Virus record (IMG/VR): IMGVR_UViG_3300025087_000189
Location: 1-39,176 of that record
From: a virus
Direction: 5' to 3' (one strand)
Length of the DNA stretch: 39,176 bases
Part shown: piece after piece, positions 1 to 39,176 of the stretch
Layout of the letters: each line of letters opens with the position of its first letter
Numbering within the stretch: position 1 is the stretch's first letter
The notes under the pieces: generated by a model
Database searches by the model: none
The model's input: only the letters and a program-made list of their open reading frames with translations
Told to the model about the DNA's origin: nothing
Made by a program: the position numbers and the translations under genes

Positions 1-35
1 CATCGTTTCGCCTTGCCTGCCAGAGAGAAACGATG
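1..35. repeat. Terminal snap-back inverted repeat at the left end
   Basis: Bases 1-9 (catcgtttc) are the exact reverse complement of bases 27-35 (gaaacgatg). Bases 1-8 are the only ones at this end that do not match the copy near 39.05 kb, where the replication gene reads on normally. I infer that the first 8 bases are an assembly or amplification fold-back and not phage sequence. A real terminal hairpin is less likely. Confidence 0.6.
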
Positions 36-245
36 CAACGCCAGAGTGATCGCATCCGTCCTCAGCCCAGTCTCGAATGCCATCGTCTTCAACGACAGCT
101 CGTACAACCCGCAGAGGGCGGTGCGCTCATTGGAAAACAGATAGATGAACAAGATTTTTTCGTCTGGAAGCAGGTCTTGGAACCACGGGTCATTCCAGAT
201 TCGCGTGTGTATTTGCCGGAATGTGCCAGCCATCCTGGAGCTCAT
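1..245 (-). CDS. Phage replication initiator (N-terminal part; gene crosses the window join)
   Basis: This is the start of a 275-residue protein whose remainder lies at 38460-39050. The two pieces join in frame (828 nt) when the terminal repeats are merged. The start is an ATG at 245. It has AAGGGAG a few bases upstream and overlaps the TGA of the preceding HNH gene as ATGA, so translation is probably coupled. The N-terminus (MSSRMAGTFRQIHTRIW, then a Leu-rich helical region) is of the kind seen in DnaD/O-like phage replication proteins, with an N-terminal winged helix that would bind the origin. Bases 1-8 do not belong to the gene. Confidence 0.7.
   Translation of the reverse strand, partial: MSSRMAGTFRQIHTRIWNDPWFQDLLPDEKILFIYLFSNERTALCGLYELSLKTMAFETGLRTDAITLALHRFSLAGKAKR
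9..134. repeat. 126-bp direct terminal repeat, left copy
   Basis: Identical to 39051-39176. Because the same replication gene runs through both copies and joins in frame, the repeat most likely marks assembly overlap of a circular or circularly permuted genome. It does not look like a biological terminal repeat. A length of 126 bp is also close to a common assembler word size. Confidence 0.9.
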
Positions 246-601
246 CGCGCTCCCTTTCGGCTATTGCATGATTGGCAGAGAACACGAAGATTCTCCAGCG
301 CGTCTGTTCCGCCTCGGATAACCGGAACGATGTGGTCTATGGTGAGACTTGTCTCACTCCCGCACGTCGCACAAAAGGCCCCGTCTCGCTCTACAACAAG
401 CTTCCTAAGCCTCTTATCGGTTGCACTTCTCCCATCGCGCAAGGGTGGCATTCCCAACAATCGGCGGACCAGTTTCTGCACAAGTCCGCTCTTGCCGTCC
501 AGCTCGCCCGGCATGCCACGATCTAGCGCATGCTCGAGCAAGAACGCCGCGCCCTCGTCGCTCCAGCCGTTCTCGATCAGTACGTCCTCGATAATGCTCA
601 A
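242..601 (-). CDS. HNH endonuclease
   Basis: A 119-residue protein whose C-terminal half is a classic HNH nuclease: CATC, then the DH of the 'LTIDHIVP' motif, an Asn in 'LENLRVLC' and a second CQSC pair for the structural zinc. The roughly 60-residue N-terminal part is helical and unrecognised. I place the start at TTG 601 because AGGAGG lies 5 nt upstream and the TTG overlaps the stop of the 36-residue gene as TTGA. ATG 619 and GTG 628 are in-frame alternatives without a good ribosome site. It sits just upstream of the replication initiator, a usual place for free-standing homing nucleases. A packaging-associated HNH role is possible but the terminase is far away. Confidence 0.85.
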   Translation of the reverse strand: MSIIEDVLIENGWSDEGAAFLLEHALDRGMPGELDGKSGLVQKLVRRLLGMPPLRDGRSATDKRLRKLVVERDGAFCATCGSETSLTIDHIVPVIRGGTDALENLRVLCQSCNSRKGAR

Positions 602-708
602 TTCTCCCTCCTCAGCCATGCCGAACACTTGCCGAAGTGGACCAGCAGCCAGTCAAGCCGCCGGAACAGCGCGGCGCAGATGATGCACTCAAACCAACAT
701 CCTTTCAT
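598..708 (-). CDS. 36-residue Cys-rich amphipathic micro-protein
   Basis: The reading frame starts at ATG 708, which overlaps the stop of the wall-hydrolase gene as ATGA, and ends in a TGA shared with the TTG start of the HNH gene. Both ends are therefore fixed by coupled overlaps, and AAAGG precedes the stretch. The product has four cysteines, a short hydrophobic core (IICAALF ... WLLVHF) and a basic end. It may be a small membrane-associated protein. No family is recognised. The double overlap is the main reason to call it real. Confidence 0.55.
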   Translation of the reverse strand: MKGCWFECIICAALFRRLDWLLVHFGKCSAWLRREN

Positions 709-1526
709 CGCGGGAGCACCGTGTAGCGGGCCACGAAGCGCGCCTCGCTCGGCCATTCGAAGTGGCCGGCCGCGAGAGCCCGCCAGAAGATGTTGTCATC
801 GGGTGATTCATCCCGCCAGATGTTTGCCCGTGGAAAGAATTGCTGATTCTTTAGGCCGCCTTCTCGCTGGCGTCTGCCGATCCCCTCTGTCCACGCGCTA
901 CGGAAGGTCTCGTAGCCGCGTAGCTCCTTCGGGTAATCGGTCATGAGGTCCGCCGCCAAGATCTGCTGCGCCGCCCGGTAGGCGAACTCGAAGCGCGGCA
1001 GGTCTTCGGTAAGCGGGCATAGCATGAGCCGCAGGCCGGCGGTCGGCGGCATCTCGCAAGGGTAAAAGTACCCCATCGCCACCCGCACGACCTCGTACTG
1101 ACAACCGCCGACGCATAGCGCTTCACGGTGAATGGATGTCGGCGGCCCCCAGCGGCCCGGATCATTGTTCCAGCCGCTATAGGCGCCAGCGTTCTTGTAC
1201 CCGAGCTCGGCGGTCAGCCGCAGATTCCACATGATGAAGATCTGATCGCTGGGTGACGAGGGAGATTCGCCCAGGGCGATCCGGGCCAAGACAAGCGCCT
1301 CCGGTTCGGCCAGCAGGCACTCGTTCATGTTGTGGCCACAGCGAAAGACATCCTCAATGCGAAAGAGCTCTACAAGCTCTGACCCGATGATCTCCGGCAC
1401 GAGGGATACAGCCGTAGGCGTCGGTGCTGGCGTTGCAGTGCTTGCCTCATTGACCGCGGCGGGCGGGTCAGGGAACAGCATCACCATCGCCAAGGCAAAG
1501 AGGACTGCGTATCTAGTGCCGCGCAA
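705..1526 (-). CDS. Secreted SleB-like cell-wall hydrolase candidate
   Basis: A 273-residue protein with a signal-peptide-like N-terminus (basic MRGTR, a hydrophobic run to about residue 18, then a Pro/Thr/Ala-rich linker at 20-45). The middle resembles the Hydrolase_2 (SleB) fold: 'LARIALGES' with a candidate catalytic Glu87, a 'QYEVV' motif at about 143 in the position of the family's QFS motif, and an 'AYRAAQQIL' helix at about 182-190. It would cleave peptidoglycan during lysis or infection. The start is TTG 1526, overlapping the previous gene by 14 nt. ATGs inside the signal sequence are too late. The family match is from motifs only, so the function is moderately certain. Confidence 0.6.
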   Translation of the reverse strand: MRGTRYAVLFALAMVMLFPDPPAAVNEASTATPAPTPTAVSLVPEIIGSELVELFRIEDVFRCGHNMNECLLAEPEALVLARIALGESPSSPSDQIFIMWNLRLTAELGYKNAGAYSGWNNDPGRWGPPTSIHREALCVGGCQYEVVRVAMGYFYPCEMPPTAGLRLMLCPLTEDLPRFEFAYRAAQQILAADLMTDYPKELRGYETFRSAWTEGIGRRQREGGLKNQQFFPRANIWRDESPDDNIFWRALAAGHFEWPSEARFVARYTVLPR

Positions 1527-1608
1527 CGAGCCCCCAGATACCCAGGGCGCACGCCAGAAGAAGCGCGATGAGCACGAGAGTTTCCGCCAGGTCCTGAAGA
1601 GTCGTCAT
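1513..1608 (-). CDS. 31-residue single-pass membrane micro-protein
   Basis: ATG 1608 is preceded by GGAG at a 7-nt spacing and the frame ends at TAG 1513. The product begins MTTLQ and is almost entirely one transmembrane helix (LVLIALLLACALGIWGLV). It overlaps the hydrolase gene downstream. The start region, including the MTTL(Q) codons, is a duplicate of that of the 175-residue gene at 1650-2177. By position it could be a holin, antiholin or spanin-type accessory, but nothing in the sequence proves this. Confidence 0.6.
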   Translation of the reverse strand: MTTLQDLAETLVLIALLLACALGIWGLVARH

Positions 1609-1646
1609 CGTTGGGCTCCGATCAGCATGGCCGCCAGCAAGCCGAG
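1595..1646. repeat. 52-bp imperfect direct repeat, copy B
   Basis: Aligns without gaps to 2164-2215 with 43 of 52 bases identical. Conserved blocks are the start region of an MTTLQ gene (tgaagagtcgtcatcg), the ribosome-site region and the end of an upstream frame reading ...LLAxMLIG. Here that upstream frame is only a relic behind the stop at 1650. It is evidence of an old tandem duplication of a gene-gene boundary. Confidence 0.8.
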
Positions 1647-1649
1647 CGG

Positions 1650-2177
1650 TTATGGCAGCACCCCCACGCAGGAGTAGCGCATGGCAATGTTGTAGTGGAG
1701 CTGAGCGAAGTCATAGTCCTGAGGTCCCAGCCGGGCCATGTACTCGGCAACAGCGCCCAACTGATTCAGCCGCTGCCAACATTCAGTCCCCTCTTGGGGA
1801 ATCAGATCCCAGGGAAAGTCAGTATAGGGAGCGTGTCCCCCCAGATCTCCCAGGATGGCATCCGCTTGGCTGGTGACCTCGTATCTGCATTCTTCCACGG
1901 CCAGCAGACTATCCTTCGGACAGGTATGCCATTGCTCGATGGCATTGTGCAGCCGGGCAGCCAGGGCGGTGGTCCAACTGTCGGGCAACCGCTCCGCAGT
2001 AGGCAGGGCTTCACAGTAATCTGGTCCATCGGCAATCACATACTGCCAGCCTTCGCCACATTCTTTAGGAACCATAGCCTTCAAGTTCAAGCCAATGGTT
2101 TGGGCGATCAAGAACAGGGACACGATCAGAGCAATGCCGAAGAAGCCGATAGCGATCTTTTGTTGAAGAGTCGTCAT
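1650..2177 (-). CDS. Signal-anchored protein with six-cysteine exported domain
   Basis: A 175-residue protein starting MTTLQQK, with GGAGG 6 nt before ATG 2177. One transmembrane helix spans about residues 8-28. The rest is likely outside the inner membrane and carries six cysteines (KEC, DYC, HTC, EEC, TEC, YSC), suggesting disulfides. Nothing homologous is recognised. It sits among micro membrane proteins and just upstream of a wall hydrolase, so a role in lysis or in altering the host envelope is the simplest inference. A longer in-frame reading upstream lacks a ribosome site and crosses the previous gene. Confidence 0.65.
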   Translation of the reverse strand: MTTLQQKIAIGFFGIALIVSLFLIAQTIGLNLKAMVPKECGEGWQYVIADGPDYCEALPTAERLPDSWTTALAARLHNAIEQWHTCPKDSLLAVEECRYEVTSQADAILGDLGGHAPYTDFPWDLIPQEGTECWQRLNQLGAVAEYMARLGPQDYDFAQLHYNIAMRYSCVGVLP

Positions 2178-2215
2178 CGCTAACCTCCGATCAGCATCCT
2201 CGCCAGCAAGGCGAG
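2164..2215. repeat. 52-bp imperfect direct repeat, copy A
   Basis: Partner of 1595-1646. In this copy the upstream frame is intact: it is the C-terminus (LLARMLIGG) of the 52-residue membrane protein at 2180-2338, followed directly by the 175-residue gene. Confidence 0.8.
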
Positions 2216-2338
2216 AACCGTCAGCGCAAATCCCCAGGCCACGAGTGCCACGACGCGCCAGAAGATAGCCGTGACGCAACGTCGTTGCCATCGTGTCTGT
2301 TCCTCGAGGCGCAGCAGGGCTTCAGGGTCGTCGGTCAT
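2180..2338 (-). CDS. 52-residue membrane micro-protein
   Basis: ATG 2338 overlaps the stop of the 32-residue gene as ATGA, and the frame ends at TAG 2180, just before the next ribosome site. The N-terminal half is charged and helical (MTDDPEALLRLEEQTRWQRR). The C-terminal half is one long hydrophobic helix (VVALVAWGFALTVLALLARML). A single-pass protein with a cytoplasmic charged head is expected. A longer upstream reading of this frame covers the neighbouring genes in the wrong frame and is rejected. No family is recognised. Confidence 0.6.
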   Translation of the reverse strand: MTDDPEALLRLEEQTRWQRRCVTAIFWRVVALVAWGFALTVLALLARMLIGG

Positions 2339-2433
2339 GGCATAACTGCCCGCCATGCCGCAAGTGCCGGCAGCAGCCCGATGATGACGAAGCCCGTCAA
2401 GAGAACGTAGAGAAGACGACGTGGCCATTTCAT
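2335..2433 (-). CDS. 32-residue membrane micro-protein
   Basis: GGGAG lies 6 nt upstream of ATG 2433. The start overlaps the TGA of the AP2-HNH gene as ATGA, and the stop overlaps the next start as ATGA. The product is a basic N-terminus (MKWPRR) followed by a hydrophobic helix (LLYVLLTGFVIIGLLPALAAW), either a signal anchor or a small holin-like protein. It is too short for normal gene callers. Confidence 0.6.
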   Translation of the reverse strand: MKWPRRLLYVLLTGFVIIGLLPALAAWRAVMP

Positions 2434-2942
2434 GGGTATCTCCCTTCCAAGAGACCAAGGGAACGATTTGTCCTAGCGAACGCGCCAAAATGTTCTATAG
2501 CCGCCGCGTCATAGGCCCTCGCGGCCTCGATGGCCGTTGTGAAATACCCAATAGTCACTTTGCGATCATCAAGCACTATCTCGGCTTTCCAACGACGAGG
2601 CAGAAGCTTGCGGATTAGGTGCACGCCCTTTAGGCGGATCTTGTTGTCTCGCCGCAATTTCTGGTTGCGAATATTCTCCCGATGGGTACAGAGGCGCAGA
2701 TTCTGCTTACGATTGTCGAGCGAATTCCCATTGGCATGATCGATCTCTTCGCCAACCTTGGCCGCCAAAAGGAGACGATGCATATAGATCGTTCTCTTCT
2801 TGGCACCATAGCCCTCCGTTCGAGCGGCGTACCAAGAGCCTCCCTTGGAGAATGCAAACCATTTCTTGCTGGCGAGAATCTCCAAATCTTCCTTATCGAC
2901 AATGGCCATGAGCCCGCGAGTTAGAGCAAGCGTTACGCTCAT
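2430..2942 (-). CDS. HNH homing endonuclease with AP2 DNA-binding domain
   Basis: A 170-residue protein. Residues about 50-95 form an HNH nuclease ('YMHRLLL', 'EIDHANGNSLDNRKQNLRL', then Asn in 'RENIRN'). Residues about 103-160 form an AP2/ERF-like domain ('KGVH', 'RWKAEIVLDDRKVTIGYF', 'AARAYDAAAIEHFG') that would recognise the target site. This order is typical of mobile free-standing homing endonucleases. Start and stop both overlap neighbouring genes as ATGA, so it is seated in the operon and does not break it. The coding region looks more AT-rich than its neighbours, in keeping with transfer. Confidence 0.93.
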   Translation of the reverse strand: MSVTLALTRGLMAIVDKEDLEILASKKWFAFSKGGSWYAARTEGYGAKKRTIYMHRLLLAAKVGEEIDHANGNSLDNRKQNLRLCTHRENIRNQKLRRDNKIRLKGVHLIRKLLPRRWKAEIVLDDRKVTIGYFTTAIEAARAYDAAAIEHFGAFARTNRSLGLLEGRYP

Positions 2943-3325
2943 ATAGGACCTCCGTCAGGGAAAAGCCGACCGGCCATCACCCTTTCCTCTTCCAGGTGCT
3001 GCAGCAACCGCGTCCGGTTCTGGATCTTGGCGCTCGTCGCCTGGATGCGGCTGTAGTCCTCCGCGTTCGCAGCGCGGATCTCGTCTTCCGTCTCACTCCA
3101 CCAATAGCCGGCGCTCTCTGAACTGGAGCAGATGTACCCGCCCTCAGGATGACTCGCCCGCAGGTTCTCCAGCGCCTTGCGCACCTGGCGATCGCCGATG
3201 TCGAAGCCCATCGTCGTCATGGCCCACACGAGCTGGCCGCGGGTGATCGCCTGGCCCAAGCCGCGGTGCTTGGCCTTGAGGTAGGCCAGGAGTGTTTCTT
3301 CGAGAGTGCGGAGGATTTCAGCCAT
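2939..3325 (-). CDS. Winged-helix-like DNA-binding protein
   Basis: A 128-residue protein. The N-terminal 60 residues ('LAYLKAKHRGLGQAITRGQLVWAMTTMGFDIGDRQVRKALENLRASHPEGGYICSS', read in parts) have the helix spacing and the 'RQVRKALENL' recognition-type helix of a winged helix domain seen in many phage proteins. The C-terminal half is charged and helical. It probably binds DNA and may regulate the leftward operon. The stop overlaps the AP2-HNH start as ATGA. The family assignment is from pattern only. Confidence 0.6.
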   Translation of the reverse strand: MAEILRTLEETLLAYLKAKHRGLGQAITRGQLVWAMTTMGFDIGDRQVRKALENLRASHPEGGYICSSSESAGYWWSETEDEIRAANAEDYSRIQATSAKIQNRTRLLQHLEEERVMAGRLFPDGGPI

Positions 3326-3356
3326 GCCGGGTCGGGTTCAACTTCACCCTCTGGGA

Positions 3357-3512
3357 TCACCCGCGCGCAGCACGCGCACCGGCCCCGTCCCCGCTACGCT
3401 TGACTCTGGGGGCTGCAGGTTGCTCCGGGTCGTACCGCCCTTGGCGGATCTCGCCCATGATGCGGTGGTGGTCGTTCAGGCGGGCCTCGATGATGAGCAG
3501 GTCGTCACGCAC
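3357..3512 (-). CDS. Coiled-coil C-terminal piece of a small membrane protein (possible frameshift)
   Basis: A 51-residue frame read from GTG 3512 (VRDDLLIIEARLNDHHRIMGEI..., Pro/Gly-rich end). It has the heptad look of a coiled coil but no clear ribosome site. It overlaps the 3' end of the 61-residue membrane protein in another frame. If the dinucleotide TG in the GTGTG at that point were absent, the two would read as one ~100-residue protein with an N-terminal membrane helix and C-terminal coiled coil. It could equally be a separate overlapping gene. Confidence 0.4.
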   Translation of the reverse strand: MRDDLLIIEARLNDHHRIMGEIRQGRYDPEQPAAPRVKRSGDGAGARAARG

Positions 3513-3661
3513 ACCGCGGATAGATCGTCCATCCCGGCGCGCACCTTGTAGGGCAGATGGTTGCTGCGCTCGACGTCGATCAATGCCTGATGAAGACGGC
3601 CAGCGATGTAGGCAGTCACAAGTGCGAGGAGAACAAGGCCGGCAACGAATAGGTCGGTCAT
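3476..3661 (-). CDS. 61-residue membrane protein (N-terminal helix)
   Basis: ATG 3661 has GGAG at 7 nt and overlaps the stop of the 37-residue gene as ATGA. The protein has a membrane helix (FVAGLVLLALVTAYIAG) followed by a short polar, helical region. The last 12 residues (CVTTCSSSRPA) look unlike a natural end, whereas the overlapping frame continues the coiled coil (see 3357-3512). It may be a truncated form or the first half of a frameshifted gene. The transmembrane-then-coiled-coil layout would suit a lysis accessory. Confidence 0.55.
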   Translation of the reverse strand: MTDLFVAGLVLLALVTAYIAGRLHQALIDVERSNHLPYKVRAGMDDLSAVCVTTCSSSRPA

Positions 3662-3771
3662 CGGATGACTCCATGCAGGCTGAGCCACAAGAGGACGGCG
3701 AGGACGATCATAGCGATCGCCATCCAGAACAGCGCGGCGGCCAACTGACTGGGACGCAACTTCTTCGACAT
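3658..3771 (-). CDS. 37-residue membrane micro-protein
   Basis: GGAGG lies 8 nt upstream of ATG 3771, and the stop overlaps the next start as ATGA. The sequence is MSKKLRPSQLAAALFW then a hydrophobic stretch (MAIAMIVLAVLLWLSL) and a short polar end: one membrane helix with a positive N-terminus. No family is recognised. It is one of at least six such proteins in this arm. Confidence 0.6.
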   Translation of the reverse strand: MSKKLRPSQLAAALFWMAIAMIVLAVLLWLSLHGVIR

Positions 3772-3827
3772 GATTCGGCCCTCCCAAATCTGTGACACGT
3801 ATGCGTTTCCGTGAAAAGATCTCCTTC

Positions 3828-3866
3828 GAGGGGCCGGCAGCTCGCCCTTCTAGCCACCGGCCCCTC
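3828..3866. terminator. 10-bp stem hairpin between GIY-YIG gene and membrane genes
   Basis: Perfect inverted repeat gaggggccgg (3828-3837) and ccggcccctc (3857-3866) with a 19-nt loop, in the gap downstream of the GIY-YIG gene. A TTTT lies about 10 nt past the stem on the minus strand, so it is not a textbook terminator. It may partly stop or process the leftward transcript. Confidence 0.5.
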
Positions 3867-3918
3867 ACCCGAGGAGGAGAGGAGAACGATTCGCCAATCG
3901 TCCGCCCCGGATGGGAGA

Positions 3919-4584
3919 TCAAGCAATTGATCGTCCATCCGTGATGGGCGATGCCGCCGAGAGACACAAGGGGCAGGATTCGGAATGCAACCCTCTACGG
4001 ATATGCCACCGAAGATGATTTGTAGACATCGCAGCCCTACGGCCAAACCGAGAGAGCTCAGAGTGGGGCGCACTGCCAACACCCGCCGCGTAGCCAGTCT
4101 TGGCCCACTTGCGGCCCCACTCGATGATTTCTTTGGGCCCCCGCTCCGCGTTGACAATGATTGCGCCACGCCGGCCGTTCTCCCGTCGCTGCTCCGGAGT
4201 TCTCTCCGAGTTGGCCTTCTTGAGGACGGGCACCCCATATCTGTGGGCTGTCTCGCTCCGCTTGGCCTGCGAGAGACCAAGCAGCGAGCTAGTGCAGTTG
4301 AGGTTGATGTTCAATGGTCTCCATCCCCGATTCGTGTAGCAACGAAGGACATGGGCCTCGGCTTTCGGCCAATCTCTATGTCGATATTGGAAGAGCACCT
4401 TCGACGTCGGCAATGGGGCTCCAAAGAGCCGACAAAGATGAACATATCGGCCGACCCGCTTCACGCCCCATCTCTCGTTCATGTGCTGACGGAATCGCAA
4501 GGCCGGATTCCAAGACGCGCCGACATACACGTAGCGACGGCCTTCCAAGCAATAAACCCAATGGTCTTTTTCGGTCTCGCTCAT
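3919..4584 (-). CDS. GIY-YIG homing endonuclease with C-terminal RWH/CPxC module
   Basis: A 221-residue protein. The N-terminus 'HWVYCLEGRRYVYVGASWNPALRFRQHM' is a GIY-YIG nuclease core: VYC and YVYVGAS take the GIY and YIG places, with an Arg in the following helix. The middle has a basic stretch ('KANSERTPEQRRENGRRGA') like the NUMOD DNA-binding motifs of homing enzymes. Residues about 187-207 ('NHLRWHIRRGL ... CPLC') recur in the HNH protein at 6991-7638. ATG 4584 has a GAGGAA ribosome site. It is separated from the repressor gene by a large inverted repeat. Confidence 0.88.
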   Translation of the reverse strand: MSETEKDHWVYCLEGRRYVYVGASWNPALRFRQHMNERWGVKRVGRYVHLCRLFGAPLPTSKVLFQYRHRDWPKAEAHVLRCYTNRGWRPLNINLNCTSSLLGLSQAKRSETAHRYGVPVLKKANSERTPEQRRENGRRGAIIVNAERGPKEIIEWGRKWAKTGYAAGVGSAPHSELSRFGRRAAMSTNHLRWHIRRGLHSESCPLCLSAASPITDGRSIA

Positions 4585-4595
4585 TTCTTCCTCTC

Positions 4596-4670
4596 CGTTC
4601 AGCCGATGAGACAGTGAGGGAGCAGAGCGGCTAGGGGGATGCCGACCCTGAGGGCCTCATCGGCTGAACG
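4596..4670. repeat. 15-bp perfect inverted repeat with 45-nt spacer
   Basis: cgttcagccgatgag (4596-4610) and its exact complement (4656-4670). With a 2x2 internal mismatch the pairing extends to 4589-4593 and 4673-4677 and so takes in the ribosome sites of both flanking genes (GIY-YIG to the left, a 30-residue + gene to the right). It may be an operator, a 5'-leader hairpin on both transcripts, or a replication or recombination site. Confidence 0.75.
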
Positions 4671-4682
4671 CGGAGGACGAAG

Positions 4683-4775
4683 ATGCTTGAGCAGATTGAT
4701 CGGCCGGGCTACGCGACTTATCTCGCAGTCCTGGCTTGCGCCTTTGTGCTCATCAGGAAGATCGGCTCCGAATGA
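4683..4775 (+). CDS. 30-residue membrane micro-protein, divergent from the GIY-YIG gene
   Basis: ATG 4683 has GGAGG at 6 nt. The product starts MLEQIDRPGYATYL and has a short hydrophobic helix (LAVLACAFVLI) before a charged end. It is the only + strand gene left of the early promoter and no convincing promoter is visible for it. The ribosome site is the best evidence, and part of it lies in the arm of the inverted repeat. Confidence 0.45.
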   Translation: MLEQIDRPGYATYLAVLACAFVLIRKIGSE

Positions 4776-4811
4776 TGGCATGACGTAGGCGCCCTCGCTC
4801 CTACTTCTGCT

Positions 4812-4843
4812 CCCGGCCTTCTCCCTCGACGTTGAGGGCCGGG
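4812..4843. terminator. Compound hairpin downstream of the repressor gene
   Basis: Outer stem cccgg/ccggg (4812-4816, 4839-4843) encloses an inner stem ccctc-gacgtt-gaggg (4823-4838). It lies just past the stop of the minus-strand repressor and could weaken read-through into the GIY-YIG gene. No U-tract follows, so it is a weak call. Apart from this and the 30-residue + gene, I see nothing in 4776-4913. Confidence 0.4.
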
Positions 4844-4913
4844 ATCGGCTTGCTGTAGTCTAGCGGCCGGCGAAGCCACTCGTCATCACTCCGGCGGGTG
4901 GTTTTGCGTTCCC

Positions 4914-5168
4914 CTAGCCGCTCTCCTCATCATCGGCAAACAAGGCCTCCATCGGCACTTCGAAGACGTCCCTCAAGATGTCGAGGGTCGTGAACTCGAT
5001 GCCCTTGGAATCCCCGTCCGCCAAACGATAGGCCGTGCGAACCGCGAGGATATGGCCCTTGCGCGCAGCCTCGCGCACAAGATCCATCGGCTTCCACTTG
5101 CGGTCCTGGAGCAGCTCGGGAACGCGGAGGCGCGTTCCTGGAGCCACGGCCACTCTCCCTCTTTGCAT
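4914..5168 (-). CDS. Cro/CI-type (XRE family) transcriptional regulator
   Basis: An 84-residue protein made almost wholly of one helix-turn-helix domain ('VPELLQDRKWKPMDLVREA ... AYRLADGDSKGIEFTTLDILRDVFEVPMEALF'). The closing 'L..L...F.V....LF' pattern is typical of XRE/HTH_26 regulators. It lacks the C-terminal dimer/protease domain of lambda CI, so it would act as a short Cro-like switch protein. ATG 5168 falls at about the predicted transcription start of a TTGACA/TAGGAT promoter, so the mRNA may be leaderless, as lambda cI is from PRM. It is the first gene leftward from the divergent control region and probably binds the dyad at 5196-5228. Confidence 0.85.
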   Translation of the reverse strand: MQRGRVAVAPGTRLRVPELLQDRKWKPMDLVREAARKGHILAVRTAYRLADGDSKGIEFTTLDILRDVFEVPMEALFADDEESG

Positions 5169-5174
5169 GACGCC

Positions 5175-5204
5175 ATCCTAGCACGACAGAAGTCCGCTTG
5201 TCAA
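5175..5204 (-). promoter_or_regulatory. Leftward promoter (PL-like) for the repressor operon
   Basis: On the minus strand TTGACA (5204-5199), an 18-nt spacer, then TAGGAT (5180-5175). The predicted start is about 5168, the A of the repressor ATG. The -35 box is one arm of the operator dyad, so a protein bound there would block it. Confidence 0.75.
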
Positions 5205-5228
5205 GGAGGAAACTCCCACTTGACAAGC
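5196..5228. promoter_or_regulatory. Operator dyad overlapping both divergent -35 boxes
   Basis: gcttgtcaa (5196-5204) and ttgacaagc (5220-5228) form a perfect 9-bp inverted repeat with a 15-nt spacer. Each arm holds the -35 hexamer of one of the divergent promoters. This is the expected layout for a regulator that controls both directions at once. The binding protein is inferred to be the adjacent HTH protein. Confidence 0.75.
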
Positions 5229-5248
5229 ATGCCGTGCAGGAGTATCCT
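5220..5248 (+). promoter_or_regulatory. Rightward early promoter (PR-like)
   Basis: TTGACA (5220-5225), a 17-nt spacer, TATCCT (5243-5248). The predicted transcript starts near 5255 and gives about a 64-nt leader before ATG 5319. It would drive the + operon 5319-9041. Confidence 0.75.
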
Positions 5249-5318
5249 ATAGGCGCAGTCCGAAATCCCCCCTGGAGAGCATAGAACAGACGTGCGGGGG
5301 AGCTACAGTGAGGGAGCC

Positions 5319-5729
5319 ATGACCTACGAGCTTTCACGGAAGACAAGGCGAGGCGGCTACAGCACGAGCTTCGGCCTGACGGTCGAGGAAGTTCTGGCGC
5401 AGCTCCCACGGGTTAAGGCTGAGGCTTCCGTGCGCCTCGCCGGACGCGTTGTTGGCGAAGCCTGGCTTGGCGACTACCAGGGAAAGAAACGCTGGCTCTG
5501 GTATCTCGAAACGCCCGATGGCGAAACCGCTGGAGGCCTAGGCGATCAGGAGCCGCTGAGTCCCGATGGTAGGCCGCTTCGCAAAGGCATGTGTGTCTGC
5601 ACGATGCATTGCTCCAATTCCTGCGAGCCCACCTGCTGTCCGGACGGAACACCTTGGTGCAACTGCTGGTGCCATGAAGATGACTACCGCGAAATGGCGC
5701 GAGTACGACCAGAAGGGATTCCATTCTAG
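5319..5729 (+). CDS. Early Cys-rich protein, first gene of the rightward operon
   Basis: A 136-residue protein. The N-terminus (MTYELSRKTRRGGYSTSFGLTVEEVL) is followed by a compact domain and a striking cluster of ten cysteines and three histidines ('CVCTMHCSNSCEPTCC' then 'CNCWCH') likely to bind zinc or form a metal cluster. It ends in 'EGIPF', similar to the Pro-Phe tip of SSB proteins. I use ATG 5319, just after AGGGAG, though the spacing is short; GTG 5292 is an in-frame alternative. Its place at the head of the early operon suggests host take-over or regulation. No family is recognised. Confidence 0.65.
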   Translation: MTYELSRKTRRGGYSTSFGLTVEEVLAQLPRVKAEASVRLAGRVVGEAWLGDYQGKKRWLWYLETPDGETAGGLGDQEPLSPDGRPLRKGMCVCTMHCSNSCEPTCCPDGTPWCNCWCHEDDYREMARVRPEGIPF

Positions 5730-5731
5730 CC

Positions 5732-5983
5732 ATGATAAAGCCGCCGTTCTCGCGCCGACGGATGATGAAGAAGTCGTGGTATCGGGAGATGACCGTCACC
5801 GACATGACCGCCGTCTACCGGGCGCTGGGTGTGGAGATACGGGTAGCAGCCGAGAGACTCATGGCGGCCGGCTGGTCCGAGGACGAGGCCTATCGCCTGA
5901 CCACGCAGGCTTCGGATCAGTTCGGCGCCGGGTACCCGGGCTGGCAGAAGGTCAAGGCGGTTCAGGAGGCGCTGAACGCATGA
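5732..5983 (+). CDS. Small early protein, unknown
   Basis: An 83-residue helical protein ('VTDMTAVYRALGVEIRVAAERLMAAGWSEDEAYRLTT...', UBA-like spacing of helices). It starts two bases after the previous stop and ends in an ATGA overlap with the next gene. The start is unsure because none of ATG 5732, 5762 or 5789 has a well-spaced ribosome site. The conserved-looking part begins at MTVTDM. Confidence 0.6.
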   Translation: MIKPPFSRRRMMKKSWYREMTVTDMTAVYRALGVEIRVAAERLMAAGWSEDEAYRLTTQASDQFGAGYPGWQKVKAVQEALNA

Positions 5984-6264
5984 CCCCATCGATCGCCGAC
6001 CTCCGCCGCGGCCTCGCCCTGGGTGCCGGGCAGTGGCTCGCCGTCACCGCCGATGCCACGGACGACCAGGTGCGGGAGATATGCCTCACCGCGTACAACT
6101 GGACGGACGTCGTGATCGAGCGCGACGCCGCCATCGTGCGCGCCAGGCCGCGAGCGATCGAGAACCTGCGCCGGCCGCACCCACAACAGAAGTCCATCGA
6201 CGCGACAAGCGCCGATCTGCTCCGCCAAACCGAACCGCAACCGCAAAGGAGACTGAACCCATGA
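5980..6264 (+). CDS. Small early protein, unknown
   Basis: A 94-residue protein with AGGAGG about 10 nt before ATG 5980 and ATGA overlaps at both ends. The N-terminal 60 residues look folded ('IADLRRGLALGAGQWLAVTADATDDQV...'). The tail is basic and Gln/Pro-rich. No domain is recognised. It sits directly upstream of the OB-fold-like gene and is probably co-translated with it. Confidence 0.6.
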   Translation: MTPSIADLRRGLALGAGQWLAVTADATDDQVREICLTAYNWTDVVIERDAAIVRARPRAIENLRRPHPQQKSIDATSADLLRQTEPQPQRRLNP

Positions 6265-6830
6265 AGACCGAAGACCTTTTCCCCCGCAAGTGGCTCTCAG
6301 GAGAGGACCTCCCACACGACACTACCGCCACGATCGACCGCGTCGTGATGGAGGAGATGCACAACCCGGCCACACGTAAGAAGGAGCGCAAGCCCGTGGC
6401 CTACTTCGTCTCGAAGCGCAAGGCCCTGATCCTCAACCGGACCAACTGGATGACACTCGCCGGGCTCTTTGGCGACGAGTCGGATGAGTGGTCTGGCCGG
6501 CGGATCGTGCTCGGCGCGGACGAGGTCGACTCGCCCCAGGGCCGCATGCGAGCCCCGCGGATCCGAGCGGTCCACCCCGAAACCCTGGCGACCCCGCCGG
6601 CTGAGATCCCCGAGGAAGAGGACGAGGAGGAAGAGATCCTGACACCCGTGGCCCCGCCGCCGCCGATGGCCAACGGCGATGGCAAGAAAAAGACTCTCGT
6701 GGTTACGGAGTTCTGGGCAGCGATCCGCGACAATCACAAGACCCGCGAGGAAGGGGCGCGCATCCTTGACCACTGCAAGGGTGACTTCGAAGCCGCACTC
6801 AAACAGATCCACGAGCCGACGCCGATCTGA
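6261..6830 (+). CDS. OB-fold-like DNA-binding protein with C-terminal helical domain
   Basis: A 189-residue protein. Residues 1-105 match a widespread phage family by pattern ('WLSGEDLPHDTTATIDRVVMEEM', 'VAYFVSKRKALILNRTNWMTLAGLFGDESDEWSGRRIVLG', then a closing iRA..P strand). Its members look like OB-fold proteins and often lie near recombination genes. An acidic linker (EEEDEEEEI) and a Pro run lead to a ~45-residue helical end ('VTEFWAAIRDNHKTREEGARILDHCKGDFEAAL') like a UBA-type domain. A role in binding single-stranded DNA is inferred. AAGGAG precedes ATG 6261, and the stop shares a base with the next start. Confidence 0.6.
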   Translation: MKTEDLFPRKWLSGEDLPHDTTATIDRVVMEEMHNPATRKKERKPVAYFVSKRKALILNRTNWMTLAGLFGDESDEWSGRRIVLGADEVDSPQGRMRAPRIRAVHPETLATPPAEIPEEEDEEEEILTPVAPPPPMANGDGKKKTLVVTEFWAAIRDNHKTREEGARILDHCKGDFEAALKQIHEPTPI

Positions 6831-6994
6831 TGGACGTGCCGCTCACGCCGGTCGAACGCACCGCCGCCTCCGAAGCGCTGCGCCGGAAGGACAAGCGGAT
6901 CGCCGACCTGGAGCGTAAGGCCCTGACGTGCCCGAGCTGCGGGTGCGATTCAAGAATGCCGCCTATGCGGCTTCGATCCTACGAGGGACGATGA
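6830..6994 (+). CDS. Truncated zinc-finger protein split by an HNH gene
   Basis: A 54-residue frame starting in a TGATG overlap with the previous gene. A charged helix (ERTAASEALRRKDKRIADLERKA) leads into 'LTCPSCGC', half of a zinc knuckle, then an Arg-rich tail with no clear sense. The stop overlaps the HNH start as ATGA. The CPSCG here (6929-6943) nearly repeats the CPMCG near the end of the HNH protein (7510-7524). Joining at that motif gives a plausible intact 75-residue zinc-finger protein with an SSB-like tip, so this looks like the 5' remnant of a gene invaded by the nuclease. Confidence 0.55.
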   Translation: MDVPLTPVERTAASEALRRKDKRIADLERKALTCPSCGCDSRMPPMRLRSYEGR

Positions 6995-7638
6995 AGATCG
7001 ACGACCTTCCACGCTGGCTGGCGATGAGGATTAGTCTCAAGCACGACTGTTGGGAGTGGATGGGCTTCAGGAATCGACAGGGATATGGCCACTGCCAGTA
7101 TCGGGGACGATCCCATCTTGTCCATCGACTGGTCTATACGATGACCAAGGGCGCAATTCCCCAGGGACTGACCCTTGATCATCTGTGTCGCAATCCGTCG
7201 TGCGTCAACCCCGAACACCTGGAGCCGGTGTCGCAGAGAGAGAACACACTGAGGGGCGTCGTCGGGCAAAAGATGATGGCGACACATTGCTCGCACGGCC
7301 ACGAATACACGGAAGAGAACTCATACTACAGGAAGCGCGGCGGGCGAGAATGTCGCAAGTGCCATACCACAATTCAATCGGCAAGACACCATCGCCTGCA
7401 CCCCGAGGCCGGCCACATCAATGTTCTCTTGTCTATACGCGGACGTGAGATCGGTATCAAGGCCCGGCATGTGAGGTGGCACGTCAACCGTGGCCTTGTC
7501 GGGCCGGATTGTCCGATGTGCGGTGCGGATCCCGGCGCGAAGCCGGCCGACGAGCCGCTGGAGCACCGTTTCGTGGGCCCAGGCGAGGTGGACGACAACA
7601 GTGGCGGCGGGCACGAAACCGATCCGGTGCCGTTCTAG
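6991..7638 (+). CDS. HNH homing endonuclease with RWH/CPxC module and SSB-like C-terminal tail
   Basis: A 215-residue protein. Residues about 20-90 are an HNH_3 nuclease ('CWEWMGFRNRQGYG', 'VHRLVY', 'LDHLCRNPSCVNPEHLEPV'). A second zinc pair follows ('HCSHGHEY ... CRKCHT'). Residues 157-177 ('RHVRWHVNRGL...CPMC') match a module in the GIY-YIG protein at 3919-4584. After this comes a 37-residue tail rich in Gly/Asp ending 'HETDPVPF', unlike nuclease tails but like the acidic Pro-Phe tip by which SSB proteins recruit partners. I infer fusion of the mobile nuclease to the 3' end of the gene it entered. Confidence 0.88.
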   Translation: MKIDDLPRWLAMRISLKHDCWEWMGFRNRQGYGHCQYRGRSHLVHRLVYTMTKGAIPQGLTLDHLCRNPSCVNPEHLEPVSQRENTLRGVVGQKMMATHCSHGHEYTEENSYYRKRGGRECRKCHTTIQSARHHRLHPEAGHINVLLSIRGREIGIKARHVRWHVNRGLVGPDCPMCGADPGAKPADEPLEHRFVGPGEVDDNSGGGHETDPVPF

Positions 7639-7639
7639 G

Positions 7640-7687
7640 ATGGCGCAACTAGCCGCCCTCGCCGCAGGGGAGGTGAAGCATGATTGA
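7640..7687 (+). CDS. 15-codon leader-like frame in the repeated linker
   Basis: ATG 7640 directly follows the HNH stop (TAGG-ATG), reads MAQLAALAAGEVKHD and ends 8 nt inside the next gene. The peptide equals the C-terminus of the neighbouring paralog family, so it is either a coupling peptide or a leftover 3' end of a family member removed by recombination or HNH entry. Confidence 0.35.
   Translation: MAQLAALAAGEVKHD
7652..7683 (+). repeat. Repeated gene-junction linker, site 1
   Basis: Core GCCGCAGGGGAGGTGAAGC followed by ATGA. It supplies a strong ribosome site and the start of the 103-residue gene. Related copies are at 7956-7979, 8380-8407, 8461-8481 (+) and 36362-36390 (-). Confidence 0.75.
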
Positions 7688-7991
7688 CGCCCAGACGGTG
7701 CTGGCACGATGGCGGGACTGGGTTCAGGCGTTCCGAGAGGCTCGCCCTGAGAGACTTGGCACCTCCGAGAGGATGTGCATTCACTTGTGGGATGCCCTGG
7801 CCGCCTCGCAGGTGCGGGTGGAGGCCATGATGCTCCACAAACTTGCCCCGTCCCTTTCGGGGCCTCCGGAGTGCCTGGACTTTGCTGGGAGGGTGACGCC
7901 CTATGGTGCAGCATACGCTGAGGGCTATCGCGCCCGCCAAGCCGAGATAGAGGCCGCCGCCCTCTCCGCAGGGGAGGTTCCCGATGACTGA
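7680..7991 (+). CDS. Small protein of the DA(K/Q)TVL paralog family, member 1
   Basis: A 103-residue protein starting MIDAQTVLARWRDW, with GGGGAGGTG before ATG 7680. It shares three blocks with the proteins at 7984-8481 and 35678-36181: N-terminal DAxTVL, a central LAAS..RVEA(L/M) helix, and an Ala-rich end (AALSAGEV). The part between the blocks is unrelated. Its function is unknown. The pattern suggests modular shuffling around conserved joints. Confidence 0.65.
   Translation: MIDAQTVLARWRDWVQAFREARPERLGTSERMCIHLWDALAASQVRVEAMMLHKLAPSLSGPPECLDFAGRVTPYGAAYAEGYRARQAEIEAAALSAGEVPDD
7956..7979 (+). repeat. Repeated gene-junction linker, site 2
   Basis: Reads gccgccctctccgcagggga then ggt, close to the core of the other copies. 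It ends one paralog and forms the ribosome site of the next (7984). Confidence 0.65.
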
Positions 7992-8481
7992 CAAGCCCGA
8001 CGCCAAGACAGTGCTGGAGCGACTACGAGAACTGGAAGAGGAAGCCAGTCCCGCGCCTTGGACTGCGCAGGTGGACGAGGACCACAACCAAGAAGGTTCT
8101 GTGTGGTGTGGCGCATACGAGGACGAACGGCCGGCAGTGTGTGGTAGCCATGACGACGAATGGCCGATGGATGCGGGAGACGCGGAACTGATAGCCGCCC
8201 TGCGCAACGACGCCATTCCCGCCCTCGCCGCCTCGGAGCAGACAGTCGCTACGCTCCAGGCGCGGGTGGAGGCGCTGGAGAAGCGACGCGGATTGGTGCC
8301 TCTGTGGGTTGGACGGCGATACCATCGCGAGCTTGGACACACTCGCCCATTCCGGGAGTGCATGCACGAGGTTTGTCAGGCCGCCCTCGCCGCAGGGGAG
8401 GTGAAGCCCGCGGATCGTGTACACGACGAGTGGGGGCAGAACGTGATGGACGTGCCGCCAGAGGAGGTGAAGCATGACTGA
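7984..8481 (+). CDS. DA(K/Q)TVL paralog family, member 2
   Basis: A 165-residue acidic protein starting MTDKPDAKTVLERLRELEEEA. The first 11 residues are identical to those of the protein at 35678-36181, and 33 of 34 bases around the two starts match although the genes lie on opposite strands. The middle has a helix 'LAASEQTVATLQARVEALEKR'. Near the end the linker repeat occurs inside the gene ('AALAAGEVKP') and again at its stop, so the last ~35 residues look like an added segment. A stretch at about residues 23-70 (PAPWTAQVDEDHNQEGSVW..., DAELIAAL) resembles a small ead/Ea22-like phage protein domain. Function is unknown. Confidence 0.65.
   Translation: MTDKPDAKTVLERLRELEEEASPAPWTAQVDEDHNQEGSVWCGAYEDERPAVCGSHDDEWPMDAGDAELIAALRNDAIPALAASEQTVATLQARVEALEKRRGLVPLWVGRRYHRELGHTRPFRECMHEVCQAALAAGEVKPADRVHDEWGQNVMDVPPEEVKHD
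8380..8407 (+). repeat. Repeated gene-junction linker, site 3 (inside a gene)
   Basis: The full core is present but followed by ccgcgg in place of ATGA, so here it is translated through. This suggests a former gene end that was joined to extra sequence. Confidence 0.65.
8461..8481 (+). repeat. Repeated gene-junction linker, site 4
   Basis: gaggaggtgaagcatgactg, then a: the end of member 2 and the ribosome site/ATG of the 84-residue gene. The 5' part of the core differs from the other copies. Confidence 0.65.
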
Positions 8482-8728
8482 CAACCCGCACGCTCCTCAT
8501 CCAAGGTGGCTCTGGGTTTCGTCGTGTTCCCTGTGCGGATGGCGCAGTCCTCGTTTCGACAGCGAGAACATTGCTCGGGGCCTGGCATTGCTTCATGCGG
8601 TAATAAGGCATCCTTATGGACACACGACCATTGCCGCAGTGGACCGTCGGACCGCACTCGTGAATGATGCGATGGGATTACCGGGAGGGGCAGGGGAGGC
8701 CCAAGAGACGCCCCAGGACGGGGGCTAG
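8474..8728 (+). CDS. Small protein with a possible zinc pair, unknown
   Basis: An 84-residue protein with a strong GAGGAGGTG ribosome site before ATG 8474. 'WVSSCSLCGWRSPRF' offers a CxxC pair and 'LLHAVIRHPYGH' offers histidines. A Gly/Glu-rich tail follows. The layout resembles the small C/H proteins common in phages of GC-rich hosts. It overlaps the previous gene by 8 nt. Confidence 0.55.
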   Translation: MTDNPHAPHPRWLWVSSCSLCGWRSPRFDSENIARGLALLHAVIRHPYGHTTIAAVDRRTALVNDAMGLPGGAGEAQETPQDGG

Positions 8729-8729
8729 G

Positions 8730-9041
8730 ATGGCCGTCCAATCCGTGGACGCCCCCCAAGGCGGCTTGCGGACGTTGATCAGGTCCTACGGGTCGATCCG
8801 CAAGGCCGCCGAAGCCCTGGGCGTTTCTATCGGAGTGGCCGCCCGTGCGGCCAAGGGGCAGGAACCGAGGCGGGCTGACCTTCGCGCCGCGCTGGGTCTT
8901 CCGCCTGCCATCGGGCCCGATGTCCTTGTCATGGGCCAGCCCGTGACCTGTCGCTGCGGGAGGGTGTTCGTGGGCAAATGGGGGACGCGCAGGCGGCTGT
9001 GTCCGATCTGTCGCCCGAGCCCCCCGGCTCAGCTGGGCTGA
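8730..9041 (+). CDS. HTH plus zinc-knuckle protein, last gene of the rightward operon
   Basis: A 103-residue protein starting at ATG 8730 (TAGG-ATG after the previous stop). Residues about 14-55 form a helix-turn-helix ('LIRSYGSIRKAAEALGVSIGVAARAAKG'). The C-terminus has 'CRCGRVF ... RRLCPIC', a four-Cys zinc knuckle. It probably binds DNA and may act as a regulator. Transcription ends just after it. Confidence 0.65.
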   Translation: MAVQSVDAPQGGLRTLIRSYGSIRKAAEALGVSIGVAARAAKGQEPRRADLRAALGLPPAIGPDVLVMGQPVTCRCGRVFVGKWGTRRRLCPICRPSPPAQLG

Positions 9042-9079
9042 CGCGAACCGTGGTAGGCTAAGCGTGATCGCTGCGGGAT

Positions 9080-9103
9080 CGCTTCCCCTGGCCAGGGGGA
9101 GCG
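9080..9103 (+). terminator. Near-perfect 24-nt palindrome after the early operon
   Basis: Reads cgcttcccctgg then ccagggggagcg. The two halves pair with one G-T wobble. It is the first of three hairpins between the convergent operons and probably part of the stop region. Confidence 0.5.
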
Positions 9104-9111
9104 GAGGCGGG

Positions 9112-9132
9112 GAGCTCCTCACAAGGGAGCTC
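9112..9132 (+). terminator. Hairpin followed by pyrimidine-rich tract
   Basis: gagctcc (9112-9118) pairs with ggagctc (9126-9132) over a 7-nt loop and is followed by tctccttcatttct. It is the most terminator-like of the set for + transcripts. Confidence 0.55.
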
Positions 9133-9150
9133 TCCTTCATTTCTGAGAGA

Positions 9151-9179
9151 ATAGCGGGGGGCCGTCGACCCCCCGCTAT
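9151..9179. terminator. Strong bidirectional hairpin between convergent operons
   Basis: atagcgggggg (9151-9161), 7-nt loop, ccccccgctat (9169-9179): an 11-bp perfect stem two bases from the stop of the holin-like gene. It lies where the early + operon meets the late - operon and can act on both. Confidence 0.7.
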
Positions 9180-9180
9180 G

Positions 9181-9468
9181 TCATGACTTGGGCAGCAGCG
9201 TGTAGAAGAGCTGGCTCACCGTGAACGCAATGCCCACCGCGAATGCGGCAGTGTCCCAGGTCAGGGGCAGAACACAGGCAAGACCCGCGATTGCCACGAC
9301 ACAAGAGGCCAGCAGGGACAGGATGGAAAGGACGCCGCTGACGAAGGCCGAGAGGAATTTCACCTGATCCCCGTGCCAATCCAGGCGCGCCTTGAGGAAG
9401 TTCACCGCCGGCACTCCGATGAGGCCAGCGATCACAGCTGCTACAGCTGCGAAGACTGCCGGTTCCAT
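9181..9468 (-). CDS. Holin-like membrane protein
   Basis: A 95-residue protein with about three hydrophobic segments (residues 3-22, 40-66, 73-90) and few charges, ending LLPKS. AAGGGAG precedes ATG 9468. It follows an endolysin candidate and a coiled-coil membrane protein and is the last gene of the late operon. This is the standard position and shape for a holin that opens the inner membrane. Confidence 0.65.
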   Translation of the reverse strand: MEPAVFAAVAAVIAGLIGVPAVNFLKARLDWHGDQVKFLSAFVSGVLSILSLLASCVVAIAGLACVLPLTWDTAAFAVGIAFTVSQLFYTLLPKS

Positions 9469-9481
9469 GTTGATCTCCCTT

Positions 9482-9862
9482 TCAGGTTGTCATCCTGGCG
9501 ACCAGGACGACGATCACGAGATTGACGAGCACCAGCGCGAGCCACTTCCAGTCGATCGATGCGCCCTTCACCTCCTTCAACTGAACGTCCGCTAGATCCG
9601 AGGATGCGCTGATCTGGGTCTGCACCAGATCGGCCTCGGGTTTGCGCAGGGCCTCGATCACGGCCACGCGCTCCCGCAGGCCGGGCCCGCCATTGCCGTA
9701 GACGGCGGCATGGATCTGGTCGATCTTTCCCGAGTAGTGCTGCCACTCCTGGCGCACCTGGTCGATGTCCTTTCGCAGGTCCTCGACGTCTTGCTTGACG
9801 TCGGCCACGCCGCCAAGAATGCGGGCCAGCTGCATGTTCGGATCGGGGGCGGGAAAGGTCAT
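9482..9862 (-). CDS. Coiled-coil protein with C-terminal membrane helix (lysis accessory)
   Basis: A 126-residue protein. Residues about 10-70 are a charged coiled coil ('ILGGVADVKQDVEDLRKDIDQVRQEWQH'). Residues about 105-122 are a membrane helix ('WLALVLVNLVIVVLVA'). This resembles XhlA/haemolysin-type phage proteins that work with a holin. It starts three bases after the glycosidase gene stop. Confidence 0.6.
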   Translation of the reverse strand: MTFPAPDPNMQLARILGGVADVKQDVEDLRKDIDQVRQEWQHYSGKIDQIHAAVYGNGGPGLRERVAVIEALRKPEADLVQTQISASSDLADVQLKEVKGASIDWKWLALVLVNLVIVVLVARMTT

Positions 9863-9863
9863 C

Positions 9864-10754
9864 TCAGGGGGCCTCGAGAGTTGTGATCCGCCGCTCGTGA
9901 TCGTCGACGCGCTGCTCCAGTGTCAGCGGCGCCGGGGGGGGAGGAGCGGGGCCGAACTTCGGCATCGAGCGCAGCGCGGCCCAGATCGATGGATCCAATT
10001 TCAGGGCATGTTCCAAACTCCACCAGCTCTCCCCAAGCAGGCCGAGCTCGTGGACCCGCTCGTCAAAGGCGATCATGGCCTCGGCCCGGGCAATGCCTTC
10101 GTCGCCGTTGTAGGCCCGTCCCGCTGGCAGGATTGGTTTGTGCGTGATGCCTATCCACTGCCGCACCGACTCGTTGAGCAGAGCGATCGCCCGGGAGGAT
10201 GTCTCGCCGGTCCAGTAGGTCATCGGCATCCCGGCATCGCACCACTCCATGAAGGCTCGGTGCAACGCCTCCGGGTGCCAGGTCCCACCCGTCCAGCTCT
10301 TGTACATGGCGAAGCCGCAGAAGATCGCCGGTGTCGTTGGGCAGCCGGCCCGGAAGATGCTGCCAATGCTCCTGCCGCTGCCGATGGCGTTGGGCTTCTC
10401 CTCGAACCGGCTCTCCACGTCGAAGATATAGCCATCAAGCTTGAGGGAGAGCGACTGCGAGATGGCGATGTGCGCCTCTCCGACAGGGTCTATCCCGTAG
10501 AGGAACCCGTAGCCGAAGACCTTCAGCCCCCGGCTCTTGATGATGGCGACTGTCTCCGGCAGGACGCACTCGACCCACTTGGGCCGGAGGAGCGTTCCCA
10601 TGTTCGTGAAGTGCTTCCTGTTCCCATCGGCCACCTTGAGGATGACCGACTGGAAGCCGCCCTCGATCAGTTTCTCGGCGATCGCCGAAGGGATCCCGCC
10701 CGCCACGCGGGGGACGTTCCAGAGGAAGATGTTCTTGCCGAGATTGACAGTCAT
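9864..10754 (-). CDS. Endolysin candidate with glycoside-hydrolase-like TIM barrel
   Basis: A 296-residue protein. ATG 10754 has GGAGG at 4 nt. Repeating beta-alpha units carry acidic strand ends ('SVILKVADG', 'VFGYGFLYGIDP', 'GYIFDVESRFEE', 'PAIFCGFAMYKSW', 'PMTYWTGE'). 'FDVE' resembles the DxE active site of GH25-like muramidases. A Pro-rich linker near 265 leads to a short coiled coil ('LTLEQRVDDHERRITTLEAP'). Position beside a holin candidate supports a lysis role. The exact GH family is not certain. An upstream extension of the frame has no ribosome site. Confidence 0.6.
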   Translation of the reverse strand: MTVNLGKNIFLWNVPRVAGGIPSAIAEKLIEGGFQSVILKVADGNRKHFTNMGTLLRPKWVECVLPETVAIIKSRGLKVFGYGFLYGIDPVGEAHIAISQSLSLKLDGYIFDVESRFEEKPNAIGSGRSIGSIFRAGCPTTPAIFCGFAMYKSWTGGTWHPEALHRAFMEWCDAGMPMTYWTGETSSRAIALLNESVRQWIGITHKPILPAGRAYNGDEGIARAEAMIAFDERVHELGLLGESWWSLEHALKLDPSIWAALRSMPKFGPAPPPPAPLTLEQRVDDHERRITTLEAP

Positions 10755-10772
10755 CGAGCCTCCAAGTACAAT
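10744..10772 (+). promoter_or_regulatory. Sigma70-like promoter for the antisense HNH gene
   Basis: TTGACA (10744-10749), a 17-nt spacer, TACAAT (10767-10772), on the strand opposite the late operon. The -35 lies within the first codons of the endolysin gene. The predicted start is near 10779, after the first ATG (10775), so the HNH gene would begin at ATG 10784 with almost no leader. Confidence 0.65.
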
Positions 10773-10774
10773 CA

Positions 10775-11356
10775 ATGAACAAGATGCGAACTGCCCACTG
10801 TGCCCACTGCGGAGAAAACTTCTCCGCATATGCAAGCGAAATAAGAAGAGGCAGAAGATTCTGCTCTACTCGGTGCCAGTATCAAGAGCGGAGCGCGGAT
10901 CCCGTCGGCCGCTTTTGGGCGAAGGTCAAGAAAACTGGTACATGCTGGTTCTGGACTGCCGCCGTCGCGGGAAAGGGGTATGGGAGATTCAGTGTGGCGC
11001 CCGAGATGCCGGATGTCTATGCCCACCGCTTTTCGTGGGAGATGCACAATGGCCCGATCCCCAATGGAATGATGGTTTGCCATCGCTGTGACAACAGCCG
11101 GTGCGTTCGTCCGGATCACCTGTTTCTCGGCAGCGCCCAAGACAACGTCAATGACATGATCGGGAAAGGTCGGCAACCATCCTATGACGACCGCCGTGGC
11201 CCTCGCAGCCATTTCGCCAAGCTTGCCCAAAGACAAGTGGAAACTATCCGCATGATGTATGGCTCCGGACGTTTCCGGCAAGCAGACCTCGCCTCCATCT
11301 TCGGCGTTAGCCGCAACTGCATTCAAGAAATCACCTCGGGCAAGAGCTGGAGGTAA
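10775..11356 (+). CDS. HNH homing endonuclease inserted antisense in the late operon
   Basis: A 193-residue protein. The N-terminal zinc pair 'CAHCGENF ... FCSTRCQ' precedes an HNH_3 nuclease ('CWFWTAAVAGKGYGRF', 'AHRFSW', 'VCHRCDNSRCVRPDHLFLGSAQDNV'). A C-terminal helix-turn-helix ('RQADLASIFGVSRNCIQEI') would bind the target. It runs against every gene around it and has its own promoter, signs of a self-contained mobile gene. Start 10775 is the first ATG; if the promoter at 10744-10772 is used the real start must be ATG 10784. Confidence 0.92.
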   Translation: MNKMRTAHCAHCGENFSAYASEIRRGRRFCSTRCQYQERSADPVGRFWAKVKKTGTCWFWTAAVAGKGYGRFSVAPEMPDVYAHRFSWEMHNGPIPNGMMVCHRCDNSRCVRPDHLFLGSAQDNVNDMIGKGRQPSYDDRRGPRSHFAKLAQRQVETIRMMYGSGRFRQADLASIFGVSRNCIQEITSGKSWR

Positions 11357-11402
11357 AGCGGCCGGGGCAGCTTGGCCCAGGGCCAGGTAGTCGAAAGCGT
11401 CT

Positions 11403-11450
11403 TCACCCTGACGCCTCATTGCGAGGATTGAAGGTAAGCGTCAGGGTCAT
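11403..11450 (-). CDS. 15-codon frame, possibly a gene remnant
   Basis: ATG 11450 overlaps the previous stop as ATGA and reads MTLTLTFNPRNEASG before a TGA inside a hairpin. A second frame from ATG 11419 begins plausibly (EDAFDYLALGQAAPA) and then runs antisense through the HNH gene. Together they suggest a gene cut off when the HNH gene arrived. This is a low-confidence call. Confidence 0.25.
   Translation of the reverse strand: MTLTLTFNPRNEASG
11405..11447. terminator. Hairpin at the 3' side of the antisense HNH gene
   Basis: accctgacgc (11405-11414) pairs perfectly with gcgtcagggt (11438-11447), 23-nt loop. It could end transcription of the HNH gene or mark the edge of the insertion. No U-run follows. 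Confidence 0.45.
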
Positions 11451-11845
11451 TGCCGCCTCCCCCAATGACCACTCAGATGATCCGCCACGATTCCCCGCAC
11501 GACCCGTTGCAGTAGCTTCTCCAGCGATACGGTCATACGTTCTCCTTGTGCGTTCGTGAAGTGGATGTACTGCTGCCCTTCCAAGGATCGGCCCCACGGC
11601 ATCGCCGGCGGCCATGTCTTCCGGCCCTCGACGTAGTCGGTCAGGAGTTCATGCAGTCGCCCGCGCTCAGGAAGCTGACTGGTGAGCGCCCATAGCACTC
11701 TCAGCATGGCGTCCACCTGCGTGCCCGACGGGATCACCGGAGGCTGGTAGAGCGCCGACAGTTCCGGCGTCTCCTCGATGAGGGTCCAAACGTCCTTCTC
11801 GTCATTGGCCGCCAGAAGATAAAGATCGTCGTGCCAAACTTTCAT
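11447..11845 (-). CDS. Unknown tail-region protein
   Basis: A 132-residue protein starting at ATG 11845 in an ATGA overlap. 'MKVWHDDLYLLAANDEKDVWTLIEETPEL' is followed by helices and 'EGQQYIHFTNAQGERMTVSLEKLLQRVV'. No domain is recognised. It is the last gene before the HNH insertion and the lysis genes, so it may be an adhesion or tail-end protein. A longer upstream frame is only a shadow of the previous gene. Confidence 0.55.
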   Translation of the reverse strand: MKVWHDDLYLLAANDEKDVWTLIEETPELSALYQPPVIPSGTQVDAMLRVLWALTSQLPERGRLHELLTDYVEGRKTWPPAMPWGRSLEGQQYIHFTNAQGERMTVSLEKLLQRVVRGIVADHLSGHWGRRQ

Positions 11846-12081
11846 TCTTCGCGACTCTCGCAATCCGGGCAAAGACATTTCGGCAAGCTTAGGCCTGGAT
11901 AGCCCGAGGTCAATATCCAACCCGCACCATCGGCCACCTTCTTGGCCTCGGCACGGCATGCTTTCAGGGAGATGTCGTCGGCGACACTCATGAGTGGCTT
12001 GCCGCATTCGTCACAAGCGACAGTCCAATAGATCGCTTCGCGTCCATCAGGTAGTTTTCCGCCCGATTTGATCTCCATCAT
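11842..12081 (-). CDS. Small four-cysteine zinc-binding protein
   Basis: A 79-residue protein with 'CDECGKPLMS' near residue 23 and 'CLCPDCESREE' at the end, likely one zinc site. It starts at ATG 12081 (or the adjacent 12078) and overlaps the next gene as ATGA. Its role in the tail region is unknown. Confidence 0.55.
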   Translation of the reverse strand: MMEIKSGGKLPDGREAIYWTVACDECGKPLMSVADDISLKACRAEAKKVADGAGWILTSGYPGLSLPKCLCPDCESREE

Positions 12082-12082
12082 C

Positions 12083-12331
12083 TCACCCGTTGATGAACTG
12101 GAACAGCTTGTCGGGATTCCACTCTATCTCATCTTGCACGAGCGAGCCAATATAGCCGGCGAACTGGTCCTTGTCAGCGGCGAAAGTCTTCTCCCCCGCT
12201 ACACCGATCACGGTCCCGGTATCCGCAGTCCCGGTTTGATCCTTGCTCCCGCCATTGTAGTAGAAGCTCTCATCCGGCTCCCAGGGTGGAAGGCTTCCAC
12301 CTCCGACGCCGCCGCCCGGTTCCGCTGCCAT
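12083..12331 (-). CDS. Small Gly-rich tail-region protein
   Basis: An 82-residue protein with a Gly/Pro-rich start (MAAEPGGGVGGGSLPPWEPDESFYYNGG) and an acidic, aromatic end (DEIEWNPDKLFQFING). It resembles short linker or fibre-tip proteins encoded after tail hub genes. No family is recognised. Confidence 0.5.
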   Translation of the reverse strand: MAAEPGGGVGGGSLPPWEPDESFYYNGGSKDQTGTADTGTVIGVAGEKTFAADKDQFAGYIGSLVQDEIEWNPDKLFQFING

Positions 12332-12333
12332 TT

Positions 12334-13494
12334 TTAGGCCCCCGTCCCCGATGCTGCCCGAGCCAACATCACATCCCCGCGCTGTAGGCGGCTGGTGAGG
12401 ATTTGGAAGTCACCTCCAACCAGATTTCGATCAACTGTCTCGATATAGGCGGCCTCGGCATCTTCCAGTAGGGATGCCGGAACACCCGAGACCAGAAGAG
12501 CGCCCCGCGCCCGAAGCCAAGTATTTGGGACGATCTCATAGCCCGCCATCGGTCGACCCAGATGGTTATGGATCACCAATGGATCATCGAAGACATTCAG
12601 GCGGAACTTCACCGCGGTAGCCGCAATAGTTGGGGAAGCGGCAGCCTCGAATACGAACGCCCGTCCAACATTCAGTCGTGCAATCCAGCGGTTATAGGAA
12701 GAATCGCCCATGCCGGCTATGGATTTGATGATCTCACCGCCCTTGCGATCAATGTCGTACACCTTGGGAGTCGGGGTCGTGTTCGTCTCCGTTCGGGAAG
12801 ATGCGATGAAGTCCCCGACGGCGGTGATGATGTCGTCCACTACCAGGTCGGCGTTCTTGGTTCCGGTGGAGGCCGTCTGGTTGTAGCGCTTCCAGTTCAG
12901 TGTATCGAAGTAGCCCTTGCCAACAATCTCCAGACTGATGTTGTTCTCCGAGATTCTCCCGGCCGAGGGGTTGATCGCCATGAACACCCGCGGCCTGGCG
13001 TTGTAGTCCAGGTAGCGGTTCGCCAGTTGGTCCGCCTCGGCGAGCGCATTGACTTCGCCAATCGTCCCGACGAACTCTCGAATGCCGTATTGATCCTGGC
13101 TTGTGGTGTCGTTGAGCGTTGTAGAGCGGCTGGTGGAAGTCCCCCCGATTGTCCGGTAGCGCAGCCAAATCCTGTTCCAAACCTCGTTCACATTCCTGGA
13201 GAGTTCCAGCGGCCCCGCCCTGAAGATGATTTTCGTCACCTGTCCGTCCCAGAAGACGGGGCCATAGGGCATAGCAACATCAATGTGCCGGCCGAGACCA
13301 TTTGTGAAGATCTCTCGAAGCTCTCCCAAGTCCCCGCCGAGCTTCATTCGGAAGTCTTCAGGCCCGCTGTCAGCCGATTCTCTACAAGACAGAGCCATGA
13401 TCGCTGGAGCAACCGACCAAGTTCTGCTGTACTTCTCCCATTGTGTGACAGGGTTGTTCTTCAGGATCACACTACCGGGGAAGATGTTACTCAT
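12334..13494 (-). CDS. Baseplate hub-like tail protein
   Basis: A 386-residue protein starting at ATG 13494 in a TGATG overlap. It has a hub-like pattern: 'GPVFWDGQVTKIIFRAGPLELSRNVNEVWNRIWLRYR', then 'QYGIREFVGTIGEVNALAEADQLANRYLDYNARPRVFM', as in siphophage Gp37-like hub proteins that sit at the tail tip. The C-terminal 120 residues contain a 'GYEIVPNTWLRARGAL' element. The order TMP, distal protein, hub supports this. The family name is inferred from pattern only. Confidence 0.6.
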   Translation of the reverse strand: MSNIFPGSVILKNNPVTQWEKYSRTWSVAPAIMALSCRESADSGPEDFRMKLGGDLGELREIFTNGLGRHIDVAMPYGPVFWDGQVTKIIFRAGPLELSRNVNEVWNRIWLRYRTIGGTSTSRSTTLNDTTSQDQYGIREFVGTIGEVNALAEADQLANRYLDYNARPRVFMAINPSAGRISENNISLEIVGKGYFDTLNWKRYNQTASTGTKNADLVVDDIITAVGDFIASSRTETNTTPTPKVYDIDRKGGEIIKSIAGMGDSSYNRWIARLNVGRAFVFEAAASPTIAATAVKFRLNVFDDPLVIHNHLGRPMAGYEIVPNTWLRARGALLVSGVPASLLEDAEAAYIETVDRNLVGGDFQILTSRLQRGDVMLARAASGTGA

Positions 13495-15509
13495 CAGCCG
13501 GAACCCCGCAGGACATCGTAGACGTCGTGGATGTAGACCTGCACGCCCATCATCGTCTCTGTTGCGGCCAGCCAGGGGCCTGCTCCCCAAGTGCTGGGGT
13601 AATGGCAGGCCAGAAAATGCAGATCATTGATGACGCCGGGTTCCAGCCGCGGCGGCTCACCCCGTAACTCCCAAGGCTCTACCCGGTGAATGCCTCCATC
13701 CGATCCCATTTGATACTTGCTCAGGCGTTGGCGCAGGAGGCCATTATCCAGGTCCAGGCCGCTACACCTGCGAAGCGCAGAGGTCCCAACAGAGACATCC
13801 GAGAGAGGATCGGAGAGAATTGCAGCCCATTCGTCAATGGGAATGAGGATAATATCCCCGTTGTCTACGGTCGCGGCGCCCGCATTCCTCTGATTGTGGA
13901 TGCGGAAGAAGACACTGGTTGTGAGATCGTCTGCCGAGACCGTTTCCTCAAACGAGATTTTGAGCGTGCCGCAGTAGACAAGCTCGTATTTGTCGATGGA
14001 TTGGAGCTTCACGCCGCCGATGTCATAATTCAATCCGTAGCGGACCGCCCCCTCGCCCACAGAGGCATCCCGCCCGATGAAGCACGAAAAGGTCACGGCA
14101 CAATCGCCAATCGCTCCGGCATTCTGCCGAGCGCGGATGAAGACCATATACTCACCACGCCAATCCGTCAGTTTGTCAGTCCCGGTGAGCGTGTGGCGCG
14201 TGTAGATGATGCTTGTCTGCGTAGCGAAGGAGGTGCGAACCGCATACTGCTCAGCGCCCCGAAAGTCATTGATGGCACTGGCGTCCGTACCCGCGGCCTT
14301 CGTCCAGCCCGTTGGCGGATTCCATAGCCCCAGCATCGAAACAAAGCCCGTTCGGTTGCTTCTCAGGCCGACGATGGCCTGGCTGATAGTCATCGGGGAT
14401 GGCGATTGAGCCTCATTGGGCGCAGGACCATCCAGGCCGCGAATGCGGATGTTCACAAATGGGGGCCGCTTCCCGCCAACCGCGGCCGCAGGAATGCGAG
14501 CAATGTTCTTCGCCGGGACCCACGGGGATTGAGTGGCGGATAGAACCGGGGATACCGTCCATGTGCCTGCGGCGGTTATCCGAATGCGGACCCAGTGCCG
14601 GGTGAGCCCATTCAGCAACAGGGCCGTTGAATCAAGCGGAACCTGGAAGTTCAGGAACCATCGCCCAATTCCACCGAAGACCACCGGATCAGAGTAGGTA
14701 TACAGCCCATTGGGACCAAGCATGCCGAAGGTCACGCCACGACCGAGAGCCGTCCATGCGCCGTTGTAGTATTCCCAGGCGAATGTATTGTTTGCGGCAT
14801 CGCTCGCTGTCACCACATCGAAACCGACCGTAGACGGCACGTTGGTATTGGTTGTAGAAGCCAGATAGAGAATGTCGCCGGCCGTCCTATTTGGGAAGAG
14901 GGTAGAATTGACAGATCCCCACAGATCGAACCCCCAACCCGAGGCCACGGTCCAGTTGAAAATCTTGTCGATGCTCTGCTTGGCATAGTCCCCGGTGACG
15001 ACGGAGAAGATCGAATCCGTGTCCGCACCGCCCACCTCTGTCAGCGTCGTGGCTGTGGGCAGGGCCGTGGGCGGGGCCGACCGCCAGATGCCGCGGGTGA
15101 TGGATAGGCCGAAGTTCTCGACCCATTTGGTAGCCCGATATTTGGAATGGAAAAGGTCGGGGATCTCCATGTCGGGAGAACCGTACACAAGTGCGTACCT
15201 GGCATTCGCTTCATCTGGAAGCTGCTCTTTGAGATAGACCGGAGTGATTTGCCACCCCCCATCGCCAAACAGCTTCGCGGCGCGCAGCACGCCGAAAAGC
15301 TGTTCGATCCTGGAAGCTACATCGTTGTCCGAGGAGGCTACCAAGCTGAGATTATAGGACTCGACGACCCGTACAAAGATCGGGTTCTCTTCTGAGCCCG
15401 TGAACCTTGTGGGCGCCTGGGCAGGCCGCGGGAGGCGGAACCCCAAACCGCTCTTACCGGCGAGCTCGATCTCGATGGCCCCAAAGATCAGGCGGCAAGT
15501 CTGGCCCAC
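13494..15509 (-). CDS. Large tail-tip structural protein (distal tail-like)
   Basis: A 671-residue protein, GTG start overlapping the tape measure stop (TAGTG). The first 130 residues look like a distal tail/Dit-type domain. The rest is beta-rich with many Gly, Thr and Asn and paired aromatic strands ('GWGFDLWGSVNSTLFPN', 'WYYNGAW'-like turns, 'RGEYMVFIRARQNAGAIGDC'), suggesting carbohydrate-binding or jelly-roll modules. It follows the tape measure, where siphophages encode distal tail proteins. It may touch the host cell. Confidence 0.6.
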   Translation of the reverse strand: MGQTCRLIFGAIEIELAGKSGLGFRLPRPAQAPTRFTGSEENPIFVRVVESYNLSLVASSDNDVASRIEQLFGVLRAAKLFGDGGWQITPVYLKEQLPDEANARYALVYGSPDMEIPDLFHSKYRATKWVENFGLSITRGIWRSAPPTALPTATTLTEVGGADTDSIFSVVTGDYAKQSIDKIFNWTVASGWGFDLWGSVNSTLFPNRTAGDILYLASTTNTNVPSTVGFDVVTASDAANNTFAWEYYNGAWTALGRGVTFGMLGPNGLYTYSDPVVFGGIGRWFLNFQVPLDSTALLLNGLTRHWVRIRITAAGTWTVSPVLSATQSPWVPAKNIARIPAAAVGGKRPPFVNIRIRGLDGPAPNEAQSPSPMTISQAIVGLRSNRTGFVSMLGLWNPPTGWTKAAGTDASAINDFRGAEQYAVRTSFATQTSIIYTRHTLTGTDKLTDWRGEYMVFIRARQNAGAIGDCAVTFSCFIGRDASVGEGAVRYGLNYDIGGVKLQSIDKYELVYCGTLKISFEETVSADDLTTSVFFRIHNQRNAGAATVDNGDIILIPIDEWAAILSDPLSDVSVGTSALRRCSGLDLDNGLLRQRLSKYQMGSDGGIHRVEPWELRGEPPRLEPGVINDLHFLACHYPSTWGAGPWLAATETMMGVQVYIHDVYDVLRGSG

Positions 15510-16822
15510 TACAGTCTCTCCAAGACGGCCACGAGCTCCTCGACCTCGAGGGGGGCACGGAGGATCACTTGCTCGATAATCACACGCGGTCCCCCGGCCC
15601 CGCCGCCAGCACCCTCAGGGGTGATCTGAACGCGCTCGCCCGAGGTGCCCATGATGGGGAAGCTGTCATTCGGGAAGCCGGGTGGGACGATCATGTCGAG
15701 GCCATGCTGACCACCGGCGCCTGCTACAGCCTGTTCGTAGGTGGCGGTGGGATACCAAACGCCATCCTTGTAGTAACCATGACTGCCCCCCCCACCGCCC
15801 GCCATGCCTGCGCCGCCACCACCAATCACGATCTGCTCCCCCGCCCCCAAAACGAACTTCCCACTGGCATCGAAGAAGTGCCATAGTCCCTGGTCCAGCA
15901 ATCGCTGAGCGTAATCATCCAGAACCTGTACGCTGAATGTGGCCTTGAAAGAGGTCTCGACGACGGATGGAACAGCGCTGAAGGCAGATCCCACTTCTTC
16001 GGCAAGGCCGTGGAGTTCCGATCCGACGTTGCCCAGAGCGCCCTCGAAATCCAGGATCACAGCTGCGGCTTCCTTCCACGCGTCGGTATCGTGGGGGAGG
16101 ACGGTGTAGTCAATCCAGTTCAAGATGAAGCCGAGCTGCTGGGCCGCGATAAGGGCCCTGTTTAGGGAGTCCACGATCCCGATGAAGGCCGGTATAACGC
16201 CAGTACCGGCGGTAAGGGCCAGACCCTGCAGCGAATCGTTTAGCGTGTCCACCGCCTGGAAGTACTCTTCGGACCGCTTGGCCGCCTCTTTTGTCGTGAC
16301 CAAGCTCTCATTGACTGCGGCCGAGTTCGCACGGATGGCGTTGCCGCCCGAAAGCAGGAATGGAGCGACATCGGCCCAGCCTTTGCCAAAGATCTTGGCC
16401 GCCTCGGCCGCCCGCTTTGTCGGATCCGGAATTGAAAGTAGATGGTCGGACAGAGTGGCCAAGTTGTCGATGGTCGGCAGGAATCCGTTCTTGACGGCCA
16501 TCTCCAGGGCCTTCGTCATGGTCCCCTGAGAGACGCGGAAGTCGTCGCCCACCTGGATCAGCCGGCTGATCTGTTCGACCTCCACCCCCGTGGCCGTTGA
16601 GAGATCCTTCATGGCCAGGTGAAAGGCCGAGGCGTCGTCGGCCAGCTTCTTGATGGCCGCACCCGCACCGGCGACAACGCCAATGCCCGCCAGCAGAGTG
16701 GTGGCTGTCGAGGCCATCCCGGCGAAGCTCTGCTTCGTCTGTGCCTGAGCCGTGGCCAGCCCACGCTTTAGGCCTTCCAGCGAAACTTCCGTGCGCAACG
16801 TCGCGATGCCGAGGCTCGCCAC
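15509..16822 (-). CDS. Tail tape measure protein (short)
   Basis: A 437-residue protein, GTG start in a TAGTG overlap with the chaperone extension. The N-terminus matches tape measures: 'LRTEVSLEGLKRGLATAQAQTKQSFAGM' then a hydrophobic 'LLAGIGVVAGAGAAIKKL'. Long helices, a central hydrophobic region (about 205-230) and a Gly-rich C-terminus follow. Most siphophage tape measures are over 600 residues. At about 0.15 nm per residue this predicts a short tail of roughly 65 nm. Confidence 0.8.
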   Translation of the reverse strand: MASLGIATLRTEVSLEGLKRGLATAQAQTKQSFAGMASTATTLLAGIGVVAGAGAAIKKLADDASAFHLAMKDLSTATGVEVEQISRLIQVGDDFRVSQGTMTKALEMAVKNGFLPTIDNLATLSDHLLSIPDPTKRAAEAAKIFGKGWADVAPFLLSGGNAIRANSAAVNESLVTTKEAAKRSEEYFQAVDTLNDSLQGLALTAGTGVIPAFIGIVDSLNRALIAAQQLGFILNWIDYTVLPHDTDAWKEAAAVILDFEGALGNVGSELHGLAEEVGSAFSAVPSVVETSFKATFSVQVLDDYAQRLLDQGLWHFFDASGKFVLGAGEQIVIGGGGAGMAGGGGGSHGYYKDGVWYPTATYEQAVAGAGGQHGLDMIVPPGFPNDSFPIMGTSGERVQITPEGAGGGAGGPRVIIEQVILRAPLEVEELVAVLERL

Positions 16823-17190
16823 TATTGCACCACTTCAGCCCCAATGGAGGCGAACCATTCCGCCGCCTTCTCTGGATCGTTCTCGACGACCCCCTGCTCG
16901 TGAGCCGGCCCGGCCAGGCGCGAGTAGATCTCCTCCGCCTCGGCATGGAGGATGCGCTGCATGTCTTTGCTGTGAGGAGCGAGCATCACGGCCAGGGCCC
17001 TCTGTGTCTCCTCAACTCTCAACGTGGCAATGTGCTCCTCAAGCGGGGCGAACAGCCACTCGGGGAGCGAAGCCAGGACACGCGGGTCGAGGTGATAGAA
17101 CCGGACCAGCCGGGCAAGACGCAGCCCCGCTAGCCCGGTTGGGCTTTCCCCTGGCCGGGCCCGGCGGGAAGGTTGCGTTCCCGCCACCAC
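16822..17190 (-). CDS. Tail assembly chaperone, frameshift extension (GT-type)
   Basis: A 122-codon open frame with no ribosome site. It overlaps the end of the first chaperone gene by about 60 nt in the -1 frame and reads LARLVRFYHLDPRVLASLPEWLF..., a helical domain. In siphophages the second chaperone is made only as a frameshifted fusion, and this gene lies in the right place between tube and tape measure genes. The likely slip is near 17142-17153 (CAG GGG AAA). It ends in the TAGTG overlap with the tape measure. Confidence 0.65.
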   Translation of the reverse strand: MVAGTQPSRRARPGESPTGLAGLRLARLVRFYHLDPRVLASLPEWLFAPLEEHIATLRVEETQRALAVMLAPHSKDMQRILHAEAEEIYSRLAGPAHEQGVVENDPEKAAEWFASIGAEVVQ

Positions 17191-17495
17191 TCCAGCAGGC
17201 GCGATTTCTGGCCCATGCCCAGGCTGCCAAGAGTCTCCGCCGAGATTTCAGGCAGGATAAAGCGCACTGCCGCATCCTGCGCCGCGGCCGCCTTGGCCGC
17301 CGCCTTCTCGTCCGCCGGCTTCTTCACCAAGGACTGTCCCGCATCGATCATGTCCCGCAGAATGCGGCTCAGGCGGGCCAGTCCAGCGACGTCCATCTCG
17401 GCCCGCGAGAGGAAGTCGATCTTGGTTCCGTCTTCCAGCTCAAAGTGGTCCCGCTCTGGACGGAGTTCGTTGAAGCGTAGTGTCGCTACCGGCAC
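17130..17495 (-). CDS. Tail assembly chaperone (G-type)
   Basis: A 121-residue protein with AAAGGAGG 5 nt before GTG 17495. 'RPERDHFELEDGTKIDFLSRAEMDVAGLARLSRILRDMI' is the usual start of phage G-type chaperones, with a Lys/Ala-rich middle and a Gly/Pro end where the frameshift region lies. It would coat the tape measure until the tube polymerises. Its first 56 nt overlap the end of a GIY-YIG gene. Confidence 0.7.
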   Translation of the reverse strand: MPVATLRFNELRPERDHFELEDGTKIDFLSRAEMDVAGLARLSRILRDMIDAGQSLVKKPADEKAAAKAAAAQDAAVRFILPEISAETLGSLGMGQKSRLLEWWRERNLPAGPGQGKAQPG

Positions 17496-18192
17496 TCAGG
17501 CCTCCTTTGGCCGTTGGTGGCCAGCAACCATATTTGCCCCTAGCCTGGGGAGTGTGCTTTCTACCGCGGTGGGTTGCGCCGATCTTGGCTCTGGTTTCTG
17601 GGGAGTGAGGGCCGTGGGTCTTGCCCAGATTGAGTTCCCTCAGCTTCGTGCGCGTTTCTACTGAGACCGGGTGGCCCATCAAGGAAGCCGCGATCATGGC
17701 TCGCGTCTCGTCCGTTGGAGCCTCGCGTTTCCTATTTTTCGACGCTGCGCTCATTTTGGCGCGGACCACAGGAGTGAACCTGTTACCTCTTTTCCATGCC
17801 GCTCTTAGGTTGGCATGGTGCTCGGGGGAGCACGGCACCGCGAGCTTTCGGCCCCTTTTCCCAGCCGAGATCCTTCTGCGGGTTTCCGGGCTATGCTTCA
17901 CGCCCAAGCAGTTTCCGGCCGTGGGGGAGATGTTGTACTTGGGCCTCAGCAGGTCTATCCACCACTGCTCACGCTCAATGCAGCGGTCGGGCGCACAGAA
18001 CTCAAGACGGACGAACCTGAATGCGGCCCCCCCATGCTTGTTCCATGCGGCCTGCAAATGCCGATTGGGATGGCTCCGGGTAAGCAACATTCGCCTGTGG
18101 GCCGACCAGCGCTGGCCGAAGCCCTTGGACGCGCTGCCGATGTACAGCTTCCCGTTCGGCCCATTCTGGATGGCGTAGATGCCCGAGGTCAT
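17440..18192 (-). CDS. GIY-YIG homing endonuclease with NUMOD3-like repeats
   Basis: A 250-residue protein. Residues 3-90 are a GIY-YIG nuclease ('SGIYAIQNGPNGKLYIGSASKGFGQRWSAH', 'NRHLQAAWNKHG', 'EQWWIDLLRPKYNISP'). After this come repeated NUMOD3-type units with the pattern (S/T)(P/x)ET(R)xx(I) and GxxR/K ('HSPETRRRISAG', 'HSPETRAKIGATHRGRK') that bind DNA in homing enzymes. It starts one base after the tube-protein stop and overlaps the chaperone start by 56 nt, so it is wedged between two core tail genes. Confidence 0.95.
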   Translation of the reverse strand: MTSGIYAIQNGPNGKLYIGSASKGFGQRWSAHRRMLLTRSHPNRHLQAAWNKHGGAAFRFVRLEFCAPDRCIEREQWWIDLLRPKYNISPTAGNCLGVKHSPETRRRISAGKRGRKLAVPCSPEHHANLRAAWKRGNRFTPVVRAKMSAASKNRKREAPTDETRAMIAASLMGHPVSVETRTKLRELNLGKTHGPHSPETRAKIGATHRGRKHTPQARGKYGCWPPTAKGGLSAGSDTTLQRTPSRAGPL

Positions 18193-18193
18193 T

Positions 18194-18766
18194 TCATGAC
18201 ACTTGGCACTTCAGCCACCCCAGTTCCATACCGGCCGCTTGGGTGTCGTCCTCCAGCGCGTGGACGATCACCTCGAGCCCCGGTCGACCGCCACGGGTGA
18301 ATGTTGCAGCGGGCTCTCCGGCGATCACGCAGCGTGGGATGTAATACTGGCCGGGGAAGGCCCCATAGGGCGAGATGGCCGTGCCCTTGAACAGAATGCT
18401 GTACTCGGTGGGCGTCTCGCCCTTCTTGAGGCGGATCGTCTTCGTTGCCGGAGGCCCGCCCGCGGCGACGACGTTGGAGACGTTGTGCAGCACCTTGGCG
18501 TAGTTCTCCAGGGTCAGACCGACAAGGGTGTACGTGAGAATCACGTCCTCTTCGGCACGGACGGACTTCACCGGCGCCTGATGCTCGTTGTCCCGGAAGA
18601 AAGTCAGATCCCCGCCGTGGGTCATCTTCTGCTCCCCATCGGTCCCGCCCAGGACGAGCCAATTGCCGGCCGGCGTGGCATTGACGACGGGCTCGGCCTC
18701 GATCGACGGTGCAATGTAGACCTTGAGCGATCCGGTGAGCTGCTCGAAGGGTTTACTGTTCGCCAT
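18194..18766 (-). CDS. Major tail tube protein
   Basis: A 190-residue protein, AGGGAG before ATG 18766. It starts 'LTGSLKVYIAPSIEAEPVVNATPAGNWLVLGGTDGEQKMTHGGDLTFF', a beta-rich pattern of siphophage tube proteins (lambda gpV-like fold), and lies directly before the chaperone/tape measure block. It would stack as rings to form the tail tube. Confidence 0.75.
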   Translation of the reverse strand: MANSKPFEQLTGSLKVYIAPSIEAEPVVNATPAGNWLVLGGTDGEQKMTHGGDLTFFRDNEHQAPVKSVRAEEDVILTYTLVGLTLENYAKVLHNVSNVVAAGGPPATKTIRLKKGETPTEYSILFKGTAISPYGAFPGQYYIPRCVIAGEPAATFTRGGRPGLEVIVHALEDDTQAAGMELGWLKCQVS

Positions 18767-18782
18767 GCTTCACTCTCCCTAA

Positions 18783-19211
18783 CTAGGCCGTAGCCGGTTC
18801 GGCCACGGCCGCTTCCATGAAGACCAGGAGCGTCTCGGCCCCCAGGTCTGGATCGATGAACATTCCCGGCGCGCTGTCCATCAGCGCGTAGTACACGAGG
18901 GCCATGCCCTGGCTGGTTTCGACCTGGAGCCGCTCAACGGAGCGGCTCCAGGCCACCAACGCTTGGTAGACTTTGCCCGCCTCGTAGAACGATTCGCCGT
19001 AGCAGCGAGCCTCGATGCGCGGCGTCTGGACCTCAATGTAGGGATCGGCATTCCCGCTATCCCACCGGAAGGTGAGCGCCTTTGAGCCCAGCGGCCAGTC
19101 TCCCTGACCAGCGCCGAACTTGTGACGGAGCGAGATCCGATCGCCCACCAGGGCAGCCAAACCCGCATCGGTCAGCGCCAGGGAGATCAGGGCCTCGACG
19201 GGATCGATCAC
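18783..19211 (-). CDS. Tail terminator/completion protein (DUF3168-like)
   Basis: A 142-residue protein, GTG start in a GTGA overlap with the upstream gene. 'DPVEALISLALTDAGLAALVGDRIS' then 'EVQTPRIEARCYGESFYEAGKVYQAL' fits the tail-terminator family, which caps the tail and joins it to the head. Position between the gp10-like gene and the tube gene agrees. Confidence 0.7.
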   Translation of the reverse strand: MIDPVEALISLALTDAGLAALVGDRISLRHKFGAGQGDWPLGSKALTFRWDSGNADPYIEVQTPRIEARCYGESFYEAGKVYQALVAWSRSVERLQVETSQGMALVYYALMDSAPGMFIDPDLGAETLLVFMEAAVAEPATA

Positions 19212-19639
19212 TTGAGGCGCGCCTTGGCCTTGCGGGCCAGGATCCCATCGAACTTTCCCTTGAGCTGCTCGAAAGGGCCCGTGATGAAGTGGTAGCCGTC
19301 GAACGTCCCGTGTCCCTGATGGACCGCCATCGCATACTCCAAGCCAGACCCGGTCTCGATGGCAATCTTGTCTGCCTCGCGGCCTACGCGGGCCTCCCTG
19401 CCGCCGCGCTCGGGCGTGCCGGCCGCGGGAGGCACGTTGTCCCCGGCGAAGTCATAGTCGGGCGAGGCCATGTGAATCGATCGGCGAAGGGTCCCGGTCA
19501 CAACGCCATGCCCTTTGCGCAGCTGGCTCTTAGCCGCGGTCTCAAGGCGCAAGCCGAACTCGACCAGCGCTTCCTCGCTGGCCTTCTCCATCTCGCGCAG
19601 GAGCTGCGGCCCTCGCCAGTCGAGGAGTACGTTAGGCAC
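19208..19639 (-). CDS. HK97 gp10-like head-tail joining/minor tail protein
   Basis: A 143-residue protein. I set the start at GTG 19639 (GGAG at 6 nt, 8-nt overlap with the 65-residue gene) because upstream sequence is a shadow frame. 'RREMEKASEEALVEFGLRLETAAKSQLRKGHGVVTGTLRRSIH' (read approximately) and 'LEYAMAVHQGHGTFDGYHFI' are the marks of the gp10 family (TGxLrxSi, YA..vH.Gt). Confidence 0.8.
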   Translation of the reverse strand: MPNVLLDWRGPQLLREMEKASEEALVEFGLRLETAAKSQLRKGHGVVTGTLRRSIHMASPDYDFAGDNVPPAAGTPERGGREARVGREADKIAIETGSGLEYAMAVHQGHGTFDGYHFITGPFEQLKGKFDGILARKAKARLK

Positions 19640-19829
19640 CCTGCGCTCCGCTGTCAACGACGCTCTTGTTGCGAATCCTTGGCCGAGGTTCCTCGGGAAC
19701 CTGTGCAGCCGGCGCCAAGCCGGCGACATGCAGCAGGTAAGCCTCGATCGAGACGAAGCCGCCCTCCGTCGCCCGACGGTTGAGCTCCTCGAACTTGTCA
19801 GCCCCAATCTGGAGCATCAGGCTGTGCAT
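19632..19829 (-). CDS. 65-residue RHH-like small protein
   Basis: 'MLQIGADKFEELNRRATEGGFVSIEAYLLHVAGL' has the strand-helix-helix spacing of ribbon-helix-helix proteins. A Pro/Arg tail follows. It sits within the connector block between the head-closure and gp10-like genes and overlaps the latter. Function is unknown; it may be a regulator or a minor connector. Confidence 0.5.
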   Translation of the reverse strand: MHSLMLQIGADKFEELNRRATEGGFVSIEAYLLHVAGLAPAAQVPEEPRPRIRNKSVVDSGAQGA

Positions 19830-19830
19830 C

Positions 19831-20190
19831 TTAGGTCATCTCCTTCAGGACGGCAGCGACGAACTGAGCCGTCCCCTGGTTCCTGCGCTTCAGGACGACG
19901 TCGACCAGGAAATCCTTCCCGGCGCTCGCCCCATCCTCCACGATTACCTCCAGGATGTTGTCGGCCACCTGGATGTCCGTGTCCGCCGGCAACAGCAGGC
20001 TGTAGGTAGCCTTCGTCACGAGCTGCGCCGTTTCCGTGGAAACGAAGGTCCGGGCCTTCTCAATCAGCCGGCAGGGGACACCCTGAGTCACCATGCGCAG
20101 CGTCTGGCGGGTCTGCCGGTACCCGTCCGGACCGTCGTCCTCGCCGCGCTGGATCGTGCAACGGTGCGCCAGGTGGCTCTCAATGCCCAT
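19831..20190 (-). CDS. Head closure / head-tail joining protein
   Basis: A 119-residue protein. 'HLAHRCTIQRGEDDGPDGYRQTRQTLRMVTQGVPCRLIEK' followed by a beta region and a closing 'DFLVDVVLKR' strand is the pattern of Phage_H_T_join/SPP1 gp16-like stoppers, which seal the portal before the tail attaches. Gene order (connector, closure, gp10-like, terminator) supports it. Confidence 0.7.
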   Translation of the reverse strand: MGIESHLAHRCTIQRGEDDGPDGYRQTRQTLRMVTQGVPCRLIEKARTFVSTETAQLVTKATYSLLLPADTDIQVADNILEVIVEDGASAGKDFLVDVVLKRRNQGTAQFVAAVLKEMT

Positions 20191-20520
20191 CTAGAGCCTG
20201 AACGGATTTACCGTGAGCGACGTGACCTTCGAGTAGGTCACCTGGACCAGGCCGTTGGCGTCGTTGTAGACCTCCGCTGGGAATGGACCGACGAGCTGCT
20301 CCGTCCCGTTCGTCACCGCAACGGCCAAGTCGGCCACCGCCAGCCCATCAACCGCCTTCTGGGTAACGAAGGTGACCGTGGTCGGGGTAGCGTCGGCATT
20401 CTTCACGTGGAAGAATGTCCGTTGGCCGTCGTTGGCGAAGGCGTCCCCTCCGCCGGCCGCCGGCGTGAGGGCATGAACCAACCCCGTCTTGGAAATCTGT
20501 TGAACCGTAAGCGTCGCCAT
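20191..20520 (-). CDS. Beta-rich virion protein, paralog 1
   Basis: A 109-residue protein, GGGGAG before ATG 20520. It shares most of its sequence plan with its upstream neighbour (20533-20871): MATLTVQQI, NDGQRTFFH(V/M)KN, TVTF.T.K.V.GLAVADLAVA, VGPFPAE.YND..G(L/M)VQVTY. Such small Ig-like proteins are common in phage head operons and may decorate the capsid or neck. Function is inferred. Confidence 0.6.
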   Translation of the reverse strand: MATLTVQQISKTGLVHALTPAAGGGDAFANDGQRTFFHVKNADATPTTVTFVTQKAVDGLAVADLAVAVTNGTEQLVGPFPAEVYNDANGLVQVTYSKVTSLTVNPFRL

Positions 20521-20532
20521 GTGCTCCCCTTC

Positions 20533-20871
20533 CTACAGCCGGATCGCCGCTACGGTTACGCCGGCATCCGCGGTGTATGTGACCTGGACCATGCCATTGA
20601 TGTCGTTGTAGTATTCGGCCGGGAACGGACCAACCATCACGTCACCAGTGGTGGCCGCGAGTGCGACCGCCAAGTCCGCCACGGCCAGGCCCTCGACCGT
20701 CTTGGAGGTGGCGAAAGTGACCGTCCGCCCGGCGCCATTCGTGTTCTTCATGTGGAAGAACGTGCGCTGCCCGTCGTTGGGGAACTGGTCCCCGCCAGCA
20801 GCAGCCGCCGCGTAAGTCGGCAACAGGCCGGTTGCGCTGCGGGCGATCTGCTGGACCGTCAAAGTAGCCAT
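20533..20871 (-). CDS. Beta-rich virion protein, paralog 2 (tandem duplicate)
   Basis: A 112-residue protein, AGGAG before ATG 20871. It is a tandem duplicate of 20191-20520 with a longer Ala-rich insert (YAAAAAGGDQF). Two diverged copies imply distinct sites or a mixed shell. It shows no link to catalytic families. Confidence 0.6.
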   Translation of the reverse strand: MATLTVQQIARSATGLLPTYAAAAAGGDQFPNDGQRTFFHMKNTNGAGRTVTFATSKTVEGLAVADLAVALAATTGDVMVGPFPAEYYNDINGMVQVTYTADAGVTVAAIRL

Positions 20872-20880
20872 GCGTCTCTC

Positions 20881-21426
20881 CTAAGTGCGGCCGAGGCTCA
20901 GACGTTTCAGCATCTGGGCCCGCCGCTCTTCCCAAATCGGCGCGGTATACGAGTACTCGCCGCCCACGCTCTCGCTCGCCATCGATGTCCGTTCCAGCGC
21001 CAGGCGGACGAGCTCGATGATCACCGGCTTCCGCTGGCCCGAGTCGTCGGCCGGCTTGTAGACGATGACGATGACCTGTCCCCACTTGTTCTGGATGGTG
21101 TCATCATCGTCGCCGGAGAGCCAAGCGGTCATGCCGCTCAGCCGCTGGATGCGCCCTTCATCGGGCCAGACCCGGTACTCTCCTGAGGTCAGAGCTTGGC
21201 CGTCCTCGCTGATCGAGGTGACCGACACGATCCGCCGACGCAGCCACAGGCTCTTGCCGCCGCCGTGGAGCGTCTCGGTGATCTCTTGGGAAGCGCCAGT
21301 GTAGTGCGCCCCGAAGAGGCGGATGACTTCCGCCTCTTCGAGGTCGATGATGGTCTGCAGCTCCTCGTCGGTCAGCCCGGTCTTGACCAGGATCTTGACC
21401 AGAGCCGGCGTCACCAGGCTGGCCAT
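20881..21426 (-). CDS. Head-tail connector (gp6-like adaptor)
   Basis: A 181-residue protein. An N-terminal helical part ('LVKILVKTGLTDEELQTIIDLEEAEVIRLFGAHYTG') is followed by a beta part ('KSLWLRRRIVSVTSISEDGQALTSGEYRVWPDEGRIQRLSG') and a C-terminal helix ('KPVIIELVRLALERTSM'). This is typical of adaptor proteins that bind under the portal. Confidence 0.7.
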   Translation of the reverse strand: MASLVTPALVKILVKTGLTDEELQTIIDLEEAEVIRLFGAHYTGASQEITETLHGGGKSLWLRRRIVSVTSISEDGQALTSGEYRVWPDEGRIQRLSGMTAWLSGDDDDTIQNKWGQVIVIVYKPADDSGQRKPVIIELVRLALERTSMASESVGGEYSYTAPIWEERRAQMLKRLSLGRT

Positions 21427-21903
21427 TTAGCCCCACCGCCCCCCCATCGCATAGAGTTTCAGCGTGAAGGAGAAGGCAGCATTGGCCGCCGTCGGGTCTA
21501 CGATGACATACCGGCCCCGGAAGGCATCACCCACCAGCGATGGACGCACCACGCTAACGGCACAGTCCGTGGCCGCCGCAAGGACGGCTGTCCCAGGCGT
21601 AGTCGGGTCGAGGACGGCAAAGAACTTCTTCGTTCCGCCGTTGCCCAGGCATTGAGTGAAATGCGCCGAGTTGAGCCAACTCGTGCCGCCGTCGATGGAG
21701 GTGTCCAGATAGACATCGAGCGTATCGTCTACATCGGTAGCCGCGGCGGTGAGGTCGAGGACGGCAATGAAGCGTGACCGTTCACCATTGGTGAGATAGG
21801 CCGCACCGTTGACACCCGCCGTTGCACCCGCGGCCACAACCGTGAGCAGGCTTCCAAGTTCGCCCTTGATGAGGTCAAGGCCTCGTGAGCCTTGGAGTGG
21901 CAT
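21427..21903 (-). CDS. Virion structural protein (beta-sandwich)
   Basis: A 158-residue protein, GAGG before ATG 21903. 'RFIAVLDLTAAATDVDDTLDVYLDTSIDGGTSWLNSAHFTQ' and the 'FRGRYVIVDPTAANAAFSFTLKLYAMGG' ending are found in many phage head-region proteins that look like decoration or tail proteins. Exact role is not known. Confidence 0.6.
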   Translation of the reverse strand: MPLQGSRGLDLIKGELGSLLTVVAAGATAGVNGAAYLTNGERSRFIAVLDLTAAATDVDDTLDVYLDTSIDGGTSWLNSAHFTQCLGNGGTKKFFAVLDPTTPGTAVLAAATDCAVSVVRPSLVGDAFRGRYVIVDPTAANAAFSFTLKLYAMGGRWG

Positions 21904-21918
21904 TGTCTCACCTCGAGA

Positions 21919-21944
21919 GAGGGGGAGGGTTACCCCTCCCCCTC
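21919..21944. terminator. Intergenic hairpin in the capsid block (3 of 3)
   Basis: gagggggaggg (21919-21929), 4-nt loop, ccctccccctc (21934-21944): 11-bp perfect stem between two virion genes, close to the ribosome site of the downstream one. There is no U-run, so transcript processing or stability is more likely than simple termination. Confidence 0.65.
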
Positions 21945-21957
21945 ATGGGTACCCCTG

Positions 21958-22461
21958 TTAGAGGGCGACGACGGTCGCGCCAGGGACGAGGGGCACATAG
22001 AAGCAATGCCACTCGACCGACAGCGTCAGGTTGCTCGCCACAGAGCCGACGATCCCCAAGGGGAGGGTCGAGCCCGGCCAGATGATCGAGTTGATCATCG
22101 GGGTCGCACGGAACGTCGCCTGGGTCACCGGGATCGTGCCCACCACAATGGCCAGGGCCGTGGCGAAGACTCCCGTGATGTAGAACAGGGAGCCGATCAC
22201 CATCGTGGCGACCGTGGTGCTGACCGCAGAGATGTCGGTCGCACCGGCCGCGCCGATGAAGACCTTGATCAGCTCAGCATTGGCATCTGCGGCGGCCGTG
22301 GCACGCCCGATCAGGCCGGTCAGCAGGACTGGCCCCGAGTTCTGGAACAGGCTGTGCGACACGCCCGAAGCCGGAACAATGGCCGTTGGGCGCGTGACGC
22401 GGATCCCCTGCATGATCGCCTGGTAGGCGTCGATGGTCGAGGGATTGAAGGGTGCAGGCAT
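21958..22461 (-). CDS. Virion structural protein
   Basis: A 167-residue protein, GAGGTAA before ATG 22461. It is low in charge and rich in Ala, Val, Thr and Ile ('MQGIRVTRPTAIVPASGVSHSLFQNSGPVLLTGLIGRATAA'), suggesting a beta-rich capsid-surface protein. It is flanked on both sides by strong hairpins. No family is recognised. Confidence 0.6.
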   Translation of the reverse strand: MPAPFNPSTIDAYQAIMQGIRVTRPTAIVPASGVSHSLFQNSGPVLLTGLIGRATAAADANAELIKVFIGAAGATDISAVSTTVATMVIGSLFYITGVFATALAIVVGTIPVTQATFRATPMINSIIWPGSTLPLGIVGSVASNLTLSVEWHCFYVPLVPGATVVAL

Positions 22462-22480
22462 GTGTTACCTCGCGTTTCTC

Positions 22481-22512
22481 GGGGGCATCCTCTCCCGGGA
22501 GAGGATGCCCCC
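22481..22512. terminator. Intergenic 32-nt perfect palindrome in the capsid block (2 of 3)
   Basis: gggggcatcctctccc (22481-22496) is followed at once by its complement (22497-22512), so 16 bp can pair apart from the turn. It lies between the stop at 22526 and the start at 22461. Confidence 0.75.
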
Positions 22513-22525
22513 ACTCAGGTCAGGG

Positions 22526-23011
22526 TCAGTCCACGATCGCCGACGGCGGGACTGCTTGCGGGTAGCGCTCGAGCAGGAAGAACTCGGCCTCGGTGATGTT
22601 GGCCGCGTTCGAGGCGCCCGTGATCCCGGCGATGCAGTCGAACCCGCCCGCGAGATTCAGCGTGGCTGGATCGATCTGGAACACGACGATCTTCAGCTTC
22701 ACCCCGGCGTCGGTGGTGTAACTCACCGCAGCCGTCGCGCGGGCGAAAGCATCGGAGGCCGCCGTGTCCAGGTTCACCCAGATTGGCACCACCACCGTGA
22801 TGGGGGTCGACCCCGCACCGGCGACGTTCGTGGCCTGGTTGATCGTCAGGGCGATGGTTGCAGCATTGCCCTGGGTGATGTGGAAGAGCACGTAGGCCAT
22901 GTGGACGTTCTTGAGCGAGACGAAGGCCCCCGTGCGGCCGCCGGCGTCCGCCGCTGGCGCCAGGCAGTTCACGATCTTGTACTGCTCGGGAAGGAACGGA
23001 AGAGCGGGCAT
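22526..23011 (-). CDS. Virion structural protein next to the capsid gene
   Basis: A 161-residue protein, GGAG before ATG 23011. 'GRTGAFVSLKNVHMAYVLFHITQGNAATIALTINQAT' and 'KLKIVVFQIDPATL...FDCIAGITGASNAANITEAEFFLLERY' resemble small head proteins often encoded after the major capsid gene. It may decorate the shell. It is bracketed by hairpins at 23028-23056 and 22481-22512. Confidence 0.6.
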   Translation of the reverse strand: MPALPFLPEQYKIVNCLAPAADAGGRTGAFVSLKNVHMAYVLFHITQGNAATIALTINQATNVAGAGSTPITVVVPIWVNLDTAASDAFARATAAVSYTTDAGVKLKIVVFQIDPATLNLAGGFDCIAGITGASNAANITEAEFFLLERYPQAVPPSAIVD

Positions 23012-23027
23012 GTCTGGTTTCTCCTGG

Positions 23028-23056
23028 AGAGGGCCGCCGCGTGGGCGGCCCTCTCG
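23028..23056. terminator. Intergenic hairpin in the capsid block (1 of 3)
   Basis: gagagggccgcc (23028-23039), 5-nt loop, ggcggccctctc (23045-23056): a 12-bp perfect stem between the major capsid gene and the next virion gene. It could protect the 3' end of capsid mRNA or lower downstream expression. Confidence 0.7.
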
Positions 23057-23091
23057 GCAAAGGCTTCGGATTTGCCCCAGGGATTCCGGGG

Positions 23092-24399
23092 TTAGGCTCT
23101 GACCGCCAGGGCGACGAACGGCGAGAGGCTATTCGTGCCCTTCGCTGGCACCAGGGCTGCATTCCAGGCCGGTACCCCGTCGCAGCGATAGGTGAAGCGG
23201 AAGGCCGACTCGTCGGTCAGGAACTGGACATGGATCGACGAGGCCATCTGGATGCCGGCCTTCTCAGCCAGGAAATACTGCGACAGGTCGGCCAGGACGA
23301 TGTCACCTACCGTGCCCACCGTCGGGCAGTTCTCGATGGTGATCACCGGCCGTCCCTTCAGGCGCCCATAGGGAGCATCGGCGATGCCACCGGGAGGCAT
23401 GTAGACCGGAACGCCTCCCAGACCGACTGTCAGACCCATCGCGTCCAACTGCGGCTCAACGTCCTGATTGATGAACCAGGCCGCATTGGCGCGCGACCGA
23501 GCCCAGCAGCGGGCCCACATCTTGGAGATGTTTTCCGCGACGACCGTGAGGCCCGCCTGGCCGGCTTCCTTGGCGATGGTGACGAGAGCCGGACTGTTCA
23601 GGATGCCGAGCGGTTGCCCGGCGCCGGTGCCGTTCAGGATGCCTTCATCGAGCATCCAGGCCATGTCGGCCGTCATGAAGTCACTGACGGTCGCCTGCAG
23701 CGTGGTCACATCGGCCAGCTCTTCGTCGGTGGCATAGTAGAGCGAGGCCAGCTTCTTCGCCCGCAGATCGATCTGGCGGAACTTGGGCTTTGACGGCGTG
23801 ATGGTCGAGCCCGGCGCGAGCCAGTAGGACTGGACGCCCCCCGAGCGCGAGCCGGTCACCCGCGAGGTCTCATCGACCGCGTTGATCGTCAGCGTGTTGG
23901 ACCCGGCCGGGAACGGGAAGCGGCGTGCGCGCGATGCCAGGGCACCGACCTCGTAGACGCGCTGCCACAGCTCGTCGGAGAAGGCCGGCCGCAGGAGGAA
24001 ACCGCCTTCGGAGCCGATCTCCTCGTTCAGGCCCAGCGCCTTCTCTTCGAAGAGGCGTTCGTCCCGCCGCTTGCCGGTTGCCAGGTCCTTGACGGCCATC
24101 AGCTGGTCGCCCATGCTCTTGAAGACCGGGTCGGCCCCGCGCTTCTGCGGTTTCTCGCCGGCGAAAAGCCCTGCCGGGACGCCGGCCGGAGCGTTCAGAA
24201 ACTCGCCAGTGGCCATGACGCGCTCAAGGCGCTTGGCTTCGGCGATCTTGGCTTCGACGCCGGTCAGGGCCGTATCGAGCTCGGCCTGTTTCTCGGCCGG
24301 CATCTCCTTGCCCTCGAACTCAGCCAGGAGGGCCTGTACCGGCTTATGCAGCGTGGCGGCCTCGTCGTAGAGGCCCTTGATGTGTGCCTTTGGATCCAT
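23092..24399 (-). CDS. Major capsid protein, HK97 fold
   Basis: A 435-residue protein, GGAGG before ATG 24399. A helical N-terminal delta domain (residues 1-95, 'AEKQAELDTALTGVEAKIAEAKRLERVM') would act as scaffold and be removed by the protease. The mature part has HK97 marks: 'GSEGGFLLRPAFSDELWQRVYEVGALASRARRFPF', 'DLRAKKLASLYYATDEELADV', 'MTADMAWMLDEGILNGTGAGQPLGILN', and 'GDIVLADLSQYFLAEKAGIQ'. It forms the icosahedral shell. Confidence 0.95.
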   Translation of the reverse strand: MDPKAHIKGLYDEAATLHKPVQALLAEFEGKEMPAEKQAELDTALTGVEAKIAEAKRLERVMATGEFLNAPAGVPAGLFAGEKPQKRGADPVFKSMGDQLMAVKDLATGKRRDERLFEEKALGLNEEIGSEGGFLLRPAFSDELWQRVYEVGALASRARRFPFPAGSNTLTINAVDETSRVTGSRSGGVQSYWLAPGSTITPSKPKFRQIDLRAKKLASLYYATDEELADVTTLQATVSDFMTADMAWMLDEGILNGTGAGQPLGILNSPALVTIAKEAGQAGLTVVAENISKMWARCWARSRANAAWFINQDVEPQLDAMGLTVGLGGVPVYMPPGGIADAPYGRLKGRPVITIENCPTVGTVGDIVLADLSQYFLAEKAGIQMASSIHVQFLTDESAFRFTYRCDGVPAWNAALVPAKGTNSLSPFVALAVRA

Positions 24400-24414
24400 G
24401 TTGAACCTCCGTGC

Positions 24415-25539
24415 TCAGAGTGGAGTACGTAGCGCGATTGCCAGTTCGGCGGATCGCATACGGCGCCGGATCATCTCCACCGGGAGTGCGGAGTGCCCAG
24501 ACTTGGGCGGCTCAGCGGCTGCCAGGAGCTCCTCCAGCGTGGACAACGCGCCAGACATTGACTCGAGCGCCTTCTTCACGCGCTCGACATTGGCCGAGCT
24601 CAGCACTCGCCCTTCCTTCAGTTCGGCCAGGAGCGGTCGAGCCTTCGACCACAGATAGAGTGCCTGGATCGTCTTGAACTCAGGCGGCTCTTTGTCGAAC
24701 TCCTTGTAGTGCGAGGCCAAGTGTGAATACACGGCTTGGCGATCCGCCTCCGGGATCTCGACTCCACCGCGGGAGCCGAGCAGCGCAGCCATCGCGGCGG
24801 CCACACCCCTCCAGGCCGCCGGGCCAATGCCGTCTTTCGAGGCTTGGTGGTGCGGCAGCTTCAGGTCGCCGAAGGACTCGGGGGGCATCGAGGCGGCCCA
24901 AGCAAAATGATTGGCGATGCGGCGCTTCTCCGAACTGGAGTACTCTTCCCACGGCCCATCGGTGAAGTCCGCCAGGGTCGGGGCCGACCATGCCTCTCCT
25001 TCATCCGCCTTCCCCGTGTCCTTGTAGGGCAGGGCGACCTTCATGTTCATGGTCGCTTCGTTCATGCCCCAGTTCACCGGGCTCACATCCCACAGCCGGA
25101 TCTCGCGCAGGTTGCGCACCTGAGGTAGATCGCCATCGGGTGCTTCAAAGTCGGCCTTCATCGGGTCGTAACCGAAGCTGTTCTCGGTGATGGCCCCTTC
25201 GCGGATCCCGACCAGGATCTCGTTCCCTCGTGGCGTGTCGAGATACTTGATCTCGCCGTAGAGCGCCCCCGTCGCGTCCGGGAACTTCGCCGTCAAGGTG
25301 GGCGGTAGCTCGGGTTTGGACAACTCTTTGAGGAGCGCCGGTACGCCGACGGGAGGCTCCCAGCGATCATGCTGCCAAAGTACCTTCACCCGATCGTAAC
25401 GCTCGGCCAGCGTCTTGGCGAAAGCGCCGGGATGAATGCGGTCTCCCCCATCGTCCACGACTCCCATGATGGCGAAGAGCTGCTTGACCGTGCGCTCCTC
25501 GACCTGCTTCTCAAGCATGGGAAAGGCTTTGTGCTCCAT
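24415..25539 (-). CDS. HK97-type prohead protease with extra C-terminal domain
   Basis: A 374-residue protein, GGAGG before ATG 25539. Residues 1-165 match the U35 serine protease: 'GGDRIHPGAFAKTL', catalytic His57 in 'VLWQHDRW', Ser121 in 'AITENSFGYD', and a 'WDVSPVNWGMNEAT' strand. The remaining ~200 residues ('FTDGPWEEYSSSEKRRIANHFAWAA', 'LPHHQASKDGIGPAAWRGVAAAMAALL') form a domain often found next to phage proteases and thought to scaffold. It cuts the delta domain of the capsid protein during maturation. Confidence 0.92.
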   Translation of the reverse strand: MEHKAFPMLEKQVEERTVKQLFAIMGVVDDGGDRIHPGAFAKTLAERYDRVKVLWQHDRWEPPVGVPALLKELSKPELPPTLTAKFPDATGALYGEIKYLDTPRGNEILVGIREGAITENSFGYDPMKADFEAPDGDLPQVRNLREIRLWDVSPVNWGMNEATMNMKVALPYKDTGKADEGEAWSAPTLADFTDGPWEEYSSSEKRRIANHFAWAASMPPESFGDLKLPHHQASKDGIGPAAWRGVAAAMAALLGSRGGVEIPEADRQAVYSHLASHYKEFDKEPPEFKTIQALYLWSKARPLLAELKEGRVLSSANVERVKKALESMSGALSTLEELLAAAEPPKSGHSALPVEMIRRRMRSAELAIALRTPL

Positions 25540-25586
25540 AGCGCCTCCAAGTTAGCCCACCGACCCGCCATCCGTGTGCGTGCTCC

Positions 25587-25802
25587 CTAAAGCAGAATGA
25601 CCAGCTCCTCGTCTTCCCGGCGCAGCCGCTCTTGGAGTGCTGCCCTGCGACGCTCGAATACCTGGACGGGTCCACCGCCGCTCTCCTCGGCCGCTGGAGG
25701 TGGCGGTGGAGGACCACCCCCGCCGAACTCGGGCCAGTAGTCGGCCGTCCAGTAGCGGTCGGACCAGTAGGTGTCGGGCCAGTAACCCGGCTGTATGAGC
25801 AT
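25587..25802 (-). CDS. YW-repeat micro-protein
   Basis: A 71-residue protein. The first 25 residues hold four YW pairs (GYWP, TYWS, RYWT, DYWP), spaced 6-8 residues apart, then a Gly/Pro run and a charged helix (FERRRAALQERLRREDEELVILL). Similar short Tyr-Trp repeat proteins occur in phage structural operons. Their role is unknown and may be virion assembly or host binding. Confidence 0.6.
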   Translation of the reverse strand: MLIQPGYWPDTYWSDRYWTADYWPEFGGGGPPPPPPAAEESGGGPVQVFERRRAALQERLRREDEELVILL

Positions 25803-26408
25803 TTAGGTTCCATCGACCACGACGGCCGTCCGGTTCCCATCCGCGTCTACCGTAGCTGAGATGCGCGCCTTGGTGTCGCCTCGGTCGCGGAAGATGATCG
25901 TGGCCGTGCCGCCGCCCGAGGACTTGTTGAACAGGGCCGCGGCGAAGAGGCGGATGAACTGGCGCAGGGTGAAGGCCCCTTCGACAACGTCGTCCAAGAT
26001 CGCATCGACCGCCGCGCCGGTGAGGGCCATCGCATCGCCGGGGGCCGCACGCGTGGCGATCGCTGTCTCAAGCGTCGAGCTGGCCACGTCCAGATTCGTC
26101 AGACCCAGGTTCGTCGCCGCCTGCGGATCGTAGGCGACGACCTCCGCCAGCACATCGGCCGGGTCGGCCGCCGCCCCCGTGATGTGCAGAGCCAAGTCGC
26201 CCAGCGTGTCCAGGTGAGCCGAGGTCAGCGCCAGGCTATACCAGCCCGACCCCCGCTCGGTGACGGTGGGCGTGATCGAACCGAAAGCATCGCCGTTCTT
26301 GGAGGCGGTGATGGTCAGGGTGAGGAGGGTCTTGCCCGTGACATGATCGGTCGAGTCGACCATCAGCACCATCAGAACGGCGGCCGTCGAGAGCTTGAGT
26401 TTCCTCAT
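25803..26408 (-). CDS. Virion protein with fibre-like C-terminal domain
   Basis: A 201-residue protein. The start is ATG 26408, an ATGA overlap; longer upstream frames are shadows. The N-terminal half is a beta domain ('TGKTLLTLTITASKNGDAFGSITPTVTERGSGWYSLALTSAHLDTLGDLALHI', read in parts). The second half ('LDVASSTLETAIATRAAPGDAM', 'VVEGAFTLRQFIRLFAAALFNKSSGGG', 'TIIFRDRGDTKARI') is a recurrent phage virion module with trimeric-coil character. It may be a head fibre. Confidence 0.6.
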   Translation of the reverse strand: MRKLKLSTAAVLMVLMVDSTDHVTGKTLLTLTITASKNGDAFGSITPTVTERGSGWYSLALTSAHLDTLGDLALHITGAAADPADVLAEVVAYDPQAATNLGLTNLDVASSTLETAIATRAAPGDAMALTGAAVDAILDDVVEGAFTLRQFIRLFAAALFNKSSGGGTATIIFRDRGDTKARISATVDADGNRTAVVVDGT

Positions 26409-27643
26409 GGATTTACCACCCGCCCCCGGCTGTAGCCCGCACCGCCACCCGGCGCTGGCGGAACGTCCTCGCGCGTGAAGACGGCCACGAAATCGTTGTT
26501 GTTTGACCCCATCGGGAAGACCTCTTGCACCACCGGAGCCGCCCCGAACAGCCCGAGGTTCGAGCCCCATGCGACCGCCATCCCCTCGCCCTTGCGAAGA
26601 CGGATACCAGTCTTGGCCCCCTTGCCAACAAGGTCGATGACGTGCCGATTGGCAAACGGGAACGATTGCGTCCGGCACCGGAACTCGATGATCCTGGCAT
26701 TCATGCGCTGATGCGCGTACACAACCTTGAACTGCGCCATCTGCCCCGCGGCTCCTTCGTAGATCGCCTGCCCCTGCCACCACGGTTCGGTGCGAAACTG
26801 ATCGAGACGGAGGTAGCCATTCTTGACGCACTTGACACCGGAAGCCAGGGCTTGATTGCCGCTGTTGTAGGCGAGAGGCGTCAGGTCTTCGGCCTCCTCG
26901 ACGTGCATCGGCCCAACCAGGACGCGGCACTTCGGAGGGTAGGTGATGGACTGCTCGACCTCTTCCGTGACCTGGATGTAGCGCACGTCCAGCACGACCC
27001 CCGACCCGGAGCCGTTGAAGATCGCGCACATCGTGTCGCCCGGTCCCTTGGGCGAGAAGCCGAGGCGGGCGGTGTACGTCTTTCCCGTAGCCAATACGTT
27101 GAATTGGACCGCGGCGCGCATGTCACTCTGATTACCCGTCAGCGGAATGTAGAGCGCCAGGCCCTCCCCCTCCCGAAGGATGATCCCCTGCTCGGATGGG
27201 ACCAGCACATCGAACACCGCGCCGAGCGGTTCCTTGCCTTGTCCTTGTCGCCCAAAGCGCGGGAGGTTGAAGGTCGTCGCGAACGTCTGATGCAGCATCC
27301 CGACCGGGACGAACCTACGAAAGCGGCTCCCGACGGTCACGCTATCAGGATTGCGCTTGATGAGCACTTGGCTCGGCAGGTTTCCAGCAGAGCTGTCGTG
27401 CTTCACCACGTCCTCATCCCGCCCGCCAGCCACAGACGAGATTCGCACGAGGTCCACCGGCCCAAGGTAGCCCACTGCCGACGAAAGGCCATGCGCCAAC
27501 TCGACGTACATTTCCCGAACCTCGATCAGGTCGGTATCCGACTCGTTCACGATGGCGAACGGACAGTCCCATGCCAACGCCGCACCGCCGTCGAGTTGGC
27601 CTGTGTCCGTTCCCTTGGTCCGAACGATCCAGGTCTCAGCCAA
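26405..27643 (-). CDS. Large virion structural protein, unknown
   Basis: A 412-residue beta-rich protein, TTG start at 27643 with GAGG upstream. It lacks signal or membrane segments. Motifs include 'FAIVNESDTDLIEVREMYVELA', 'LREGEGLALYIPLTGNQSDMRAAVQFNVLA' and a near-repeat 'LRKGEGMAVAWGSNLGLFG', suggesting two similar jelly-roll units. Coding position between portal and protease suggests a head-surface protein or receptor-binding decoration. No family is recognised. Confidence 0.6.
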   Translation of the reverse strand: MAETWIVRTKGTDTGQLDGGAALAWDCPFAIVNESDTDLIEVREMYVELAHGLSSAVGYLGPVDLVRISSVAGGRDEDVVKHDSSAGNLPSQVLIKRNPDSVTVGSRFRRFVPVGMLHQTFATTFNLPRFGRQGQGKEPLGAVFDVLVPSEQGIILREGEGLALYIPLTGNQSDMRAAVQFNVLATGKTYTARLGFSPKGPGDTMCAIFNGSGSGVVLDVRYIQVTEEVEQSITYPPKCRVLVGPMHVEEAEDLTPLAYNSGNQALASGVKCVKNGYLRLDQFRTEPWWQGQAIYEGAAGQMAQFKVVYAHQRMNARIIEFRCRTQSFPFANRHVIDLVGKGAKTGIRLRKGEGMAVAWGSNLGLFGAAPVVQEVFPMGSNNNDFVAVFTREDVPPAPGGGAGYSRGRVVNP

Positions 27644-27646
27644 GGA

Positions 27647-28180
27647 TCAACTGGCCTCGTCAGTAAAATGCATCTCACAATCCAAGGCACCAACGGCTGT
27701 GGATGTGATGTTCTTGAGCGAATAGCCCTCCGCCACGCCGGCCCGCATGGTCAGCGGTTGCAGGGCGGCATCCCCCACACTCGGGGGCCATACCAGCCCG
27801 TTCGGCACCAGCGTCAGCCAGTTGGCGAAGGCCGCGCCGGCTACGACAGGCTCCTCATTGGCGAACACGAAGCGCCGGAACAGGTACCCGGCCACGTCCG
27901 TAACCGTCCGCCCTGTCCCCATCGTGCTGTTGGCGTCGAGCGCACCATTGGACGAGTCACGCGGGATCGGGGTGATACTCGTCCCGGCCGAAGCCGCGGA
28001 GGACTTGCGGATCTCCATTTGCAGGATGACGCCCGTCACAGCGGCTATGCTGTTGTTCAGCGCCACGATCTCCCGCAGCCTGAGGTAACGGGCAGACGCA
28101 GCGGCGTTGAACAGGTCGATCATGTACTTGTTGAGGGCGTAAGCGACGCCCTGTGTGGTGCCGGTCCATGTGCTTGCCAT
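27647..28180 (-). CDS. Virion structural protein, unknown
   Basis: A 177-residue protein, GGAGG before ATG 28180. 'ARYLRLREIVALNNSIAAVTGVILQMEIRKSS' and 'GALDANSTMGTGRTVTDVAGYLFRRFVFANEEP' point to a mixed beta protein. It seems paired with the 412-residue gene that follows after only three bases. No family is recognised. Confidence 0.55.
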   Translation of the reverse strand: MASTWTGTTQGVAYALNKYMIDLFNAAASARYLRLREIVALNNSIAAVTGVILQMEIRKSSAASAGTSITPIPRDSSNGALDANSTMGTGRTVTDVAGYLFRRFVFANEEPVVAGAAFANWLTLVPNGLVWPPSVGDAALQPLTMRAGVAEGYSLKNITSTAVGALDCEMHFTDEAS

Positions 28181-28486
28181 CTAAACCTCCGCTTTCCCGA
28201 TCACGGCTGAGGCCGTTTCGATCCACGACCCCATCTCGCTCAATTCGCGCACGGCTCCCCTCTTCCCCGCCTGACGCTTCACGGCGAATTGATAACCTTC
28301 GTTGTACACGAGGGGAACGACGATGGGGTTCCCCTTGTCGTCGGTCATGGGCTGATCGATGCTCTTGACGACGCCATGCCGCGAGCAGGCGATCTCCCGA
28401 CTCTTTTCCTTCGCCCCCCATTCGACATAGTTGTCCTGCCCGCACTCTGGACAGTCGAACACCTCGACGGTCTGCGTCTCGGCCAT
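28181..28486 (-). CDS. Zinc-ribbon protein
   Basis: A 101-residue protein, GGAG before ATG 28486. 'FDCPECGQDNYVEW' and 'ACSRHGVV' give three cysteines and a histidine for a zinc ribbon. A basic C-terminal part follows (FAVKRQAGKRGAVREL). It lies in the head operon, so it may be a minor head protein or bind nucleic acid. Function is unknown. Confidence 0.55.
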   Translation of the reverse strand: MAETQTVEVFDCPECGQDNYVEWGAKEKSREIACSRHGVVKSIDQPMTDDKGNPIVVPLVYNEGYQFAVKRQAGKRGAVRELSEMGSWIETASAVIGKAEV

Positions 28487-28487
28487 T

Positions 28488-28871
28488 TCAATTCTCCATC
28501 AGGACCGGATCATCCGATCCCCCGGTGACAACCTGCCCGACAATCGGCCCGTCCTTGCGCTCTCGGAAAGTGACCAGCGCCCTCGGGAAGGACCGGAACG
28601 GCCCGACCCGCTCGTGGCTGGTGAAGACCCGCTCGCTGATGACGTTCTGCATGATCTTGTCTCGGTCGCCGGCACGATGGGCTACCAGGGCAGCAATCGC
28701 CCGGTCCAGGTCGTCGCGCACGTCACCCGGTCCAAGGCCTCGCCGGCGGTCGATCTGCACGGGCAGCAGGTAATCCCGTATCCCGTCTACGGCTCGCGCG
28801 CTGAGTGTGGTGGGGACGTTAGCCATCCAGCAATCCAGGTCAGCGCGCCAGTAGCAGGCTAGGTCGCTCAT
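28488..28871 (-). CDS. Head-region protein, unknown
   Basis: A 127-residue protein starting in an ATGA overlap with the portal gene. 'CYWRADLDCWMANVPTTLSARAVDGIRDYLLPVQIDRRRGLG' and a C-terminal beta part ('PRALVTFRERKDGPIVGQVV') are seen. No family is recognised. Translational coupling suggests it is needed with the portal. Confidence 0.55.
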   Translation of the reverse strand: MSDLACYWRADLDCWMANVPTTLSARAVDGIRDYLLPVQIDRRRGLGPGDVRDDLDRAIAALVAHRAGDRDKIMQNVISERVFTSHERVGPFRSFPRALVTFRERKDGPIVGQVVTGGSDDPVLMEN

Positions 28872-31447
28872 GGCTCTAGCTCCGTCTCCTCCTCGACGCT
28901 CGTCATCAGTCCGTCCCGCCCGCGCCGGATCGTCTTCTTGCCCGTGATCCGCGAGGGCAGTTTCACTTCGACTTCGTTTACGATTTCGACCTTGGGCTCA
29001 GGACCCTGCGGCACGTGAACATCGACCTGGACCACCGGCGCAGGCCCCGGGGGCGGTGCGGGGGCATCCTCAATCGCTTTCCCGACCCGCTCCATTGCCC
29101 GCTCGACGGCTTCCGCCACAGGGCGCATGTCCGGCGCGGGAACCGTGATCTCGTTCTTGATCTCGGGCCGCTGCTCGATCGTCATGTTGTCGGCCTTGAT
29201 CTCGAACAGGGGTCCTTGTGCCGCCGGCATCGGACGGGTGGACAGCACCTCGGTAAGCTCGTCTACCTTGCGGATCAGACCATCGACGCGTCGATCAGGC
29301 ATGTCCTTTGCTCCATAAGTTGCCGGCCGCGCAGACTCCTCGGAGAAGAACGCGCCGAAACTCCGTGTGCAGTTCGGGTGCTCTAGGGGATTTGCCTGCA
29401 TCTCCTCCAGCGTCCAGACCTGGCCGTTGGCGTCAATGCAGGGCTGGTCCTCGTCGCCCGCCCCGTTGTCGAAGACGATGACCTGGCTCACCCCGGCTTC
29501 GTCATAGCGCTCGGCCGAGGCCAGGTTCTGCGCTGTGCCCAGTTCGGTGCGGGCGATCGTCTCGGAGCGGTTCTTGTAGCTCTCCTCGATGATGTCGCGC
29601 AAACCTGGGATCCCGTTCTCTGGATCCCCGCGCACGATACGGTCGATGCTCCAGCCCTGCTCGTGGCCTTGCTCCAGGAGAACGCGCAGGTTCTCAATGG
29701 TCGTCTCGTTGATGTCTTTCACGCGATCGCCGGCCATTGCCAGGACGCGAGCGACGGCTGGGTCGGCAGCGTCGAAGACGAGATCCGAGCTCAGTTCGTC
29801 ATTCCATAGCGGCCAAGTCTGCCTGATGATTTCGAGGTAGAACCCGCCGAGCAGCTTCGCCAGCTCCTTCCCGTCGCCGGCAGTGATGAGGTCCTCGGGG
29901 TTGGGGAGGTCTTGCTTTGTCCCCTTGGGCCCCTTGGCTGCTTTCGCCCTGGCTATGGCTCGGTCTGCCTGATCCCCAAACCACTTGTCGAGTTCCTTGG
30001 CCATCTTGGGTGTGAGCTTTTCCCGGACGGCCCGCTGGGCGGCGACGACCTTCGCCAGGCGTCGCATGTCCGCCGGGGATGCACGCTTGTGAGCCATCTT
30101 GGTCACGGCCCCAGCCGGGCCGGAGGGTCCGGGCATGGGTCCGGGCTCGTCCCCTCCGGACGGGCTGGGCCCTTCGGCTTTGCCCGGTGGGGCCTTGCCC
30201 TTGGGTGCAGTGAACTGCCCCGGCGATTCGATGGTGGCAATGGAGCGGAGGTACACATCGCCGTTCTCATCCCGCGGGAGGGAGGCGGCCGCCCGGTACT
30301 CGTTGACGGTGATGGCCCCGGCCTGCATCGCTGTGAGTGCCGACTGCCGGCGGGCCTCGGTCTTCTCGGCCAGCACCGGCACCTTGCTGGTGTCGAAGGC
30401 GACAATCTTCTTGCCTTGCTCGCCGAACTCGGGCAGGAGGTCCTGGGTGACCTTGTCGGCCAACATTTCCCACAGGGAGGACAGGATCCCTTCGGTGAAC
30501 TCGAGGCGCATTCCCTTGACGTTGTCGTAGGTCATCTGCTCCAGACCCACGTTGAGCCCGGCGATGACCGGCGGCACGCGGAAGGCGGCGCAGATCCGGG
30601 CCTCGGGCACGCGCCGCAGGACGTTGAATTCGAGCTCCTTCAGATTAGAGGCCAGCTGCTTGACATCGAGCCCGCCCTCGAGCAGGGCGATCCCGCCTCG
30701 CTTCTCCCCGCCGTGCTCCTCCGTCCACTGCTCCTTCATGCGGTCGAAGGACTCGTCCGTCAGAGGTTGGGCATCCTTCGGGAGGACCAGCGCCAGGCGG
30801 GGCATGGCATCATTCTTGAGCAGGCTGAACAAGTAGCGCGTGGCCTCGTTGTCGGTGTCCACCTCTCGGGCCACCGCCACCAGCGGAGCCAGGGCCATCT
30901 GCGGGCTGAGGGCATGCGGCAGCCACGGGAAGGCGACGACGTCGGTCTCGGCGATCGGTTGCTTCTGCCCAGCCCCCGTCTCGAGCTCATAGTGATCGAC
31001 AAGCGCCGTCTCGCTGGCGACGGGCGTCAGCTGGCCAGCATGGACGGGCAACAGCTCGACGACTCTCTTGGCCGAGGAGCGAACCTTGTACCAGTAGGCC
31101 TTGCCCCCGATGGCCATGTAGATGATGGTGAACTGGAGTAGCTCGCGCAGGCCCATCTGATCGTTCGGCCTGGCCAAGAGCCGGCTCAGGTTGTGATCTG
31201 GCAGAGGAACACGCCCAGCCTCCGTCTCCTCCCACACCAGGAGAGGCGGCTTCGGGAAGCCGAAGGCCAGGGCCGAGATGCAGGCGAAGACGGCGCCGGA
31301 TCCCTGGTAGCCCTCCAGCGCCAGCTGCTGGTAGGTCGGGCGCATGAAGGCTCGGCGGTTCCACGGCGGGACGAGGACGATACTCCCACCTGTCGCGGCC
31401 TTGAGCAGCCACCGGCCGAAGCGCTGACGGACGCTCAGCGAACCCAT
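28868..31447 (-). CDS. Portal protein fused to MuF-like head-morphogenesis domain
   Basis: An 859-residue protein. Residues 1-430 are an HK97-type portal ('GYQGSGAVFACISALAFGFPKPPLLVW', 'HNLSRLLARPNDQMGLRELLQFTIIYMAIGGKAYWYKV', 'PPVIAGLNVGLEQMTYDN', 'AGAITVNEYRAAASLP'). A Pro/Gly linker leads to a SPP1 gp7/MuF-like domain (about 590-710: 'SWSIDRI'-like helix, 'NRSETIARTELGTAQN', 'DNGAGDEDQPCIDANGQVWTLEEMQANPLEHPNCTRSF'). The last 130 residues are a coil and a Val/Glu-rich strand region. The gene overlaps the terminase by 13 nt. Confidence 0.93.
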   Translation of the reverse strand: MGSLSVRQRFGRWLLKAATGGSIVLVPPWNRRAFMRPTYQQLALEGYQGSGAVFACISALAFGFPKPPLLVWEETEAGRVPLPDHNLSRLLARPNDQMGLRELLQFTIIYMAIGGKAYWYKVRSSAKRVVELLPVHAGQLTPVASETALVDHYELETGAGQKQPIAETDVVAFPWLPHALSPQMALAPLVAVAREVDTDNEATRYLFSLLKNDAMPRLALVLPKDAQPLTDESFDRMKEQWTEEHGGEKRGGIALLEGGLDVKQLASNLKELEFNVLRRVPEARICAAFRVPPVIAGLNVGLEQMTYDNVKGMRLEFTEGILSSLWEMLADKVTQDLLPEFGEQGKKIVAFDTSKVPVLAEKTEARRQSALTAMQAGAITVNEYRAAASLPRDENGDVYLRSIATIESPGQFTAPKGKAPPGKAEGPSPSGGDEPGPMPGPSGPAGAVTKMAHKRASPADMRRLAKVVAAQRAVREKLTPKMAKELDKWFGDQADRAIARAKAAKGPKGTKQDLPNPEDLITAGDGKELAKLLGGFYLEIIRQTWPLWNDELSSDLVFDAADPAVARVLAMAGDRVKDINETTIENLRVLLEQGHEQGWSIDRIVRGDPENGIPGLRDIIEESYKNRSETIARTELGTAQNLASAERYDEAGVSQVIVFDNGAGDEDQPCIDANGQVWTLEEMQANPLEHPNCTRSFGAFFSEESARPATYGAKDMPDRRVDGLIRKVDELTEVLSTRPMPAAQGPLFEIKADNMTIEQRPEIKNEITVPAPDMRPVAEAVERAMERVGKAIEDAPAPPPGPAPVVQVDVHVPQGPEPKVEIVNEVEVKLPSRITGKKTIRRGRDGLMTSVEEETELEP

Positions 31448-32880
31448 CGCACTCTCGGCTCCGTCACGTCTGCCGGGCGGGCCGCCCAGACAGCCAACGC
31501 CAGTGACCAGAACTTGTCGGCGTGGTGTTTCTCATTGCCTGCAGTATCGAAGACTGCGTTCTTGGCCATTGTCACCTTGCGCTTGAGACTGTGGATCTGA
31601 TAGCTCAGGTCACGATCCAGCGGGATCGGAACCTCGCCCCGCTGCATCCGGACCTTGAGCTCGACCGCCCACAGCTCCTTGGTCGCATTCGTGAAGTCCA
31701 CCCCTTCTGCTTTACCTGGGAAGCGCTTGGCAAGCTCTTCGGCGATCTGCATTCCCAGCCCGCTCTTGTCGATCAGCAGGTGTGTGACCGGTAGCTTTTC
31801 CAGCGCCTGGGTCGCGACGCTGCGCTGGTCATCGAACGGGATCCCCGACAGGCTGATGCCTGCGCGGTAGGGTAGGTGTGACGTCGTCCCCTTACCCACG
31901 AAGGTAATCTCCGTCAGGTCCTTCTTCCGTCCGATGTCCATCCCGCCGGCGAGGGCTTGTTCCACCTGACCCGCCCGGACCGCGAGCGCGACTTCCTCAA
32001 TCGCAGCCATCGCACGCTCGACGGTCTTCGCCTGGCGGTACCAGAGCTTCTCGGCCTGGGCTTCCTCCTGGTTTCGCTTGATGACTTCCCAGGAGATCCA
32101 GGCCTCCTGCTCGTCCATGTAGGCACACTCGTACTCCTGCTGGAAGTCGTCGGAGGGCATGTTCTCGAAGATGGTGACCAGCCGAGGAGTCCCAAACCTG
32201 CGCACACGCTCCTCCGTCAAGAGAGCCGGGGCAGCTTGCTTGGCCTCCCCTGGGCCCTGGGATAGCCCGGCCACGACCCACCAGGGGATCCGCCGGCGCA
32301 CGTAGCCGGGGTAGGCCCGCATCTTCTGGGCGAAGATCTCCCAGAAGAGTCCTGAGGCCCCCACCGGCGAGCTCCCGATCCGGATCCTGCCGCCACGCGT
32401 CGTCACCGGAAGAGCTGCCGTGTAGATCTGCCGGTCCTTCGGGTAGTGGGCAAACTCGTCCAGGTAGACCGTCGCCTTGGCCTTGCCGCGCACCGGCCGG
32501 CAGGGATGGGAAATCAGCCGGCTTCCGTTGGCGAACTCGAGGTCGGTGGTGTTGTCAGCAAGGAGCCGAGGCCGCACGTCGTCGTCCAGGGCCTCTATGA
32601 TTTGGCGGGCATAGCGGATCTTCTCCTTCGCCTCGATCTGGTTGATCGAGACGAAGATCGACGTGTGCCGCTTCTCGAGGACACCCTCGGCCACTGCTTC
32701 CGCCGCCGCAGTCCACGACCAGCCAACTTGGCGCGCCTTCAAGTCGATCGACAGAAGGGGTAAGTTGGTAAGGTACGTGGCCTGGAAGGGCTGCCAGGCC
32801 GCCTCAGGATCCCCGGTAGCTTCGGGCAGGTCCAGATACTCGATGAGAAACGCGAGCCGATCCGAGAGCCCGGTGCTCAC
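31435..32880 (-). CDS. terL: Terminase large subunit
   Basis: A 481-residue protein, GTG start in a GTGA overlap with the small subunit. The ATPase has a P-loop-like motif 'LKARQVGWSW' in the Mu gp28-like form, without the classic GK(S/T), and Walker B 'TVYLDEFAHYP'. A coupling motif 'IGSSPVG' follows. The nuclease domain shows 'GGMDIGRKKDLTEI', 'LLIDKSGLG' and 'HHADKFWSLALAVWA' with the expected acidic residues. It packages DNA into the prohead and cuts it. Confidence 0.93.
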   Translation of the reverse strand: MSTGLSDRLAFLIEYLDLPEATGDPEAAWQPFQATYLTNLPLLSIDLKARQVGWSWTAAAEAVAEGVLEKRHTSIFVSINQIEAKEKIRYARQIIEALDDDVRPRLLADNTTDLEFANGSRLISHPCRPVRGKAKATVYLDEFAHYPKDRQIYTAALPVTTRGGRIRIGSSPVGASGLFWEIFAQKMRAYPGYVRRRIPWWVVAGLSQGPGEAKQAAPALLTEERVRRFGTPRLVTIFENMPSDDFQQEYECAYMDEQEAWISWEVIKRNQEEAQAEKLWYRQAKTVERAMAAIEEVALAVRAGQVEQALAGGMDIGRKKDLTEITFVGKGTTSHLPYRAGISLSGIPFDDQRSVATQALEKLPVTHLLIDKSGLGMQIAEELAKRFPGKAEGVDFTNATKELWAVELKVRMQRGEVPIPLDRDLSYQIHSLKRKVTMAKNAVFDTAGNEKHHADKFWSLALAVWAARPADVTEPRVRWVR

Positions 32881-33323
32881 GGCTCATCTGATTCCCCAGC
32901 CGCGGCGGCGCCGGCAGCGATAACCTTACCCGCCTCCTTCCACCGCTTCTTGCGCACCTGCTCCATATCCCGGAAGGCGATCCCGCCCGAGACTTCGCGC
33001 TTGTCCGACTGGTCGAGCCATTGCTTCCCCAGCCAGATCAGCATCGTGACATTGCCGCGTAGGGCGAGATTGACTTGCTTGCGCCGCAGCGACTGTTTGA
33101 GCGTGGCGATCCCCCGTTTGTAAGGCTCCGCATAATTCCGGGTGATCGTGTCGGGGGAAACACCCAGGACCTGGCCCATCTCCTCCTGGGAGCAGCCAAT
33201 CTTTGCCAGGGCGAGGACCTGGCGCGGGGAGATCGCCTTTCGGGGGCGACCTCGGCCGCGCCGGGTGCCTTTCTTGGGCGGACGTCGATGGCCCTTACCA
33301 GACTTGCGGGCCCTCTTGGTCAC
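32877..33323 (-). CDS. terS: Terminase small subunit
   Basis: A 148-residue protein. A basic N-terminus (VTKRARKSGKGHRRPPKKG...) precedes a helix-turn-helix ('LALAKIGCSQEEMGQVLGVSPDTITRNYAEPYKRG') and a helical oligomerisation part ('LRGNVTMLIWLGKQWLDQ'), as in many TerS proteins. I use GTG 33323, which overlaps the stop of a 35-residue gene as GTGA; ATG 33338 lies upstream in frame without a ribosome site. The stop overlaps TerL. Confidence 0.85.
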   Translation of the reverse strand: MTKRARKSGKGHRRPPKKGTRRGRGRPRKAISPRQVLALAKIGCSQEEMGQVLGVSPDTITRNYAEPYKRGIATLKQSLRRKQVNLALRGNVTMLIWLGKQWLDQSDKREVSGGIAFRDMEQVRKKRWKEAGKVIAAGAAAAGESDEP

Positions 33324-33427
33324 AGCGCGACCGCCCATCGGATGAAGACGACCCAGAGGAGAAGAGAGATCGCAAGCGTGACGAGAAGAAGGGCAGCAAG
33401 CCCGAGAAGACGTAGAGCCGACTCCAT
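33320..33427 (-). CDS. 35-residue membrane micro-protein before the terminase
   Basis: ATG 33427 with GGAG at 5 nt, stop in a GTGA overlap with terS. The sequence is nearly all hydrophobic (LLGLAALLLVTLAISLLLWVVFI) with an RWAVAL end. It is a single membrane helix of the same style as those in the left arm. Function is unknown; the overlap suggests it sets terS translation. Confidence 0.6.
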   Translation of the reverse strand: MESALRLLGLAALLLVTLAISLLLWVVFIRWAVAL

Positions 33428-33472
33428 GTCGGCTCCACAGTAGCAAACGGGGGTGGCGTAGGTGTGCGTGGG

Positions 33473-34027
33473 CTAGGGCGGGCGAGGATACAAACGGGGG
33501 CGGACCTCGGCCCGCAGCGATGCAAGCCCCACAGATGACGGCGGGTGGAAGTCAGGGTAGATCGCCTTGAAGGAAACGTCCACATGAATCTCCCGATACC
33601 TTAGCCCGAGCGCCTGCTTGATGTGCTCGAACCAGTTGGCGGGGTAGGAGACTGTCTGTTTTCCCACGTCCTCGCCCCACAGGAAGCCCGTGATGCGCAT
33701 CCGGACCCAGGCCTCGTTGAACATCGAGTCCAGCGAAGTGTCGATCTTGGCATCCTCCAGAAATTCCGCGGCTACTTCCTCCAGGAGTACCACCTTCCGG
33801 CGGGAGATCGTCCTTGCTTCCTCTGTGGGTCCGCCGTCGAACACCGGAAGGCCGTGGGCGTCTATATAATCCGTGCGCTCGAATCGCAGTTGGCCAAATC
33901 CGTCGGCTCCGTATGAAGGCGCGATGAATACTTTCGCGCCGCGGACCACGGCGACGATCTTCCCCTCTTGTTGCCTTGCCAGAGCATCCGGAAAGCCATA
34001 GAGCGCGACCGCTTCGCATTCTGCCAT
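33473..34027 (-). CDS. Unknown protein upstream of the terminase module
   Basis: A 184-residue protein, GGAGGAGGG 4 nt before ATG 34027. 'KIVAVVRGAKVFIAPSYGADGFGQLRFERTDYID', an 'ISRRKVVLLEEVAAEFLED' helix and a 'VSYPANWFEHIKQALGLRYREIHVDVSFKAIYP' ending are clear, the last of a form often seen in small phage proteins of unknown role. A longer upstream reading covers the next gene on the wrong frame. No function is assigned. Confidence 0.55.
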   Translation of the reverse strand: MAECEAVALYGFPDALARQQEGKIVAVVRGAKVFIAPSYGADGFGQLRFERTDYIDAHGLPVFDGGPTEEARTISRRKVVLLEEVAAEFLEDAKIDTSLDSMFNEAWVRMRITGFLWGEDVGKQTVSYPANWFEHIKQALGLRYREIHVDVSFKAIYPDFHPPSSVGLASLRAEVRPRLYPRPP

Positions 34028-34059
34028 TAGTCCCTCCTCCAGCGGTGATTCTACTCCGC

Positions 34060-34296
34060 TCAGTGGCGCACTCGGACGGGGCGCATCCGACGACGAGAGC
34101 GGATCACCCCCACGAAGATATTGGGCGTCAGGAGGAGACCCATTCCAATGACCTCGCCACCCGTCCTCCAGATGTTCTGCGAGAGCCGGCGCAGCTCGAT
34201 GCTCCGATGCCACCGCAGCCCTCCCCGCACACGGCACAAAACCAGGTCAATGAGCCCGACCGCCAGGGCCGCAAGGATGATTGCTTCACGAGTCAT
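34060..34296 (-). CDS. Small membrane protein
   Basis: A 78-residue protein, AGGA at 7 nt before ATG 34296. The N-terminal helix 'AIILAALAVGLIDLVLC' is likely in the membrane. The rest is very basic (HRSIELRRLSQNIWR ... RSRRRMRPVRVRH). It overlaps the preceding gene by 11 nt. No family is recognised. Confidence 0.5.
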   Translation of the reverse strand: MTREAIILAALAVGLIDLVLCRVRGGLRWHRSIELRRLSQNIWRTGGEVIGMGLLLTPNIFVGVIRSRRRMRPVRVRH

Positions 34297-34471
34297 TGAG
34301 CCGTCCTGAAAGAACCGCTACGGCAGCCGCACTCAATTGCTCTCTCCTCCCTGTCATCTTGTACCACTGCGCCCAAGAGAGCGCGAGCGCATGGACATCG
34401 CAGAGCCTTGCCCCTCTCGGCGGCCTTCGATGGCACGTGGGTGAGGAGAACCATTCACACTTGCGCTTCAC
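34286..34471 (-). CDS. Small zinc-binding protein
   Basis: A 61-residue protein, GTG start in a GTGA overlap. 'CEWFSSPTCHRRPPRGARLCDVHALA' gives a C-x7-C-x10-C-x2-H site. The C-terminal half is helical. Such proteins are often found in phage accessory arms. Function is unknown. Confidence 0.5.
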   Translation of the reverse strand: MKRKCEWFSSPTCHRRPPRGARLCDVHALALSWAQWYKMTGRREQLSAAAVAVLSGRLNDS

Positions 34472-35265
34472 GCGGCCTCATCCTTCGTGGCATTTATCCA
34501 ATACTGCTTCACCACTTCGCCGCGTTCGCGGGAGCCCCTCACATGGTCGGCCCACCAGTAGGTGCCTGTGTACTTCCCAAACAACCCGTGCTGGTCGAAA
34601 TGCTTGAAGTGGCCGCGGCAGATGTGCAGGGCCAGCTTAAGACCTGTCCGTTGAGCATTCCCCTCGGCCTCCAGAACTTTCCGCATAGGGTCAATCTCAA
34701 GGGTCTTGTAGATCCTCCCGTGCCCCTTTCCACCATGTCTCCGGTTCGTCCTGGGAATATGGTCAGTCCGGATAACATTCCCACAATTGGTAAGCCCGAT
34801 CGCAAAGAGAGCGCACACCAAGAATGCGCTCTCCCCACCTACTGCGGGGTCCTTAGCCCTCTGAAAAGCCACGATCCTACCCGCATGGGTGAGCACACAC
34901 CAGTACGCAGTTGCCGTTCGCAGTTGCCTTCCCAATTTCCACCACGGTATGATTATCATGGCCCACTTGGCGGGTGGTTGGTCGAAAATCTCTTCATAGT
35001 GAATCCAGACCGCTGATCGTAGCTCGCCTGGGATGCCGACCGCCTCAAGCCAAATATCCGGGTAAGGCGGCGCGAGACATGGGAAGTCTTCTAGTAGGGG
35101 GAGGCTCTTGGGAAAACGGAGGAGATAGTCAACAACATTATCGATTCTGAAGATTATCGCGCTCCGATGTCCCTCACAGATAAACCGGGTCGCATCCCGT
35201 ATCTCATCGGGGGCTCGCTCCAGAGAGAGAATAAAGTCCGTTAGCACTTCATCCAGCAGCATCAT
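34468..35265 (-). CDS. Conserved-looking phage protein, unknown function
   Basis: A 265-residue protein, GGGAGG before ATG 35265; the start overlaps an upstream TGA. The C-terminal motif 'LALHICRGHFKHFDQHGLFGKYTGTYWWADHVRG' is of a kind I have seen in uncharacterised phage proteins and contains clustered His and aromatic residues that could bind metal or nucleic acid. The N-terminal half is helical. The gene looks more AT-rich than its neighbours, suggesting separate entry. Confidence 0.55.
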   Translation of the reverse strand: MMLLDEVLTDFILSLERAPDEIRDATRFICEGHRSAIIFRIDNVVDYLLRFPKSLPLLEDFPCLAPPYPDIWLEAVGIPGELRSAVWIHYEEIFDQPPAKWAMIIIPWWKLGRQLRTATAYWCVLTHAGRIVAFQRAKDPAVGGESAFLVCALFAIGLTNCGNVIRTDHIPRTNRRHGGKGHGRIYKTLEIDPMRKVLEAEGNAQRTGLKLALHICRGHFKHFDQHGLFGKYTGTYWWADHVRGSRERGEVVKQYWINATKDEAA

Positions 35266-35483
35266 TCCGCCTCCCTCATGGCCAGGACCTGCCACAACCC
35301 TCGGTCGTCCTGGTAGAGCGGTAGCACCCGACTCAGTCCACTCAACAGCCGCAACGCGCCGCGATGGGTTAGTCCCGTGAGCCTGGCCGCCTCCTGCGTC
35401 TTGAACGCGTAACCGTGAGCCAGGTGCCAGACGACGAGTCCCGCGCGCTCCTCGGGGGTCATCTCTCCGTTCAACTCAGCCAT
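35262..35483 (-). CDS. Small winged-helix/HTH protein
   Basis: A 73-residue protein: 'TPEERAGLVVWHLAHGYAFKTQEAARLTGLTHRGALRLLSGLSRVLPLYQDDRGLWQV'. The helices and closing beta hairpin fit a winged helix DNA-binding fold. It ends in an ATGA overlap with the following gene and may regulate the right arm. Confidence 0.65.
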   Translation of the reverse strand: MAELNGEMTPEERAGLVVWHLAHGYAFKTQEAARLTGLTHRGALRLLSGLSRVLPLYQDDRGLWQVLAMREAE

Positions 35484-35688
35484 TCCCCTTGATCTTCCCC
35501 TCCGCGACGACGCACAGGTGAACCTCGCCGCCCACCTGGATCCCCACGGCCTTCGGATACTCCCCCCGCGACCCGCCCCGCTGGACCATCAGCCAGGCAT
35601 AGGCGTGAGTAACACGCATCGATGGCCAGGTGCGCACCAGCTTGAGAACTGCCCGCCGAAGCTCGCGCCTCGTTATCTCACGCGCCAT
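35476..35688 (-). CDS. Small basic protein, unknown
   Basis: A 70-residue protein with AGGAGG 6 nt before ATG 35688. 'MAREITRRELRRAVLKLVRTWPSMRVTHAYAWLMVQRGG' then a beta part ('AVGIQVGGEVHLCVVAEGKI'). No domain is recognised. It overlaps the genes on both sides. The longer upstream frame is a shadow. Confidence 0.5.
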   Translation of the reverse strand: MAREITRRELRRAVLKLVRTWPSMRVTHAYAWLMVQRGGSRGEYPKAVGIQVGGEVHLCVVAEGKIKGNG

Positions 35689-36181
35689 CGCCAGCCTCCT
35701 CCTTCGCCCATCCAGTCCCCGCAAGGCAGTCGTGTTCCAGACTCGAATCATCTCCAAGGCCCTGCCGGGGATCGCGCTTCGCATCCTGTAGAGGACTTGC
35801 AGCAAGCGTCGCATCCAAAGGTGCGTTGGGCGCGGCGGCGAGGGCGGCTACGGGGCAAGTACCAGTATGCCCAATCTCGTGGCTCTGCCCACAGAAATAG
35901 CAGAAGCCGTACTTCACGGGCAGGGTTCCGTCCCAACCGAACTGAAATTTGCGGTCGGGCAACACTTGCTCTAGCGCCTCCACCCGCGCCTCCGAGGCGG
36001 CCAATTGCCGCGAAGCCTGTTGCATGAACGGGATGGGGCACATTCCATCGTGCAAATCGAGGCGACCGCAATGTGCGCATGGTATCCCGACCGGAGCAAG
36101 AACTTGAATCAGTTCGTCCATCGTCATCCCGCCCGGCCATTGTGGGTTTAGCACCGTCTTGGCGTCGGGCTTGTCAGTCAT
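35678..36181 (-). CDS. DA(K/Q)TVL paralog family, member 3, with zinc knuckles
   Basis: A 167-residue protein. It starts MTDKPDAKTVL, identical to member 2 at 7984 on the other strand. It keeps the 'LAASEARVEALEQ' helix and an 'AALAAAP' joint, but carries two zinc sites absent there: 'CAHCGRLDLHDGMC' and 'CYFCGQSHEIGHTGTC'. The family thus combines a fixed head with variable bodies. It starts in an ATGA overlap. Function is unknown. Confidence 0.65.
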   Translation of the reverse strand: MTDKPDAKTVLNPQWPGGMTMDELIQVLAPVGIPCAHCGRLDLHDGMCPIPFMQQASRQLAASEARVEALEQVLPDRKFQFGWDGTLPVKYGFCYFCGQSHEIGHTGTCPVAALAAAPNAPLDATLAASPLQDAKRDPRQGLGDDSSLEHDCLAGTGWAKEEAGDGA

Positions 36182-36369
36182 CGCATGTGCTCCCGATACG
36201 CCTGGCAGCCATCGCAGTCTTCATCATGGTAGCAGGCATTCTCTGAGACCATGACGGGGACATCATGGACGTTGCATGAAGGGCATTTCCCTATTGTCCA
36301 CTTGTGCTTCTTTCCGCACGCGTTACAAGGCTCTAGCCAAACAGGCGAATGTACGACTTGCTCAGTCAT
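36178..36369 (-). CDS. Small multi-cysteine zinc protein
   Basis: A 63-residue protein. 'CNACGKKHKWTIGKCPSC' is a zinc ribbon and 'ACYHDEDCDGCQAYREH' adds further Cys/His. Its start lies in the linker repeat (36362-36390), which supplies GGGGAGGTG before ATG 36369. The stop overlaps the next gene as ATGA. Confidence 0.6.
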   Translation of the reverse strand: MTEQVVHSPVWLEPCNACGKKHKWTIGKCPSCNVHDVPVMVSENACYHDEDCDGCQAYREHMR

Positions 36370-36390
36370 GCTTCACCTCCCCTGCGGCGC
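36362..36390 (-). repeat. Repeated gene-junction linker, site 5 (opposite strand)
   Basis: On the minus strand it carries the same core (GCCGCAGGGGAGGTGAAGC then ATGACTGA) as the early operon on the + strand. Here the upstream gene passes through it in a different reading frame (...TAPQGR stop), so DNA and not peptide is conserved. Confidence 0.75.
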
Positions 36391-37182
36391 AGTCTGCGCC
36401 AATATGGGGAACCGCTGGATACGCAGTTCTGCCGGCCACGCCTCCGGGTGCGCCCGTTTGTCGGGATGGCCACCCAACTGCTTTACGAACACGGGGACCC
36501 CAGCATCCTCGCATTCGCCGACCAAACTGGCCGCCCATCTGAGGTCCATCGGGCGACAGCCGGGCTGGCTTTCGCCGCCGATGATGACCCAATGGATCCC
36601 GAAGGCCACGGCTTCGTAGCCTCTACCCCATTCCTTCGCCATCGTTCCGAAGAGGCCGAGATCGATCGGGCCCAACAGTGGTTCACAGCTTAGGAATGTC
36701 TGCGTGGCTCTGCTGCTCAGGAGGAGAGGGATCCGCTCGTCCGCACGTTCTTGGTCCTCGACCGAGACGCCGAGCATCACGTTGTCGGCCTCGAGGATCG
36801 CGAGGGGCATAGTGCTCAATCTCTCCGCTCGCTTCGTCAACAGCAACCACGTCAGATTGGGCGTGCAAAGGATCAGCTCCCACAGGCGTTCGCGCTGCGA
36901 CTCCAGCTCCGGCCTGTCCTCCAGGAAGTCGGACATGCTGCCACAAAATACGCGCTTGCTGATTCCAGCCTCTTGCGCCGCCAGGCTCCACAGTACGGGC
37001 TCCCGCCAATGAGCGTCTCCGAAATGACGACGCGGCGCAGTCGGCCCCCAGATGCTAAGTGGCGCCCACCGCTGTGCCAATCTCTCCGCATAGCAATGCT
37101 GGCATCCGGGGGAAACTTTGGTGCAGCCCCACCAGGGATTGAAGGTATGGTCGCACCACGCAATGCCAGTCTTTGCGCCCAT
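36373..37182 (-). CDS. Gp37/Gp68 family protein (DUF5131, radical-SAM-like cysteines)
   Basis: A 269-residue protein starting 'MGAKTGIAWCDHTFNPWWGCTKVSPGCQHCYAERL', the signature of DUF5131, with Cys10 and the Cys20-x6-Cys27-x2-Cys30 set thought to hold an iron-sulfur cluster. Later motifs also fit ('PNLTWLLLTKRAERL', 'VMLGVSVEDQERADERIPLLL', 'FLSCEPLLGPIDLG', 'WVIIGGESQPGCRPMDLRWA', 'PVFVKQLGG'). The family is widespread in phages; its reaction is not known. ATG 37182 is in a TGATG overlap with an HNH-fold gene. Confidence 0.92.
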   Translation of the reverse strand: MGAKTGIAWCDHTFNPWWGCTKVSPGCQHCYAERLAQRWAPLSIWGPTAPRRHFGDAHWREPVLWSLAAQEAGISKRVFCGSMSDFLEDRPELESQRERLWELILCTPNLTWLLLTKRAERLSTMPLAILEADNVMLGVSVEDQERADERIPLLLSSRATQTFLSCEPLLGPIDLGLFGTMAKEWGRGYEAVAFGIHWVIIGGESQPGCRPMDLRWAASLVGECEDAGVPVFVKQLGGHPDKRAHPEAWPAELRIQRFPILAQTAPQGR

Positions 37183-37502
37183 CAGCCCGCCTTCGGGTTC
37201 CGCACGTCCACCCTCCGCGCTCTCTCGGCAAGGCTCTCATAGATCGCGTCCCCCAACTGGTCGCGCACCCAGACATGGAACGTCAGGGGCCACTCGTGGG
37301 CCCAACGGTGACAGAGGAAGCAAAGCGTCAGACAGTTTTGCGGATCCCAGCGGGTCGCCTTGATCCTTCTCGAAAAGACATGGGCCGCGTGCATCGTCCA
37401 GCCCTGTTCCTTCGACCTTCCGCACCGCCGGCACCGCCAACCATCGCGCTCCTTGATTTCTCTGGCAAAGGCCTCGTCCATTTTTGTGGTGGCTATCTTC
37501 AT
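37182..37502 (-). CDS. HNH-fold nuclease-like protein
   Basis: A 106-residue protein: 'RDGWRCRRCGRSKEQGWTMHAAHVFSRRIKATRWDPQNCLTLCFLCHRWAHEWPLTFHVWV'. It has two Cys pairs for zinc, an 'AAHVFSR' His and an Asn in 'PQNCLTL', a pattern shared by phage recombination-type HNH proteins. Unlike the homing enzymes it has no extra DNA-binding domain, so a role in DNA processing is more likely than mobility. ATG 37502 overlaps a tiny upstream frame as ATGA. Confidence 0.75.
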   Translation of the reverse strand: MKIATTKMDEAFAREIKERDGWRCRRCGRSKEQGWTMHAAHVFSRRIKATRWDPQNCLTLCFLCHRWAHEWPLTFHVWVRDQLGDAIYESLAERARRVDVRNPKAG

Positions 37503-37534
37503 GGCCACTCAGCGTCGCAGACGTGGATCTTCAT
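37499..37534 (-). CDS. 11-codon coupling frame
   Basis: MKIHVCDAEWP, chained by ATGA overlaps to the 14-codon frame before it and the HNH-fold gene after it. Probably it carries ribosomes to the next start. A free peptide role is unproven. Confidence 0.25.
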   Translation of the reverse strand: MKIHVCDAEWP

Positions 37535-37575
37535 TGGTCACCAGTCGGCATGCCCGCCTGCGGCACGTCGGGCAT
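37531..37575 (-). CDS. 14-codon coupling frame
   Basis: AAAGGA lies before ATG 37575; the frame reads MPDVPQAGMPTGDQ and ends in ATGA with the 11-codon frame. It is the only good ribosome site upstream of the HNH-fold gene, so it may set translation of that gene. Confidence 0.3.
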   Translation of the reverse strand: MPDVPQAGMPTGDQ

Positions 37576-37614
37576 GGTTTCCTTTCGCACTACAGAAATA
37601 GGCCTCAACACAGC

Positions 37615-37746
37615 CTATTGCCTCGGCACCGCGCCTGGCGTCCCGGAGGGAATCCAGCCATCCTGCTCCCATTGAAGGCATCGGCACAGGCTACATGCGC
37701 CATCGAAGTCATGCGCTACCCGGGGGTGGCTGCAAAGGCAGCTCAC
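37615..37746 (-). CDS. 43-residue zinc micro-protein
   Basis: GTG 37746 overlaps the LuxR-type gene stop as GTGA. 'CLCSHPRVAHDFDGACSLCRCLQW' gives a CxC...H...H...CxxCxC motif. This is the mark of the very small zinc proteins found in many phages of GC-rich hosts. Function is unknown. Confidence 0.6.
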   Translation of the reverse strand: MSCLCSHPRVAHDFDGACSLCRCLQWEQDGWIPSGTPGAVPRQ

Positions 37747-37961
37747 TTCTTCGCCCCTTCTCCCTCGGCTATTTGATTGAGAAAGCACGCGACTGCGCCA
37801 GCTATTGTGTGACAGCCCAGCTTCTCTAGCGCATTATGCCTGTGAGTCTTCACCGTCTCGCGGCTAAGGCACAAACAGAGCGCCGTCTCCTGCATGCTCA
37901 GATCCTCGGCCGCACATCTCACCACCTCGGCTTCGCGTTGTGTGAGTTTGATGGTTCTCAC
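37743..37961 (-). CDS. LuxR-type HTH regulator
   Basis: A 72-residue protein consisting of one GerE/LuxR helix-turn-helix: 'LTQREAEVVRCAAEDLSMQETALCLCLSRETVKTHRHNALEKLGCHTIAGAVACFL'. The 'SRETVKTHRHNALEKL' recognition helix is near consensus. It has no receiver or ligand domain. GTG start in a GTGA overlap with the loader gene. It may regulate late genes further along. Confidence 0.88.
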   Translation of the reverse strand: MRTIKLTQREAEVVRCAAEDLSMQETALCLCLSRETVKTHRHNALEKLGCHTIAGAVACFLNQIAEGEGAKK

Positions 37962-38470
37962 TTCAGCAGCGCCCTTTTTGGACCCGCAAGTCTCAATGCG
38001 AGCTCCCGGACCTGCGGGAGCGTATGCTCCTGTAGATCATTCCGGCGGCGAGCATCATCCATTGCCTCAAAGAAACGTGCTCTATCTGCGATTGCATTCT
38101 CGGAGAGACATAGACGCTGCCAGCCTCCAATCTGTCGGACCGAATTCGTGATCCACGGATGCGAGAACTTCGGCGCACCCATGTAGCCCACACGGCGCAT
38201 TTCCGCACAGATCTCTTCCCATGCCTCAAAGGGCGAGGGAAGGGCTAGGCGATTCGTCCGAATGGCGATTGCCGCATCCCTCAGCTCGGCCAACGTTGGG
38301 AACCACTTGCATTTGCTGATGCAATCCAATGCGGCCGTTTGTAGAAGTTCGTCTGGGAGATCGCTAAGGACGCGGTGGTATACGCTAATCGTTTCCCGCG
38401 TTGCATTGAAATTCGGGTAGGCCGCCCCCAAGACCGCAAAGACCTCCAGAAGCGCCCTCTCAGTCGCCAT
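37958..38470 (-). CDS. Helicase-loader-like replication protein
   Basis: A 170-residue protein with GGAGG 6 nt before ATG 38470, overlapping the initiator by 11 nt. The helical N-terminus ('LLEVFAVLGAAYPNFNATRETISVYHRVLSDLPDELLQTAALDCISKCKWFPTLAELRDAAI') fits the G39P-like loader/inhibitor family, whose members load the host replicative helicase. It directly follows the initiator gene, as in other phages that borrow the host helicase. Confidence 0.65.
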   Translation of the reverse strand: MATERALLEVFAVLGAAYPNFNATRETISVYHRVLSDLPDELLQTAALDCISKCKWFPTLAELRDAAIAIRTNRLALPSPFEAWEEICAEMRRVGYMGAPKFSHPWITNSVRQIGGWQRLCLSENAIADRARFFEAMDDARRRNDLQEHTLPQVRELALRLAGPKRALLK

Positions 38471-39176
38471 GCATGGCCTCCATTTCCGCCTTCGCCTGGC
38501 GGATCGCCGCAAAGGACTTCGGCTCGGGCGCCGGCCTGTCCCGCCTCACGACTCCGATCTGCTCCTGCAAGTCCCAGATGCGTGGCGGTCGCTTCCGATA
38601 CCCCCCAGCCCACCACCACTGCTTGAACAGCACTACCTCCTCCGGCGTGTATGGGGGGGAGGCTTTCATCAGCGCCGACCTGACTTTGCCGACTGACTTC
38701 CCGGCCGTTGCCGCGTCGACTTGGCATACTTCCACAATGGCGTCGAAGAGCAGATCGGGGGGACGGGGGGCGGACGGCGCTTTTAGCCGTCGATGTCTTT
38801 TCTCCTTCGCAGTCTCCTGCTCCTTCTCTTTCTCCTTCTCGGATGGCTCCGGCGGATACGGTATAGAGACGCCATCCGTCGCTGAGGCCCCTACATCTGG
38901 CGGCGTTGTGTCAGAGGCCGCGTAACGCCTCTTGAGGTCGCAATCGGGGATCGCGGCGAGTTCTTTGGCGATCCGGATCTGCACCTTCTCGCTGGCCGTC
39001 TCGTTGTACTTGCGGAGGTTCGGCACCCAGACATAGGGGGCCTCGTAGAACGCCTTGCCTGCCAGAGAGAAACGATGCAACGCCAGAGTGATCGCATCCG
39101 TCCTCAGCCCAGTCTCGAATGCCATCGTCTTCAACGACAGCTCGTACAACCCGCAGAGGGCGGTGCGCTCATTGGA
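38460..39176 (-). CDS. Phage replication initiator (main part; 5' end continues at the left edge)
   Basis: The body and C-terminus of the 275-residue initiator begun at 245 across the join. Here the frame is open to the window end. After the winged-helix part come 'YVWVPNLRKYNETASEKVQIRIAKELAAI', a charged linker (EPSEKEKEKEQETAKEKRHRR), and a C-terminal domain ('DLLFDAIVEVCQVDAATAGKSVGKVRSALMKASPPYTPEEVVLFKQWWWAGGYRKRPPRIWDLQEQI', read in parts). It likely binds the origin, perhaps within the linker region, and passes the host helicase in through the loader encoded next. Confidence 0.75.
   Translation of the reverse strand, partial: SNERTALCGLYELSLKTMAFETGLRTDAITLALHRFSLAGKAFYEAPYVWVPNLRKYNETASEKVQIRIAKELAAIPDCDLKRRYAASDTTPPDVGASATDGVSIPYPPEPSEKEKEKEQETAKEKRHRRLKAPSAPRPPDLLFDAIVEVCQVDAATAGKSVGKVRSALMKASPPYTPEEVVLFKQWWWAGGYRKRPPRIWDLQEQIGVVRRDRPAPEPKSFAAIRQAKAEMEAMHGD
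39051..39176. repeat. 126-bp direct terminal repeat, right copy
   Basis: Identical to 9-134. The upstream base context (…gtagaa) keeps the replication gene open, unlike the left copy, so the right end has the true sequence. Confidence 0.9.

Follow-up and report, generated by a model that had tools for sequence, protein, structure and literature searches.

Phage genes can be broken by free-standing homing nucleases, and the closest described examples of such genes-in-pieces are nrdA of Aeromonas phage Aeh1, which is split by mobE, and T4 gene 60, which is split by mobA (PMC2988022). In both cases, the 3′ part is retained as a separate gene, and the host enzyme works as two chains. Homing also brings co-conversion of flanking DNA as a usual by-product (PMC2988022), and nuclease genes have been found at boundaries of genetic exchange between phages (Barth et al., 2023, PMC10448857).

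We analyzed a window of 39,176 bases of viral DNA, the whole of IMG/VR record IMGVR_UViG_3300025087_000189, in which a predicted HNH homing endonuclease gene lies inside a former phage gene, here a small zinc gene. As in Aeh1 and T4, no intron or intein is involved, and, as for T4 mobE (UAAUGA), the nuclease start overlaps the upstream stop. Unlike in those systems, the 3′ part of the host gene is fused to the nuclease, and a copy of the host gene's second zinc knuckle is present upstream, out of frame. The fusion is a variant of the known phenomenon in which phage genes are broken by free-standing homing nucleases, and is not unprecedented.

Results

The fusion gene occupies positions 6991–7638 on the plus strand and encodes 215 residues. 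The nuclease proper (6991–7509) continues without a frame break into zinc-gene sequence for the second knuckle and the tail (7510–7638), and the resulting C-terminus, CPMCGADPGAKPADEPLEHRFVGPGEVDDNSGGGHETDPVPF, is followed by a stop at 7638. The start is likely the ATG at 6991, which we preferred because a putative ribosome-binding site (GAGGG, 6983–6987, +, identified by inspection) precedes it and because it forms a 4-base ATGA overlap with the upstream stop; a GTG at 6928 was dropped in its favor. An HNH_3 catalytic domain is predicted at 7117–7248 (+), with matches to Pfam PF13392 (E 4e-13; 49.1 bits against a curated cut-off of 24.8) and phrog_826 (E 2e-44). In a structure model for which an alignment of 25 sequences served as input, the core was well predicted, a helix spanned residues 143–165, and residues 181–215 were without secondary structure. 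The top PDB fold match was I-HmuI, followed by I-PpoI, although the probability of 1.00 that Foldseek assigned to I-HmuI came with an E-value of 0.027 and a TM-score of 0.27. Together, these results point to a phage HNH homing-type endonuclease (HNH_3/phrog_826) with a predicted beta-beta-alpha-metal fold, and we would expect the fused enzyme to be active. An Rfam search of positions 5500–9000 returned no match and no group I intron; this result and the in-frame joint behind the nuclease excluded an intron- or intein-encoded endonuclease. The product of end2 from Clavibacter phage CMP1, a free-standing gene of the same phrog_826/HNH_3 type whose start also overlaps its upstream gene, is 43% identical over residues 1–135, but it ends at about residue 143, whereas the window nuclease continues with a C-terminal finger and the captured tail.

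This finger, HVRWHVNRGLVGPDCPMC, spans 7468–7521 (+), and its last CxxC is encoded by the captured DNA. The residues before the joint, HVRWHVNRGLVGPD, form part of the pattern H-x-R-W-H-V-x-R-G-x5-C-x2-C (the RWH finger), which we found in 101 viral stretches, on GIY-YIG, other nuclease-like and replication-like proteins. Because the query fixed the H, R, W, H, R, G and C positions, their invariance is by construction; among the positions left free, Pro was preferred at the second residue ahead of the first Cys, and Asn before Arg. A test scan against Pfam gave the finger no significant match, and it is unnamed though widespread. On phage nucleases, including those of GIY-YIG type (L005, L026, L051 and window gene 3919–4584), it lies at or near the C-terminus, as it does here. 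Many carriers are nuclease-like ORFs, and those listed stop 0–18 residues past the last Cys, whereas in the window fusion 38 foreign residues follow. Because the captured DNA supplies the C-P-M-C of the nuclease, the joint keeps the presumed zinc ligands of both partners; finger and knuckles would presumably bind zinc. The RWH finger was also seen on replication-like phage proteins (L016, L018, L033, L102, and BV113_00190 of Glutamicibacter phage BIM BV-113, L009 1240–1656), and in L102 it adjoins an apparent intein end.

The first-pass annotation of this DNA had proposed an in-frame fusion of the nuclease to the 3′ part of a zinc gene, and this was borne out by an intact copy of that gene in viral contig IMGVR_UViG_3300037424_000851 (L007). 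We traced this contig through a viral-contig scan with the nuclease, in which only residues 174–215 matched, at 95% identity. Positions 4770–5024 of L007 hold an uninterrupted zinc gene encoding 84 residues, MNASLTPVERTAASEALRHKDKRIAALERKALTCPSCGCLLVCPMCGADPGAKPADEPLERRFVGPGEVDDNSGGGHETDPLPF, with two knuckles (CPSCG-CLLV-CPMCG) and a tail that ends in HETDPLPF; protein identity to the window is 87% in the 5′ part and 95% in the tail. The gene occupies the same place as in the window, behind the ortholog of window gene 6261, with one extra 67-aa ORF in between. The extra small zinc ORF that separates these two genes in L007 (4608–4773) is matched, at 76% identity, by a counterpart near the opposite end of the window (36178–36343, −). 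A two-knuckle pattern search identified a further version in L013, which has 62 residues, ends in TCPSCGCRIKCEWCGFDPHAKPEEGARHES with no tail, and lies closely behind a gene that shares a C-terminal module with the window neighbor; a looser two-knuckle version in L014 adjoins a Sak4-like ATPase gene. These comparisons show that the zinc-gene family has two knuckles, four residues apart, and that the small zinc gene is where the tail comes from. No further intact copies were found in the phage collection by tblastn or in a pattern scan of genome contigs, where both matches were unrelated, and the viral pattern scan returned only the L007 contig and L013, plus an unrelated coiled-coil protein (L127). 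Four other candidate relatives (L116–L119) proved to be other zinc proteins. With only one intact long-form relative known, it is the agreement in layout between L013 and L007 that points to the window, rather than L007, as the genome that changed.

Since the relatives carry two knuckles, the motif at 6929 in the window corresponds to the first knuckle and that at 7510 to the second. The near-repeat reported at first pass between 6929–6943 and 7510–7524 is present, with 11 of 15 bases in agreement, but its two members are not counterparts. Joining 6929 with 7510 was a mis-join, as the true counterpart of 7510 lies at 6957–6979 in a different frame, and the 75-residue, one-knuckle protein restored in this way matches no relative that we found. 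The nuclease joint correspondingly sits at the second knuckle, and not at the CPxCG codons of the first, where entry had been placed. The uninterrupted homolog that was to be sought does exist in L007, albeit with 84 residues and two knuckles. The same annotation had held that finding the tail on many other HNH proteins would speak against it; we looked for the tail on such proteins and found it on none.

The upstream piece of the zinc gene is a 54-aa ORF at 6830–6994 (+), which reads ...ALTCPSCG CDSRMPPMRLRSYEGR before its stop and consists of 39 homologous codons followed by 15 out-of-frame residues. Its first knuckle, CPSCG (6929–6943, +), is conserved in L007 and L013. A second knuckle, CRLCGFDPT (6957–6983, +), has been shifted out of frame by one base, with the offset falling within 6947–6956, and the spacing between the knuckles is 13 nt, as opposed to 12 in all three relatives. 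Only 44 nt separate the last homologous codon of this piece from the nuclease start. The captured 3′ part (7510–7638, +) comprises the second knuckle CPMCG and an acidic tail that ends in DPVPF and is disordered in the model; its second knuckle is identical to that of L007 at 27 of 27 bases. Across the whole window, exactly two sites, 6957 and 7510, fit the second-knuckle pattern TGY-N6-TGYGG-N4-GAYCC, against 0 expected from shuffles. A CCTTGTC heptamer is found close to the joint on either side, probably by chance.

Compared with L007, the window shows a divergent block at 6616–7509 (left edge approximate), which contains the end of the upstream gene, the 5′ part of the zinc gene and the nuclease, and which lies between two L007-like stretches. 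The upstream gene is 92.5% identical to L007 left of about 6616 and 72.5% identical to its right, a change point matched in strength by 0 of 500 shuffles, and identity between about 6616 and 7510 is 65–79%. Across the joint, identity rises from 79% in 6829–6946 to 95% in 7510–7644 (Fisher p 2e-4). Synonymous sites follow the same course, with 19 of 30 (63%) differing from L007 in the 5′ part vs. 5 of 30 (17%) in the tail, which indicates that the two parts diverged from L007 at different times and that protein constraint alone does not account for the step. GC content is 57% in the nuclease, 65–72% in the flanks and 71% in the tail, although the change-point test for GC inside the fusion gave a weak result, equaled in strength by 21 of 500 shuffles, and put the step at 7461, not at 7510. 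That identity changes stepwise on either side of the nuclease gene resembles the exchange boundaries described in PMC10448857, with the difference that one step here coincides with the coding joint of the fusion. Steps this sharp are more readily explained by a recombinant block than by a simple insertion. Because the divergent block has similar identities to L007 and L013, we abandoned the notion that it is L013-like.

These results also bear on a clean in-place split, in which the nuclease would have inserted into this very gene and both halves would derive from one former gene. Such gene-splitting insertions are known (Aeh1 nrdA/mobE and T4 gene 60/mobA, PMC2988022), and both parts are homologous to one L007 gene; however, the second knuckle stands on both sides of the nuclease in copies that agree at only 14 of 27 bases, and the two sides differ greatly in their synonymous divergence from L007. 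Thus, while an uninterrupted homolog is found at the same place, as for genes-in-pieces, the pieces do not sum to one former gene. On this sequence evidence, an in-place split appears already disfavored, and we consider it unlikely.

We also considered whether the fusion is an assembly or sequencing artefact, in which two phages were joined at similar knuckle codons, the one-base offset at 6947–6956 is erroneous, or both. The window is a single metagenomic contig with a short shared stretch at the joint, and the offset interrupts an otherwise conserved knuckle spacing. Against this, the frame is kept across the joint, the nuclease gains exactly the CxxC that its finger needs, L007 has the same neighbor order, and no long identical stretch that could have misled assembly is known at the joint. 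An artefact therefore seems quite improbable.

The captured tail had been likened at first pass to the tip of SSB, which could bring the nuclease to replication forks. In the wider form considered here, the Pro-Phe end would dock the nuclease on replication or recombination proteins at forks or breaks, a reading that concerns function and is compatible with either origin of the fusion. The fusion ends in DPVPF and the L007 zinc protein in DPLPF, placing a terminal Pro-Phe on a tail that is unstructured in the model (residues 181–215), and it is the terminal Pro and Phe of the SSB tail that SSB partners bind (PMC7913777). Pro-Phe endings occur at a background of 14 in 1348 mechanical ORFs (about 1%), the orthologs of the neighboring gene share such an ending, and changes in the tail relative to L007 comprise 5 synonymous and 2 replacement differences. 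However, the last nine residues, GHETDPVPF, contain 2 acidic residues vs. 4 in the E. coli SSB tip MDFDDDIPF (PMC7913777), the fusion protein carries no SSB or OB-fold, part of the apparent constraint on the tail is older than the fusion, and the window's own neighbor (6261–6830) ends in TPI. In searches of Pfam and PHROG, neither the fusion nor the intact zinc protein matched an SSB entry, which places both outside the OB-fold SSB family. We regard the SSB-like reading as rather unlikely.

The neighboring upstream gene (6261–6830, +) encodes a phrog_21613-like protein of 189 aa, and in L007 an ortholog of this gene lies ahead of the intact zinc gene. A distant homolog in a Vibrio phage adjoins a YqaJ recombinase gene. 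An OB-fold or SSB identity of the upstream gene was not supported, with a model pLDDT of 49 and weak fold matches. Its C-terminal helical module, VVTeFWxAIRDxxKTrEeGxRIL..GDFExALK, recurs in L013 (13–567) and L014 (1292–2206), so that it is found on three different N-terminal domains, one of them a Sak4-like ATPase, and in L014 it gives a weak UBA-like match. Several cluster proteins end in Pro-Phe, namely those encoded at window 5316–5729 (+, EGIPF), L007 4567 (EEAPF) and L013 567 (ESAPF), which hints at a common docking end; the APF endings of the two neighbor orthologs are suggestive of a common docking partner.

Across the 39 kb of the window, nuclease-like genes of HNH or GIY-YIG type number at least seven (242–628 −, 2430–2942 −, 3919–4584 −, 6991–7638 +, 10775–11356 +, 17440–18192 − and 37182–37508 −), which makes this an unusually invaded phage genome, although the GIY-YIG call at 3919–4584 and the HNH call at 37182–37508 are below curated cut-offs. 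A repeated leader, GCCGCCCTCGCCGCAGGGGAGGTGAAGCATGA, located at 7652–7688, 7956–7992 and 8380–8416, and at 35678–36181 on the minus strand, precedes small genes. Some of these genes share the start MTDKPDAKTVL..., a pattern suggestive of shuffled cassettes.

Discussion

The explanation that we favor, and hold to be reasonably probable, is that an L007-like phage genome acquired, by recombination, an HNH gene and its flanking DNA, which included a divergent zinc-gene allele. The incoming gene would have been a free-standing homing-type gene, and the imported block would have entered in a single event, presumably driven by homing, with its left edge within the neighboring gene at about 6616 and its right edge exactly at the CPMC codons in the second knuckle of the resident zinc gene. 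These resident codons would thereby have replaced the C-x2-C codons and stop with which the nuclease originally ended. The nuclease would thus keep a complete zinc-binding finger and gain the 38-residue unstructured tail of the resident gene, and the zinc gene would be left as an upstream piece whose second knuckle is out of frame. A donor with an unfused nuclease was not found in the collections scanned.

As for function, we think it most probable that the nuclease tolerates the tail as a passenger; recruitment of the nuclease by the tail to replication or recombination proteins is a less probable alternative. A broader proposal, that the C-x2-C common to RWH-finger homing nucleases and zinc-knuckle genes can serve as a site of tail exchange between them and that the Pro-Phe tip here docks the nuclease and improves homing, is decidedly speculative.

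At this locus, a nuclease appears to have absorbed the end of the gene that it displaced, at a joint that keeps its presumed zinc site complete. If this holds more widely, cysteine knuckles would offer mobile nucleases natural sites of exchange at which to acquire new tails. L007 provides the insertion-free allele, which makes both cutting and the effect of the tail directly testable.

Follow-up and report, generated by a model that had tools for sequence, protein, structure and literature searches.

The window, that is, the whole stretch of DNA analysed, comprises positions 1 to 39,176 (39,176 nt, one strand) of the IMG/VR virus record IMGVR_UViG_3300025087_000189. Because it carries an exact direct terminal repeat of 126 nt (9-134 = 39051-39176), it is probably a complete genome. 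Two runs of small genes, slot 1 (plus strand) and slot 2 (minus strand), contain otherwise unrelated genes that have three short DNA modules in common, one at the gene start (M1), one in the middle (M2) and one at the end (M3, here called the linker). The coordinates are collected in Table 1. At E <= 1e-3 the window has no repeats other than these three modules, a second gene junction at 1595/2164, the terminal repeat and one hairpin. An earlier, sequence-only reading had described the linker as a swap joint for small genes; it missed the two other modules in the same genes and the second junction.

Table 1. Positions and strands of the genes, relics, modules and linker copies in the window.
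Feature	Positions	Strand	Description
Junction, downstream copy	1595..1646	-	gene-end half is a relic
Gene between junction copies	1650..2177	-	missing in L006 and L017
Junction, upstream copy	2164..2215	-	second gene-end/gene-start junction (ALLARMLIGG, stop / MTTLQ)
HNH endonuclease gene	6928..7638	+	interrupts a small gene whose L017 counterpart is intact
Relic	7641..7687	+	ATGGC start joined to the final codons of a gene now lost (MAQLAALAAGEVKHD, stop)
Linker copy 1 (M3)	7652..7688	+	coding tail, ribosome site and ATGATTGA
Gene A	7680..7991	+	103 aa; M1 (DAQTVL), M2 (ALAASQVRVEA), M3 tail (ALSAGEVPDD, stop); no family match
M2 in gene A	7793..7825	+	middle module, ALAASQVRVEA
Linker copy 2	7956..7992	+	half copy: tail, TTCCCG instead of GTGAAGC, then ATGACTGA
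M1	7982..8019	+	start module, MTDKPDAKTVLE
Gene B	7984..8481	+	165 aa; M1, phrog_1667-like middle, M2, M3 read through, second gene end (VPPEEVKHD, stop)
M2 in gene B	8257..8280	+	QARVEALE
Linker copy 3	8380..8407	+	within gene B, same protein frame (AALAAGEVK), no following start
Linker copy 4	8459..8482	+	half copy: only ribosome site and start
Gene C	8474..8728	+	84 aa; no family match
HTH and zinc-type gene	8730..9041	+	closes slot 1; end conserved in L017
Gene K	35678..36181	-	167 aa; M1, Zn-type middle, M2, alternative tail
Alternative tail	35785..35850	-	AALAAAPNAPxDATxAAS; common to L006 and L017; first 16 nt as in the start of M3
M2 in gene K	35969..36003	-
M1 in gene K	36150..36183	-
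Zinc-ribbon gene	36178..36369	-	63 aa; L017 relative elsewhere, without linker
Linker copy 5	36362..36389	-	truncated end of DUF5131 gene joined to zinc-ribbon gene
DUF5131 gene	36373..37182	-	ends within linker; shorter than L006 relative
HNH protein	37182..37508	-	best match NinG/Rap (phrog_5034)

Comparison was possible with three related IMG/VR contigs, L006 (13 kb), L017 (23 kb) and L012/L020-L021 (32 kb), all of them partial and roughly 60-90% identical to the window, and no pair of parent and recombinant was seen among them. With contigs L008, L010, L011 and L013-L016 the window has no more than a short string in common. The terminase is distant from those of named phages (best 35%), a conserved early protein has no relatives in bacterial genomes, a search of named phages with window 6800-9200 returned HNH genes only, and the gene B protein has no match in named phages. 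Two inverted repeats lie elsewhere in the window. A perfect 32-nt palindrome (22481-22512; hairpin of 14 base pairs, z -3.5) separates two open frames on the minus strand in the structural region and is possibly a terminator or regulatory site; the other (4585-4681) has arms of 36 nt that are 81% complementary, with a spacing of 25 nt.

The linker combines a coding tail reading LAALAAGE with a ribosome site and start (GGAGGTGAAGCATGACTGA), and each of the two pieces is also found without the other. Tail and ribosome site overlap, because GAGGTG of the ribosome site reads E-V in the frame of the tail, and the ATGACTGA that follows serves both as the start of the next gene and as the stop of the previous one. 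The frame of the upstream protein is the same in all copies except that at 36366; at the copies it reads LAALAAGEVKHD (stop), AALSAGEVPDD (stop), AALAAGEVKPAD (continuing) and VPPEEVKHD (stop). The 23-nt GCCGCAGGGGAGGTGAAGCATGA is present exactly at 7661-7683 (+) and at 36366-36388 (-); a third site, 8389-8407, lies within a gene and has the first 19 bases (GCCGCAGGGGAGGTGAAGC) but no start. With the coding tail included, 7652-7679 and 8380-8407 are identical (28/28), and 27 of 28 bases agree between 7660-7687 and 36362-36389 (minus strand). No match to the linker string was obtained in 100 shuffles of the sequence. The earlier count of five full or near-full linkers holds for 7652, 8380 and 36362-36390; the other two sites have half copies only, the one at 7956 (GGGGAGGTtcccgATGACTGAC) retaining the tail and having lost GTGAAGC, the one at 8461 (cagaGGAGGTGAAGCATGACTGAC) retaining ribosome site and start and having lost the tail. 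The pieces are likewise found singly in relatives, with the tail but no ribosome site in L020 (LAALAAGEPQQ, 1543-1565; 23/23 bases as in 7650-7672) and a weaker ribosome site and start without tail in L006 at 8165.

At 7956 and 8461 the linker does end one gene and start the next, with the joint supplying the coupled stop through an 8-nt stop/start overlap (ATGAxTGA). This description fails at 7652, where the "gene" that is ended is a 15-codon relic and the HNH gene already stops at 7638. The copy at 8380 is indeed internal to a gene (gene B), and that at 36362 is indeed crossed in a different frame by the upstream gene, whose DUF5131 protein takes its stop from the TGA inside GGAGGTGA. This gene diverges from its L006 relative right after ACTGCG, where the linker begins, the overlap being about 2 nt. 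Three full or near-full sites and one half site precede starts among the 36 starts checked, and the linker starts have the three longest Shine-Dalgarno matches of all, with complementarity to the 16S 3' end over 8, 8 and 9 nt (median 4). Thus, the strong ribosome site that had been ascribed to the linker is upheld. RNA folding revealed no common structure among linker copies (z-scores of -0.27, 1.58 and -0.44 for three copies), and only the 36366 copy folds better than shuffles.

The linker is one of three repeated elements in these genes. M1 has 34 nt that are 97% identical between 7982 (+) and 36150-36183 (minus strand), and M2 has the sequence ALAASQARVEALE at 7793, 8257 and 36003. Both are present in relatives L006 and L020 too; as a protein-level pattern, M2 was found in L006 only. 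The similarity of M1 begins at CGATGA (7982, 36183) and that of M3 ends at ATGAxTGA, such that the similarity blocks break off at the start/stop overlap. The protein regions between the modules have no mutual similarity by BLAST, and one middle part of gene K matches a distinct open frame at about 4.0 kb in L006. A second tail, AAPNAPxDATxAASPRQGLE, closes slot 2 in L006 and L017 as well as in the window. Where the residue is unchanged, the codon is identical in 66/79, 90/107 and 49/52 cases for the three modules; codon usage would give 33, 38 and 19, and orthologous genes of the same phages have a fraction of 0.48-0.87. The high identity is partly a selection effect. Since the modules were picked for DNA likeness, silent-site identity is a weak test of selection. 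M1 and M2 are strongly conserved at silent sites despite carrying no ribosome site, and the linker is therefore not alone in its conservation at the DNA level. The proposal that selection acts on linker DNA as a special joint is not supported, on this account and also because the linker splits into halves, is wholly missing from L017 and is matched in behavior by the unrelated 1595/2164 junction.

The content of both slots differs among relatives. Slot 1, which lies between a small gene starting MNAS/MDVP and the HTH gene, holds the relic and genes A, B and C in the window, two other genes in L012/L020 and none in L017. Block 7641-8728 is accordingly missing in one relative and replaced in another, and CTAGGATGGC stands at both of its ends but is single in L017. 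The relic, which holds linker copy 1 and overlaps the start of gene A, is also missing from L017. Slot 2 contains the zinc-ribbon gene and gene K in the window, two other genes in L017, and an HNH gene with three others in L006. The zinc-ribbon gene follows the linker in slot 2 of the window, whereas in L017 it lies beside slot 1 after a plain TGATGA overlap. Flanking genes that vary while the joint, or half of it, stays are thus seen both between slots and between relatives, in line with what had been proposed. The slots are oppositely oriented in L017 as in the window; on this ground, and for want of an integrase in the window and of a folded joint, both site-specific inversion and an integron-type system were dropped.

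The junction at 1595/2164 extends over 52 nt, and its two copies are 85% identical; L006 and L017 each have a single copy. Because its sequence is wholly different from that of the linker, the behavior described here belongs to shared gene boundaries generally. A shared edge on a gene that is absent or replaced in a relative, the mark of boundary mosaicism, is found at 1595/2164 and in slots 1 and 2.

HNH_3 endonuclease genes interrupt small genes, at different sites, both in window slot 1 (7117) and in L006 slot 2 (7357). In the window the insertion (6947-7509) falls in the middle of a zinc-type small gene, leaving halves at 6830-6946 and 7510-7638, and the end of that gene is now fused to the HNH frame. 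In L006 (7207-7644) an HNH of the same group is found at the very start of a slot-2 small gene, and L017 has no HNH there.

A search for a recombinase or annealing protein had been suggested as a check; neither RecT, ERF family proteins, a tyrosine integrase nor any dedicated recombinase was detected in the window. There is no Phage_integrase match in the window, and integrases are present in two relatives only. The short HNH protein at 37182-37508 is possibly a recombination enzyme, although its NinG/Rap match may reflect general HNH similarity only.

Exact 20-mers of the linker were found in none of about 85,000 bacterial and archaeal genomes, and the linker is thus not a general host motif. 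In IMG/VR beyond the window, the 20-base core occurs only in L006 and in one unrelated phage (three contigs: L004, L005 and L007), in which the identical 21 nt (CGCAGGGGAGGTGAAGCATGA) close an integrase-like gene and are read in a third frame; this copy can be a coincidence on an ideal ribosome site. A protein-level search of IMG/VR for AAGEVKHD followed by a stop gave no match and so yielded no silent variants of the tail. A similar joint (LLAAGEV and CTCGCCGCAGGGGAGGTATCCGATGACC) lies right before a terminase-like gene in L009 (6786-6815), a phage that is otherwise almost unlike the window.

The most plausible reading of the linker is a gene boundary that is shared within a mosaic of small phage genes and also provides a useful ribosome site. 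It seems fairly likely that the slots are explained by recombination between short sequences shared at gene boundaries, which is a known process. Repeats, half copies, altered gene content and relics are directly seen in the sequences. We infer that recombination at these stretches caused the changes, as follows. The end of one gene and the start of the next would form the linker in two variable small-gene slots. Related phages with different slot genes would meet in one cell, and recombination could occur at short shared stretches, whether the linker joint, M1, M2 or another boundary such as 1595/2164. Whole small genes or gene parts would thereby be swapped or inserted, and an insertion would double the boundary and leave the former gene end behind as a relic (7641-7687, 1595-1646). 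General recombination machinery, of the cell or the phage, presumably would perform the exchange. Good ribosome sites at gene ends would be kept because the next gene needs one. Some joins, such as that at 36388, have almost no common sequence and look illegitimate, which counts against boundary recombination.

The swap-joint proposal stands insofar as genes change beside the joints, but they do not do so owing to one special linker. A dedicated swap joint is possible. In a version that we consider unlikely, tail, ribosome site and stop/start overlap would be kept as a standard joint in this phage group, together with standard start and middle modules, such that homologous recombination could exchange whole small genes or parts of them, each landing in frame with a ribosome site. 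A purely translational role, in which the linker is a start-associated element kept for its ribosome site and coupled stop/start while shuffling is incidental, is similarly improbable. It would account for the exceptional Shine-Dalgarno matches (8, 8 and 9 nt, the longest of 36), for a ribosome-site half without tail at 8461 and, more weakly, at L006 8165, and for the use of the 36366 copy with an upstream gene in another frame. However, the 8380 copy and the L020 tail (1543-1565) are conserved though no start follows, only 3-4 starts of the genome and none in L017 carry the linker, M1 and M2 are conserved without any ribosome site, and no common RNA fold exists, 36366 alone beating shuffles.

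Somewhat less probable still is plain paralogy, with genes A, B, K and their relatives as old duplicates whose modules are selected protein remnants, so that boundary recombination is not needed. The start, middle and end modules do keep this order in genes A, B and K, in L006 7641-7994 and in L020 1266-1592, yet the parts between them lack BLAST similarity, and the silent codons of the modules (66/79, 90/107, 49/52) are more conserved than those of most orthologues (0.48-0.87). Moreover, after an identical stretch of 16 nt the tail is either AAGEVKHD or AAPNAPxDAT, and linker and start module occur on genes without the rest (36178, L006 7987). If overlapping G+C-rich genes had converged by chance on an ideal ribosome site, this could explain why the unrelated L004, L005 and L007 share 21 nt in another frame and why L009 has a similar joint. 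This explanation is extremely unlikely, because exact 28-nt copies also take in coding-tail sequence ahead of the ribosome site, and neither the 100 shuffles nor the exact 20-mer search of about 85,000 genomes produced a match.

The reading as a shared gene boundary has a close precedent in genes 67/68 of Island3, a cluster I mycobacteriophage, where a gene end of 18 residues (about 50 bp) is repeated, the gene is present or absent between relatives, and recombination was inferred from the repeated end (PMC3029335). The 1595/2164 junction (52 nt) and the relic at 7641 have the same form. Unlike the Island3 case, the boundary described here appears in two slots on opposite strands, has a strong ribosome site, and is accompanied by intragenic start and middle modules. 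The start-associated sequences (SAS) of cluster K mycobacteriophages (PMC3203893) and cluster EF Microbacterium phages (PMC7302621) are 13-bp repeats found just upstream of starts, to which they are tied, in numerous copies per genome. The linker resembles them in its location at the ribosome-site position before starts of genes from different families. In contrast to SAS, it has 4-5 copies of up to 28 nt that mostly code for the end of the upstream protein; its core (GGGGAGGTGAAGC) differs from the 13-bp cluster K consensus (GGGATAGGAGCCC), and its copies at 8380 and L020:1543-1565 lack a start. As in integron gene cassettes, small genes in a row change while the joint remains. However, the window has no integron-type tyrosine integrase and no common folded attC-like structure, only 36366 folding well.

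These slots are a fresh example of the known shuffling of small genes in phages. They provide a well-resolved natural case of the gain and loss of small accessory genes, in which relics and doubled boundaries make exchange readable step by step, at the borders of genes as well as within them. Should the joint prove a favored exchange point, boundary homology versus random joining would be directly testable within one phage group.
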